From: Hyphomicrobiales bacterium
GTDB lineage: Bacteria > Pseudomonadota > Alphaproteobacteria > Rhizobiales > Xanthobacteraceae
DNA length: 50,875 bases
Direction: 5' to 3'
NCBI GenBank assembly: GCA_017305555.1
Contig: JAFKKM010000042.1
Span: 1-50,875, forward strand
The number at the start of each line of letters is the position of its first letter. Position 1 is the first letter of the stretch. The position numbers and the translations under genes were made by a program. The notes under the pieces are model-generated. The model did not search any database, had not been told where the DNA came from, and saw only the letters and a program-made list of their open reading frames with translations. Shown here piece after piece: positions 1 through 50,875 of this stretch.

Positions 1-1044
1 TCGGTCGGACCGCTTGGCTACAACGGCTCTAAGGCAGTGATGGAGCTTATCGCGAAAGCCGACGTCGTACTTGCGCTCGGGACCCGCCTCAACCCGTTTT
101 CGACACTGCCCGGCTACGGAATCGATTACTGGCCGAAGAATGCCAAGATCATCCAGGTCGACATCAATCCGGATCGCATCGGGTTGACCAAGAAAATCAG
201 CATCGGCATCTGCGGAGATGCCAAACAGGTCGCGTCCCGGTTGCTCGATATGCTTTCGGCGTCCGCCGGAGATTCCAACCGCGAGGAACGCAAGGCCCTG
301 ATTCATAAATCCCGCTCGGCGTGGCTCCAAATGCTCGCCTCGATGGATCACGAAGATGATGATCCGGGAACGACGTGGAATGAGGAAGCCCGGGTCCGTG
401 ATCGCGAACGCATGTCGCCCCGCCAAGCGTGGCGATCGATCCAATCCGCATTGCCGCGCGACGCGATTATTTCGACCGACATTGGTAACAATTGTGCCAT
501 CGGCAACGCTTACCCGACCTTCGATGAGGGACGAAAGTATCTCGCGCCCGGGCTCTTCGGGCCGTGCGGATATGGATTTCCATCCATCGTCGGCGCCAAA
601 ATCGGCTGCCCTGGCGTTCCTGTGGTCGGCTTCGCTGGTGACGGCGCGTTCGGCATCTCGATGAACGAAATGACGTCGATCGGCCGCGAGGGATGGCCAG
701 CGATCACCATGGTTATTTTTCGCAATTACCAATGGGGTGCGGAAAAGCGCAACACCATCCTCTGGTATGACAACAACTTCGTCGGAACAGAACTCAATCC
801 TGGTCTGAGTTACGCAAAGATCGCGGAAGCCTGCGGATTCCGCGGCGCGATCGCAAAATCTCAACAGGAGCTCACCGACGCATTGCGGGTCTCGTGCGAG
901 GATCAGGCGCGCGGAATAACAACGTTCATCGAAGTCATTCTCAATCAGGAACTCGGCGAGCCGTTCCGGCGAGACGCGATGAAAAAACCAAACGTGATTG
1001 CCGGGATCGAACGTCAGGACATGCGGGTTCAAGGAACGGCATAG
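1..1044 (+). CDS. xsc: Sulfoacetaldehyde acetyltransferase, C-terminal part
   Basis: The frame is open from base 1 and the start lies outside the window, so only the last 347 residues are present. It is a thiamine-diphosphate enzyme of the acetolactate-synthase fold. The C-terminal ThDP-binding domain is visible, with GDGAFG near residue 212 followed about 25 residues later by FRN, the usual GDG-x(n)-N metal/diphosphate motif. The local sequence (NYQWGAEKRN, then WYDNNFVGTEL) matches Xsc rather than acetolactate synthase. Xsc converts sulfoacetaldehyde and phosphate into acetyl phosphate and sulfite in the cytoplasm. The gene directly downstream encodes phosphate acetyltransferase, which consumes acetyl phosphate; this xsc-pta order is the classical taurine/sulfonate dissimilation arrangement and supports the call. 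Taurine transaminase or transport genes, if linked, would lie to the left. Confidence 0.9.
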   Translation, partial: SVGPLGYNGSKAVMELIAKADVVLALGTRLNPFSTLPGYGIDYWPKNAKIIQVDINPDRIGLTKKISIGICGDAKQVASRLLDMLSASAGDSNREERKALIHKSRSAWLQMLASMDHEDDDPGTTWNEEARVRDRERMSPRQAWRSIQSALPRDAIISTDIGNNCAIGNAYPTFDEGRKYLAPGLFGPCGYGFPSIVGAKIGCPGVPVVGFAGDGAFGISMNEMTSIGREGWPAITMVIFRNYQWGAEKRNTILWYDNNFVGTELNPGLSYAKIAEACGFRGAIAKSQQELTDALRVSCEDQARGITTFIEVILNQELGEPFRRDAMKKPNVIAGIERQDMRVQGTA

Positions 1045-1139
1045 GCAATCCCGGCGGCATCCAGCCACGCGATGCGTGACCGATTGCCGCCGACCGGACC
1101 GTTGCGAACGTACGGTCGTGGAACACCGAGAGTTCTGTC

Positions 1140-2153
1140 GTGAAGCCGCTCGAAAAGATCGTCGGAGTTGCCCGAGCCCGCCCTTGCCGCATTGTGCTTT
1201 CGGAGGCAGAGGATCCGCGCGTTGTCGAAGGGGCAGTGCGGGCGGCCCGCGACGGGATCGCGCACGTGACGCTCGTCGGCCAACGCGAGGTGATCGAGGA
1301 TCACCTCCGTCAGGAGGGGCTGACCTCGGCTCCGATACAGATCGAGGATCCCGCGACGTCGGAGCGAACGGGGACATATGCAGCGGCCTACCACCAACTG
1401 CGCCGCAACAGAGGCGTGGATCAGGCTGAAGCCATTCGCGCTGTCCAGCATTCCCTCGGCTTCTCAGCCATGATGGTTCGGCTTGGCGACGCCGAGGGCA
1501 GCGTCGGGGGCGCGGTGGCTACGACGGCAGATACCGTGCGAACGGCGCTTCAGATCATCGGCCTCGCCCCCGGGAGCGCGCTGGTTTCAAGCTTCTTTCT
1601 AATGATGCTTTGTGAACCGCATCATCAGAAGAAGGGCGCGTTTCTTTTCGCGGATTGCGGCCTGGTCATTGAGCCGGATGCGGCACAACTGACTGAAATC
1701 GCACTGGCCTCCGCTCGATCCTACGAGGCGCTGCTGGGAGAACGCGCCAGGGTCGCCATGCTATCATTCTCCACCGGCGGAAGTTCGACGCACGCCCGCG
1801 TAACGAAGGTAGTCGAAGCGACGCAGCGGGCCCGCACGGCAGACCCGATGCTCGCGATCGATGGCGAACTTCAATTCGACGCAGCCTTCATCGAGGCGAT
1901 CGGCAAAAGTAAAGCGCCGCACTCCACAATCGGCGGAGCGGCGAATGTTTTTATTTTCCCGAATCTCGAGGCCGCAAACATCGGCTACAAGATTGCGCAG
2001 CGCATCGGCGGCGCGCAGGCGATCGGTCCGATCCTTCAGGGCCTCGCAAAGCCCGCGAACGACCTCTCCCGTGGTTGCAGTGCCGACGATGTTTATCACG
2101 CAATTGCGGTAACGTCCGTTCAGGCGGGGAGCATCGCCGGATCGAAACGTTGA
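1140..2153 (+). CDS. pta: Phosphate acetyltransferase
   Basis: This 337-residue protein has the length of the short, single-domain Pta class with only the PTA/PTB catalytic domain and no N-terminal DRTGG or P-loop region. The N-terminus (KIVGVARARP, then IVLSEAEDPRVVEGA) and the C-terminal ANIGYKIAQRIGGAQAIGP segment are family hallmarks. It exchanges phosphate for CoA on acetyl phosphate to give acetyl-CoA. Lying 95 bases after xsc on the same strand, it probably channels the Xsc product into central metabolism. The start is a GTG at 1140; no stronger in-frame start is seen upstream. No clear terminator follows in the next 200 bases. Confidence 0.9.
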   Translation: MKPLEKIVGVARARPCRIVLSEAEDPRVVEGAVRAARDGIAHVTLVGQREVIEDHLRQEGLTSAPIQIEDPATSERTGTYAAAYHQLRRNRGVDQAEAIRAVQHSLGFSAMMVRLGDAEGSVGGAVATTADTVRTALQIIGLAPGSALVSSFFLMMLCEPHHQKKGAFLFADCGLVIEPDAAQLTEIALASARSYEALLGERARVAMLSFSTGGSSTHARVTKVVEATQRARTADPMLAIDGELQFDAAFIEAIGKSKAPHSTIGGAANVFIFPNLEAANIGYKIAQRIGGAQAIGPILQGLAKPANDLSRGCSADDVYHAIAVTSVQAGSIAGSKR

Positions 2154-2317
2154 TTGCAGGTACGCGCGCGCATGGGCACGACGGCGATACATCCTCGGGC
2201 TTAAGAGCGACTAGGAACGAGATCGCGAGCCGAATGCGACCATGAGAACGCCGTCGACTGACCTATAACGCTCGCAGTCCGGCAACAGTACGTATCTTAG
2301 AGACAAAACAGTTTGGC

Positions 2318-2354
2318 GGTCGGCCTGACTCGACTGCACTGGTGCACGCCGACC
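2318..2354 (-). terminator. Possible terminator of the autotransporter gene
   Basis: A 7-bp perfect stem (2318-2324 with 2348-2354, GGTCGGC/GCCGACC) encloses a second hairpin (2335-2339 with 2342-2346). On the minus strand it lies just after the autotransporter stop and is followed by a moderately T-rich stretch rather than a clean T-run, so the call is weak. Confidence 0.3.
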
Positions 2355-2375
2355 TCATGAAGTCTGCCGTTCTCC

Positions 2376-5300
2376 TCACCACGCGTATCTGAGCGTGCCC
2401 TTACCGGTGTAGCCGGTGACGTTGTTGGAGAACTCGCCCTCGAAGCTGACGGCGAGGGCGAAGCCGTTGCGCCAGGCGATCTCGGCACCGGCGGAGACCA
2501 GCGCGGCATCGGGCGCCATCGCCGCGCCGCTGACGAGGAAGCTGGAGCCCGGCAATGCCTGAAATGTCGCAGCCGCGTTGCGCGCGGTGTCGAAGTTGTG
2601 CGCCCAGGCGGCGCGGCCACGCAGCGTGAATAGCGTCTCCCCCATCACCATGGTGCGGTCGAGCCGCAGGCCAAGTTCGCTGCGCGTCGCGGTGACGTCA
2701 CGGCCCGCATAGGCCAACGCAAAGCTGTCAGCCGCGCCGTTACCCTGTTCGAGATAGGACGGCATCCGATAGCTGATCGCCTGCGCCGCCGCGTAAGGCG
2801 TGACGCCCGCCCATGCGGTGTCGATGCGCCAGCCCGCCTCCAGCCGACCCGAGAGCACACCAGCCTTATAATCGCCGCGCAGCCGCTCGCCGGTGGAAAC
2901 GGTTCGATCGGTGGTGACGTCATGCCAACCGTAGGCGAATGCGCCGCTGAGGTACCCGTTGCGTGCGAACCCGTGATGCGCGAATACGCCTGCCTGGAAC
3001 ATGTCGCTGTGGCCGGAGCCCATGCCGCCGGCGAGCGCGAACGAGGTGCCGCCGCCACCGAAGGCGAAGCCGAGTTCGGTCGTCGGCGACAACGCGTAGG
3101 ACACGCCGCCCATCGCGCCATAGACGCGGCTGGTGGCGTCGTGGCTCCCGAGCGCGGCGTTACCGCCGATCTGCGTATTACCACCGTAGACCGCACCGAA
3201 AGTACGCCAGCGCTGTTCGAAGGTCTGTGTCTGCGGTGCCTTGGTGACGAGCGCGGCGAACACATCGCGCGGATGGCCCTCACCTGCCGTGGCGGCATAG
3301 CCCAGCAGAGATGATGATCCCGCCGTCGACGCATTGCCACGATAGCCGCCCGCGAACGGATCGGTCAGTGAGTTGAGGAACTGGCTCTGCGCATCGAACG
3401 CCGCCTGCGGCGCGGTGGCCGCAATCTCGCCGGAAGCCAACGACAGTGCCTTGAGCAGAGGATCACCCGACAGCGCGAACAGAGCGTTGAAGCCATTCGG
3501 CAGCGTCGCACCGCCAAGCAATGCATCATCGATTCCTGCCGCAACGTTCCTCTGGTTGACGTTGGCATAGCTTGGCAAGATCGGCGATAGCAGGCCGGGA
3601 TCGAGTGTCAGCAGCACGTCGTTGCCGACATAGGCCAGCCTCGGATTGCGCGCGAAATTGGTTGCAGTGAGAAAATCCACACCGGAGAAGGTGCCGCTCC
3701 GCGTGCCCGCCGTCATGATCGTATAGGTCGTCGTCATCGGCAGCCGCGCCAGCGGATCGACCACAACCTTGCCGCCGAGCGTGGCGGTGCCTGTAACAAC
3801 GGTCTTGTCGGCGCTGGCGCCGGATACTTCGACCATATAGGTCGAGGCCGCCGTCATCACCAAGTTGCCGGCAACCGTCAGCGTGCCGATCGAATTGCCG
3901 GGCGACAGTGTGCCACCGCTGACGATGGTGTTGCCGACCGTGCCGTAGCCGCCAAGCACGGCGCCAGCAGCAACGTCGAACGCGCCGCCGAGCACGGCAT
4001 TGGCGTGCGTGGCATCCGAGCCGACAATCAGCTTGCCCGCAGCGATCTCGGTCGTGCCGACAAAACTTGAGCCATCGCCGTCATAAACGAGCGCACCCAC
4101 GCCAGTCTTGGTGATCCGTCCCGTTCCGGTGAGCACGCCGCCATACGTCGCATTAGCGCTCTGTTCGAAGGTAAGCGATGCACCTGAACCGATATCGGCA
4201 TTGCCAAGGAATCGCTCGGCGGCCGTGGAAAGCCCGCCGGCCACGATCGACCAGTTGAGCGCCGAGGAGCCGGTCAGCGTCAGCTTGCCCGTGCCCTGCT
4301 TGACCATGGTGCCCGAACCGCCGATCGCGCCGGCGAAGGCGCCATCGCCACCCTGATCGAACACCACCGTCGCGTTGTTGACGAGACCGCCCGCGATCGA
4401 ATTTGCATTGCCGATCAACACACCACTAACAACGAACGTATTGCCGTAACTGTTGATGCCGGACAGCGTCAGCGTTCCAACGCCGGTCTTGGTAAGTGTG
4501 CCGTCGCCTGAAATCGTACCGGCCAACGTCAGGCCGGCATCGGTCTGGAGCGTGCCACCACCGGTGAGCAACGTGACATTGCGCGCGGTTGAGAGGGCCG
4601 CTGTATTTTGCAGTGTACCACCGTCAAAGGTGAGCGCGCCCGATGCCGCGCCGAGATTGGCATCGGTTGATACCGACAGCGTGCCGCCGACAAGCTGCGT
4701 ACCGCCGGTATAAGTGTTCGTGCCGGTCAGGACGAGCGTGCCGCTGCCGGCCTTCCTCAGGCTGTTTCCGATTCCGTCGACGATGGTCGAAGCGACGGTG
4801 GTGGTAATGCCGCTGTCGACGTTGAGTGTTGCCGCCGCGCCGGTGGATGGTGACAGAGCCAGTGAACCACCGTTGGGCGCGTAACCACTGCTCGAGAATT
4901 GCAGCGTATCAAAACCTTGCGTGCCGTTGACCGTGACGACTCCTCCCGCCGCTCCGGCAAAGACACCGACCGAGCCACCCCAGGTGCCGTTGATCTCGGC
5001 ATGACCGGGCGCGCCGGTCCAGTTAGTTCCGGCCGAGCTCCAGGTGCCGGCGCCGCCGTCCACCATGCCGTTGCCGGCCATATCGGTGCCGTCCCAGAAC
5101 TGCATCGTCTGCCCTGCGCCGAGCACCGACAGGTTGACTTGGTTCGCGATACCGGTCTGGACATCCGGAGCGCCCGCCGCCGGCGCAAACCCACCGGTGC
5201 CCGTCACCGTGCTGCTGGCGAACGAACCCGACAGCGTACCGCCATAGGTGAACAGCCGATAGAATCCCGCCGCCGCGACGCGCGCGTCGAGTGTGCCGCC

Positions 5301-7325
5301 GAGCGTCAAATTGTTGCCGACCTTGACCAGATCGTTGCCGCCGGCGCCCGTTCCGCCGACCACACCCGGCGTGTTGAGTTCGAACACCGAGGTCGAGCCG
5401 CCGTTCAGCGTCAGGTCATTCTTGATCGTCAGCGTGCCCGGGGAGTTGCCGGCCGAGAGCGTCCCGTCAACCGTGGCACTGCCGTCGATCGTGCCGCCGC
5501 CGCCCAGCGTGCCGCCGGACGCGACGCTGACGGGCCCATGCAGCGTGCCGTTCACCGAAAGCCGGCCGCCGTTGACCGTGACGCCGGACGCCCAGGTGAG
5601 ATCGCTGTTCACGACGAGCTGGCCGCCGGTGACGGTAGCGCCCGACATCGAGTTGAGATTGCCGTCCACCGACAGCGTGCCGTCGGAGACCGTCACCGGC
5701 CCCGTGTAGGTGGACATCCCGGTGAGCGACCAATCGGACGAGCCGGCCTTGTCGAGAAGCACCCAGCCGGTGCCGATCTGGCCGACATCGAAGCTGTTGG
5801 AGCCGGTGCCTGCGAAGCCGAAAGTGTCCGTGCCGCTGCCGATGGCCACACCCGACAGCGTCGCGTTCGGCCCGCTCATGACGAAGCTGTTGTTGGCGCC
5901 GCCGACAAGATACACCGCAATGCCGCTCGTACCAGTGATGCTGCCGGCATTGTTGACCGTTGTGCTGCCGATGGCGGATCCGACGCCGGCGAAACCGGTG
6001 ATCGTGCCGTTGTTCTCGATCAGGCTGTCCGAGGCTTGGACCGAGACACCTCCTCTATTTGTGCCTTGCACCGTCGCGCCGTTGCCCACCGAGACGCTCA
6101 CATGAGTGCCCACGGCGGAAAGACCGATGTCACTAGCGGTGATCGTGCCGGAGACCGCGACGTCGGTCCGGTCGAGGCTTTGGGTCAAGACCCCGTTCTG
6201 CGTGTCGCTGATCGTACCCGCGGCCGTGACGGTCACGGTTCCGGCAAGGCTGGCGGCCACGATACCGTATGCGCCTCCGCTGATCGTGCCGGAGGCGGTG
6301 ACGCTGGCCTCCCCGGTCTTGCTGATGGCCAAAATGCCGCCCGCGCCTCCGCTGATCGCGCCAGCGGCCCTGACGGTGACGTCACCGGTAGCCGTGGCCT
6401 GGATGCCCACACTGGTGCCGGCAGTGCCATTCACGGAGATCGAACTGTCTGCGCTGGTATCGACGGATGCCGTGCCCGTGCCTCCGCTGTCCAATACTGC
6501 CAGGCCGCCGTCAACCGCATAAATCGCCCCGCCGGTCTGGGACAAGGCGACGTTGCCTGACCCCGCTCCGTAGGCGGCGATGCCGTACTGGAACCTGCTG
6601 GCGGCGCTGCCGATGTTGGCGTCTGACGTGACGCTCTGCCCGCCCTGCGAGCCGATGGGCGCCCCCACACCAATGCCGAAGCCAAACCCTGCCAGGCCGG
6701 CACTGATGGTGGTGCCGCCTGTCAGCGTGGCGGAGATGTTCCCGCCACTTTCCATGGCCAGACCGCTGCCGCCGGTCACGCTGCCACCGTTCAGGAAGAC
6801 CGAGATCGGACCGGCGTCCGATTGGGCCAGAAGACCGTAGACGCCCGAAAAGGTCGGCACGACGGGCGTGTTGGCCGTCCCGACCGCGATGGCGCCGGTC
6901 GTGGTGCGAATACTGAGGCCAGCGCCAGCGGTGGCGCCGGCGCTGCCGTTGCCCAAATAGGTGATGTCTCCTCCCTGGGGCTGGAGACCCTGGAGGTTGA
7001 AGCCCGCGGCGGTTCCGGTCACTGTGCCGTTGTTGACGATGATGAAGGAGCCGCCGGCCGTCGCAACGCTAAGCCCCTCTCCGCTGATCGTCGCCCCGGC
7101 TTCGACCGTGCCTATGGTCACTCCATTGGCGGTAATGGGCACGAAGTCCGCGGGTGTCGACACCATCGAGCCGCAGGAAAACGTATAAATGTCCGAAAAG
7201 GTACAGGCCGCCAGCGCCCCGTCCGCCTGACCCGCGACACCCGCGAGCATGATGGCGGCGAAAGCCGTGCCGGAGAGAAAGCTACGCCGACGCGCCGCCC
7301 ACGACTGCTGAAACTGCTGCTGCAT
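2376..7325 (-). CDS. Large type V autotransporter adhesin-like protein
   Basis: A 1649-residue secreted outer-membrane protein. The chosen ATG (7325) gives a clean signal peptide: an RRR n-region, then FLSGTAFAAIMLAGVAG, with processing probably near residue 36-40. A longer form from 7382 adds 19 residues. The passenger is rich in Gly, Ser, Thr and Asn with repeating beta-helix turns. From about residue 530 to 1180 it holds at least five passenger-associated transport repeats of the form KxGxGTLxLTGxNxYTGxTxVxxGTLxV. The last ~280 residues form the autotransporter beta-barrel and end in the aromatic sequence RYAW typical of BamA-inserted barrels. No protease or lipase motif is seen in the passenger, so adhesion or biofilm is an inference only. 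A regulator gene lies immediately upstream on the same strand. Confidence 0.88.
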   Translation of the reverse strand: MQQQFQQSWAARRRSFLSGTAFAAIMLAGVAGQADGALAACTFSDIYTFSCGSMVSTPADFVPITANGVTIGTVEAGATISGEGLSVATAGGSFIIVNNGTVTGTAAGFNLQGLQPQGGDITYLGNGSAGATAGAGLSIRTTTGAIAVGTANTPVVPTFSGVYGLLAQSDAGPISVFLNGGSVTGGSGLAMESGGNISATLTGGTTISAGLAGFGFGIGVGAPIGSQGGQSVTSDANIGSAASRFQYGIAAYGAGSGNVALSQTGGAIYAVDGGLAVLDSGGTGTASVDTSADSSISVNGTAGTSVGIQATATGDVTVRAAGAISGGAGGILAISKTGEASVTASGTISGGAYGIVAASLAGTVTVTAAGTISDTQNGVLTQSLDRTDVAVSGTITASDIGLSAVGTHVSVSVGNGATVQGTNRGGVSVQASDSLIENNGTITGFAGVGSAIGSTTVNNAGSITGTSGIAVYLVGGANNSFVMSGPNATLSGVAIGSGTDTFGFAGTGSNSFDVGQIGTGWVLLDKAGSSDWSLTGMSTYTGPVTVSDGTLSVDGNLNSMSGATVTGGQLVVNSDLTWASGVTVNGGRLSVNGTLHGPVSVASGGTLGGGGTIDGSATVDGTLSAGNSPGTLTIKNDLTLNGGSTSVFELNTPGVVGGTGAGGNDLVKVGNNLTLGGTLDARVAAAGFYRLFTYGGTLSGSFASSTVTGTGGFAPAAGAPDVQTGIANQVNLSVLGAGQTMQFWDGTDMAGNGMVDGGAGTWSSAGTNWTGAPGHAEINGTWGGSVGVFAGAAGGVVTVNGTQGFDTLQFSSSGYAPNGGSLALSPSTGAAATLNVDSGITTTVASTIVDGIGNSLRKAGSGTLVLTGTNTYTGGTQLVGGTLSVSTDANLGAASGALTFDGGTLQNTAALSTARNVTLLTGGGTLQTDAGLTLAGTISGDGTLTKTGVGTLTLSGINSYGNTFVVSGVLIGNANSIAGGLVNNATVVFDQGGDGAFAGAIGGSGTMVKQGTGKLTLTGSSALNWSIVAGGLSTAAERFLGNADIGSGASLTFEQSANATYGGVLTGTGRITKTGVGALVYDGDGSSFVGTTEIAAGKLIVGSDATHANAVLGGAFDVAAGAVLGGYGTVGNTIVSGGTLSPGNSIGTLTVAGNLVMTAASTYMVEVSGASADKTVVTGTATLGGKVVVDPLARLPMTTTYTIMTAGTRSGTFSGVDFLTATNFARNPRLAYVGNDVLLTLDPGLLSPILPSYANVNQRNVAAGIDDALLGGATLPNGFNALFALSGDPLLKALSLASGEIAATAPQAAFDAQSQFLNSLTDPFAGGYRGNASTAGSSSLLGYAATAGEGHPRDVFAALVTKAPQTQTFEQRWRTFGAVYGGNTQIGGNAALGSHDATSRVYGAMGGVSYALSPTTELGFAFGGGGTSFALAGGMGSGHSDMFQAGVFAHHGFARNGYLSGAFAYGWHDVTTDRTVSTGERLRGDYKAGVLSGRLEAGWRIDTAWAGVTPYAAAQAISYRMPSYLEQGNGAADSFALAYAGRDVTATRSELGLRLDRTMVMGETLFTLRGRAAWAHNFDTARNAAATFQALPGSSFLVSGAAMAPDAALVSAGAEIAWRNGFALAVSFEGEFSNNVTGYTGKGTLRYAW

Positions 7326-7489
7326 TATGCACCCACGATAGACCCGGAACTGCCAGTAGAACTGACCATCGACCTCGGTCATGGGTAGCAGGCAATTGTT
7401 TGCCTAATATTTGAGCATCAGAGGACAGCCTCTGCCGGGCCATGCGCGCAACACTTCGATGCGACGATGAGGCTTCCAGGCAACAGTGT

Positions 7490-9076
7490 TCAGGCTGCGG
7501 CGACCAGACCGATACCCCTCAGAACAAGTCCGGAAACGACGTGCCCACCATACAACCGCGTCACATGTGCGATCAGACCGCGCATGACGTTGGTGCGCGC
7601 CTGCTTCGAGATGAGATGACGCGCCGACGTGAAGTAAAGATATTCGACCGCATGGCCTGCCCCTGCGGGGCCCAGCGCGGCAAGCGCTTGCTCCAACGAC
7701 GCCGGCAGTGCCCGATCCGCCGCCGCGATCGTCCAACCGATCATCGATGCAATGTCCGGCGGACATTGCGGGCCTATGTTGGTGATATCAACGGCCGCCG
7801 CATCAAGTGCGGTGCGATCGCCAGCAGCCAGCAAGGCAATGCACTTCAGGACTCTCATATGTAAATGAAACGCGGCACCTAGTTCGGCCATTGCAATGCC
7901 GCGATCAAAAACTCCGACAGCTTCATCAAAGCGACCACGCGCGTAGCGCAGTTGTCCCATAATGGGTAAAGCGACGGCATAGTCTTCGGTTCGAGCGCAC
8001 GCGCGCTCGACGATATCCTCCGCCAGCTCAAGATGACCCCGGTTGATGAAGTACAACAGCTTGGCGCAGGTCAGCATCAATAGCGGAGTGCCCTCGACGG
8101 CGGGCAGCAACCCCAGTGCGATCGCCTCGATCTCGTCTTCGATGCAGTCGCGTTCCTCCAAGCTCAACGCGCCGGACGGACCAGTCATGACAAGACGCGC
8201 GAACAGGTGCATGCACCATTGCAGGGCAATGTCCGGATTGAGAGGATCCTGCTCGCGCTCCTTGCTTAGTTGTTCGCCTCGGGCCAGCCACTGCGGATTT
8301 GAGGCCGACAGCAGGGTCGACGCCTTGTGGAGCCGCATTTCAAGCGGTTCGTCGATGGGAATGCCAAGACCCGTGGAGGCGTCGGTGAAAGCCTGCCGCA
8401 GCGTCTCGACGATACCGTTCGATACCCGGATTGCCTCGCGTGTGAACGAGGTGGCATCCGCGGTGTCGAGCTCGAGCCGGAAAGCCCTGACGATGCGCTT
8501 CGAGGGCATGTCCCGCAGAGTAGCGGAGCAATTCAGGCGATCATTGTCGACGTGGAAGTTCAACTGCAGGACATGGCGCAGCTGGTCGGTGGCGGCAAGC
8601 CCCCCGTTCTCGGCAACGACGACGTTGTGACCGACGTCAATGCCGGCCGCAATCATGTCGCGCAGCTCTCCGACCAGCAATGACGCCCTCGGATCGATGC
8701 GACGGTCTTGCGGCCCAAAAGTCGGTCGAATGGCGAGCAGCGCATCCATCGGCTTGCCCGGAGACGGTGCGCCGATCCAAACGTAACCTTCGCCATACTG
8801 CGTTGCGATATATGTTGGCGACTTGGCGCTGTCGCCGAGCTTTGTCCGCAGCCGGTTCACAAGGAAATCGATATTGCGGTCGGAGACATCGGATTCCGAT
8901 GCGATCTCGTCGAGCAGACGGCCGCGACGCATCAAGCGATGCGGATTGCGGGTGAGAGCGCGCAAGAGCGCACGCTCGTTTCTGGTGAATTGAATCGTTT
9001 TCCCATTGCGAACCGCAAACAGGCAGGTTTCGTCAAGAACCAGATCTCCGAAATGGAGATCGTGTGCGCTGTCCAC
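7490..9076 (-). CDS. Winged-helix transcriptional regulator with C-terminal TPR-like region
   Basis: The N-terminal ~100 residues form an OmpR/ToxR-type winged helix (Trans_reg_C): FTRNERALLRAL, then SDRNIDFLVNRLRTKLGD, and the wing TQYGEGYVWIG. The rest is an alpha-helical region of about 400 residues that looks like degenerate TPR repeats (for example RYARGRFDEAVGVFDRGIAMAELG), similar in layout to HilA/CadC-like regulators. No transmembrane segment or receiver domain is seen, so it is probably cytosolic and one-component. The frame opens at a TTG at 9121; a GTG at 9076 (VDSAHDLHFGD) preceded by a G-rich stretch fits the family better and is chosen, giving 528 residues. It lies about 165 bases upstream of the autotransporter on the same strand and may control it; this is inference. 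Confidence 0.72.
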   Translation of the reverse strand: MDSAHDLHFGDLVLDETCLFAVRNGKTIQFTRNERALLRALTRNPHRLMRRGRLLDEIASESDVSDRNIDFLVNRLRTKLGDSAKSPTYIATQYGEGYVWIGAPSPGKPMDALLAIRPTFGPQDRRIDPRASLLVGELRDMIAAGIDVGHNVVVAENGGLAATDQLRHVLQLNFHVDNDRLNCSATLRDMPSKRIVRAFRLELDTADATSFTREAIRVSNGIVETLRQAFTDASTGLGIPIDEPLEMRLHKASTLLSASNPQWLARGEQLSKEREQDPLNPDIALQWCMHLFARLVMTGPSGALSLEERDCIEDEIEAIALGLLPAVEGTPLLMLTCAKLLYFINRGHLELAEDIVERACARTEDYAVALPIMGQLRYARGRFDEAVGVFDRGIAMAELGAAFHLHMRVLKCIALLAAGDRTALDAAAVDITNIGPQCPPDIASMIGWTIAAADRALPASLEQALAALGPAGAGHAVEYLYFTSARHLISKQARTNVMRGLIAHVTRLYGGHVVSGLVLRGIGLVAAA

Positions 9077-9416
9077 TCCTAACCCCCGAGAAAAATCAAT
9101 CCAAGTTCCGACCAGAAACAACTACGCTGTTGAACGGTTCTATCGCAAGCGTTGGATGCATGTGTGCTGCTTGATGTGGATTTCAGGCCCCGCGTACGTG
9201 CGAATATTCCAAGTTCGGGAATTGGTGCGATCTCCGTTGATAGCTCTAATGAGTCGCGGCGATCGGGCGCTCGGTCCTCCTATCAGATCATGAGATATCA
9301 GCGCTTTGCCGTTGCCGAAGATGCCCGCGACTGTGAAACATCTCGGGCTGGACTCGTGAGACGGCTATAGCCCGCTCCGATTTTGCCCCACGCGAAGATC
9401 GCTATGACCTTCAGTT
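9077..9416. other. Intergenic region without a recognised gene
   Basis: The segment lies between the stop of the PAS-GGDEF-EAL gene and the start of the winged-helix regulator gene. It should hold the promoter of neither neighbour on the right, since both genes read leftward, but does contain the regulator promoter. Only short spurious frames are present, and I see no clear -35/-10 pair, tRNA or strong hairpin. Confidence 0.5.
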
Positions 9417-11963
9417 TCAAATAACCTGACGACGGATAAGTTGTATCGGCCGCACCTCGCGCTCGATGCGGGCGGCCACCAGCGGCGCCTTGTCGGCGGC
9501 GACGGGCTGGGAAAAGACGAAGCCTTGCACCAGGTCGCAATCGAGCTCGCGGAGCACGTCCACCTCAGCCGACAGTTCGGCTCCCTCCGCTACCACCGTC
9601 ATGCCCAACCCGCGCGACAGGGCGATGATGCCGCCCAGCAGCTTGCGCTTCGCCGGCGCACTGGAAATGCCGTCCACGAAGGCCCGGTCCACCTTAAGCC
9701 GGTCGAACGGCAGACGTGTCAGATAACCGAGCGAGGAATAACCCGAACCGAAATCGTCCAATGCCAAGCGAACGCCGAGAGCGGACAGCGCCATCAGCGT
9801 GTGACTTGTCCGCTGTTCGGTATGGTCCACGAACAGACTTTCAGTCAGCTCCAGGCAGAGCAGATCCGCCGGAAAACCGGTCTCCGCCAGCACAGTGGAT
9901 ACTGCGGTCTCAAAATTCGTGCTCCATATCTGGGCGGGCGAGACGTTGACCGAGACGGATCGCCGCGGCAGCCCGGCATCCAGCCAGGCGCGGCCCTGCC
10001 GGCAGGCTTCGCGCAGCACCCATAGGCCGAGATCAACGATGAGTCCGGAGCTTTCGGCAATGGGGATGAACTCTGCCGGTGAAATCGGCCCGCGCTCGGG
10101 ATGGCTCCAGCGCAGCAGAGCCTCAAAGCCGGTGACACACCCCGCCCGCAAGTCCACTTGCGGCTGGTAATGAGCTTGAAGGGTACCGGCCTCCACGGCG
10201 TGGCGTAGATGCCGACCGAGATCGAGCTTCTGCTGAACTGCCTGGGCATAGATCGGTTCGAACAGTTGCGCCCGGCCGCGGCCGGCCTCCTTGGCCATGT
10301 AGAGCGCCAGGTCCGCATTGCGCATGGCGGTCTCGGCCGCGAGTCCGTGCTCCGGCAGACAGGCGATGCCGATCGTAGCGCCGATGAAGGCCTCGCCCTC
10401 GGTGAGATCGACAGGGCCGGACAGCTTGGCGATGATCCGGTCGGCAAACTCCGTCAGCGCAGCGTCGGACGTGCCGCACCCGTCCGCCAGCACGGCAAAT
10501 TCGTCGCCGCCGAGCCGAGCGATGAAGGCTTGCGGCCCCAACTCCAGCCGCAGCGTAGCCGCCACCCGGATCAGCAACTCATCACCGGCGGCATGGCCGA
10601 GGGAATCGTTGACCTCTTTGAAGCGGTCGAGGTCGATGAGGAGCAGCGCGCCGCTGCGGCCTTCCATGGCACAGTTCTCGATCATATCGCCAAGCTGCCG
10701 CTTGAACAGCGCGCGGTTGGCAAGGCCGGTCAAAGGGTCGCTGTAGGCAAGCAGTTCAAGCTTGCGCTCGGCCTCCTTGCGCTCGGTGACGTCCTGCACA
10801 GTGCCGAAAATACCGATGACTTTGCCATGGGCGATGTCCGCCTTGCAGGTGATCGCGAGATCGTGGACCGTGCCATCCGGGTGCAGGATGCGCAGATCGA
10901 TGGCCTCGGTCCCGCAGGTGCGGAGAACCCGTTTCTGCAATTCGAGGAAACGCTCGGCGTCGTCGCCCATGAAGTAGGACTTGGTGTTTTCGTGGCTCGG
11001 CTCGAATGTTTCTGGATCGAGACCGAGAAGGTGAAAGAGCTCAGGCTCCCAGACCGAACGGCCGGTGTCCAGCCGATAGCTCCAGGTCCCGATCTTGCCG
11101 AGCCGATGCGCCTCGCGCAGCGCCCGTGTGCGCTCGTCGAGCTTGGCCTCTGCCGCCTTCAATTCGGTGATGTCGTTGGATGTGCCGCGATAGCCGAGAA
11201 AGGTGCCGTCGTCGGCGAAGATCGGCTTGCCGTTGGTGCGGATACTAATGCGCGAGCCGTCCTGGCCGATCAGCGTATAAGCGAAGTCGCGAAATGGGCG
11301 ATGGGCTTCCATGTCAGCCCGATGCCGCGCCATAGCCTCCTCGTCCTCCGGTGCGTAAGCCAGTTCCCACCGCGTCCGCCCACCGGCGGCCACCGTCTGA
11401 AGGGCATCGTTACCCGTAAGCAAGCGAGGATAGGGCAGCAGCCGATGGGAGGCGTCGCTCTCCCAACACCAGTCCGAGGCGGTGCTGACGAAATCGGCCA
11501 ACCGCTGCTCGCTCTCCGCCAAGCGCCGCAGTGCGGAGGTCTCTTCCGTGACGTCGCGGACCATGCCGGATACGCGCCGCACCTCACCGTGCGCATCGAA
11601 TTCGGGCTCGCCATGCACCATGCAATCGAGCAGACTGCCGTCGGACCTACGAAGCTTTGTCTGCACTGCGTAGGACTGTCCGCTGGCCCAGCAGGCCGCG
11701 TAGTGCGCAGCCAGTATTTCGCGGCTTTCGGGCAGATAAGATTCACGCACTTTGGCAATCGAGATGAAGCCATCCGCCGTTTCGAATTCGTAGAAGGCAG
11801 CGAGTTCAGGCGATATCCAGAAATTAGTCGCGTCAGGGCTTTCCGATTCCCAATAGCCCATGCGGGCCATCCTGATGGCGCACCGCAGCAAGCGTTCCTC
11901 ATGCCAACGGAGACGCGCTACCCGCGTGGCGGCCTGTCCTTGCGATAATCTGCGAGCGGCCAT
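9417..11963 (-). CDS. PAS-PAS-PAS-GGDEF-EAL cyclic-di-GMP signalling protein
   Basis: This 848-residue protein carries three PAS/PAC units (roughly residues 20-130, 140-260 and 275-400), a GGDEF domain (RLGGDEF near 484) and a C-terminal EAL domain. The EAL active site appears complete: EALLRW, NVSPAQ, ELTES, LDDFGSGYSS, LKVDRAFV, VVAEGAE and QGFVFSQP. GGDEF is intact too, so both synthesis and hydrolysis of c-di-GMP are possible. The product-inhibition RxxD site expected five residues before the GGDEF motif is absent (LGPQ stands there). No transmembrane helix is seen, so sensing is likely cytosolic through PAS ligands. The frame extends to a TTG at 12098, but the ATG at 11963 has a GGGGGA stretch just upstream and starts directly before the first PAS. 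Confidence 0.9.
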   Translation of the reverse strand: MAARRLSQGQAATRVARLRWHEERLLRCAIRMARMGYWESESPDATNFWISPELAAFYEFETADGFISIAKVRESYLPESREILAAHYAACWASGQSYAVQTKLRRSDGSLLDCMVHGEPEFDAHGEVRRVSGMVRDVTEETSALRRLAESEQRLADFVSTASDWCWESDASHRLLPYPRLLTGNDALQTVAAGGRTRWELAYAPEDEEAMARHRADMEAHRPFRDFAYTLIGQDGSRISIRTNGKPIFADDGTFLGYRGTSNDITELKAAEAKLDERTRALREAHRLGKIGTWSYRLDTGRSVWEPELFHLLGLDPETFEPSHENTKSYFMGDDAERFLELQKRVLRTCGTEAIDLRILHPDGTVHDLAITCKADIAHGKVIGIFGTVQDVTERKEAERKLELLAYSDPLTGLANRALFKRQLGDMIENCAMEGRSGALLLIDLDRFKEVNDSLGHAAGDELLIRVAATLRLELGPQAFIARLGGDEFAVLADGCGTSDAALTEFADRIIAKLSGPVDLTEGEAFIGATIGIACLPEHGLAAETAMRNADLALYMAKEAGRGRAQLFEPIYAQAVQQKLDLGRHLRHAVEAGTLQAHYQPQVDLRAGCVTGFEALLRWSHPERGPISPAEFIPIAESSGLIVDLGLWVLREACRQGRAWLDAGLPRRSVSVNVSPAQIWSTNFETAVSTVLAETGFPADLLCLELTESLFVDHTEQRTSHTLMALSALGVRLALDDFGSGYSSLGYLTRLPFDRLKVDRAFVDGISSAPAKRKLLGGIIALSRGLGMTVVAEGAELSAEVDVLRELDCDLVQGFVFSQPVAADKAPLVAARIEREVRPIQLIRRQVI

Positions 11964-12320
11964 CGGTCCCCCGACCAAAACGCTAACGTACAAGTCTCCA
12001 ACCAACCGGTTAGCATATGGCGCGACAATCGAGGAGAGGCGGACGGGGCAATCCGGGAGTCTTCCAAATATCTGGTATAATTTTCGTGAATTCCGCAACC
12101 GGCATCCCGCTGCGGAAGAATTAGATCTGTGTCAGGAACTCCGAATAGATCGACAGTCGTCAGAAAGAGATCAGAGTTCGCACGGGGTTTTCCCCGAGCG
12201 AAAATTGTCTCGTTCCCAATCGTCGCCCGGAAAAGGCAGCCCGCGCTCGAGCGACTGCGGCAGGATGAGTCCTGCCATCACGGAACCGATATTCAAATCG
12301 ATTGTCGATCTCACACGAGC
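11964..12320. other. Intergenic region upstream of the PAS-GGDEF-EAL gene
   Basis: No convincing gene is seen. It should hold the promoter of the leftward PAS-GGDEF-EAL gene and the 3' end region of the acyl-CoA synthetase transcript. A plus-strand TATAAT is present at 12076-12081, but it has no -35 partner and no plus-strand gene follows, so I do not call it a promoter. Confidence 0.5.
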
Positions 12321-14228
12321 TTAATCCCACGCCACCTCATGACGCATCACGAACGGATTGAGCAGGCGATGCACCTCGTCGGCCAGCGCGGCGCGCTGAT
12401 CGTTCGGGACTTGCGCAAGCGTTACCGTGGCCAAGCTGCCGTGGCTGCCATGCGCACCCACCTCGACCTTGCAATCGATCCCGCGCTCGCGGATCGGCGC
12501 GAGAGTGCCGGCAAAAACCCGTGAGGCCGCATCCCAGCGGAGCTGCGGCTTGAAGACTTTTCCGACCCCGGTAAGCGGCATCGGATCAACCGCGATGACC
12601 TGCACCGGAACAGCAGCGCGTTCAGGCGTTCGCTCCCGCGCCCACGCCTCAAGCTCGCCCGGCGCGACGCTCGCGCCCGGCTTCAACTGAACGTAGCCGA
12701 CCGGCAGTTCGCCGGCATAGGCATCGGGCTGACCGACCACGGCCGCCAAGCTGACGGCGGGATGTTGGAACAGGATATCCTCGATCGGACCGGGATCGAT
12801 ATTGTGGCCGCCACGGATCACCAGATCCTTGGCGCGGCCGGTGATCCAAAGCAGCCCATCCTTGTCGAGGCGTCCAAGATCGCCCGAATTGACCCAGCCG
12901 GCGTCGACGAACGCTTCCTTGTTGTGCGCGTCATTAAGATAGCCGCTGAAAACACCCGGTCCCGCCATTGCCACAACGCCGATCTCATCGACGGCACAAT
13001 CGCCGATGGCCTGCCCGGATGCATCGAGCTTGACGATGCGAACCCGCGCGTAAGGCATCGGGAATCCAACCGAACCAATTCGGATCGGCTGGTCGGGAAA
13101 GGCGATGGTGTGGACGCTCGACGTCTCGGTCATGCCATAGACTTCCAGTACCGGAAGCCCGAACTTCTGCTGAATCGCGTTGCCGACCGCGACCGGGATT
13201 GCCGATCCTCCACCGGCGGCGAACCTCAGGCTCGACAGATCGGCATTGCCGGGAGGAATGCCGAGCACTGCCGCCAGAACAGTCGGCACGCTCGAAAGCG
13301 CTTCGGGTTTGAAGCGTTCGACAAGGCCCCAGATATTCTTCACCGACGCCGGATTGCGCCATCCGGCGGGCGAAAGAACCACAAGGCAGCCGCCGGCTGA
13401 AAGCGTGGTCAGGACTTGCGTGAGCGAGCCGCCGACATGAAACAGCGGCATTCCGAACAGCAGGTTGCCGCCGGGTTTGGTCTTGAGAATGAGATTGACC
13501 GCCCAAGCCTGATAAATCTGATTTTCATGCGTATGACGAACCAACTTCGGCGTGCCGGTGGTGCCGCCGGTGTGGAAGTAGGCAGCGACGTCCTGAGCAG
13601 AGATCGGCCGACCGCTGACAAGACGGTCGGATGGTTGATCCTTCATGAGTTCGTTGAAAGAATGCACCCCGTTGGCGGGATCGGCGGCGCCATGCACGAC
13701 CACGATCGCCTTGAGGTGCTTCAATTTGCCGCGCACCTGCTGCACCTTTTGCCAGATGTCGGTCCCCGGCATCGGGCCAAGGGTCACCAAAACCTTGGTC
13801 TGTGCGGCCTCGAGGATTTCCTCGATCTGATGCGGCTCGAGGAGCGGATTGATCGGATTGACGATGCCCGCCGCCTCGGCGCCGAACAGCGTGATGAAAG
13901 CCTCGGGCAAAAGCGGCAGCATGAAGCTGACCACGTCGCCCGCGCCGACGCCGAGCGCGTGAAACATGTTCGCGGCCCGAGTCACGCCGGCGAGAAAATC
14001 GCGATGGCTGATGACAAGCGGCTGATCGGCTGGGTCGGCGTTAGCCAGAAACTGAATGGCCGGCGCATCGGGATTGCGACCCGCACCGAGCTTAATCGCG
14101 TCATAAGTGCTCGCCGCCGCGATGCGGTCGCGGTAAGGGGTTTGCTCGAAGGCGCGCACCTCGGCGTCGTTGGTGAATTTCGGATACTCATCGCCGATCA
14201 AACGATCCAGCAAATGTGCGCCCGGCAT
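12321..14228 (-). CDS. AMP-forming acyl-CoA synthetase
   Basis: A 635-residue member of the ANL adenylating superfamily, which activates a carboxylic acid to acyl-AMP and then to acyl-CoA. Visible core motifs: the P-loop-like HTGGTTGTPK near residue 220, the A5 motif EVYGMTETS, the hinge region WITGRAKDLVIRGGHNIDP, and the C-terminal catalytic lysine in TGVGKVFK. There is no signal peptide or membrane segment. The substrate cannot be read from the sequence; a fatty or aromatic acid is plausible for this FadD-like type. The ATG at 14228 has an excellent GAGGAGGGG ribosome-binding site. It is monocistronic as far as can be seen: the next same-strand gene on either side is several hundred bases away. 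Confidence 0.9.
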   Translation of the reverse strand: MPGAHLLDRLIGDEYPKFTNDAEVRAFEQTPYRDRIAAASTYDAIKLGAGRNPDAPAIQFLANADPADQPLVISHRDFLAGVTRAANMFHALGVGAGDVVSFMLPLLPEAFITLFGAEAAGIVNPINPLLEPHQIEEILEAAQTKVLVTLGPMPGTDIWQKVQQVRGKLKHLKAIVVVHGAADPANGVHSFNELMKDQPSDRLVSGRPISAQDVAAYFHTGGTTGTPKLVRHTHENQIYQAWAVNLILKTKPGGNLLFGMPLFHVGGSLTQVLTTLSAGGCLVVLSPAGWRNPASVKNIWGLVERFKPEALSSVPTVLAAVLGIPPGNADLSSLRFAAGGGSAIPVAVGNAIQQKFGLPVLEVYGMTETSSVHTIAFPDQPIRIGSVGFPMPYARVRIVKLDASGQAIGDCAVDEIGVVAMAGPGVFSGYLNDAHNKEAFVDAGWVNSGDLGRLDKDGLLWITGRAKDLVIRGGHNIDPGPIEDILFQHPAVSLAAVVGQPDAYAGELPVGYVQLKPGASVAPGELEAWARERTPERAAVPVQVIAVDPMPLTGVGKVFKPQLRWDAASRVFAGTLAPIRERGIDCKVEVGAHGSHGSLATVTLAQVPNDQRAALADEVHRLLNPFVMRHEVAWD

Positions 14229-14808
14229 ATCTGTCCCCTCCTCGAAATCGTTTCTTCACGCAACCGGATGGCCGTGTCTTCTGCGGACAAGGTGCCGACG
14301 GCGGATCGCGCGCATCACGCTTCAGAAACGAACGTCGCTTCCGAAGCCGAAGTCGCCGCGATCCTCACAACAATGTTCGATAATTTGTCCGGCGTCCATT
14401 CCCGGATTTTCCGGGAAACGGATACCTTTGCCGGGTGCCCCACCCCACCCGGAAGCAGCTTCAGCGGCCGCCCGAGTTTTTGGGGCGCGTCCTTTGTCCT
14501 CGGGATACGACGTCCAGGTCTTGCGGCGCGAAAGCCTCATGCGCGGCATTCGCATTTACATTCTGATCAGAACCACGCCGGAGATGAGCATCCCGGCATC
14601 CGCCAGCCTTGCGAGATTTTCCGGCTGCTGTTGCAGGCCCAGCAGTCCGAAATGATCGAACACAATCGAGGCGCTTCATCGTAGCCCGAACATTACTCGC
14701 ATACTCTTACAGGAATCGGCAGGGCACCAATCTTAGCTGCACAAGCAATACCCCCCAATCAGAGCGCGTGGCAATTGCGTGTCGTCGGCGTTCATGCGGA
14801 TGACGCGG
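14229..14808. other. 580-base intergenic region with no confident gene
   Basis: This is the longest stretch without a convincing gene. On the plus strand a frame from an ATG at 14268 to a stop at 14684 could encode 138 residues; its first 57 residues have normal acidic protein composition, but the remainder is His/Arg-rich and looks non-coding, there is no ribosome-binding site, and I recognise no family. It may be a decayed gene or chance. The right part should include the acyl-CoA synthetase promoter near 14230-14300 and the 3' region of the beta-propeller gene. Confidence 0.4.
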
Positions 14809-15450
14809 TCAGGTCTTGCGGCGCGGCCGTCGGATCGCCCTGATCTTCCCTGCGGCACCACCACCGCAGAAAAAGCGCTCGCCGCCATCCGACTCCAGGC
14901 CCGAAACGCCGGTGTCCGTCGGCATATCGAGCTTCTCCAGAATCTCACCGGTCTTGGCATCGATGCGTCGCACGTCGCTGCCATCGTCATCCCATGTGGC
15001 GTGCCAAAGATCGCCGTCGATCCAGCTTACCCCGGTGACCAGGCGATTGGATTCGATCGTACGCAAAATCGCACCCGTCTCCGGATCGATCTGATGGATC
15101 TTGCGGCCGCGATGCTGCCCGACCCATAGCGAGCCTTCCGCCCAGGCAAGGCCGGAATCACCACCGGCGCCGGGTGCGGGAATGCTGGACAGCACCTCGC
15201 CCGTGTCCGGATCGATTTTCCGGATTCGATCCTCCACGATCTGAAACAGATGCCGTCCGTCGAAAGCCGTTCCGGCATGAGCAGCAACGTCGATCGAGCG
15301 AACGACCTGTCCGCTGGCCGGGTCGAGCGCGTTCAGCCTGTCGCCGGACGCAAACCAGACATGGCGGCCATCGAAGGTAAGCCCATGCACATGATCGGTG
15401 TTTGCAAACGGTCCGTATTCCTGAAGGACTTCAGCCTTGGCATGTTTCAT
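14809..15450 (-). CDS. Beta-propeller protein, glutaminyl-cyclotransferase-like
   Basis: A 213-residue protein built of repeated beta-propeller blades. Each blade carries a variant of IDPxTGxxLxxI: LDPASGQVVRSI, IDPDTGEVLSSI, IDPETGAILRTI and IDAKTGEILEKL, interspersed with LWVGQ/LWHAT strands. This resembles the plant/bacterial glutamine cyclotransferase and YncE-like beta-propellers. There is no signal peptide, so unlike secreted cyclotransferases it is probably cytoplasmic. It is shorter than the ~260-residue enzyme, and enzymatic function is uncertain. The ATG at 15450 has AGGAG at good spacing. It follows the helix-turn-helix gene by about 36 bases on the same strand and may be co-transcribed with it. 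Confidence 0.65.
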   Translation of the reverse strand: MKHAKAEVLQEYGPFANTDHVHGLTFDGRHVWFASGDRLNALDPASGQVVRSIDVAAHAGTAFDGRHLFQIVEDRIRKIDPDTGEVLSSIPAPGAGGDSGLAWAEGSLWVGQHRGRKIHQIDPETGAILRTIESNRLVTGVSWIDGDLWHATWDDDGSDVRRIDAKTGEILEKLDMPTDTGVSGLESDGGERFFCGGGAAGKIRAIRRPRRKT

Positions 15451-15486
15451 CCCTTCACTCCTGATGCAAATGTTGGAAACAGATCA

Positions 15487-16707
15487 CTAGCCGCCCGGCA
15501 GCGGAGCTGGGAGTAACAGTGTTGTCGGGAAGCCCGGAATCGGCGGCGTCATCCAGCGGCACGCACGGCCACGACCGAACGATTGCACCTTGCCGGCACC
15601 CGAAAGTTGTTCGAGCGCGCGCTGCACGCTACGCGGGCTGACGCCAAGCGCAATCGCCAGTGCCGAGCTCGACCACGCCTCGCCGTCGGCGAGCAATGCG
15701 AGAAGGCCGGCATGTCGCTCCTCGACGACCGGCGCCAGTACAACGACGTCGCTTGCATGCTTTGGCGACAGCACAAAGCCTCGCTCCGTCGCATTGATCT
15801 CCGCAAGCGCGCCAAGCTCGGCACGGAGTCGCCCGATCTCCACGCGCAACCGTGCGCGATGAGATTCATCGGCGTGTTTTGCGCGGAAGGCGCGCCTGAC
15901 CAATTCATCCCGGGTGACGTCGCCGGGCCAGCCTTCGGCCAGCGCGCGCGCAAGAGCAAACAACACCGGGCGGCTCGCGAGCGAGACGACTTCTGTCGCG
16001 GTTCTGACGGCGTTGCGGCAAGCGTCGATCACCAAGGCATCCGACGCCAGCAGCATCTCGACGTCTTCCAGCAGAAGAGTGCGCCCACTACCGCGCGTGA
16101 TGGCACGCGCAGCCGGTTGCGCCATCAGCAACGCGACGCTCTCCACTTCGGCCAGCAACGCGGAGCTGCCGGTCGCCTGCGCCGCATACGCAGCCCGGCC
16201 GAGTGCATCGCGGGCGGCGCGCGTCCGCAACCGTCGGATTGCCACGCCCGCCATCGCCAGTTCGTAGCCGGCGCGCGACGCTGGCGAAAGCGGCGCCGGC
16301 TCGACGCGCGAGAGCACACGCTCGGCGTCGTCGATGCGACCGATCAACAGCAGACGGCGCGCCACAAGGCACGCCGCCTGTGCGGCGTTAATGCGATCAC
16401 CGCGTCGTTCGAGCACCACCCGTGCCGCATCGAGCGATTGGACGGGCCAAGTGAGATCGCGCGACACCAGCGCGATTTCCGCTTCGGCAACCACGCATCG
16501 CGCCCGCGCAACCTGATCCCGGGGACCGAAGGCCTGCGCGGCCTGCTTGAGAAGATCTTTCGCGCGGGTCAGGTCGCCAAGTTGCGCCATGGCGATGCCG
16601 CGCAACGCCATGGCGGGCGCGTCGTCACGCAAAGCAATCCGCTTCAAGGCGCTGAGAGGGTCGCCCGTCGCAAGAGCTAGCGCCGCGGCGGTGATCAGCG
16701 AATCCAT
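15487..16707 (-). CDS. Helix-turn-helix protein with TPR-like N-terminal half
   Basis: A 406-residue protein. The first ~250 residues are Ala/Arg-rich helical hairpins resembling TPR repeats. The C-terminal part has a winged-helix-like segment (RLRVEIGRLRAELG, then INATERGFVLSPK) followed by a second helix-turn-helix with an MarR/GntR-like pattern (SSALAIALGVSPRSVQRALEQL, wing GKVQSFGRGRACRW). It is therefore likely a DNA-binding regulator. The frame continues to a TTG at 16818, but the ATG at 16707 is preferred because it is preceded by ACGGGA and removes a Cys/His-rich unlikely N-terminus. It is divergent from the DUF899 gene, sharing a ~175-base promoter region, so it may regulate that gene and itself. 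Confidence 0.6.
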   Translation of the reverse strand: MDSLITAAALALATGDPLSALKRIALRDDAPAMALRGIAMAQLGDLTRAKDLLKQAAQAFGPRDQVARARCVVAEAEIALVSRDLTWPVQSLDAARVVLERRGDRINAAQAACLVARRLLLIGRIDDAERVLSRVEPAPLSPASRAGYELAMAGVAIRRLRTRAARDALGRAAYAAQATGSSALLAEVESVALLMAQPAARAITRGSGRTLLLEDVEMLLASDALVIDACRNAVRTATEVVSLASRPVLFALARALAEGWPGDVTRDELVRRAFRAKHADESHRARLRVEIGRLRAELGALAEINATERGFVLSPKHASDVVVLAPVVEERHAGLLALLADGEAWSSSALAIALGVSPRSVQRALEQLSGAGKVQSFGRGRACRWMTPPIPGFPTTLLLPAPLPGG

Positions 16708-16883
16708 CGCAATCCCGTCACACTTGTAACTCCCACCCTCTGAATGCCCGGTGCCAGAATTTGTCTCACAAGCAACAGCGTGATGTGCCTCCAGCCGGAA
16801 GGCGCGGAACTCGCTCAAGCCAGGAGATTTGAAGCACCATGACTACATCAGCCCGGAACGAACCGAAAGGCGGAGGAACTGCC

Positions 16884-17633
16884 ATGCAAACACCACCGGT
16901 CGTATCGTCACAGGAATGGGATGCCGCGCGCGAGCAGCTTCTGGTCAAGGAAAAGGCTCATACCCGCGCGCGCGATGCGCTGGCCGCGGAGCGGCGGCGG
17001 ATGCCATGGCTTGCGGTGAAGAAGGCTTATCAGTTCGACGGGCCTGACGGCAGGGTCAACCTGCTCGATCTGTTCGACGGACGCCGCCAATTGATTGTCT
17101 ACCGCGCCTTCTTCGAACCCGGCGTCCACGGCTGGCCGGAGCATGGGTGCATCGGCTGTTCCCTCGGCGCCGATCAGGTCTCCAACCTCGCCCACCTTCA
17201 CGCACGGGACACAACGCTGGTCTACGCCTCGCGCGCCCCGCAAGCCGATATCGCACGGCTGAAGGCGCGCATGGGTTGGACCATCCCCTGGTACACCATC
17301 ACCGATAGTTTCGATGCCGACTTCGGCGTCGATCAATGGCACGGCCACAACGCCTTCATCCGTGACGGCGAGTGTGTATTCCGCACCTACTTCATCAACA
17401 GCCGGGGCGATGAGGCGATGGGCACCGTATGGAGCTATCTCGACATGACCGCGCTCGGCCGCCAGGAGACGTGGGAGGATTCACCGGCCGGCTATCCCCA
17501 AAGTCGCCCGTACAAATGGTGGAACTGGAACGACAGTTACATCCCCAACGCCGCGCCGGACCCGAAATGGGTCGCCGTATCGGACGCCGGCGAAGCTGCC
17601 TTCCGAAACAAGCAAGGAGGTATCAAACCATGA
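16884..17633 (+). CDS. DUF899 family thioredoxin-like protein
   Basis: A 249-residue member of the DUF899 family, which has a thioredoxin-like fold and unknown function. Recognisable are the N-terminal RARDALAAERRRMPW segment, the LLDLFDGRRQLIVYRAFF strand, the CxxC-like motif GCIGCS, and the C-terminal WNWNDSY. It has no signal peptide. Two starts are possible: ATG 16839 (264 residues) and ATG 16884; the second has GGAGG at seven to eight bases and is preferred. It overlaps the following small membrane-protein gene by ATGA, indicating translational coupling. The divergent neighbour encodes a helix-turn-helix protein and is a plausible regulator. Confidence 0.85.
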   Translation: MQTPPVVSSQEWDAAREQLLVKEKAHTRARDALAAERRRMPWLAVKKAYQFDGPDGRVNLLDLFDGRRQLIVYRAFFEPGVHGWPEHGCIGCSLGADQVSNLAHLHARDTTLVYASRAPQADIARLKARMGWTIPWYTITDSFDADFGVDQWHGHNAFIRDGECVFRTYFINSRGDEAMGTVWSYLDMTALGRQETWEDSPAGYPQSRPYKWWNWNDSYIPNAAPDPKWVAVSDAGEAAFRNKQGGIKP

Positions 17634-17920
17634 GCGACCTTTGCTCTAACGGGCTCGATGGACAAGCGCTCCGTCGAAACGCGGCCGCGGCCGCGGTCGC
17701 GGACGGTCTAGCGCTGATTGCCTCACCGGTGTTCGCCGCGATGGCCGCGCTGACGCATATGACGGACGGCGGCCTCATGCCGTGTTCGGCGGCGTACGCG
17801 TCGCCGCTAGGCGGAATGGCGACCATGTATCTGCTGATGAGCGCCTTTCATGCTGCGCCATGGATCAGGATGATCCGTACCCGGTTCGCGGACACTCCGC
17901 CTTCGCACCCACGCACGTGA
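17630..17920 (+). CDS. Small membrane protein coupled to DUF899
   Basis: A 96-residue protein beginning inside the stop of the DUF899 gene (ATGA overlap) with a strong AAGGAGG site upstream. It has two hydrophobic segments: residues ~20-45 (AVADGLALIASPVFAAMAAL) and ~58-78 (SPLGGMATMYLLMSAFHAAPW). The loop between them contains a single Cys and a Met-rich stretch. I recognise no characterised family. The coupling suggests that it works with the DUF899 protein at the inner membrane, which is inference. Confidence 0.7.
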   Translation: MSDLCSNGLDGQALRRNAAAAAVADGLALIASPVFAAMAALTHMTDGGLMPCSAAYASPLGGMATMYLLMSAFHAAPWIRMIRTRFADTPPSHPRT

Positions 17921-17932
17921 TGCGATCCGACT

Positions 17933-17968
17933 AAACAAAGCGATTGACGCTTCGCGCGCGTCAATCGC
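17933..17968 (-). terminator. Terminator of the copper operon
   Basis: A perfect 11-bp inverted repeat (17940-17950 with 17958-17968, GCGATTGACGC/GCGTCAATCGC) with a 7-base loop. Read on the minus strand it is followed by TTTGTTT, which suits termination of the leftward copD transcript; it may also stop the rightward DUF899 operon. Confidence 0.6.
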
Positions 17969-18061
17969 AATGCCACAACCGCGATCAGTCTCGCACAGGA
18001 CATTTTACTTGTAGCCGCCCAGACCGACTTACCGGGGATCACGATGTGCGCGTCTCATATG

Positions 18062-18991
18062 TCACTGGCCGGTCGCCGGCTGCATCGTGCCGAGGATGCT
18101 CACCAGCGCCAGAACCATCCATCCCAATAGTTGTTCGCCAAGCACATGGTCGCGTAGCCTGAGCGACCACCTGCTCCATTCATCGGGTGCGTCCGCTCGC
18201 ACGTCGCTCATCGACGGGACAAGCCAAAACCGGTTCGCGGCGGCGAGCGCCAACATCGCCGCGAACAGCACCAGCTTGCCGAGAAGAAGCAGTCCGTATG
18301 ACGTCGTCAGCAATCCGGATAGCGATCCCACCAGGAACCAGCTGTTGACGAGGCCCGATCCGATCAATGTCGCCACCGCGATGTAACCCATGCCGGAGAA
18401 TCGCAGCAAAATCTGCACCGCCTGTTTTGGCTGCACCGGCAGATCCCTTGCGCCGGAACGCGGCATGATCGCCACAAGCGAGACGAGGCCTCCAAGCCAG
18501 GCCCCCGCAGCGAGAAGGTGTGCGCCATCCGACATCATATGAATGATTCCGGCCCATCCCTCCTCGACCTGGGTGTGGCCGGTTCCCGCCAACGACACCA
18601 GAAGTACCGCGGCGAAAGCCAACGTCACCCAATAAGACACCGAACCGAAGCAAACATCCCATGCCGCCATCCCAACGATGACGAGCGCAACCAGCATTCG
18701 CAGCGACCAGACGTTGCCGAAGCTGGTGTTGTAGATAACCGCGTGCAGCGTCTCCGCATCGGCGAGATCGCCGATGCGGCCCCCCATGTTTGCAACCACA
18801 AATGCAAACCAGCACAGACCGCTGACCAGCGCGGCAACGGCTGCCATGAGAATCCACTTTCCCCGCCACCGTCTCAAGATGGACGGTTCGCCCCCTGTGC
18901 AGGCGTAGAACGGGAAAAGCGCCAGCCCAACGAGCGACGTCGCCGCCGCATAGTGCAGGAATCGTGCGACGAGCAATCCGATTTCGATCAT
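18062..18991 (-). CDS. copD: Copper resistance membrane protein CopD
   Basis: A 309-residue integral inner-membrane protein with about eight transmembrane helices and the CopD-domain signatures: an N-terminal ARFLHYAAATSLVGLALF helix, histidine-containing helices (IIHMMSDGAHLLAAGAWLGG) and an AANRFWLVPSM segment near the C-terminus. CopD proteins are proposed to move copper across the inner membrane in partnership with periplasmic CopC. Its ATG overlaps the CopC stop codon by four bases (18988-18991), so the two are translationally coupled. It is the last gene of a seven-gene run on this strand and is followed by a hairpin terminator. Confidence 0.9.
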   Translation of the reverse strand: MIEIGLLVARFLHYAAATSLVGLALFPFYACTGGEPSILRRWRGKWILMAAVAALVSGLCWFAFVVANMGGRIGDLADAETLHAVIYNTSFGNVWSLRMLVALVIVGMAAWDVCFGSVSYWVTLAFAAVLLVSLAGTGHTQVEEGWAGIIHMMSDGAHLLAAGAWLGGLVSLVAIMPRSGARDLPVQPKQAVQILLRFSGMGYIAVATLIGSGLVNSWFLVGSLSGLLTTSYGLLLLGKLVLFAAMLALAAANRFWLVPSMSDVRADAPDEWSRWSLRLRDHVLGEQLLGWMVLALVSILGTMQPATGQ

Positions 18992-19356
18992 CGGTGGCTC
19001 ACGCCGAAAGAATAAGTCCCCTTGATGCGGTGCGTGTCGTCAGAAACCGCATACCAATCGACCCTGTATTCGCCGGCAGCCATGTCCTCCAATACCGGCA
19101 CCACCAATCGCTTCTTGTCGCCGGGATCGATCGCCGCTTTTCCGACTGCGACTGTTCGACCTGTCTTGTCCTTGATCGCGATGCCGGAGAATTTCGGAAT
19201 GACCCCTTCATTGAAGGTAATTCTGATCTGCTTCGGCGGCGTTGTGACAGATCCCGCAGCCGGTTCAGCCGCCTGAAGTTGCGGATGAGCGAATGCAACC
19301 CCGTCGAAAAACGCCGCTGCGAGGATTGCGAGCATCGCTATGAATATGGTTCGCAT
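18988..19356 (-). CDS. copC: Periplasmic copper-binding protein CopC
   Basis: A 122-residue exported protein. The signal peptide ends AFA just before His24, which would become the mature N-terminal histidine used in the CopC Cu(II) site. The other expected ligands lie in VSDDTH (Asp107/His109). The fold signatures HPQLQAAEPAAGS, ITFNEGV and TYSFGVSHR are typical. The Met-rich Cu(I) loop of Pseudomonas CopC is absent, so it probably binds only Cu(II). The frame extends upstream, but the ATG at 19356 has AGGAA and the signal peptide. It overlaps copD. Confidence 0.92.
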   Translation of the reverse strand: MRTIFIAMLAILAAAFFDGVAFAHPQLQAAEPAAGSVTTPPKQIRITFNEGVIPKFSGIAIKDKTGRTVAVGKAAIDPGDKKRLVVPVLEDMAAGEYRVDWYAVSDDTHRIKGTYSFGVSHR

Positions 19357-19459
19357 CTCATTCTTCCTGTTTGCGCATTGGATGCGGACGCCGATCGGCG
19401 CTCCGCAATTCAATTCATAGGGATAGGTACGGCACGCGACGCCGCCGTGCCGTCCGGCG

Positions 19460-19762
19460 TTACTTTTCCCTCTGCATCTTTGTGACAGCGACGCCGGAAG
19501 CCGTCCGCCCGGCTTCGAACAATACCTTGTCGCCAACCTTGACCTGCTTGAGCATCGCCGGGTCCTGAACGCGGAACACCATGGTCATGCCCTCGTCCAT
19601 GTCGAGGCTTTTGATCGGGCCGTGTTTCAAAGTGATCTTGCCGGCGGCTTCGTCGATCTTCTTGACCTCGCCTTTCACCATATCCGTCCGCGCCATCGTC
19701 GCCGTCGACGACAGGGCGATGGAGATTGCGAAAATTCCTGCCATCAGGTTGCGCGCTTTCAT
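19460..19762 (-). CDS. CusF-like periplasmic copper-binding protein
   Basis: A 100-residue protein with a signal peptide (cleavage probably near residue 24, TMA-RTD) and a small OB-fold copper-binding domain. The CusF-type ligand set is visible: His47 in TLKHGPI, Met59 and Met61 in EGMTMVFRV. The tryptophan that stacks on Cu(I) in E. coli CusF is replaced here by DMDE, with Met55 nearby. It probably hands copper between periplasmic partners, such as the multicopper oxidase and the TolC-linked export encoded upstream. It lies about 100 bases before copC and about 100 bases after the oxidase gene on the same strand. Confidence 0.87.
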   Translation of the reverse strand: MKARNLMAGIFAISIALSSTATMARTDMVKGEVKKIDEAAGKITLKHGPIKSLDMDEGMTMVFRVQDPAMLKQVKVGDKVLFEAGRTASGVAVTKMQREK

Positions 19763-19859
19763 TTTGATTCCTTTCGATCGTTACGCCTTCCATCGGAAAG
19801 CCGTTTTCCCGTCGCCACCATTCATTGCTGGCGCGGCAATCTCATTCACACCGGCGCGC

Positions 19860-21239
19860 TTACATCTTCATGTCCTTGGTGTGCTTGTGCTTCATACCCT
19901 TCATCGGCGGCTTCGTGTCGTGCGGCGCGCTCGTTGGCGCGGACTGCGGCGGCGGCACATCGGTAGACGCGACCTCATAGGCGACCGTGCCTTCCGGAAA
20001 CTTGTAGGGCCCCGGATCACGGTAATCGTCACGGCCCAGCCCCTCGCGAATCTTCATCACCGTGAACATGCCGCCCATCTCGATCGGTCCGAATTGTCCG
20101 GTGCCTGTCATCATTGGCAGCGTGTTGTCTGGCGCGGGCATTTCCATCTCGCCCATCGCCATGCCGGTCGATCCCATCACCATGGCATCCGGCGCGAGCT
20201 TGCCGATCGCTTTGGCGAGATCCTTCTTCGACACACCGATCAGGTTGCGAACGTCGTGCCCCATCGCATTCATGGTGTGATGCGACTTGTGGCAGTGGAA
20301 CGCCCAGTCGCCGGGATTGTCGGCCAGCATGTCGAACGCGCGAACGGCGCCGACCGGCACGTCGATGGTCGTCTCCGGCCATTGCGCGCTCTCGGGAATC
20401 CAGCCGCCGTCCGTGCAGCTGACGCGGATATTGTGGCCGTGGACATGGATCGGATGATTGGTCATCGTCAGATTTCCGATCCGCACCCGAATATTGTCGC
20501 CGAGACGAATGGGAAGCGGATCGATGCCGGGAAACACCCGGCTGTTCCAGGTCCACATGTTGAAGTCGGTCATTTCGTTGACCTTCGGCAGGTACGTGCC
20601 GGGGTCGATCAGATAGCTGCTCATGATGAAGACGAAATCGCGATCGACCGGCCGGAACGAGGGATCGCGCGGATGCACAATGAACATGCCCATCATGCCC
20701 ATCGCCATCTGCACCATCTCGTCGGAATGCGGGTGGTACATGAAGGTGCCGCTCTTCTTCAGGTCGAACTCGTAGACGAACGTCTTGCCCGGCTTGATGT
20801 GCGGCTGCGTCAATCCGCCGACGCCGTCCATACCGCTTGGCAGAATCATGCCGTGCCAGTGAACGGTGGTGTGCTCCGGCAGTTTGTTGGTGACGAAGAT
20901 GCGGACCTTGTCGCCCTCCACCGCTTCGATCGTCGGCCCCGGCGCCTGACCGTTGTAACCCCACAGATTCGCCTTCATGCCGTCGGCGAATTCACGCACC
21001 ACCGGCTCGGCGACGAGATGAAACTCCTTCCAGTCACCGTTCATCCGCCACGGCAGCGACCAGCCGTTAAGCGTGACGACCGGACGATAGTCTGGGCCAC
21101 TGGTCGGATGCAGCGGCGGCTGCATCGTTGCCTTATCCATGATCGGCGCTTCCGGAATATTCGCGGCCTGCGCGCGGCCGCTGACCGCGCCGGCGCCAAC
21201 CAGCGCTGCCGTCCCCAGAAATCCTCGTCGCGACAACAT
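19860..21239 (-). CDS. Tat-exported multicopper oxidase
   Basis: A 459-residue cupredoxin-domain oxidase. The N-terminus has a Tat signal (SRRGFLG, then a hydrophobic stretch to ~residue 25). All four copper-ligand motifs are present: HWHG (127-130), HPH (169-171), HPIHVHGH (262-269) and HCHKSHHTMNAM (315-326), the last including the type 1 Cys316, His321 and axial Met326. The tail is Met/His/Lys-rich (KGMKHKHTKDMKM), as in copper-tolerance oxidases. It probably oxidises Cu(I) to less toxic Cu(II) in the periplasm. It starts 12 bases after the TolC-like gene with AAGGAG, so the two are co-transcribed. It is shorter than CopA/PcoA (~600 residues), so no symbol is assigned. Confidence 0.92.
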   Translation of the reverse strand: MLSRRGFLGTAALVGAGAVSGRAQAANIPEAPIMDKATMQPPLHPTSGPDYRPVVTLNGWSLPWRMNGDWKEFHLVAEPVVREFADGMKANLWGYNGQAPGPTIEAVEGDKVRIFVTNKLPEHTTVHWHGMILPSGMDGVGGLTQPHIKPGKTFVYEFDLKKSGTFMYHPHSDEMVQMAMGMMGMFIVHPRDPSFRPVDRDFVFIMSSYLIDPGTYLPKVNEMTDFNMWTWNSRVFPGIDPLPIRLGDNIRVRIGNLTMTNHPIHVHGHNIRVSCTDGGWIPESAQWPETTIDVPVGAVRAFDMLADNPGDWAFHCHKSHHTMNAMGHDVRNLIGVSKKDLAKAIGKLAPDAMVMGSTGMAMGEMEMPAPDNTLPMMTGTGQFGPIEMGGMFTVMKIREGLGRDDYRDPGPYKFPEGTVAYEVASTDVPPPQSAPTSAPHDTKPPMKGMKHKHTKDMKM

Positions 21240-21251
21240 GCGTGTTCTCCT

Positions 21252-22712
21252 TCAGTGACCGCCGCCACCGCCGACCAAGGCGGTGGTCGATGGGCGTGCA
21301 TCGATTTGCGTCTCTCCCGAACCGCCGCCATTCACGGCAGTCTGTAGATCCGATTGCGCAAGCCAGAAATTGCGTTTGGCATCGATGGCCGCGCGCATCG
21401 AGGCGATGCGCTGGCGCGCCTCGACCAGCAGTGCAAAGACATCCACCTGCATACTGGAAAAGCGCAGTTGCATTTCCTCGGTGATGATCTTGCGCAGTGG
21501 CAGCACCTCGCGCTGATATTGCCGGGCGATCTCATAGGTCGACCGGTAGGTCCGGTATGCGTCGCGCGCTTCCGATCGCACCGCGACGGCTTTCTCAGTC
21601 AGGCGATTGAACGCCTGATTGTAGGTCTCGGTTGCCTGCCGCACCCGCACCTCGCCGCCATCGAAGATCGGGATCTGGAACTGGATGTCGTAGCCGCGCT
21701 CGCGGAAACGCGAGCCGTCGGGATCGCGCGTGGTCTTCGCAATCCCCGCGACGTCAAGTAGCGTGACGAAGCGGCTCGCCTCCGTCAGGTTGAGCGCTTT
21801 CGCCAGTGCATCCAGTTCGATCCGGGCGATCTGCAGATCAATGCGATGCGTGACGGCATCCACTTCGATCGACGGCAAGGCCGAGGGGCGCCGCGGCAAC
21901 GGCGGCAGCGTCTTCGGGATGCGGAATGCAAGATCGCCGCCCCAAAGACCCATCAGGCGCGCAAGGCGTTCGCGTGCGCTGGTCGCCTCCTGACGCACCG
22001 CGGCAAGATCGGCGGTTGTCTCCGCGTAGAACACCTGCTCACGCGCCTGATCGAGCTTGTTGAGCGAGCCGGTCTCTCCCAGCTTCGATGCAAGTTTCGC
22101 GGTCGCTTCTGCCGTCGATTTGGCGTCGGTCAGAACACCTGTCATCTCGCTGGCAGCAACGGCACGATAATAGGAGCGGCGCACATCGGCCGCGAGCCGC
22201 AACGTTTCCAGCGCTGCCCGCAATTGCGCCCGACGGAAACGCTTCCTCGCGATTTCAGAGCGGAACGGCAACGTCGCCAGCGCGAGGATGTCGCCGACCA
22301 CCTGACGCTCGATCTCGATTGCGCCGCCACCTGAGATTCGTGAAATCGAGAATGTCGGGTTAGGCGGAAGGCTGTCCTGAACCAGATCGGTTTCCGCCAA
22401 CGCCAGTTCGTTGTAGGCGGCTTGCAGTCCACGATTGTTCAGCAGCGCAACCTGAACGGCGCTTTCCACACTCAGCGTCTGGCGCAGCAGCCGTTTGACG
22501 GAGTCGTTCGCGATATGTGCATCATCGCTGGAGCGGATCGCAACGACATCCTTTCTGATGGTGCCATCCGTGATCGCCGCAACCGTGCTCATGCCACCGT
22601 CGGGCGAGAACGTCGCGCAGCCGGACAGAAAAAGGGAAATGGTGAGTACCAGCACCGACCGCCGGTGTCGAAGGAGGTCGCGATGCGGCGACACGCCACG
22701 CAAAATCGTCAT
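21252..22712 (-). CDS. TolC-family outer-membrane efflux lipoprotein
   Basis: A 486-residue outer-membrane factor with a lipoprotein signal (lipobox LFLSGC, Cys32). The body shows the paired TolC/OEP repeats: long helical segments (LLNNRGLQAAYNELALAETDL and TEKAVAVRSEARDAYRTYRSTYEIARQY) and the barrel strand YDIQFQIPIFDGG. No inner-membrane RND pump or membrane-fusion gene is adjacent, so it may pair with a pump encoded elsewhere, or act alone in copper tolerance as in CopB-replacing layouts. The ATG at 22712 has TAGGAG at seven bases. It begins 10 bases after the small lipoprotein gene. Confidence 0.9.
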   Translation of the reverse strand: MTILRGVSPHRDLLRHRRSVLVLTISLFLSGCATFSPDGGMSTVAAITDGTIRKDVVAIRSSDDAHIANDSVKRLLRQTLSVESAVQVALLNNRGLQAAYNELALAETDLVQDSLPPNPTFSISRISGGGAIEIERQVVGDILALATLPFRSEIARKRFRRAQLRAALETLRLAADVRRSYYRAVAASEMTGVLTDAKSTAEATAKLASKLGETGSLNKLDQAREQVFYAETTADLAAVRQEATSARERLARLMGLWGGDLAFRIPKTLPPLPRRPSALPSIEVDAVTHRIDLQIARIELDALAKALNLTEASRFVTLLDVAGIAKTTRDPDGSRFRERGYDIQFQIPIFDGGEVRVRQATETYNQAFNRLTEKAVAVRSEARDAYRTYRSTYEIARQYQREVLPLRKIITEEMQLRFSSMQVDVFALLVEARQRIASMRAAIDAKRNFWLAQSDLQTAVNGGGSGETQIDARPSTTALVGGGGGH

Positions 22713-22721
22713 GACATGCTC

Positions 22722-23021
22722 CTAGTGCTCGTGCCCGGATTTCGATGACGGCGCCGCGCGCTGGTTCTGCTCCTTCCAGCCGGACGGCGTCGTCGGTCGA
22801 AGGCTGGTGTATGGCGCAACCGTCGATCGGTAGCCGACGCCTGCAACCTTTGCCCCGGGATCAGCAGGGTCGGTGCCGACCAGCGGCACGGTCTGCGTGG
22901 CACAGCCGCCCAAGAGCATGGCGGCGACAGCTAACGCCACGAATATCCCTGCTCGTTTTTCGAATCCTGCACGCACCACCGATGCCACGGCGGCGGCAGT
23001 CGCCCCAATCTGCGCTGACAT
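22722..23021 (-). CDS. Small lipoprotein of the copper operon
   Basis: A 99-residue protein with an N-terminal hydrophobic segment ending in the lipobox LLGGC. The mature part has TVAPYTSLRPTTPSGWKEQNQR and a His-containing end (SGHEH). I recognise it as a protein that recurs beside TolC-like and multicopper-oxidase genes in relatives, without a known function. The frame extends to 23075, but the ATG at 23021 has AGGAAA at seven bases and is preferred. The next gene starts 10 bases downstream, supporting an operon. Confidence 0.75.
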   Translation of the reverse strand: MSAQIGATAAAVASVVRAGFEKRAGIFVALAVAAMLLGGCATQTVPLVGTDPADPGAKVAGVGYRSTVAPYTSLRPTTPSGWKEQNQRAAPSSKSGHEH

Positions 23022-23100
23022 AAGAGTTTCCTGAACTGACGATGGACCACAGGCACTCATGCCCCGAACGGGCACGGCACCGCGTCATGCTTGTCTCAGG

Positions 23101-23577
23101 TCAGGAAATGGGGGGACGGTAATGCACGGCGGGCGCATTGTCCGTCAGCTTGCGATAGCTGTCGGACACCCGGATCGCCTTTGGCGCCGATGGTTGTGTC
23201 ATTGCGACGTACAACGCGGGAATCGCGGTGACGCACATCAGACCACAGCACTTTCCGTCCATCATGTGCGATGCTTTTGCCGGACTGAAATCGCTTTTCA
23301 CCGCCGCGGCTTTCACGACGTGATCGACGGACGGATCGGCCTGCATCTGGACGCCGGAATGGTGATGGGCATGCCCGTCCTGGTGAACGTGCATCGTGCT
23401 CTTATCGTGCACGTGCACCATGCCAGGGATGTGGCCTTCGCCGGTCAGGCAATAAGCGGTGGCCCGACTGCCCGGCAACGCAAAAGAAAGTGTCGGCGCG
23501 AGCACGCAAAGCAAATAGACCAGGGCAATCAACCACCCTGCTCTCCGCCGTAGCGTTCTGGTCAGCCGTACAAACAC
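23101..23577 (-). CDS. His/Met/Cys-rich exported protein, DUF2946-like
   Basis: A 158-residue protein that starts at a GTG and is the first gene of the copper run. A signal peptide/anchor is seen at residues ~12-33 (AGWLIALVYLLCVLAPTLSFA). The next part is histidine-rich (MVHVHDKSTMHVHQDGHAHHHSG), followed by a CCGLMC motif, typical of DUF2946-like small proteins near metal genes. It probably binds copper in the periplasm; this is inference from composition and context. The spacing of about 80 bases to the lipoprotein gene fits an operon. Confidence 0.65.
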   Translation of the reverse strand: MFVRLTRTLRRRAGWLIALVYLLCVLAPTLSFALPGSRATAYCLTGEGHIPGMVHVHDKSTMHVHQDGHAHHHSGVQMQADPSVDHVVKAAAVKSDFSPAKASHMMDGKCCGLMCVTAIPALYVAMTQPSAPKAIRVSDSYRKLTDNAPAVHYRPPIS

Positions 23578-23762
23578 GAGTGCTTCAACGTTTCCGATCG
23601 GTCGCTCTCAGATGAATCAATCATAGAGATGAATCCATGCATCGCCAAGTCGGCAACGCATTCTTCATCGATAGCGACGATCGGCGCCATGTCGACAATC
23701 CGCATCCGGCAACATAGCCCGTGAGGAAAATCCGTTCCTGACACCCGGCTTCTCAACCAAAT

Positions 23763-23797
23763 TAAAAAGGGTTGCGAGACATTGATCCCGCAACCCT
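23763..23797 (-). terminator. Rho-independent terminator of the beta-barrel gene
   Basis: A perfect 9-bp stem (23768-23776 with 23789-23797, AGGGTTGCG/CGCAACCCT) with a 12-base loop. On the minus strand it is directly followed by TTTTTAATTT and sits 30 bases after the stop of the outer-membrane beta-barrel gene. Confidence 0.9.
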
Positions 23798-23826
23798 CAA
23801 ATTATTTATCAGCCAGCTTCTGACAG

Positions 23827-24879
23827 TTACCAAGTGTACCGGAGTCCGGCCTGCGCACCGATGGTCTGGAAAGCACTGCTGGGGATAAGGGGATTGAACG
23901 CGACCTGCTGCGACATCGCCGTGCCATGAACCTCAAGGTAGGATGAGAAGTTCTGGGTCCAAATCACGTTCATCTTCGCGGAACCGCGAATACCATACAA
24001 GTCCGCCATGCCGGCGAAACCGCTGGAATCGACGATCCGGAATCCAATAGCAGACACCGTTGGCTGCACCTTGTAACCCATCCAATTCATCTCGGTGCCG
24101 ATACGGGCGCCGCCATGAATTTCGGTGCTATCGCCGGTCTTGTTGCCGAAGTTCCCGCCATAGCTCTCCGAATAAGTCACACCGACTGTCGGTTCGAACC
24201 AAACCGAATAAGGAAAGTCAAAGCGATACTGCGTATTAAAGGTGTAGCCGACCGAACTGCCGTCTGTCGGCACCACGAACGGAAGGTTAAACGTACTTCG
24301 GCTCCAACTGAGTAGAACCGACGCATCGGCCGAGAATCCGCCGTTCAAGTACGATACGGTCGCCGAGGTCGACGGCATGGAGCCGTCCATACCCGCTGAG
24401 TTGGACCAGGAGTGTCCGCCGGTCCCGATGAACGTCAAGGCATCGGTTGCACCGAAGACACCAATTTTCGTGATATCGAACGCCCCGACGACAGTTTCAA
24501 CATTCACGTTGACCCCGGCACTCGCGTGGTCAACGCTCCCGACGAGGTTTGCCCCATACAGCCAGGATGGCGTGGCGGCGACGAGCGCCGGTGCCTTGGC
24601 GTATCCCAGCGCGCCGAAAGGGTTGCTGATCTTCCGTTGAGCGAACAAATCCCGACCGTCGAAATCGGACGACTCTCCACTGAACCGCAGCGTACCGGCC
24701 GGCGGAACGACACGACGTCGCGAGACCTCGTCGCGAACCGTCTGAACGATGTTCTGGATGACGTTGCCAATAATTTCCTTCTGAACATCGGCACCGCTTT
24801 GAGCGGCAGCGGGCTGCACCATCATTGCGGAAATAGCTGCGGCGGACAGCAAGCCCACCGAAAACTTAAATGAGCGCAT
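23827..24879 (-). CDS. Small outer-membrane autotransporter-like beta-barrel protein
   Basis: A 350-residue exported protein. The ATG at 24879 gives a signal peptide ending QPAAAQS. A short helical segment follows (ADVQKEIIGNVIQNIVQTVRDEVSRRR), and then ~270 residues of alternating aromatic/polar strands that end in LRYTW, the usual signature for barrel insertion. This looks like an autotransporter beta-domain with almost no passenger, or another ~12-stranded barrel. A 171-base in-frame upstream extension lacks protein character. The gene is alone on its strand, ends in a strong terminator, and is divergent from the caspase-like pair across a 273-base spacer, suggesting shared regulation. Confidence 0.75.
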   Translation of the reverse strand: MRSFKFSVGLLSAAAISAMMVQPAAAQSGADVQKEIIGNVIQNIVQTVRDEVSRRRVVPPAGTLRFSGESSDFDGRDLFAQRKISNPFGALGYAKAPALVAATPSWLYGANLVGSVDHASAGVNVNVETVVGAFDITKIGVFGATDALTFIGTGGHSWSNSAGMDGSMPSTSATVSYLNGGFSADASVLLSWSRSTFNLPFVVPTDGSSVGYTFNTQYRFDFPYSVWFEPTVGVTYSESYGGNFGNKTGDSTEIHGGARIGTEMNWMGYKVQPTVSAIGFRIVDSSGFAGMADLYGIRGSAKMNVIWTQNFSSYLEVHGTAMSQQVAFNPLIPSSAFQTIGAQAGLRYTW

Positions 24880-25152
24880 TATTATACCCCAAAAAATATC
24901 CTCGCCTAAAAAATACCATGATCCATTCGGGGAACTAGTGCCTAAATGCCACAGTCGATTGGAACCCTCTCCACGACTTCGGCGCGAATTAAACTCAAAA
25001 GACCATCGGCGGCCGGTGAACCCCGGTCGATGACGAGCCGTCTTATTCACTGTTCCTTTTGGTTGCCGTCATTCATAATTTCCGCGACTGACGAAAATCG
25101 AGAACGACCTATTATTTCGCGCTTTTGAGCTCGCTTTTCGGGGCAAAATGAG

Positions 25153-27384
25153 ATGTGCAAATTTATTTCCCAGTCGGGACAGGATGCGCACGGTGGTCGC
25201 AAGGCTCCGCATAGGCCCTCTTTTCTGAGCAATCGGCGTCTCATCGCAGCACTTCGGGCTGCGACCTTTTGTCTGACTCTCTCGGTACTTTCATTTGGCG
25301 GGATCGTTTCGGCCTCGGCCGAGGAGCGCATTGCACTTGTCATCGGCAACAGTGAGTACCGCAACGTCGGCAAACTCCCCAATCCGGTCAACGACGCGGC
25401 TGACATGGCCGAATCCCTGAAGCGGCTTGGCTTCAACGTCAATCATCTAAGCAATGTCGATTACGACAGTTTCCGACATGCCTTGATCGACTTCGGTAAA
25501 GCCGCCAAGACGGCCGACAAAGCGGTGATCTTCTACGCAGGCCACGGCGTCGAAATCGACGGCAAGAACTGGCTCATCCCGGTCGATGCGGTGATCAAGT
25601 CCGCCGTCGACGTTTATGCCGAAGCGATCAACCTCGAAACCCTGATCGACATTTCGATCTATCCAAAAATCCTCGGCCTCGTGATCCTCGATGCCTGCCG
25701 AAACGATCCGTTTGCCGTGGCCTCGACATCGACCGGCCGCTCACTTGCAAACAGCGGCACCAGCGATTCCAAAAAGAAGCACGCGAAAGCATCCGCTGCA
25801 TCGGCTGCTCCGATCCAGGTCGCAGCGCGCGGCCTCGCGCCGGTCGAGGTCAACGATAACGTGCTGGTTGCGTTTGCCGCAGCCGCGGGTACCACCGCCA
25901 GCGACGGCGCGGGTCGCAACAGTCCTTACTCGGGCGCGCTGCTGCACTATATCGAAAAGCCGGATCTCGAAATCAATTACCTGTTCAGAAACGTTCATGA
26001 CGACGTTCTGAAAGAGACGAGAACCCAGAGTCCCACCGTCTACGGCACCCTTTCCCGGGAAGAAATCTACCTTAGCGGCCTTGCCAATATTGCGGCCGGC
26101 GACGTCAATGCCGACGCGGAAAAAGTGGCGTGGGCGTTCGTGCGCACGACGAGCGACATTGCAACGCTGCGTCGCTTCGCGGAGCAATTTCCCGCAAGCT
26201 CCCATTTGTCCGAGACGCAGGATCGGATTGCGAAGCTTGAAAATGCCGAAAAGCTCGCCTGGTCAATCGTCGAGAAGGAAAAGTCTGCTCCCGCGTATCG
26301 CGCCTTCCTCGACCTCTATCCGAGCGGCGAGCGCGCCGAAGGCGCGCGCGCGACGTTGGCTTCGCTGCAAACGGCATCCGGTGCAGGGACGCGAGCGCCA
26401 GCCGCGCTGAACCTGCCGAAACCACCGGCCTCGACTTATCAGCTCGCATCCGCATCACCCGAGGCAACGACCGGGAATACGATTTCGATCGACAAGGCCT
26501 GGGATGTGCTCAGGGATTCCCACGACAAGGCCCTCGTCGGAAAGTTCGCGGAGAAATATCCCAGCCTGCGCGAGCATCGTCTTCCCGCAGGAAGCGATCT
26601 GGCATTGCGGCCAGTCAATCTGACCGATTGGATGATGCGAACGGCACAGGATGAGGATGTGAACAGCTGCTTCGGCGGCAATGCCGCAGCGTGCGCCAAG
26701 GCCGCGAGCCGATATCCGGAGTACGTTCAACTGCAATTCCAGCTCTGCCGGACCACGGGCGAGCGGGCCGGATGTATGCAGAAGGCGGTCAGGGATGCAC
26801 GCAAGAAAGGCTACCTGGTTTCGGCCTACACGCGTTCGGCCATCGAAAAACAGCGCAATCGCGAATATCGGCGGACGATCGAACGCGTCAACCAGCGGGT
26901 CGGCACGATCGTGAGCAACAATGTGAGTAATGCGGTCAGCAACGCCGTCAGCAATTCGGTCAACAACGCCGTGTCGGCGGCGACGTCTCGCGCTGCCAGC
27001 CATGCGGCGTCGGCCGCGTCATCTCGCGCGGCTTCGACGGCGGCGGCCCGTGCGGCACGCAGCGCCGCATCGACGGCCGCGGCGAACGCCGCGGCGCGCG
27101 CAGCGGCCAACGCCGCAAGCAATATCAGGGTCCCATCCGACATGCGGCTCAAATCCGATATTGTCCCGCTCACACGAACCCGCGATGGCTTCCAGCTCTA
27201 TCGCTACCGTTACATTGGCGATGACATAGTCTATGTCGGCGTCATGGCTCAGGATATCGCACACCAGATGCCGGCGGCGGTCTCGATCGCGAACGATGGC
27301 TATTTGCAGGTCAACTACGGCTTGCTGGGCATCGCATTCCTCACCTACAGTGACTGGGTGAGATCACACGCGATTCCGAATTGA
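25153..27384 (+). CDS. Exported caspase-like protein with tetrapeptide-repeat stalk and S74/MYRF-type self-cleaving C-terminal domain
   Basis: A 743-residue protein. Residues 1-57 are a signal peptide with a long n-region ending SASAEE. Residues ~58-300 form a caspase-like (peptidase C14) domain that starts ERIALVIGNSEY, with the dyad His131 (FYAGHG) and Cys182 (LDACRNDPF) intact. Residues ~320-580 are helical, with repeats resembling WxxVxxT-RRFAEQFP. Residues 586-657 are 18 consecutive tetrapeptides, first xVSN-like and later AAxx. The last 82 residues match the tailspike/endosialidase intramolecular chaperone (peptidase S74; MYRF ICA). The SDMRLK motif provides Ser662 and Lys667, spaced as in the known Ser-Lys autoproteolytic dyad, followed by VGVMAQDI and LQVNYGLL. 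It probably trimerises and may cut itself before Ser662. The downstream pseudo-caspase gene is coupled to it. Confidence 0.85.
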   Translation: MCKFISQSGQDAHGGRKAPHRPSFLSNRRLIAALRAATFCLTLSVLSFGGIVSASAEERIALVIGNSEYRNVGKLPNPVNDAADMAESLKRLGFNVNHLSNVDYDSFRHALIDFGKAAKTADKAVIFYAGHGVEIDGKNWLIPVDAVIKSAVDVYAEAINLETLIDISIYPKILGLVILDACRNDPFAVASTSTGRSLANSGTSDSKKKHAKASAASAAPIQVAARGLAPVEVNDNVLVAFAAAAGTTASDGAGRNSPYSGALLHYIEKPDLEINYLFRNVHDDVLKETRTQSPTVYGTLSREEIYLSGLANIAAGDVNADAEKVAWAFVRTTSDIATLRRFAEQFPASSHLSETQDRIAKLENAEKLAWSIVEKEKSAPAYRAFLDLYPSGERAEGARATLASLQTASGAGTRAPAALNLPKPPASTYQLASASPEATTGNTISIDKAWDVLRDSHDKALVGKFAEKYPSLREHRLPAGSDLALRPVNLTDWMMRTAQDEDVNSCFGGNAAACAKAASRYPEYVQLQFQLCRTTGERAGCMQKAVRDARKKGYLVSAYTRSAIEKQRNREYRRTIERVNQRVGTIVSNNVSNAVSNAVSNSVNNAVSAATSRAASHAASAASSRAASTAAARAARSAASTAAANAAARAAANAASNIRVPSDMRLKSDIVPLTRTRDGFQLYRYRYIGDDIVYVGVMAQDIAHQMPAAVSIANDGYLQVNYGLLGIAFLTYSDWVRSHAIPN
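26908..27123 (+). repeat. 18 tandem tetrapeptide-coding units (12 bases each)
   Basis: Within the caspase-like gene, 216 bases encode exactly 18 four-residue units in register: IVSN, NVSN, AVSN, AVSN, SVNN, AVSA, ATSR, AASH, AASA, ASSR and so on to AASN. The first five are Val/Ser/Asn-type and the rest Ala-rich. The strict period of four differs from the heptads of a standard coiled coil and directly precedes the S74-type trimerisation domain. Confidence 0.9.
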
Positions 27385-27386
27385 GA

Positions 27387-28922
27387 ATGCGACTTTCACT
27401 ACGGTCGGCCATATTCACATTTGCAGCGACCATTCTTCTCTTCTGCGGCTACGCCGCCGGCGCGGAAGAGCGGCGCGTTGCATTGGTTGTCGGCAATGCC
27501 AACTATGCCAATGCGCCTCGTCTCGCCACATCGATCAACGATGCCGAGGACATCGCTGACGCCCTCACGCGTCTCGGCTTCAATATTGTTCTTCGCCGGG
27601 ACGCAACGGCAGCGGACCTGCGTTCCGCGATCGAGGAATTCTCGCTGAAGTCCAGCAAGGCGGATATCGCGATCGTCTACTACGCGGGCTATAGCCTGAA
27701 TGTCGGAGTCGGCGGTTATCTGGTGCCCATCGATGCCAGGCTTTCGGCTCCGTCCGAGCTTCGCGCTGAGACCATCCCATTGCCGCAAGTGATATTTGGC
27801 GCCGGCAAAGCGCACTCATTGGGCTTGGTAGTTCTCGATGCATTGCACGGAAATCCTTTTCCCATCGAAGCCGAGTCGTTGAGTATCGATCCCGGCGCTG
27901 ATGCGGCTTCGTCGCGATCTGGCGGCGCGCGGAACGTGCTGCTCCTGTTCGCCACCGAGCCAAAAAAGATTTCGGTGCAAGGTCACGGGCGCAACAGCCC
28001 GTTGGCTGCGGCATTGTTGGAGAATCTCCCCAAACCGGGCCTCGAGATCAACTTCCTGCTTCGCAACGTGCGCGACCATGTGCGGCACGCGACACATTCC
28101 GAGCAAACCCCGTACATGTACGGGCAACTTTCCAAGCAGAAGATTTTTCTTGCCTCGCCCAAGGATGGCGTCGCATCCACGGCGCAGACCGAAGCCGCGA
28201 AGGTCCAGCCGTGCGACGAACTCGCGGCCGCACCCGACGACGCCGCCAAACCTTCAGAGGTCGCGGGAGTTGCGCTTGAGAAAATCGTGACTGCTGATGC
28301 GATCGCCGCATGTTCGGACGCGGTAAAACGTTTTCCCACCACCGACCGCTTTTATTATCAACTCGGGCGGGCGTTTTTTGCCGCACAAAATTATGACGCT
28401 GCACTGACGAACTACAAGAAAGCTTTCGAGCTTGGCAGCGTGCGCGCACTCTTCACTCTCGGCACGCTCTACGATCATGGCGAGGGCGTGGGCCGCGATC
28501 CGGCCCGCGCTCGCTTCTATTACGAGATCGCGGCTCAGAAGAAATTCGCTCCGGCCATCGCAAGTCTGGGTTTGCTGTACGAGACCGGAACCGGCGTCAC
28601 CCAGGATGCCGCGAAAGCCTATGAGCTTTATCAGCGCGCGGCGGACCTTGGTGACGCCGGCGCAATCAACAAAATGGGCGAACTGACTGAAAAGGGACTT
28701 GGCGTCGCGCGCAATGTCAAGAGCGCACGAGCGCTGTACGAAAGGAGCGCGAAGATGGGGCATCCCGAGGCGACCGTGAATTTGGCCCGCTGCTTCGCCA
28801 ACGGCATCGGTGGCCGCAAGGATATTCCCGAGGCGAGGAAGCTCCTCACGCGCGCCGCAAAGGCCGGAAGCACGCAAGCTCGCAACATTCTCGCCGCGAC
28901 GAGCCGACGCGAACGAAAGTAA
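27387..28922 (+). CDS. Pseudo-caspase (catalytically dead caspase-like protein) with Sel1 repeats
   Basis: A 511-residue exported protein. A signal peptide (ending AAGA-EE) precedes a caspase-like domain that begins RRVALVVGNANYANAP. It aligns well with the upstream protein, but the catalytic His is Tyr102 (YYAGYS) and the catalytic Cys is Leu153 (LDALHGNPF). Both sit at the same 51-residue spacing as in the active partner. The C-terminal part has one TPR-like hairpin and then about four Sel1 repeats (residues ~352-506; GTLYDHGEGVGRD, GLLYETGTGVTQD, GELTEKGLGVARN, ARCFANGIGGRKD), usual protein-interaction modules. A TTG at 27381 overlaps the previous stop (TTGA); the ATG at 27387 is preferred. 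Loss of both catalytic residues suggests a regulatory or scaffold role. Confidence 0.85.
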   Translation: MRLSLRSAIFTFAATILLFCGYAAGAEERRVALVVGNANYANAPRLATSINDAEDIADALTRLGFNIVLRRDATAADLRSAIEEFSLKSSKADIAIVYYAGYSLNVGVGGYLVPIDARLSAPSELRAETIPLPQVIFGAGKAHSLGLVVLDALHGNPFPIEAESLSIDPGADAASSRSGGARNVLLLFATEPKKISVQGHGRNSPLAAALLENLPKPGLEINFLLRNVRDHVRHATHSEQTPYMYGQLSKQKIFLASPKDGVASTAQTEAAKVQPCDELAAAPDDAAKPSEVAGVALEKIVTADAIAACSDAVKRFPTTDRFYYQLGRAFFAAQNYDAALTNYKKAFELGSVRALFTLGTLYDHGEGVGRDPARARFYYEIAAQKKFAPAIASLGLLYETGTGVTQDAAKAYELYQRAADLGDAGAINKMGELTEKGLGVARNVKSARALYERSAKMGHPEATVNLARCFANGIGGRKDIPEARKLLTRAAKAGSTQARNILAATSRRERK

Positions 28923-28935
28923 CGGCGCGCGGCAA

Positions 28936-30171
28936 TCACGCCGTCCGTAGTGTCGGCGGTTGCGACGGCCGGATCAGCGCAAACGTCACCTGCACGATGC
29001 CGCCGGCCAACCCCAGCGCAACGCCGATGCGCCAGGCCACCGTATAGGAGCCGAGCGCGTCGTAGAGCAATCCGCCGCCGTAAGCACCAAGGAAGCTGCC
29101 GAGTTGGTGAACCATGAAAGACAATCCCTGGATCATCGCCTGCCATCGCAGCCCGAACATCTCGGCAATGGCGCCGGCGGCGAGCGGGCTCACGCCGAGC
29201 CAGAGAAAACCCATGATGGCGCCGAACAGCAGCGTCGACATCGGCGTCGCGGGCAGCATGAAATACCAGGCGAGCGTCAGCGAGCGCAGAATGTAAATCA
29301 TGCCGAGTAGCGCAAGCTTGTTCCAGCGCTGGCCAGCCCACCCGAAGAACAGCGAGCCAAGCACGTTAAAGCCACCGATCATGCCGAGCGTCTGTGCGCT
29401 CAGCATCGGATCGAGGCCGCAGATTGCCAGATAGGATGGCAAATGAGTGGTCAGAAACACGAGCTGCATACCGCAGACCATGAAAGCGCAGCTCATGACC
29501 ACGAAGGAAGCATTGCTGAACGCGGTCTTCGCTGCCGTCAGTGCGCTGGCGTCACCGATCTCCTCTGATGTCGAGCTTCGTGGCAACGGGATCTTGTCGA
29601 CGCGACCGGCAAACCAGGCAGCGGGGATCATGATCAGTGCGAGTACAACAAAACCTGCGAGACCGACGCGCCAGCCGAAGCCGTCGCTCAGCACCTGTCC
29701 GATCGGCGCGGACAATAGCGCTCCGAGCGAGCCGGCCGCAGATACGATGCCCAGCACAGTCGAGCGCACCGCCTCCGGCACCGCGCGGGTTGCCACCGAC
29801 ATCGCGATCGCAGTCGCCGTACAGGCGAGCGATGCACCGATAAAAATGCCGCCGCCGATCATGATGCTGACGACGCCGTGGGCGCTCGCCATCAGCGCCA
29901 GCCCTGCCATGTAGAGCAGCGCGCCGGCCATCATGATGGATCGGAAACCGTATCGCACCGTCATCGCGCCCGCGAGCGGTTGCAGGAATCCCCAGGCAAT
30001 GTTTTGAACCGCGACGGCAAGCGTGAAGTCCGACACCGAGATGCCGATGTCGTGGGTCAGCGGCTGCATGAAGATGCCGAGGCTTTGGCGCAGCCCCATG
30101 CTGAGCGTCAGCATCACCGATGCGCCGATCAGAACGGGAAGCGCGGGACGCAGGACTTGTAGCAGCGGCAT
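28936..30171 (-). CDS. MFS transporter
   Basis: A 411-residue membrane protein with about 12 transmembrane helices, of the major facilitator superfamily. The N-terminal half shows GLRQSLGIFMQPLTHDIGIS and GFRSIMMAGALLYMAGLALMA; the central loop is short (DKIPLPRSSTSEEIGD). The type resembles the oxalate/formate-antiporter-like and CynX-like MFS group; the substrate is not evident. It is convergent with the pseudo-caspase gene (13-base gap). Just upstream on the same strand is a TetR-family gene, a plausible regulator. The ATG at 30171 is preceded by GGGAG. Confidence 0.88.
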   Translation of the reverse strand: MPLLQVLRPALPVLIGASVMLTLSMGLRQSLGIFMQPLTHDIGISVSDFTLAVAVQNIAWGFLQPLAGAMTVRYGFRSIMMAGALLYMAGLALMASAHGVVSIMIGGGIFIGASLACTATAIAMSVATRAVPEAVRSTVLGIVSAAGSLGALLSAPIGQVLSDGFGWRVGLAGFVVLALIMIPAAWFAGRVDKIPLPRSSTSEEIGDASALTAAKTAFSNASFVVMSCAFMVCGMQLVFLTTHLPSYLAICGLDPMLSAQTLGMIGGFNVLGSLFFGWAGQRWNKLALLGMIYILRSLTLAWYFMLPATPMSTLLFGAIMGFLWLGVSPLAAGAIAEMFGLRWQAMIQGLSFMVHQLGSFLGAYGGGLLYDALGSYTVAWRIGVALGLAGGIVQVTFALIRPSQPPTLRTA

Positions 30172-30352
30172 CGTTCTCGTTCTCCCGAGGCAACTACAGT
30201 CGCGTCATGACCATGCGCCGCGCTCATTTATCATTACGATTGTTACGCAAACAAGCGCAAACGCCGCTGCCATCCATGCAACACGCGAAGGGGGTCATGC
30301 CTGAAAGGAAGCCGAGCCGGTGCCACGCCGACATAGCAATTCCGGCTGAAAT

Positions 30353-31003
30353 TCAAGAGCGGATCTTGTTGTTCGCCTCCTGAGGCGGTGAGATCATGGA
30401 GATCGTCGCGTCCAGCAGCGCCTGCACCCGCGCCGGTTGAAAGCGATTCGGCTCGACCGGGAACATCAGCATCCAGCCGTCGCCCATGGCGCTGAGCTGA
30501 TCGGCAAGCAGATCGGCCGGGATGTCGCGGCGGATCACGCCCCGCTCCTGCCCTCGTGCCAGGATTGCTGTCAGCGCATCGCGATAGCGCGCATACCGCC
30601 GCCGGTAGAGCGTGGCGAAGGCCGGCTCGTGCCGCGCGTGAGCCAGCAGTTGGAATGCCGCCTGCCACGGCTCCGGATCGCTGGAGTTGATCCAGTCCAG
30701 CCACCGCTGCAAACCAACCCGGACGTCGATGCGATGCTGTCCTTTGCCGAGCAATACATCGAACTGATCGAACAGGCTTTCGGCAACGGCTATGACCATC
30801 GCTTCCTTGTTCGCGAAGTAATAAGTCACCGCCCCCGTCGTGCAGCCCGCGCGTTGCGCGACCTTGCGCAGCGAGGCGCCGGCGAAGCCCTCTCGCGCGA
30901 TCACCGAAACCGCCGCCTTCAACAATTCGGCCCGCTTCGCCTCGCGGTCGCCAACCGGCCGGCCGCGCCGCGCGACCGACCCGGCATTGTTGTTTGCCGC
31001 CAT
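30353..31003 (-). CDS. TetR/AcrR-family transcriptional regulator
   Basis: A 216-residue regulator with an N-terminal TetR helix-turn-helix (residues ~25-70: AELLKAAVSVIAREGFAGASL, then AGCTTGAVTYYFANKEAM) and an all-helical C-terminal ligand/dimer domain. The frame opens at a TTG three codons upstream, but ATG 31003 is the likely start. It lies between the methyltransferase and MFS genes on the same strand. By position it could repress the MFS gene 180 bases downstream and its own promoter; the ligand is unknown. Confidence 0.88.
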   Translation of the reverse strand: MAANNNAGSVARRGRPVGDREAKRAELLKAAVSVIAREGFAGASLRKVAQRAGCTTGAVTYYFANKEAMVIAVAESLFDQFDVLLGKGQHRIDVRVGLQRWLDWINSSDPEPWQAAFQLLAHARHEPAFATLYRRRYARYRDALTAILARGQERGVIRRDIPADLLADQLSAMGDGWMLMFPVEPNRFQPARVQALLDATISMISPPQEANNKIRS

Positions 31004-31021
31004 GAGCCTCAAGCTCCGGTG

Positions 31022-31660
31022 TTACGTCTTGCGATAACGGATCAGCGAGAAATGCCCCATCGGCGGCATCGGCCGCCGCTCCGCCAGACTGACGCCGCCG
31101 TGCCGCGCCGCCCAATCGACCAGCCGCGCCCAGGGAAATTCGGGACGCCAGCCGAGCCGCCGCGCCAACGGCGAGAATGCCAGTTCAAAGATCCGGCGCG
31201 GGCCAGTCTCGGCGCCGATGTGATTGACCAGAATAAGCTCGCCGCCGGGCTTCAGGACGCGGACGAAATCATCCAGCGTCGCTTCGGGATCGGGCACTGC
31301 GGTGATGACATATTGCGCCACCACCGCATCGAAGGACGCATCCGCGAATGCCAGATTCTTGGCGTCCATCACCGCCAGCGTTTCGACATTATCGAGTTTG
31401 AGCGCTTTGACTCGCTCCTGCGCCTTGCGCAACATCGGCTCGGAAATATCCACGCCGCAAAGTCGTGTGGTCCGCGCATAATCCGATAGCGAAAGGCCGG
31501 TGCCGACACCGACGTCGAGGATTCTGCCGCCGATGCGATCAGCCTCCGCGATCGTGGACTGGCGCCCGGCATCGAACACTTTGCCGAACACCAGATCGTA
31601 GACCGGTGCCCAACGCCCATACGCCTTGGCAACGCCGGCGCGGTCGATATCGTTAGCCAT
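31022..31660 (-). CDS. pmtA: PmtA-like phospholipid N-methyltransferase (Rhodobacter-type)
   Basis: A 212-residue class I SAM-dependent methyltransferase. Motif I is ILDVGVGTGLSL (~residues 47-58), motif II is near CGVDISEPML, and motif post-I/III is DAVVAQYVITAVPDPEATLDDFVRVLKPGGELILVNH. The N-terminal AYGRWAPVYDLVFGKVFDAGR resembles Rhodobacter-type phosphatidylethanolamine N-methyltransferases, which make phosphatidylcholine from PE at the inner membrane. An ordinary demethylmenaquinone- or ubiquinone-type methyltransferase is the main alternative. It is 14 bases after mnmA and 18 before the TetR gene, all on the same strand. Confidence 0.72.
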   Translation of the reverse strand: MANDIDRAGVAKAYGRWAPVYDLVFGKVFDAGRQSTIAEADRIGGRILDVGVGTGLSLSDYARTTRLCGVDISEPMLRKAQERVKALKLDNVETLAVMDAKNLAFADASFDAVVAQYVITAVPDPEATLDDFVRVLKPGGELILVNHIGAETGPRRIFELAFSPLARRLGWRPEFPWARLVDWAARHGGVSLAERRPMPPMGHFSLIRYRKT

Positions 31661-31674
31661 GCCCCGTCCCGCGC

Positions 31675-32886
31675 TCAGCCACGCGCCGTTGCGAATTGAC
31701 CCGCGTCGCTGCGCGCCGGGTCGTCGATAGCGGCCGGGCGCGCGCCGTCATGCCGTGCGGCCGCGCTCTTGATGAACCCGCCGCCAAGCACCCGCGCCTG
31801 CCCCGCCGGAGCATCGTAGAAAACACAAGCCTGTCCGGCAGACACGCCTTCCTCGCCTGCAACCAATTCGACTTCGTACTCGCCGTCGACCATACGCAAC
31901 CACGCCGCCTGCGGCGCCCGCGTCGACCGCACCCGCACGAAAATCTCGCGCCCCTGCGCGGCAGCCTGATCGAGCGTGCCGTCGCCGATCCAGTTAACGT
32001 CGCGCAGACGAATGCGATGCATCCGCAGCGCATCGCGCGGGCCCACGATCACGCGTCTATTGGCAACGTCGAGCCGCACCACATACAGCGGCGCACTTGC
32101 AGCAATGCCAAGGCCACGCCGTTGTCCTACGGTGAAATGAGCGATGCCGTGGTGGCGGCCGAGAACGCGCCCGGACAAATCGACGATATCGCCCGGCTCC
32201 ATCGCATTCGGCTTCAGCCGCTCGACGATGTCGGTATAGCGTCCGGTCGGCACGAAGCAGATATCCTGGCTGTCATGTTTTTCGGCCACCGGCAATTCGA
32301 ACCGTCGCGCCAGTTCGCGCACCTGCGGCTTGGTCATGTCACCGAGCGGGAAACGCAGATGGGTGAGTTGTTCGCGCGTGGTCGCGAACAGGAAATAACT
32401 TTGATCGCGATCGGCGTCCGCAGCGCAGACCAGTCCACGCGAGCCGTCAGCCAGCCGCCGCGATGCAACGTAGTGACCAGTCGCCAGCGCAGCAGCACCG
32501 AGTTCGCGCGCGGTGGCCAGCAGGTCGCGGAATTTCACCGAGCGATTGCACTCGATGCACGGCACCGGCGTTTCGCCCAAGGCATAGCTTTCGGCGAAAC
32601 TGTTGATCACCGATTCACGGAAACGGCTTTCGTAATCGAGGACATAGTGCGGAATGCCGAGCCGCTCCGCGACGTCGCGAGCATCGTGGATGTCCTGACC
32701 GGCACAGCAGGCGCCCTTGCGATGGGTCGCCGCGCCATGATCGTAAAGCTGCAAGGTGATGCCGACGACATCGTAGCCCTCCGACTTCAACAGGGCTGCG
32801 GTCGCCGACGAATCCACGCCGCCGGACATCGCCACGACAACACGGGTGTCCTGCGGGCGACCTTCGATATCCAGACTGTTCAGCAT
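31675..32886 (-). CDS. mnmA: tRNA 2-thiouridine synthesis enzyme MnmA
   Basis: A 403-residue tRNA U34 2-thiouridylase. It adenylates and then thiolates uridine 34 of the Lys, Glu and Gln tRNAs in the cytoplasm. Visible: the PP-loop SGGVDSS (residues 21-27), the catalytic cysteine in PCIECN (Cys113) and its partner in DSQDICF (Cys210), and the VGQRRGLG loop. The tail is a beta-barrel-like domain ending in ~25 low-complexity residues. The frame extends to a TTG at 32913, but ATG 32886 just before [17 protein letters not shown] is a better start. It leads the run mnmA, pmtA-like, tetR. Confidence 0.95.
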
Positions 32887-33196
32887 TGACCGGTCTTGCT
32901 CGCGATCGCGCAAGACGTTTGGCGATCGTCAGGTTCCAAGCCAGGCGGCGGAAGCGTTCCGCCGATCGAGGCATCTCTTATTCATTATCTACATAACGTT
33001 GGCATCCCGGAGAGGCAATCATGCCGTCGCTAGCCATCGGCGGCAAATCTTGCCGCCGGGCAGAAATCGGCGCCTGCCTACGGCCACAAATGGCCTCGTC
33101 GATTGGATATGCGACTGATCTAACAAGGGTTTTTATTTCGTCCCGATTGGCCTGTTCCTTGCTGGAGGAGTTTCGGTTTCATGAGCCGAGGTTCCC
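32887..33196. other. Intergenic region between mnmA and fliK
   Basis: This divergent spacer holds the mnmA promoter and the fliK promoter. It contains a perfect 9-bp hairpin with a 3-base loop at 33038-33058 (CGGCGGCAA/TTGCCGCCG) without a T-run, and a sigma-54-like promoter at 33147-33163 (listed separately). No gene is recognised. Confidence 0.6.
33147..33163 (+). promoter_or_regulatory. Putative sigma-54 promoter of fliK-flgD
   Basis: TTGGCCTGTTCCTTGCT matches the sigma-54 consensus YTGGCACGRNNNTTGCW at 11 of the 14 defined positions, including GG and GC at the exact -24/-12 spacing. The predicted transcription start is near 33174, 23 bases before the fliK GTG. The cluster itself encodes FlbD, a sigma-54 activator. 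Confidence 0.75.
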
Positions 33197-34786
33197 GTGT
33201 TCAGCGTTACATCCGAATCCAGCACGCCTTCCCCCGTCCGGTCCGAGCCGCCACGGCTTTCGACCCCGGATGCCCCGTCGCAACCGAACGGTTTCGCGGC
33301 GCTGGTCGATGCCAACGCGGACTCCTCGCGGCCCGCTACAACGGATCGCCGCGATCCTCCCCCATCCTTCTCCCGCGCTTCGCGCCAGGACCGCGACCCA
33401 CCGCGCGAAGCCGCGCCGGATGCGTCAACTCCTCAGCCCGATTCGCCCCGTCACGCGGAAAGTGCGGAAGCCGGCGAAAGCTCCCGTCACGAGGCCACAA
33501 AGCCATCGAAACAGACCAAATCGGGGAAGACCGCCGACGACTCCACCGACGCCAGTTCCGGAAAAACCTCGGATGTCGATGCTACGCCGGCCTCCACCTC
33601 CGATGTTCCAGTGGACCCGTCGGCCATCATTATTGCCGCGGTCCCGGCTCCCGCCACAGCGGCCACACCCACCCCAGCAACCTCGCCGGCCGCCTCGGGA
33701 TCGGCCACCGCAGCACCACTGAGCATCGCAGCCGCCGCGATCGCGACCTCGGCACAAGCGTCAGCAATACCAACCCCGTCGGGCAACGCGACGTCTCCGA
33801 TCGCTGAAGCGGTCTCCGGCGCGGTTGGCGAAGTGAACGCAACCAATTTCACCATCGCCAAAACTATCGCGACGACGCCGGTGCCGGCATCCGAGGCGAC
33901 GGAACAGGCTGAGCTTGCGCCGTCGACCACGCCCCAATTGGCCTCGGCGGTCGCAACCGTTGCGTCCAAAGTGATCAAATCGAGCGACAAACTGGTTGTG
34001 ACACAGGCAACGACGACCGCTGACGGACCAGTGCCCGACCAAGCATCACAGCCGCCTTCACCGAATGCAACGCCGCCATCGGCCGCACAACCCGGCACCG
34101 CTCAGGCAAACCCTCATCCGCAGAGCAACGCCGGCACCGACGCGACGTCTGCGTCGCCGCCGTCTCAAGTTGATCGCTCGAACGGCGATCCCGCCGCGCC
34201 ATCGGCGAGCGGACACCACGCCGCGACGATAACGTCACAGCCGCAAGCACCGACGCCTGACGCCCTGTCTCAACTGGGCGCTACGATGACTGCACCGCAA
34301 ATACCGGCCACCACGGCCGCGCCGGCGGCGCAACTGACGGCGACGGCCATGACCAATCTCGCCGTGCCGGTCAGCGGCCTCGCCGTACAGATCGCCGCCA
34401 GCGCACGCGCCGGCAACAGCCGCTTTGAAATCCGTCTCGATCCGGCCGAACTCGGCCGTATCGACGTTCGGCTCGATGTCGACAAGCACGGGCAGGTCTC
34501 CTCGCACCTGACGGTGGAAAAGCCCGAGACGCTGGCGATGCTGCGGCAGGACGCGCCACAGCTTCAGCGCGCCCTCGAAGATGCCGGACTGAAGACCGGA
34601 CAGAACGGCCTGCAATTCAGCCTGCGCGATCAATCCTCGGGCCAGCAGAACAGCAACAACGGACAGGCCGAACGACAGCAGCAGCGCCTCGTGATCAGCG
34701 AGACCGCTGCACCACCGTTGGTCGCCGCAAACATCACATATTCATACGCCGCGAGCGCAAGCCGCGGTCTCGATATCAGAGTTTAG
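33197..34786 (+). CDS. fliK: Flagellar hook-length control protein FliK
   Basis: A 529-residue protein. The first ~380 residues are Ala/Thr/Pro/Ser-rich and disordered, as in the ruler part of FliK. The C-terminal ~110 residues hold the hook-length domain (Flg_hook): FEIRLDPAELGRIDVRLDVD, followed by LTVEKPETLAMLRQDAPQLQRALEDAGL. FliK measures hook length and switches the export apparatus through FlhB. The start is a GTG at 33197 with GAGG five bases upstream. flgD follows after nine bases, so the two form an operon, probably transcribed from the sigma-54 promoter. Confidence 0.9.
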   Translation: MFSVTSESSTPSPVRSEPPRLSTPDAPSQPNGFAALVDANADSSRPATTDRRDPPPSFSRASRQDRDPPREAAPDASTPQPDSPRHAESAEAGESSRHEATKPSKQTKSGKTADDSTDASSGKTSDVDATPASTSDVPVDPSAIIIAAVPAPATAATPTPATSPAASGSATAAPLSIAAAAIATSAQASAIPTPSGNATSPIAEAVSGAVGEVNATNFTIAKTIATTPVPASEATEQAELAPSTTPQLASAVATVASKVIKSSDKLVVTQATTTADGPVPDQASQPPSPNATPPSAAQPGTAQANPHPQSNAGTDATSASPPSQVDRSNGDPAAPSASGHHAATITSQPQAPTPDALSQLGATMTAPQIPATTAAPAAQLTATAMTNLAVPVSGLAVQIAASARAGNSRFEIRLDPAELGRIDVRLDVDKHGQVSSHLTVEKPETLAMLRQDAPQLQRALEDAGLKTGQNGLQFSLRDQSSGQQNSNNGQAERQQQRLVISETAAPPLVAANITYSYAASASRGLDIRV

Positions 34787-34795
34787 GAGATATCC

Positions 34796-35497
34796 ATGGG
34801 CGTCGAAGCAACGCTTCCAAATACAATCGTTTCGGCGCCTGCAAACCCGTCGACATCGAACACCTCGACGTCGACCAGCAAGACCACGGGCATCGCCGAC
34901 AACTTCCAGACCTTCCTGACGCTGCTGACAACGCAACTACAGAATCAGAATCCGCTCGATCCGCTGGATACCAATCAATTCACCCAGCAACTCGTGCAGT
35001 TCGCCGGCGTCGAGCAGCAACTCAAGACCAACGATCAACTCACCTCGCTGGTGACTTTGCAAAAAACCGCGCAGTCGACGCAGGCTCTGAACTTCGTCGG
35101 CTCCACGGCCGTGGTGGATGGCAGCACCGCGACCTTGCAAGACGGCAAGGCAACGTGGGCGCTCGGTGTCAGCAAACCGTCGAGCGTGACCGTCACGATC
35201 AGCAATTCCACCGGCCAGGCGGTCTATTCAGGCAATTTTTCGATGAATGCAGGCGATCATCAGGCGTTCCAATGGGACGGCCGTGGCAGTGACGGCTCGC
35301 AGTGGCCTGACGGCAGCTATACGTTGACCGCCACCGCCAAGGATGCGTCCGGTCAATCGGCCGCCGTTTCCACCGAAATCCAGGGCGTCGTGCAAGCTGC
35401 GGATCTGAGCCAGGATCCACCCACCCTCTCGATCGGCGATCAAACCTTCACGGTCGACAAGGTCAAAAAAGTGATCGCCCGCGCATCCTCCTCGTGA
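34796..35497 (+). CDS. flgD: Flagellar hook capping protein FlgD
   Basis: A 233-residue protein with the classic N-terminal FlgD signature (FLTLLTTQLQNQNPLDPLDTNQFTQQL split across residues ~40-66). A C-terminal FlgD Ig-like/tudor part follows, with GDHQAFQWDGRGSDGSQWPDGSYTLT at ~residues 150-180. FlgD is exported and caps the growing hook. The ATG has AGGAG six bases upstream. A strong intrinsic terminator lies 40 bases after the stop, so fliK-flgD is a two-gene unit. Confidence 0.95.
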   Translation: MGVEATLPNTIVSAPANPSTSNTSTSTSKTTGIADNFQTFLTLLTTQLQNQNPLDPLDTNQFTQQLVQFAGVEQQLKTNDQLTSLVTLQKTAQSTQALNFVGSTAVVDGSTATLQDGKATWALGVSKPSSVTVTISNSTGQAVYSGNFSMNAGDHQAFQWDGRGSDGSQWPDGSYTLTATAKDASGQSAAVSTEIQGVVQAADLSQDPPTLSIGDQTFTVDKVKKVIARASSS

Positions 35498-35537
35498 GCG
35501 TCACCGCCTCTCTCCTTCCTGCTTAATCCCTATCTCG

Positions 35538-35561
35538 GCCCGCCGTCAGGCGGGCTTTTTT
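35538..35561 (+). terminator. Intrinsic terminator of fliK-flgD
   Basis: A perfect 7-bp GC stem (35538-35544 with 35549-35555, GCCCGCC/GGCGGGC), loop GTCA, followed by six T residues. Confidence 0.95.
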
Positions 35562-35683
35562 ATGCCCGTCCCAAGGCCAAGTTCCGAAGCCATTCGGATT
35601 GCAGCGGTATGCTTAGGCAAATTTTAAGCCGCGCCCGGTAGATTGCGATTGTGAGTTCAGTGGTTAGTGTTTGTGAGTATGCC

Positions 35684-35959
35684 ATGACCGAACCCCATCG
35701 CCCGAGGGTGAAATACGTCATCGGGCCCGACGGAAGTCCGTTAACCATCGCGGACCTTCCCGCGCCCGGAACCAAACGGTGGGTCATCCGCCGCAAGGCC
35801 GAAGTCGTTGCCGCGGTGCGCGGCGGGCTATTGTCCCTCGAAGAGGCCTGTAGCCGCTATACGCTGACCGTGGACGAGTTCCTGTCCTGGCAGTTTTCCA
35901 TCGACCAGCACGGTCTTGCCGGTTTGCGCACGACCCGCATTCAACAATATCGCCAGTAA
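35684..35959 (+). CDS. sciP: SciP-like CtrA inhibitor (DUF1153)
   Basis: A 91-residue DUF1153 protein matching SciP of Caulobacter in length and sequence type: VKYVIGPDGSPLT, RWVIRRKAEVVAAVRGGLLS, then LSWQFSIDQHGLAGLRTTRIQQYR. SciP is a small helix-turn-helix protein that binds CtrA or CtrA-activated promoters and blocks CtrA-dependent transcription, notably of flagellar genes. Eleven extra codons from a GTG at 35651 are possible, but ATG 35684 gives the family N-terminus. It is monocistronic, between two terminators, and lies directly upstream of fliF, whose promoter region contains a CtrA-like box. Confidence 0.88.
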   Translation: MTEPHRPRVKYVIGPDGSPLTIADLPAPGTKRWVIRRKAEVVAAVRGGLLSLEEACSRYTLTVDEFLSWQFSIDQHGLAGLRTTRIQQYRQ

Positions 35960-35985
35960 GCCCTCTCGAAATCGCGAATTGTCTG

Positions 35986-36016
35986 AAAATCGGCTCCCTT
36001 CCGGGGGCCGATTTTT
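35986..36016 (+). terminator. Intrinsic terminator of sciP
   Basis: A 13-bp stem (35986-35998 with 36003-36015; AAAATCGGC and GCCGATTTT at the base, one G-T pair) with a 4-base loop and a T-run ending at 36016. The A-tract on the left could also make it work in reverse. Confidence 0.88.
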
Positions 36017-36043
36017 AGTCGTTTCCAGATTTCGTCACCGGAG

Positions 36044-36061
36044 TTAACCGCCGTTAACCAT
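36044..36061 (+). promoter_or_regulatory. Putative CtrA-binding box before fliF
   Basis: Two TTAA half-sites (36044-36047 and 36054-36057) are separated by six bases, and the second extends to TTAACCAT, the CtrA half-site consensus. The box ends 43 bases before the fliF ATG. The classic Caulobacter spacing is seven, so this is a near match. Confidence 0.6.
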
Positions 36062-36077
36062 ATGGAAACCATCCCAT

Positions 36078-36092
36078 GGGCAAATTTTGCCC
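36078..36092. promoter_or_regulatory. Palindrome upstream of fliF
   Basis: GGGCAAATTTTGCCC is a perfect 7-bp inverted repeat around one base, between the CtrA-like box and the fliF start (13 bases before the ATG). It could be an operator or a translation-control hairpin; no specific protein can be named. Confidence 0.4.
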
Positions 36093-36104
36093 AGTCGGCG
36101 TTCC

Positions 36105-37748
36105 ATGCCGAATCTCAGGGGTTGGTTCGTGCAGGGCTTGTCCGCATTCGTTAAAGGCTTGGGTGCATCCCGACTGGCCGCGATGGCCGCGGTGACCTTG
36201 GCGCTGATCGGATTTTTCGGTTTTGTCATCATGCGCGTCACAACGCCGCAGATGACGACGCTTTTCACCGATCTCAGCGTCGAGGACTCTTCCAGCATCA
36301 TCAAGGAGCTGGAACGGCAGGCGATCCCCTACGAAATGCGCAACGACGGCGCCATTCTGATGGTGCCGAAAGACAAGGTCACCCGGCTGCGCATGAAACT
36401 CGCCGAAGGCGGTCTGCCCAAAGGCGGCGGCGTCGGTTACGAGATCTTCGACAAATCCGACACCCTCGGCTCCACCAGTTTCGTCCAGAATATCAATCAT
36501 CTGCGGGCTCTGGAAGGCGAACTCGCGCGCACCATCCGCGCCATCGACCGGATTCAGGCCGCCCGCGTCCATCTGGTACTGCCGGAGCGCCCGCTGTTCT
36601 CGCGGGAAGCGCCGGAGCCCTCCGCCTCCATCGTGCTGCGGGTACGCGGCGCGCTGGAGCCGCAGCAGGTCCGCGCCATCCGCCACTTGGTGGCCTCCGC
36701 CGTCAACGGCCTGAAGCCGCAACGCGTCTCCATCGTCGATGAGGCCGGCCAACTGCTCGCGGACGGTGCCGCGGGCGATCCCGCCAACGGCGGCGCAACC
36801 AGCGACGAGCGCCGGATCAATTACGAAAAGCGGCTGCGCGGCGAAATCGAATCGATCGTCTCGTCGGTGGTCGGCTCCGGCCGCGCCCGCGTGCAACTCT
36901 CGGCAGACTTCGACTACAACAGGGTGACGCAGACTTCCGACAAGTTCGATCCGGAAGGCCGCGTGCTGCGTTCCAGCCAAACCCGCGAAGAATCCTCCCT
37001 CACCGCCGACAATCGCGACGGCCAGGTGACGGTGAACAACGAACTGCCGGGCAATCAACGCCAGGACACCGCTCCCACCGCTCGCGACCAGAGCAAGAAG
37101 AGCGAAGAAACCAACAACTACGAGATCTCCCGCACCACCAAGACCGAGGTGACCGAGGCTGGGCGCGTCAATCGCATCTCCGTCGCCGTGCTGGTCGACG
37201 GCACCTACACCAAGAACGACAAGGGCGAGATGGTCTATCAGGCGCGCGACAAGGAGCAGCTTGATCGCATCGCCGCGCTGGTGCGCTCCGCCATCGGCTT
37301 CGACCAGAAGCGCGGCGACCAGGTGGAAGTCGTCAATCTCAAGTTCGCCGAGCCGCCGATGGCTCAGCCGATCAATGAGCCCACCGGAATGCTGGGAATG
37401 CTGTCGTTCACCAAGGACGACGTCATGAACCTGATCGAGATGGTGGTGGTGCTGCTGCTCGGCCTGGTCGTCGTGTTCATGGTCGTCCGCCCGCTGGTGA
37501 AACGCATTCTGAGCCCCGATCCGGCGGCCGCTCCTGCGGTCCCTGCTCCGCCCCCCGCATTGACTGATGCCACGCCGCCTCCAGGCCAGAACCTCATCCC
37601 CAGCAACGCCACCTCGCAGATGATCGACGTCGCGCAGGTGCAGGGCCAGGTCCATGCCCAGTCGGTGCATCGCGTCGGTGAACTGGCCGATCGCAATCCG
37701 TCCGAAACCGTCTCCATCATCCGTCAATGGCTCTCGGAGCCCGCTTGA
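36105..37748 (+). CDS. fliF: Flagellar MS-ring protein FliF
   Basis: A 547-residue inner-membrane protein with the FliF layout. An N-terminal transmembrane helix lies near residues 23-43 ([19 protein letters not shown]). The periplasmic YscJ/FliF ring-building domain follows ([21 protein letters not shown], then the [23 protein letters not shown] segment). The second transmembrane helix ([25 protein letters not shown]) precedes a cytoplasmic tail that binds FliG. FliF forms the MS ring, the first part of the basal body. The frame opens at a TTG at 36087; the ATG at 36105 is chosen. fliG begins two bases after the stop. Confidence 0.95.
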
Positions 37749-37750
37749 TC

Positions 37751-38839
37751 ATGGCCGTTCCGCAGCAAATCGCTCAATCCAACAACGATATCGCCAGCGT
37801 CGTCGCCACCCTCGCCGCGCGTCAAAATAATCGCGCCAAGAGCAAGCCGATGTCAGGGCCGCAGCGCGCCGCCATCCTGATGTTGGCGCTTGGCGAGCAA
37901 TATGGCGGCAAGGTCTGGTCGATGCTGGACGACGAGGAAGTTCGCGAACTGTCGATCGTGATGTCGTCCCTTGGCACCATCGAAGCCGACGTCGTCGAGG
38001 ATCTTCTGCTCGAATTCGTGTCACGGATGTCGGCTTCCGGCGCGTTGATGGGCAATTTCGACGCCACCGAGCGGCTTCTGCAGCAATACCTTCCGTCGGA
38101 TCGCGTCACCGGCATCATGGATGAAATTCGCGGACCGGCCGGCCGCAACATGTGGGAGAAACTCTCCAACGTTCAGGAAGAGGTTCTGGCGAATTACCTG
38201 AAGAACGAATATCCGCAGACCATCGCGGTGGTGCTGTCGAAGCTCAAGCCCGAACACGCCGCGCGCGTTCTGGCGATCCTGCCCGAAGACATGGCGCTCG
38301 ATGTCGTTGGCCGGATGCTGAAGATGGAAGCCGTCCAGAAAGAAGTCATCGAGCGGGTCGAACAGACGCTGCGCAGCGAATTCATGTCGAACCTGTCGCA
38401 GACCCGTCGCCGCGACGCACATGAGGTAATGGCCGAAATCTTCAATAACTTCGACCGCCAGACCGAAACCCGCTTCATCACTTCGCTGGAAGAGGAAAAC
38501 CGCGAATCCGCAGAGCGGATCAAGGCCCTGATGTTCACTTTCGACGATCTGGTGAAACTGGATTCGGCGTCCGCGCAAACCCTGATGCGCCATGTCGACA
38601 AGGACAAGCTCGGCATCGCGCTGAAAAGCGCCAACGAAGACGTTCGCGGATTCTTCCTTGGCAACATGTCGTCGCGCGCCGGCAAGATGCTACTGGACGA
38701 CATGGCCGCGCTCGGCCCGGTCCGCTTGCGCGATGTCGACGAGGCGCAGGCGCTTCTCGTCAACCTCGCCAAGGATCTTGCCGCCAAGGGTGAAATCATG
38801 CTGTCGAAGAATCGCGCCGACGACGAGTTGGTGTACTGA
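37751..38839 (+). CDS. fliG: Flagellar motor switch protein FliG
   Basis: A 362-residue protein with the N-, middle and C-terminal FliG domains. The middle domain EHPQ-type motif appears as [14 protein letters not shown], and the C-terminal torque region contains FDDLVKLD and [24 protein letters not shown] with the expected alternating charges. FliG couples stator passage to rotation. An ATG at 37727 inside fliF would add eight residues; the ATG at 37751, two bases after the fliF stop, is chosen. Its stop overlaps the fliH start by one base (TGATG). Confidence 0.95.
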
Positions 38840-39474
38840 TGGCGGCGCCGGCAAAATTCCTGTTCGATGTCGACTTCTCGGCACCCGACAAGTCGCGCGA
38901 GCGCGCCGCAACGCCCGCAGAGATCGCTGCGCGCGTGGCGCAAGCGGAGGCGCAGGCCTATCGCAACGGTTTCGATGCCGGGCAACGCGAAAGCCATGCC
39001 GAGAGCGAGCGGCGCGTCGCGGCGTCGTTCCAGCAGATCGGCAATAGCATCGCCGCCATCGCGGCCCAATTCGCCGAGATCGAAAGCCGCCTGCAAACCG
39101 AAGCGGTGGATGTCGCCGTCGCCACTGCCCGTAAATTGAGCGGTACGCTGATCGAGGCCGAACCGCTGGCCGAAATCACCGAACTGGTCAGCGATTGCTT
39201 CAAGCATCTGGTGTCGACGCCGCATCTGGTGATCCGGATCAATGAAGGGCTGTATGAACAGGCGCGCGACACATTCGAGCGCATGGCGAAGCAAAGCGGC
39301 TTCGCGGGCCGCCTGATCGTTCTCGCCGAGCCTGAACTGGCTGTCGGCGACTGCAAGATCGAATGGGCGGACGGCGGCGTCGTGCGCGAAGCCGCCGCCA
39401 TCGACGCCAAGATCACCGAACTGGTCGAGCGCTACGTCGCATCGCGCCATCGCAACGCCACGAGGACACCATGA
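38839..39474 (+). CDS. fliH: Flagellar assembly protein FliH
   Basis: A 211-residue protein of the FliH type. The N-terminus is KFLFDVDF; residues ~30-95 are charged helices with an AQAEAQAYRNGFDAGQ segment; and a C-terminal domain resembling V-ATPase subunit E carries LVIRINEGLY, then GDCKIEWADGG. FliH links the FliI ATPase to the C-ring and export gate. Short helical FliH proteins diverge quickly, so the name rests partly on its place between fliG and fliN. It overlaps both neighbours (1 base with fliG, ATGA with fliN). Confidence 0.85.
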   Translation: MAAPAKFLFDVDFSAPDKSRERAATPAEIAARVAQAEAQAYRNGFDAGQRESHAESERRVAASFQQIGNSIAAIAAQFAEIESRLQTEAVDVAVATARKLSGTLIEAEPLAEITELVSDCFKHLVSTPHLVIRINEGLYEQARDTFERMAKQSGFAGRLIVLAEPELAVGDCKIEWADGGVVREAAAIDAKITELVERYVASRHRNATRTP

Positions 39475-39821
39475 GCGACACCGACGGGAAAGTCCCGCTG
39501 CAAGACCTCAATGCCGCCGACGCGCCACCGATGGCGGACGATACCGGCGGCGATTACGAACAAAGCGCGCGCGTCGCCGCCGATCTGGAGGCCGTCTTCG
39601 ACGTACCGGTGCAGGTCTCGGCGGTGCTCGGCCGCTCCAAGATGGATGTCGGCGAACTTCTCAAGCTCGGTCCCGGCACGGTTCTCGAACTCGACCGCCG
39701 CGTCGGCGAAGCAATCGACATCTACGTCAACAACCGACTGGTGGCGCGCGGCGAAGTCGTGCTCGTCGAGGACAAGCTCGGCGTCACCATGACCGAAATC
39801 ATCAAGGCAGAGCGCGCCTGA
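39471..39821 (+). CDS. fliN: Flagellar motor switch protein FliN
   Basis: A 116-residue protein with a ~35-residue acidic N-terminus and a SpoA/SPOA domain: VFDVPVQVSAVLGRSKMDVGELLKLGPGTVLELDRRVGE in pieces, then IYVNNRLVARGEVVLVEDKLGVTMTEI. FliN forms the bottom of the C-ring with FliM and docks FliH for export. The ATG overlaps the fliH stop (ATGA) with GAGG five bases upstream. fliM is not in this window. Confidence 0.95.
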   Translation: MSDTDGKVPLQDLNAADAPPMADDTGGDYEQSARVAADLEAVFDVPVQVSAVLGRSKMDVGELLKLGPGTVLELDRRVGEAIDIYVNNRLVARGEVVLVEDKLGVTMTEIIKAERA

Positions 39822-39871
39822 GCGCGGACATCATCCGGCGCGCGACGCACGGACACCAATAGGAGCAAACC

Positions 39872-41257
39872 ATGCGGCTTCTCATCGTCGGCACCCTGAA
39901 GGGCCAACTGACCACCGCAACCAAGATCGCCATGGACAACGGCGCTTCGGTCACCCACGCCGAGGAAAGCGAGCAGGCGATGCGCGTGCTGCGCGGCGGC
40001 AAGGGCGCGGACCTTCTGCTGGTCGATGTCGCGCTCGATATTCGCGACCTGGTGATGCGGCTCGAGGCCGAACACATTCATGTGCCGATCGTCGCCTGCG
40101 GCATCGCCAGCGACGCCCGTGCGGCGGTCGCTGCCATTCACGCCGGCGCCAAGGAATACATCCCGCTGCCGCCCGACCCGGAACTGATCGCGGCGGTGCT
40201 GGCGGCAGTCGCCAACGATTCCCGCGACCTGATCTATCGTGACGAGACCATGGCCAAGGTGATCAAGCTGGCACAGCAGATCGCCGGCTCCGATGCCTCG
40301 ATCATGATCACCGGTGAGTCCGGCACGGGTAAGGAAGTGCTGGCACGCTATGTCCATAGCCGCTCGCAACGCGCCAAGCGGCCGTTCATCTCGGTGAATT
40401 GCGCGGCGATTCCGGAGCACCTGCTTGAAAGCGAACTGTTCGGCCACGAGAAGGGCGCGTTCACCGGCGCGATCGCGCGACGGATCGGCAAGTTCGAGGA
40501 GGCCAGCGGCGGCACGCTGCTGCTCGACGAAATTTCCGAGATGGATGTGCGGCTGCAATCGAAGCTGCTGCGCGCGATCCAGGAGCGCGTCATTGATCGT
40601 GTCGGCGGCACCCGCCCGGTACCGGTCGATATCCGCATCATCGCCACCTCGAACCGCAACCTCGCGGACGCGGTGCGCGAAGGCACCTTCCGCGAAGACC
40701 TGCTGTTCCGGCTCAACGTCGTCAACTTGAAGCTGCCGCCGCTACGCGAGCGGCCCGCGGACATCATGGAACTGGCGCAGCATTTCGCCAAGAAGTACGC
40801 CAACGCCAATGGCGTTCCCGTCCGCCCGATTTCGAACGAGGCGCGGCAAGTGCTCGTCAGCAACCGCTGGCAGGGCAACGTCCGTGAACTGGAGAACACC
40901 ATTCACCGCGCCGTGTTGATGGCGCAGGGCGACGACATCGGTGCCGATGCCATCCTCACGCCGGACGGCGACCGCCTCGATCTTGCGAAGTCCGCGCCCG
41001 CCGTCGCTCACGCGACGCTCGCCGCGGAACAGGTGACGCGCGCGCTGGTCGGCCGTACCGTCGCGGACGTCGAACGCGACCTCATTCTCGAGACGCTGAA
41101 GCACTGCCTTGGCAATCGCACCCATGCCGCGAACATCCTCGGCATCTCGATCCGCACGCTGCGCAACAAGCTGAATGAATATGCCGACGGCGGCCTGCCG
41201 ATCACCCCGGCCGGACTCGGTAACGGCGACTACCGCACCTTGCCCGCTACTGCCTGA
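39872..41257 (+). CDS. flbD: Sigma-54 activator FlbD with degenerate receiver
   Basis: A 461-residue NtrC-family activator. The receiver-like domain (1-115) keeps an aspartate at the phosphoacceptor position (Asp52 in LLLVDVALD), but the acidic pocket after beta-1 is replaced by LLIVGTLKG and no typical Asp-Asp pair remains, as in Caulobacter FlbD. The AAA+ domain is complete: Walker A GESGTGKE (148-155), GAFTGA (195-200), Walker B LLLDE, and the FREDLLFRLNV arginine region. The C-terminus has a Fis-type helix-turn-helix (LGISIRTLRNKLNEY). FlbD activates class III/IV sigma-54 flagellar genes and represses fliF in Caulobacter. It has AGGAG nine bases upstream and closes the fliF-flbD run. Confidence 0.92.
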   Translation: MRLLIVGTLKGQLTTATKIAMDNGASVTHAEESEQAMRVLRGGKGADLLLVDVALDIRDLVMRLEAEHIHVPIVACGIASDARAAVAAIHAGAKEYIPLPPDPELIAAVLAAVANDSRDLIYRDETMAKVIKLAQQIAGSDASIMITGESGTGKEVLARYVHSRSQRAKRPFISVNCAAIPEHLLESELFGHEKGAFTGAIARRIGKFEEASGGTLLLDEISEMDVRLQSKLLRAIQERVIDRVGGTRPVPVDIRIIATSNRNLADAVREGTFREDLLFRLNVVNLKLPPLRERPADIMELAQHFAKKYANANGVPVRPISNEARQVLVSNRWQGNVRELENTIHRAVLMAQGDDIGADAILTPDGDRLDLAKSAPAVAHATLAAEQVTRALVGRTVADVERDLILETLKHCLGNRTHAANILGISIRTLRNKLNEYADGGLPITPAGLGNGDYRTLPATA

Positions 41258-41258
41258 G

Positions 41259-41438
41259 CTAGACAGGCACGGTGGCGGGGGCCATCGAATAGCTCGGCGC
41301 ATCCTGATCGCGATAAATTTCGATTGGATCGCCGGGCGTAATCCGTGGCGCTGTCAGTGCGAGATAGACATAGGCCAGCAGATAGGCGACGGATAGCGCG
41401 CCAATCGCGTAGAACAGCCAGACAAATATCCGTTTCAT
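41259..41438 (-). CDS. 59-residue single-pass membrane protein
   Basis: A short frame of 59 residues starting MKRIFVWLFYAIGALSVAYL. It has one strong transmembrane helix (residues ~4-28) followed by a polar tail with TAPRITPGDPIEIYRDQDAP. The positive-inside start and coherent composition look like a real small protein. It is convergent with flbD (one base between the two stop codons) and occupies the place where flhA often follows flbD in relatives. No clear ribosome-binding site is seen. I recognise no family. Confidence 0.5.
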   Translation of the reverse strand: MKRIFVWLFYAIGALSVAYLLAYVYLALTAPRITPGDPIEIYRDQDAPSYSMAPATVPV

Positions 41439-41542
41439 ACAGATCTATATGATATGATGCGGGAACGCGGGCAACCATGCGGGTGACGCCGCCGCTTTTC
41501 CCAATCTACGCCAAGCTTGCACCCGTACGGCGGACAGTTTGT

Positions 41543-41595
41543 TAGAGCACGATCTTGTCCGAAAACCGGTTTCCACTTTTCGGGATCATGCTCTA
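41543..41595. repeat. Long palindromic repeat typical of Bradyrhizobium-like genomes
   Basis: An imperfect inverted repeat of about 50 bases with ends TAGAGCACGATC/GATCATGCTCTA and core GAAAACCGGTTTCC. This matches the dispersed palindromic element common in intergenic regions of Rhizobiales, especially this family. It lies 58 bases before the helicase gene; only one copy is present in the window. Confidence 0.8.
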
Positions 41596-41652
41596 GCTTG
41601 AGCGGATCGAATCATTGTCGCAATTGCGGCCGCCGTTTCCATTTGAACATCG

Positions 41653-42762
41653 ATGCCGACCTTCACGCCTCATCAAGACGCCGCGCTGAAAGCGGTTGCC
41701 GACTGGCTGAAAGCTAAGCCCGGACGGAACGGCACGCCGCCGGTGTTCCGATTGTTTGGCTATGCCGGTACCGGCAAGACCACCTTGGCGCGTCATATCG
41801 CCGATGGCGTCGATGGCGAGGTGAAGTTCGCCGCCTTCACCGGCAAGGCGGCGCTGGTGATGCGCAACAAAGGCTGCGACAACGCCTCGACGATTCATTC
41901 GCTGATCTATCGTGCCCGCGAATCGGGCGAGGAACAGCCGAATTTTGAGTTATGGGACGACGCACCCGCCTCGAAGGCGAAGCTGATCGTCATTGACGAA
42001 TGCTCGATGGTCGATGCCGAACTCGGCCGCGACCTGATGTCATTCGAATGTCCGCTGCTGGTACTCGGCGACCCGGCCCAGCTCCCGCCGATTCAAGGCG
42101 GCGGCTTCTTCACCGATTCCGAACCGGATGCGATGCTGACCGAAGTGCATCGTCAGGCCGAACACGATCCGATCGTGCGCATGTCGATGGCGGTGCGCGA
42201 AGGCCGCACGCTCGAGATCGGCGAATTCGGCGAAAGCCAGGTGGTGCGACGCGACCAGCTCGACCCCGACCGTGTCATGAAAGCCGACCAGGTGCTGGTC
42301 GGTCGCAACAACACCCGCCGCGCCTACAACATGCGCGTGCGTCAGCGGCAGAATATCGAAGACCCTCTACCGGTCGCGGGTGACAAGCTGGTTTGCCTGC
42401 GCAACAACCGCAAGAAGGCGCTGTTCAACGGCGGCCTCTGGCGAGTTAAATCGCGCACCAAGTCAAAATCCGCCATCCTCAGCATGAGACTGTCGCCGGA
42501 CGAGGATTTCGGCTCTCGGGTCACCAAGGTCTCGGTGCGTGCCGATTGCTTTTCTGGTGGCGTCGAGGACATCCCGTGGGAACAGCGCCGGCCTTACGAC
42601 GAATTCGATTACGGGTATGTGCTGACCGTCCACAAATCCCAGGGCTCGCAATGGGACGACGTCGTGCTGTTCGACGAAAGCTTTGCGTTCCAGGACAGCC
42701 GCGCCCGCTGGCTCTATACCGGCATCACGCGTGCGGCAAAACGGCTCAGCATCGTGGTTTAG
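41653..42762 (+). CDS. RecD-like SF1B DNA helicase
   Basis: A 369-residue ATP-dependent helicase of the AAA_30/UvrD_C_2 type. Walker A is GYAGTGKTT (residues ~36-44), motif Ia AAFTGKAA, motif II LIVIDECSMVD, motif III LVLGDPAQLPPI, motif V/VI near VLTVHKSQGSQWDDVVL and LYTGITRAAKRL. It is short, like the compact RecD2/Dda-like helicases, which move 5'-3'. No RecB or RecC gene is adjacent, so it is an independent repair or phage-derived helicase. The predicted start is ATG 41653. Confidence 0.9.
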   Translation: MPTFTPHQDAALKAVADWLKAKPGRNGTPPVFRLFGYAGTGKTTLARHIADGVDGEVKFAAFTGKAALVMRNKGCDNASTIHSLIYRARESGEEQPNFELWDDAPASKAKLIVIDECSMVDAELGRDLMSFECPLLVLGDPAQLPPIQGGGFFTDSEPDAMLTEVHRQAEHDPIVRMSMAVREGRTLEIGEFGESQVVRRDQLDPDRVMKADQVLVGRNNTRRAYNMRVRQRQNIEDPLPVAGDKLVCLRNNRKKALFNGGLWRVKSRTKSKSAILSMRLSPDEDFGSRVTKVSVRADCFSGGVEDIPWEQRRPYDEFDYGYVLTVHKSQGSQWDDVVLFDESFAFQDSRARWLYTGITRAAKRLSIVV

Positions 42763-42914
42763 ACCGTGTCGACCCATTGAACCTGTCGCCTACCATGCGC
42801 GACAGACATGCAGGGGACCTATTGCGCCAATCCGCCACATAGGGAAAATGGCGCTGCACGGAACCTTCGTATCCCGGACTGGTTACGATCCATTGGCCAA
42901 TAGGAGAAATTGAG

Positions 42915-43289
42915 ATGCGATTTGCGAAAATGGTGGGCACGGCGTTGCTTGTGGGTTCGACCGCACTGGCATTTGCAATGCCGGCGAATTCCGCGCCGCT
43001 CGTGACTGCCCAGGGCGCGCTGTCCGTTGCCGCGCCGTCGTCGGTCGACAACGTGCAATATCGGCGCTGGCATGGCCATGGCCATCACTATCATGGCGGT
43101 GGCGGCGGTGCGGGCGCACTGATCGGCGGCCTCGCCGCAGGCGCCATCATCGGCGGTGCGATCGCTGCAGGCCAGGCCAATGCGGCTGCCCAGCAGCACG
43201 CGACCTACTGCGCACAGCGCTACCGGTCGTATGACCCCGCCTCGAACACCTTCCTGGCCCGGGACGGCAATCGCTATCCCTGCCAGTAA
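42915..43289 (+). CDS. BA14K-like exported protein
   Basis: A 124-residue protein. The signal peptide runs to about residue 27 (MPANSAP). A His/Gly-rich segment (RRWHGHGHHYHGGGGG) and a glycine-zipper-like hydrophobic stretch (ALIGGLAAGAIIGGAIAAG) follow. The end matches the BA14K family: YCAQRYRSYDPASNTFLARDG-RYPC. The Brucella BA14K protein is an immunoreactive, lectin-like envelope protein; here the function is probably envelope-related. AGGAG lies eight bases upstream, and a strong terminator follows. Confidence 0.9.
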   Translation: MRFAKMVGTALLVGSTALAFAMPANSAPLVTAQGALSVAAPSSVDNVQYRRWHGHGHHYHGGGGGAGALIGGLAAGAIIGGAIAAGQANAAAQQHATYCAQRYRSYDPASNTFLARDGNRYPCQ

Positions 43290-43315
43290 ATCTGCAATTC
43301 CCCATCGGGAGCCGA

Positions 43316-43349
43316 AGCCGCAGGATGAAAATCCTGCGGCTTTATTTTT
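43316..43349 (+). terminator. Intrinsic terminator of the BA14K-like gene
   Basis: A perfect 11-bp stem (43316-43326 with 43331-43341, AGCCGCAGGAT/ATCCTGCGGCT) with loop GAAA, followed by TTATTTTT. Confidence 0.95.
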
Positions 43350-43504
43350 GATTTTCACCCCTCACCGAGAGAATATCGCTCACGCAGACGTGTCCAGGAC
43401 GTTGTAACGTGGCGGCCGTCCGGACGTATCTAGATCATCCAGCCCCACGCAATGACGTGTGCGGCCGTCGGATCGATCCGTGTCAGAACTATCGAGAGGA
43501 CTCC

Positions 43505-44218
43505 ATGCGTCCGCGCCATTTCGGTCAATCGCTCCCCGGCACCCTTGCCGCTATCGCGCTCGTCGTCGCTTTTGCGTCGCCCTCGATGGGCGCCGAAAAG
43601 GCGACCGTCATCCCTGCTCCGAAGATGGATCTTCCCGCCGCCACCGGCACCCAAACGGCCGTGATCGCGGGCGGCTGCTTCTGGGGGGTGCAGGGCGTAT
43701 TCCAGCATACCGCCGGCGTGCTGAACGCCGTGTCGGGCTACGCGGGTGGCGACAAGAGCACCGCGATGTATGACATCGTCGGCACCGGCACGACCGGACA
43801 CGCGGAGTCCGTCGAGATCAAGTACGATCCGAGCAAGATCAGCTACGGCAAGATCCTGCAAATCTTCTTCTCGGTCGCCCACGATCCGACACAGATGAAT
43901 CGCCAGGGACCTGACGTCGGCACACAATATCGGTCGGCCATCTTCGCCGCCAATGACGAACAGAAAAAGGTTGCCGACGCTTACATCGCTCAACTGAATG
44001 CGGCGAAGGTGTTCAACAAGCCGATCGTCACCGCGGTCGGCCCGCTCAAGGGTTTCTATCCGGCGGAAGACTATCATCAGGACTACCTGACGCTGCACCC
44101 CCGCCAACCCTATATTGTCTACAACGACCTTCCGAAGATCGAGAATCTGAAGAAGATATTCGCCGACAACTACATCGAGAAGCCGACACTGGTGAGTGCC
44201 GCAAAGGCCACCAACTGA
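43505..44218 (+). CDS. msrA: Peptide methionine sulfoxide reductase MsrA, exported
   Basis: A 237-residue MsrA that reduces methionine-S-sulfoxide. The catalytic Cys58 is in GGCFWG; the family blocks [23 protein letters not shown] and [11 protein letters not shown] are intact. A signal peptide precedes the catalytic domain ([21 protein letters not shown], cut near residue 30), so the enzyme probably acts in the periplasm. A longer frame from 43409 has no protein character; ATG 43505 has AGAGGA. msrB follows after 76 bases. Confidence 0.95.
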
Positions 44219-44294
44219 CGGCGGATCATTCGGTAATAACTTTCGCGAGCGAGCCGGTTTGCCGCCTCGTTCGCATTCACAACGAGGAGGCCAC

Positions 44295-44708
44295 ATGTCC
44301 GACGCCGCAGCCAAGTCAGTCAAAATCCAGAAGACCGAAAATGAATGGCGCAGCGAACTGACGCCGATGCAGTATGCGGTGCTGCGCGAGAAGGCGACCG
44401 AACGTCCCTTCTCCGGCGAGTACGAATACACCCACACGCCAGGCACCTACGTCTGCGCCGGCTGCGGACAGACACTGTTCGAGTCCGACGCAAAATTCGA
44501 TTCCGGCTGCGGCTGGCCGAGCTTCACCAGGCCGGCGACCGAAAGCCATATCGACGAAGAACGCGATATCTCGCACGGGATGATCCGCACCGAGGTCTTG
44601 TGCTCGAAATGCAACGGCCACCTGGGTCACGTCTTCGACGATGGACCGGGGCCGACAGGCCTGCGTTACTGCATCAATTCGGCCGCGCTGAAACTGGAGC
44701 CGAAGTAA
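44295..44708 (+). CDS. msrB: Peptide methionine-R-sulfoxide reductase MsrB
   Basis: A 137-residue MsrB. Zinc-binding CxxC pairs are in CAGC and CSKC, GCGWPSF is present, and the catalytic Cys126 lies in RYCINSAAL. Unlike the MsrA upstream it has no signal peptide and should be cytosolic. GAGGAGG lies six bases before the ATG. The pair msrA-msrB is probably co-transcribed. Confidence 0.96.
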
Positions 44709-44731
44709 TCCAGGTCGTTTGAAGTCGCTTG

Positions 44732-44769
44732 GCCCGCGCAGCAAACATCGTTGCGCGGGCATCGCTTTT
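44732..44769 (+). terminator. Probable terminator of msrA-msrB
   Basis: A perfect 9-bp stem (44732-44740 with 44752-44760, GCCCGCGCA/TGCGCGGGC) with an 11-base loop and a short TTTT five bases further on. Confidence 0.6.
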
Positions 44770-45004
44770 GCGGCATCCAGCCAAGCTGGAACTGATGCGC
44801 ATGAGATAGCGAGATCTGCTATCGCCTTGAATATACGACATATCTTCTGACGTGATCGCATCGTGCGGCCCGGCAAAACACGAGGGGTCGCAATTTCCGT
44901 AATCCTCCCTATATTTAGGTCATCCGGAAATAATCGTTCCCGACCGTTGAGAACGCGCCTTGTTGCGTGTCCATTCACCATTTGCATTTGTTGAGGTCCG
45001 CGTC

Positions 45005-45283
45005 ATGCCGTTCAGCTACAACACCTCCGCCGAATTGTTTCCCGCTGCGATCCGCAAGAAGAAGCGTACCGGCTTTGCCTATCGCCGCTTCGACAGCGCC
45101 GCCGAAGCGGTGCGCTTTGCGATGGAGGATCTGCCAGCGGATCTATTGAACGGAGCTTATCTGCAAGTCGACGAAGCGCGTTTCGATCAGAACGGCATTC
45201 GCGGACTGTACGAGAGTCCAGACTTCCCGCTGGAGCGCCGTTCGGTGAAATCCGACGACGAAACCACGGCCGACGCCGCGTAA
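45005..45283 (+). CDS. Conserved hypothetical 92-residue protein
   Basis: A 92-residue protein, acidic at the end, with the ordered-looking body FAYRRFDSAAEAVRFAMEDLPADLL and AYLQVDEARFDQNGIRGLYES. I recall similar small proteins as common in this bacterial family, with no known function. No signal or membrane segment. The ATG at 45005 has GAGG eight bases upstream; 15 in-frame residues before it look non-coding. It is convergent with the DUF4112 gene (10-base gap). Confidence 0.75.
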   Translation: MPFSYNTSAELFPAAIRKKKRTGFAYRRFDSAAEAVRFAMEDLPADLLNGAYLQVDEARFDQNGIRGLYESPDFPLERRSVKSDDETTADAA

Positions 45284-45293
45284 CCATTCGCCG

Positions 45294-45812
45294 CTATAGC
45301 GGCTGCTTGTCCATCCAGCGCCGCAGCAGACGCATGTTGCGGATGTTGGCGCGGAACATCACGTCGAAGGCATCACCCGCCAGCGGCACGAGACCGACGA
45401 CGCCGTCGACCGCGACATTGCCGAGCATCCGCGCCGTCACATGCCACGGTGCGCCGAGAGCACGCGCCTCGCGCACCAGCCAAAGCGATATCGCCGTCGT
45501 GATGACGTCGCCCACGATCGGAATGAGACCGATCAGACCGTCAATTCCGTAACGGATCTTGGTGCCGGGCACGACAAAGGCAACATCCAGAAGTTTCGCG
45601 AGAACTTCGAGGCGGGCGATGCGCTGTTCGCGCGTCAGTTCGCCGAAAGGATTCGCGCTTGAGGTGCGAAATTCGAATACCTCGAACCCAAACGGACCAT
45701 GCCCGCTCGCCGGCGATTCAACGATCCGGCCATCCTGATCGATGATCGGACCATCGTTGGGCGTCGGACGATATTGTCGGGCTGTTCCGGAATGCGATGC
45801 CTTGCTGGTCAT
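45294..45812 (-). CDS. DUF4112 membrane protein
   Basis: A 172-residue protein whose C-terminal ~110 residues match DUF4112: RLEVLAKLLDVAFVVPGTKIRYGIDGLIGLIPIVGD, then a hydrophobic hairpin and VGLVPLAGDAFDVMFRANIRN. The two G(L/V)(I/V)PxxGD repeats look like a membrane-associated hairpin pair. The first ~60 residues are polar and variable. The ATG at 45812 is chosen over a TTG ten codons upstream. Function unknown. Confidence 0.88.
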   Translation of the reverse strand: MTSKASHSGTARQYRPTPNDGPIIDQDGRIVESPASGHGPFGFEVFEFRTSSANPFGELTREQRIARLEVLAKLLDVAFVVPGTKIRYGIDGLIGLIPIVGDVITTAISLWLVREARALGAPWHVTARMLGNVAVDGVVGLVPLAGDAFDVMFRANIRNMRLLRRWMDKQPL

Positions 45813-45882
45813 GCGCGCAACATGGGGGCCGCCGCCCTCCAACGCAAGGCGCGTCGGGCGGTCGCGGCGCGCTCTGTTGAGA

Positions 45883-46845
45883 TTAATGCCCGCGCGCCGC
45901 CGTCGGCGTCAGCCCGAAATGGCGGCGGAAGCAGCGGTTGAAATACGATAGGTCGTTGAACCCGCATTCGAACGCGACATCGCTGACGCGCCGCGGATCG
46001 GCTTGCGTCAGCATCTCGGCGGCCTTGCGCAAACGTAAGGCAAGCAACCGCTCGTGAAAGCTGGCGCCGGCCTCGTATAGCAATTCATGCACGTATCTTT
46101 CGGAGAGACCGGCCACCGCCGCGAGTTTTCGCGCGGAAAAATCCGGTTCGACAAAGCGCTTCTGCAAAATCATCAGCAAGGCTTGCAGACGCACCGCGCG
46201 AAGGCCCCGCCGCTGCGCTGCCTCCCTCACATCGCCCCGCGCACCCAACCCCAACGCAACCAAATCCAGCAGATGCCCAGCAATCGCCAGGCCCGCATCG
46301 TCGACGGCGATTGGATGGTCGAGCAACAATTCGCTATAGTCCATCGCCAGCGAGAGCGCGCCGCCCGGCGGCAGTTCCCGTCCAACCAAATCATGCAGAC
46401 CGACGATCTGCGCCGATAATGCCATCACCGGCAAATGGACGTTGGTGAAGCGTTTGTAGCTGGTCCCATCGGCGGCGAAGAACGGCTCGTCGAGCTTGAG
46501 CAACACCATACTGCCCGGCTTCAACACGGCCTCGCGGTCGCGACAGACAATTCGTGCCTCCCGGCTCTCGACGTTGCGCGCCAGACAATAGCGATCGTCG
46601 TTGGTTGCCAGCACCTGACGCCGCTCGCGACGCACGGTGGTGAAGGTGCCGTTGCAGCGCCCCAACAACGTCGTCCCGATGCTGATTGAATTCATCGACG
46701 CGCGAAACGGAACATCGTCCGCGGGATCGAGTTCGCCGGTGTTGGAAAAATGCTCGAACAGTTCGGCGAACGACATGAATCGTTGTCGCTCGGTGAGCCC
46801 CGCCGGCAGCATGTCGGTCGACAACATCTTCTTGATGATCGTCAT
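45883..46845 (-). CDS. AraC-family transcriptional regulator
   Basis: A 320-residue regulator with an N-terminal ligand-type domain (AraC_binding_2-like) and a C-terminal AraC DNA-binding domain with two helix-turn-helices: FSARKLAAVAGLSERYVHELLYEAG and RRVSDVAFECGFNDLSYFNRCFRRHFG. The ending TPTAARGH is typical. The ATG at 46845 is chosen; a GTG at 46893 would add 16 residues. It is divergent from two small exported protein genes and may control them. Confidence 0.92.
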   Translation of the reverse strand: MTIIKKMLSTDMLPAGLTERQRFMSFAELFEHFSNTGELDPADDVPFRASMNSISIGTTLLGRCNGTFTTVRRERRQVLATNDDRYCLARNVESREARIVCRDREAVLKPGSMVLLKLDEPFFAADGTSYKRFTNVHLPVMALSAQIVGLHDLVGRELPPGGALSLAMDYSELLLDHPIAVDDAGLAIAGHLLDLVALGLGARGDVREAAQRRGLRAVRLQALLMILQKRFVEPDFSARKLAAVAGLSERYVHELLYEAGASFHERLLALRLRKAAEMLTQADPRRVSDVAFECGFNDLSYFNRCFRRHFGLTPTAARGH

Positions 46846-47081
46846 GCGATCAGGCCTTGGCGGGCGGCTATCCGATACATCATCCGATACCACGCAAGCC
46901 TAACAGCACCTTCACGTCCGCGAAATAGCGCCGTCCAGTCCTAATCGTAGGGAGCTCGGCGCCCGGCGGTCCAAGACAGCCAAATCCGCCGGCCCTACGG
47001 ATGCCATGGGGACGCCGCTTCGTCACGGTGCCCCCAGCCCTCACCGCCCCGAATTCAAAGGCCCTGCAAGGACATCCAGCC

Positions 47082-47321
47082 ATGAGACTGCTTTCCTCCC
47101 GAGCCCTGGTGCTCGGTGCCGTCATCGCCAGCAGCGTCGGCGTCGGCTACGCGATCGGCGCGCAACCGCATATGAGCGCCAGCATCACATTACTGCAATC
47201 CGCCCGCGGCGAGCTGGCCGCCGCGCTTCCCAATAAGGGGGGCCATCGCGAACGCGGCCTCGCTTTGATCGATCAGGCCATCGCCGAAGTCCGGGCCGGG
47301 ATTGCCTTCGCCACCCGCTAG
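47082..47321 (+). CDS. Small exported protein
   Basis: A 79-residue protein with an N-terminal hydrophobic segment (ALVLGAVIASSVGVGYAIGA) that works as a signal peptide or single anchor. A short amphipathic helical part follows (ITLLQSARGELAAALPNKGGHRERGLALIDQAIAEVRAG, in pieces). I recall small proteins of this kind as common in the family, without a function. AAGGA lies about ten bases upstream of the ATG. Confidence 0.7.
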   Translation: MRLLSSRALVLGAVIASSVGVGYAIGAQPHMSASITLLQSARGELAAALPNKGGHRERGLALIDQAIAEVRAGIAFATR

Positions 47322-47364
47322 CTCGGCACGTAGCAACTCCAATCCAAACCAGAGGAGACGACCC

Positions 47365-47622
47365 ATGATCAAATTGTTCGCCGCCACGCTTCTGGCCGGC
47401 AGCCTGATCGGTATCGGCTTTGCAGGCGCCACCCCGCTGTCGCCACCCGCCGGCCTGACCGCGGCCCCCGATATCATCCAGGTCGCCGGCGGATGCGGAC
47501 GGGGATTCCATCGCGGCCCGTATCGAGGTTGCCGCAGAAACTATGCCAATCCCGCCGCCCATGCCTGCCCGCGCGGCTTTCACATCGGTCCCGGTGGCCG
47601 CTGCCGCGGCAACGGCCGATAG
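47365..47622 (+). CDS. GCG_CRPN-type small exported protein
   Basis: An 85-residue protein. The signal peptide (AATLLAGSLIGIGFAGA) is followed by the GCGRGFHRGPYRGCRRN motif and the closing CPRGFHIGPGGRCRGNGR, the pattern known as the GCG_CRPN small-protein family. Four cysteines lie in two pairs. The role is unknown. AGGAG lies eight bases upstream. It follows the previous small gene by 43 bases and may share its transcript. Confidence 0.85.
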   Translation: MIKLFAATLLAGSLIGIGFAGATPLSPPAGLTAAPDIIQVAGGCGRGFHRGPYRGCRRNYANPAAHACPRGFHIGPGGRCRGNGR

Positions 47623-47636
47623 GCCATTCGCAGCGC

Positions 47637-47660
47637 TTCCCTCGGGCCCGCCCGAGGGAA
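47637..47660. terminator. Hairpin between convergent genes
   Basis: A perfect 11-bp inverted repeat with a 2-base centre (47637-47660, TTCCCTCGGGC...GCCCGAGGGAA), between the GCG_CRPN gene and the convergent diguanylate cyclase gene. No T-run follows on either side, so the mechanism is uncertain. Confidence 0.5.
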
Positions 47661-47683
47661 TGCGTACGTCATCTTGAAGCGAC

Positions 47684-48892
47684 CTAGGCCGTGCGGCGCA
47701 GTTCGATCCGCGCGGCCGGCTCCGGCGATGGTGGCGGCTGATAGACCGCGTAGCGATCCCTGCCTTCATTCTTCGCGACATAGAGGGCCTGATCGGCCGC
47801 GGCAATCAGACGATCCGGCTGCATTCCGATCTGCGGCGTCCATTGCGCAACGCCGATGCTGGCCGCGAGGCGGAACGGTACGCCTTGCTCCGGGCTCAAC
47901 TTCGAACGGCAGGCTTCGACGATGTGCCGGGCAATCATCGCGCCCTCGCGCAACGTGGTCGCTGGCAACACCGCGCAAAACTCGTCGCCGCCCGAGCGCG
48001 CCAGGAGATCGTCCGGGCGCAGCTGCGACTGCACCGTGCGTGCAAACAACCGCAGGCACTCGTCGCCGACAACGTGTCCGTGCCCGTCGTTGATCGCCTT
48101 GAAGCTGTCGAGATCGATCGCCAGCATCACGAACGGCTCGCCGGTCCGCTTCGCGACCGCACACGCCTCCGGCAGACGCTGCAACAACAAGCGGCGATTG
48201 GCGACGCCGGTGAGTTCATCGAACAGCGCCAGATTGGCCACCTCGCCGCGCAGCCGGTCGATCGCCATCAGCAGGAATCCGAAATTCCACGCCATCGACA
48301 GAAAGACCAAGACCAGCACCAGCGCCGCTTGCACCTGGTTGAAATCAACCATCGATGCGACGCCGCCGATATCGAACAGGCTCGTCGCCGCGCGAACCCC
48401 GTTCACCACAATGATCAGCACCGCGACCGATCCCGCAAGCCGCGCGCCCGGATTGTTCGAACGATTGGCGCGCGAGAACAGGTGAGTCAGCATCAATCCG
48501 ACCGGAATCGATTGCGCGATCGAGTAGACGAAAATCCGCATCGACGTGCTGGGATAGACCAGCACGAAATAATTCAGCGCCAGAAAACTGACGACGGCGA
48601 GCACGATATTGAATCGCCACGACGCGGGACTGCCGTAAAACCGCTGGACACCCATGGCCGCGAGCCCGGTCCCGACCACCAGGAACATCGCGCCGGTCAT
48701 CAGCGGAAACAGCGGCGACATCACCAGCCGCAACATCCCGATGGTGGCGCCGGTGGCGATGCAAAACGCGGCCGCGGTCCAGTACGGCGCGGCCTCGAAG
48801 TTGCGGTAGCTCCGCATCACGTAGGTCCAGATCAGACCCAGCGCCATGAAGTTGGCCACCAACACCACCCACAGCGTCGGCATACTCAACAT
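47684..48892 (-). CDS. Membrane-bound diguanylate cyclase (GGDEF)
   Basis: A 402-residue protein. The N-terminal ~200 residues form six to seven transmembrane helices (MASE-like sensor). The C-terminal GGDEF domain starts LFDELTGVANRR and carries the SGGDEF active site, with the RxxD inhibition site (RPDD) five residues earlier, so product inhibition is probably retained. IGVAQW and AADQALYVAKNEGRD complete the domain. It synthesises c-di-GMP at the inner membrane. No EAL or HD-GYP part is present. Confidence 0.93.
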   Translation of the reverse strand: MLSMPTLWVVLVANFMALGLIWTYVMRSYRNFEAAPYWTAAAFCIATGATIGMLRLVMSPLFPLMTGAMFLVVGTGLAAMGVQRFYGSPASWRFNIVLAVVSFLALNYFVLVYPSTSMRIFVYSIAQSIPVGLMLTHLFSRANRSNNPGARLAGSVAVLIIVVNGVRAATSLFDIGGVASMVDFNQVQAALVLVLVFLSMAWNFGFLLMAIDRLRGEVANLALFDELTGVANRRLLLQRLPEACAVAKRTGEPFVMLAIDLDSFKAINDGHGHVVGDECLRLFARTVQSQLRPDDLLARSGGDEFCAVLPATTLREGAMIARHIVEACRSKLSPEQGVPFRLAASIGVAQWTPQIGMQPDRLIAAADQALYVAKNEGRDRYAVYQPPPSPEPAARIELRRTA

Positions 48893-49126
48893 CGCACGCG
48901 CCGGCCCGTCGATGGCCGCCTCCCCGCGCTGAAAATCGCCTCGTCCATGACTCTCCCCGAATTTGCGTCAGGGTGCCCGCGCGGCACTTAACGGAGTCTG
49001 ACCGGAATGGAACAATCCCCAGCGTGGTTTTGAATTGATGAAGACCCACCTACCGCCGCGCGACCGAATCGCGTCGAGACATTTTTAACCATGAAGGCCG
49101 CGCGACGGGATGATGCGCGCTATCGG

Positions 49127-49819
49127 CTACTCGAAGAAGGTCGCAATCTCCGACAGCGACTTCTTCTCGGTGGCGTGGCGCGGGATGTGCGCGTCCGCCG
49201 CCGGATAGCCGGTGACCAGCAGAATATACGGCTTCTCCGCGTCGGGCCGTCCGCAGATCTCGTTGAGGAAGCTCATCGGCGCCGGCGTATGCGTCAGGGT
49301 CGCGAGGCCTGCGTGATGCAGCGCCGCGATCAGGAAGCCGGTGGCGATCGCGACCGATTCCGGCACGTAGTAGTTCTTGCGCATGACGCCGTCGGCGCTG
49401 CGACTCTTGCGCGCGCCGAATACGCAAATCAGCCACGGCGCGATTTCGAGGAACGGCTTATCGGGATCGGTGCCGAGCGGCTTGAGCGCCGCGAGCCACT
49501 CCGCGCCGGCGCGGCCGGCATAGAACGCGCGCTCCTCTTCCTCGGCGGCGGTGCGGATGCGCGCCTTCATCGCCGCACTGCCGATCGCCGAGAAATGCCA
49601 CGGCTGATGATTGGCGCCGCTCGGCGCGGTGCCGGCGGCTTTCAGGCACGTCTCGATCAACTGGCGCGGCACCGGGCGGTTGGAAAACTCGCGCACGGTG
49701 TGGCGGCGACGGATGCCGTCGTAAAACGCCTCGGCGCGCGCCTGCATGTCCTGCGGCGGACGCTCGACGTAATCCGGCAGCGGCAAAGGTATGAAATCCG
49801 TCGTCAGCGCGCCGGTCAT
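49127..49819 (-). CDS. Nitroreductase-family flavoprotein
   Basis: A 230-residue FMN-dependent oxidoreductase. The family blocks are [19 protein letters not shown], the FMN-loop [12 protein letters not shown] and [21 protein letters not shown]. The type resembles the iodotyrosine-deiodinase-like branch of nitroreductases, whose substrates in bacteria are largely unknown. The ATG at 49819 has AGGAG seven bases upstream. It follows the transglycosylase gene by 34 bases on the same strand, so the two may be co-transcribed. Confidence 0.9.
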
Positions 49820-49853
49820 CGTCGTCTCCTGATAGCAAATAGTGGTGTGCGGG

Positions 49854-50672
49854 TCAGCGGCCGGCGAGCTTGTCGGCGAAGTAACCGATGGTCTTGCGAT
49901 AGATCGTCGCCCTGTTCCACTCGCGCATGGCGTCGAAATTCGCCGAGCCCTCGTGGTAATCGCCGCCGGCCTTCCAGCCCGCGGTCTTGAGCAGGTTGGC
50001 GGTGGAGGCAAGCACGTCCGGCACGCTGTGGCGCAGGTCGACATGGCCGTTGCCGTCGTAATCGACGCCGTACTTGATATAGGACGACGGCAAAAATTGC
50101 GTCTGGCCGATTTCGCCGGCGTAAGCACCGATCATGTCGTTGAGGCGAAGGTCGCCGCGCTGCACGATCTTCAGCGCCGCGAGCAGCTCGCCCTGAAACA
50201 GTTCGGTGCGGCGGCAATCATGCGCCATGGTGGCGAGCACGCGAAACACCGGCAGCTTGCCCATGTCGCCCTTGCCGAAATCGGTTTCGAGCCCCCAGAT
50301 CGCCACCAGAATTTCCGGCGGCACGCCGAACTGCCGCTCGATGCGCGACAAGAGCGAGGCGTTTCGTTGCAGCATGGCGCGGCCGGTCTTGATGCGGCCG
50401 GCGCCGACGCGGGTGGCGACGTATTGCTCGAAGGTCTTGTTGAAGGTGCCGCGCTGGCGGCGATCGAAGGCGAGCACCGCCTGATCCTGGGTGACGCCGC
50501 CGAGCGCCTGCGAGATCACGCTTGGCGAAATGCCGGCGCCCTGCGCTTCGCGCGAAAAACTATCAACGAAGCGGTTGAAATCGCCGCCGCACTGGGCGGC
50601 GGAAGCGGCGGTGGCGGTGAGGGAAACGGCGGCGAGCGAAGCGGCGAGACAGGTGGCGAGGCGGAGTTTCAT
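49854..50672 (-). CDS. MltB-type lytic murein transglycosylase
   Basis: A 272-residue exported enzyme that cleaves peptidoglycan to anhydro-muropeptides. The signal peptide ends ATAASA. The SLT_2/MltB core includes the catalytic Glu in [24 protein letters not shown] and the closing [18 protein letters not shown]. No lipobox is seen, so it is probably soluble periplasmic rather than a lipoprotein. The longest frame begins at 50777; the ATG at 50672 has AAGGGG six bases upstream. It has no C-terminal peptidoglycan-binding domain. Confidence 0.92.
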
Positions 50673-50753
50673 TGCGACCCCTTTTGATGAATCGGCCGTG
50701 GTTATAGCACGACTATGGCGGCGGGATTGACGTTGCCCCCTTGGCTTGATCCA

Positions 50754-50875
50754 GTGTGAAGTAGACTCTGGCCCCACGACAAGGACCAGAGATGAAGCGC
50801 AACAGGTTCACCGAAGACCAGATCATCGGAATATTGAAGGAACAGGAGGCCGGGGTTGCGGTCGCCGATCTGTGC
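50754..50875 (+). mobile_element. Left part of an IS3-family insertion sequence
   Basis: The start of an IS3-type OrfA lies here, and the sequence just before it (from about 50754, TGAAGTAGACTCTGGCCCC) looks like an IS terminal inverted repeat. The element continues beyond the window, so its other end and target duplication cannot be checked. Confidence 0.65.
50792..50875 (+). CDS. IS3-family transposase OrfA, N-terminal fragment
   Basis: The first 28 residues of a transposase of the IS3 family: MKRNRFTEDQIIGILKEQEA and GVAVADLC. This is the standard N-terminus of the helix-turn-helix OrfA of the IS3 group. The gene is cut by the window edge; the rest and OrfB would lie to the right. Confidence 0.88.
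   Translation, partial: MKRNRFTEDQIIGILKEQEAGVAVADLC

Follow-up and report, generated by a model that had tools for sequence, protein, structure and literature searches.

A caspase-like protease carrying a C-terminal Peptidase_S74 (S74) domain is encoded in at least 14 bacterial loci, together with a catalytically dead caspase paralogue and an outer-membrane-barrel-like protein. The Ser-Lys dyad of the S74 domain is conserved in these loci, the long C-terminal helix described for MYRF is replaced by another conserved ending, and the domain shows phage-type kinship. The S74 module is otherwise known mainly from viruses, and the arrangement suggests an undescribed cell-envelope protease system in soil bacteria. 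We read it as a three-gene envelope module consisting of an orthocaspase, probably self-trimming at Pro661/Ser662, a pseudo-caspase and an outer-membrane protein, a reading that we hold with as much doubt as confidence.

Architecture of the fusion protein and its two linked genes

The window, i.e., the whole stretch of 50,875 nucleotides that was analyzed, holds the following features of this locus:

25153..27384, plus strand: caspase-S74 fusion protein, 743 aa (ORF without stops)
25153..25320, plus strand: N-terminal region, residues 1-56, with a signal-peptide-like hydrophobic stretch (read by eye)
25327..26058, plus strand: caspase (Peptidase_C14) domain, residues 59-302, with His131 and Cys182 (Pfam, E 7.7e-36)
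26083..26832, plus strand: helical repeat region, residues about 311-560 (AF2)
26905..27135, plus strand: Ala/Ser-rich stalk, residues 585-661, with a four-residue period (lag test; length differs between orthologues)
27136..27381, plus strand: S74 domain of a helix-poor subtype, residues 662-743, with Ser662 and Lys667 (Pfam, AF2, viral ICA folds)
27387..28922, plus strand: pseudo-caspase with Sel1 repeats, catalytic His changed to Tyr and Cys to Leu (Pfam)
23827..24879, minus strand: 350-aa outer-membrane-barrel-like protein with a signal-like N-terminus (sub-threshold Autotransporter match, PF03797)

A Pfam search of the fusion ORF places Peptidase_C14 (PF00656) over residues 59-302, an orthocaspase p20 domain with both His131 and Cys182, and Peptidase_S74 (PF13884) over residues 662-710 (E 2.5e-5; 24.9 bits against a gathering score of 22), where Ser662 and Lys667 form the SDxxxK dyad. 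The N-terminus, read by eye, has a hydrophobic stretch and then SASA|EE, which is signal-peptide-like, and we infer that the protein is exported. On the intact caspase-like domain and the C-terminal S74 domain with its dyad, a preliminary description of this DNA is borne out, and the signal-like N-terminus fits the export that it proposed. That description had also named a repeat stalk; repeats are indeed present, but they fall into two parts. In the helical repeats, the block pLDDT of the AF2 model is 72-88 for residues 321-410, 72-82 for residues 501-520 and 31-71 in the remaining blocks. The Ala/Ser stretch that follows repeats every four residues, with 41 identities at lag 4, a value reached by none of 10,000 shuffles, and its block pLDDT is 26-44. 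The full-length model has a mean pLDDT of 48.4, with the caspase part poorly modelled. In a six-frame search of the window's genome with both the Pfam model and a subtype profile, the fusion ORF was the sole S74 match at E <= 0.001.

The preliminary description had recognized the fusion itself and overlooked two linked genes. The ATG of the pseudo-caspase gene lies two bases past the fusion stop codon, and its product matches C14 (PF00656, E 1.1e-29) and Sel1 (E 2.8e-33). The catalytic His is replaced by Tyr and the Cys by Leu or Met in 13/13 aligned copies, and the copy at L179 has Tyr and Leu; thus, a second caspase-like gene lacking both catalytic residues follows the fusion in all 14 loci found. 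The barrel-like protein scores 21.4 bits against PF03797, below the cut-off of 26, and a relative, L177, reaches 26.9 bits. In all 12 named loci, the barrel gene is divergent and lies at most about 2 kb upstream of the fusion. At L179 the gene order differs, with the barrel gene on the far side, adjoining the pseudo-caspase gene. The barrel gene therefore belongs to the cluster in 14/14 fusion loci found, including one with another order. The N-terminal extension of the barrel protein contains a V-rich segment and, before the barrel, an RDx4R motif that is invariant in 16/16 aligned rows. Since orthocaspases cut after basic residues, according to the part of the source available (PMC6426788), RDx4R may be guessed to be a candidate caspase site. 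By eye, the V-rich pattern of the extension resembles the beginning of the caspase stalk.

The named neighbour genes of the locus concern transport, copper, tRNA modification and flagella. A prophage origin of the locus was considered and rejected, since a Pfam scan of 18 ORFs of the window gave no phage family except S74. Elsewhere in the window, positions 2376-7382 (minus strand) encode a 1668-aa autotransporter with PATR repeats and a full Autotransporter beta-domain, and positions 18062-22712 (minus strand) encode CopD, a multicopper oxidase and an OEP-family outer-membrane efflux protein, resembling a copper-handling cluster.

Distribution and ancestry of the gene cluster

The same fusion, for which the preliminary description had proposed a search in other genomes, occurs in at least 14 loci: the window, 12 contigs of named genomes and L179 (genome G342). 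The 12 were obtained from a named-genome scan with the S74 alignment, in which, among the best 80 of 245 loci, a single ORF combines caspase and S74 in 12; they comprise nine Bradyrhizobium strains and three MAGs, the latter identical with genomes G004, G002 and G006. Because the contig scan used one exact motif, fusions with another spelling were missed; the fusion of G342, which reads GVLAQ, surfaced through the barrel query and the mid-region query of the family genomes. An assembly or single-genome artefact is ruled out by the 14 loci. Near-full-length matches were found in four of 61 genomes, all of one genus, where they make up four of its eight genomes, and the three other fusions of this genus are 81-86% identical to the window's protein. 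His131, Cys182, Ser662 and Lys667 are invariant in the 13-row fusion alignment and are also kept in L179; Pro precedes the dyad Ser in 13/13 aligned fusions. For the S74 part, dN/dS is 0.09-0.15 (six pairs from four sequences). Its presence in half of the genus genomes and this low ratio argue that the fusion is not a chance event. Spread by plasmids was likewise rejected: 244 plasmid records match the fusion query, none covers 80% of it, and the barrel has no plasmid match. In genome G000, 12 places match the fusion query at E <= 0.001, a large caspase family for one genome; among the matches listed, those other than the fusion gene itself align through the caspase region.

With a query taken from the part between caspase and stalk, eight of 296 family genomes gave a match; we take this sample to be the same as the 296 searched with the barrel. 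Six of the eight have both the S74 fusion and the barrel (the window's genome, G002, G004, G006, G342 and G532, the last taken as the same genome as L084). The remaining two, G390 (L180) and G028 (L006), carry a caspase without S74, and these sister caspases have a VKVPNVKV-type repeat tail in place of stalk and S74. The barrel query matched only 11 of the 296 family genomes and, in a wider sample, two of 249 from the order, including one weak match. In G390 a related barrel is encoded on a separate contig; G028 is absent from the 11 matching genomes. The barrel homologues L177 (G378) and L178 (G487) have no caspase match within about 6 kb on each side; in G018 and G424, too, no caspase match lies near the barrel match, which is weaker there. 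Given such lone barrels and S74-less related caspases, neither the barrel link nor the S74 link is absolute, and linkage inside a single bacterial family can be a product of common descent.

The 14 fusions group together in a tree of 56 caspase domains (SH-aLRT 83) and are joined next by L180 (100) and then by L006 (95). The pseudo-caspases form one group of 15 (SH-aLRT 100) that includes the neighbour of L180, in which His is kept and Cys is changed to Ser. As the S74-less L180 still has this neighbour, the caspase pair exists independently of the S74 tail, which, judged from these sequences, would either have arrived later or have been lost in the sister. In a tree of S74 domains with few columns, many unresolved forks and some very long branches, the S74 domains of the caspases cluster together (93), separately from the long S74 forms found in the order.

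Subtype, fold and other carriers of the S74 domain

The alignment and profile of the subtype were built from 45 of the 82 available domains, i.e., that of the window plus those of 81 bacterial ORFs. The dyad Ser and Lys are invariant in 45/45 aligned domains, and SDxxxK occurs in 80 of the 81 bacterial ORFs (from the best 80 of 245 loci) and in 80/80 viral ORFs (the best 80 of 417). This invariance would fit retained catalysis. At L102:3753-4190 in Sinorhizobium medicae, two S74 ORFs lie close together, the first without the dyad Ser. Searched against the PDB at E <= 1, the profile returned two matches, the phage fibre tip 6f45 (E 0.0052) and the MYRF ICA 7dc3 (E 0.023). The 7dc3 chain has Pro before the dyad position, as in the fusions, and Ala at the place of the Ser, which is taken as an inactive mutant. 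An AF2 monomer of the S74 part has a confident core (pLDDT 88.8, pTM 0.80). With this model, a BFVD search found 20 viral models at E <= 0.001, several of them named ICA, and one entry superposes at an rmsd of 0.8 A over 74 columns. Foldseek against the PDB gave no match at E <= 0.001, the best being a kinase (E 0.25), and no ICA entry among the 50 matches listed. An ICA core fold is thus predicted for the fusion from the AF2 model and its viral matches, the PDB search being without a significant match.

The ending of the domain is distinctive. In MYRF, whose Ser-Lys dyad has been described (PMC3742443), the dyad is S587/K592 and the C-terminal helix alpha4 (N670-K705) is, in the available part of the source, the main driver of trimerization (PMC8326128). 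In the fusion, 22 residues follow Asn721, whose equivalence to MYRF was assigned by motif, and they contain a conserved LG...T(Y/W)..W ending. Only a 4- and a 9-residue helix appear in this tail in the AF2 monomer model, in which a trimer-induced helix would not show. By eye, the long S74 proteins found in the order finish in a heptad-like helix, and the difference between short and long forms is more one of sequence than of total length. In 80/80 viral ORFs (the best 80 of 417, some at contig ends), the stop comes 17-53 residues past the VMAQ-type motif, and several of them share an LG/VG...T(W/Y) ending. The best PHROG match of the window's protein is phrog_6121, a head/virion structural family (E 7.2e-18, partly over the Ala-rich stalk), followed by phrog_4287, a DNA ejection protein (E 6e-9), whereas tail fibre matches much less strongly (4.7e-4). 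This subtype is present on two named phage proteins of 330 and 312 aa, both annotated as structural, and the gene for the S74 structural protein of Rhizobium phage RHph_Y1_10 adjoins a putative injection-protein gene.

The subtype is also found on other bacterial proteins. Among the 81 S74 ORFs in 80 loci (the best of 245), 48 carry DUF3300, 12 carry caspase and 21 carry neither, the last including ORFs cut by contig ends. A Pfam search of ten chosen ORFs gave FecR in two (L103 and L150), an outer-membrane barrel in one, DUF3300 in one, caspase in one and S74 alone in five; in the barrel carrier, S74 falls just under the Pfam cut-off. The linkers before S74 vary among Ala/Ser, Gly-rich, Thr/Asn and Pro types. 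In Bradyrhizobium DUF3300 proteins (L095:3327-5261; L063-L066), for example, a Gly-rich linker precedes an S74 domain that mostly reads SDIALK; no paper combining DUF3300 and S74 was found in the open-licence PMC literature. In L135, a MAG labelled Planctomycetota, the S74 domain is nearest in the tree to that of the Xanthobacteraceae MAG L086, possibly a binning error.

Proposed mechanism, alternatives and comparison with known systems

In the proposed mechanism, gene 1 would encode an exported orthocaspase whose C-terminal S74 domain folds after export. The Ser662-Lys667 dyad would then probably cut before Ser662, with Pro661/Ser662 as the probable cleavage point, freeing the 82-residue tail. 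If this cut follows folding, the folding of stalk and S74 would gate the mature caspase. Gene 2, the dead caspase with Sel1 repeats, would probably partner gene 1 in a regulatory or scaffolding role, and gene 3, the barrel-like protein, would probably be a substrate or surface partner of the caspase. The parts of this scheme carry different weight. Self-cleavage of the fusion S74, argued from motif and conservation, is somewhat more probable than its opposite; oligomerization, possibly via the stalk, could equally well hold or fail, and we are evenly divided over partnership within the module. A role of the barrel as substrate or anchor of the caspase falls a little short of that. A broader version is tentative and less likely than not: a virion-type S74 without trimerization helix would serve as a folding sensor, cut itself off and switch on (or localize) the exported caspase, which would work with its dead paralogue and process the barrel, and S74 would be a general C-terminal self-processing tag for exported proteins of these bacteria.

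The preliminary description had instead assigned the domain to the tailspike/MYRF subtype, in which a classical chaperone would build a caspase trimer and then excise itself. S74 superfamily membership, SDxxxK and the profile matches to 7dc3 and 6f45 all point that way. However, a conserved other ending replaces the long C-terminal helix, the top phage families are head and ejection proteins, and no triple beta-helix stalk is visible in the fusion, only the Ala/Ser stretch; the assignment to that subtype is therefore not supported, and such a chaperone is unlikely here. It is also doubtful, if slightly less so, that S74 is a trimer-independent C-terminal processing or sorting tag of Hyphomicrobiales exported proteins that releases them or anchors them at the outer membrane. 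Its occurrence after low-complexity linkers, which differ among carriers, on unrelated proteins (DUF3300, caspase, FecR, barrel) would be expected of such a tag; against this, a single S74 copy in the window's genome is a low number for a sorting system, phages commonly carry the subtype, and the export of the carriers is judged by eye.

The sister caspases L006 and L180, with their VKVPNVKV-type tail, would be compatible with an inert phage-derived S74 that took the place of another repeat tail and plays no part in processing, but the low dN/dS and the invariance of the dyad in 14 loci make this quite improbable. Lastly, a caspase effector of anti-phage defence, to which a weak PADLOC caspase match (E 9.2e-7, 26.4 bits) might point, is very hard to reconcile with the data: the fusion has a signal-like N-terminus, both partner genes are without a PADLOC match at E <= 0.01, and a Pfam scan of 18 ORFs of the window showed no gasdermin. 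The envelope module thus remains our preferred reading. If true, the gating of protease maturation by an S74/ICA module would be a new use of the module. The locus would further open to test the site of action of exported Rhizobiales caspase homologues and the role of their dead copies, as well as the ability of an ICA module to function when its trimerization helix is missing.

The preliminary description knew of no system with this layout, and in agreement with it, no paper on a caspase-S74 layout was found in the open-licence PMC literature, broader matches being judged by title and the start of the abstract. A survey of prokaryotic caspase homologues lists 112 domain architectures, and the terms s74 and endosialidase are absent from its main text as far as available (PMC3501461). 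Pseudo-orthocaspases are frequent in Rhizobiales, the source of 561 of 582 in one set (PMC6426788). Rhizobiales orthocaspases and pseudo-orthocaspases share with the present proteins a caspase domain with His and Cys, and Tyr-for-His variants are common among them (PMC6426788, PMC3501461). They differ in that the available parts of these texts mention neither S74 nor an active/pseudo pair linked to a barrel gene; moreover, the dyads here are Tyr-Leu and Tyr-Met, whereas the pseudo-orthocaspase dyads named there are YS, YA, FS, QC and HA (PMC6426788, PMC3501461).

For the S74 side, the parts of the literature available report ICA/S74 in phage fibres, fibres of predatory bacteria, contractile-injection loci (PMC8213781) and one animal transcription factor. 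With the ICA domains of endosialidase, the T5 fibre and MYRF (PF13884), the fusion shares the profile match, SDxxxK, the predicted core fold and the C-terminal place; unlike them, it is without the long C-terminal helix, shows no beta-helix stalk and sits on a caspase-like protease. Proteins of phrog_6121 and phrog_4287 share the S74 subtype at the extreme C-terminus but are virion proteins, and no caspase ORF occurs in the viral loci (the best 80 of 417). The Bdellovibrio MAT fibres resemble the fusion in being encoded by a bacterial genome, in their signal peptide and in a C-terminal S74 with SDxxxK, and one of them, Bd3182, self-cleaves at its Ser (PMC10769870). As described in the available part of that paper, they are adhesive, trimeric fibres with beta-helix regions, whereas the N-terminal part of the fusion is a caspase (PMC10769870); right after the signal peptide they have a beta-rich domain of about 130 aa, and in the fusion the caspase domain stands there instead.
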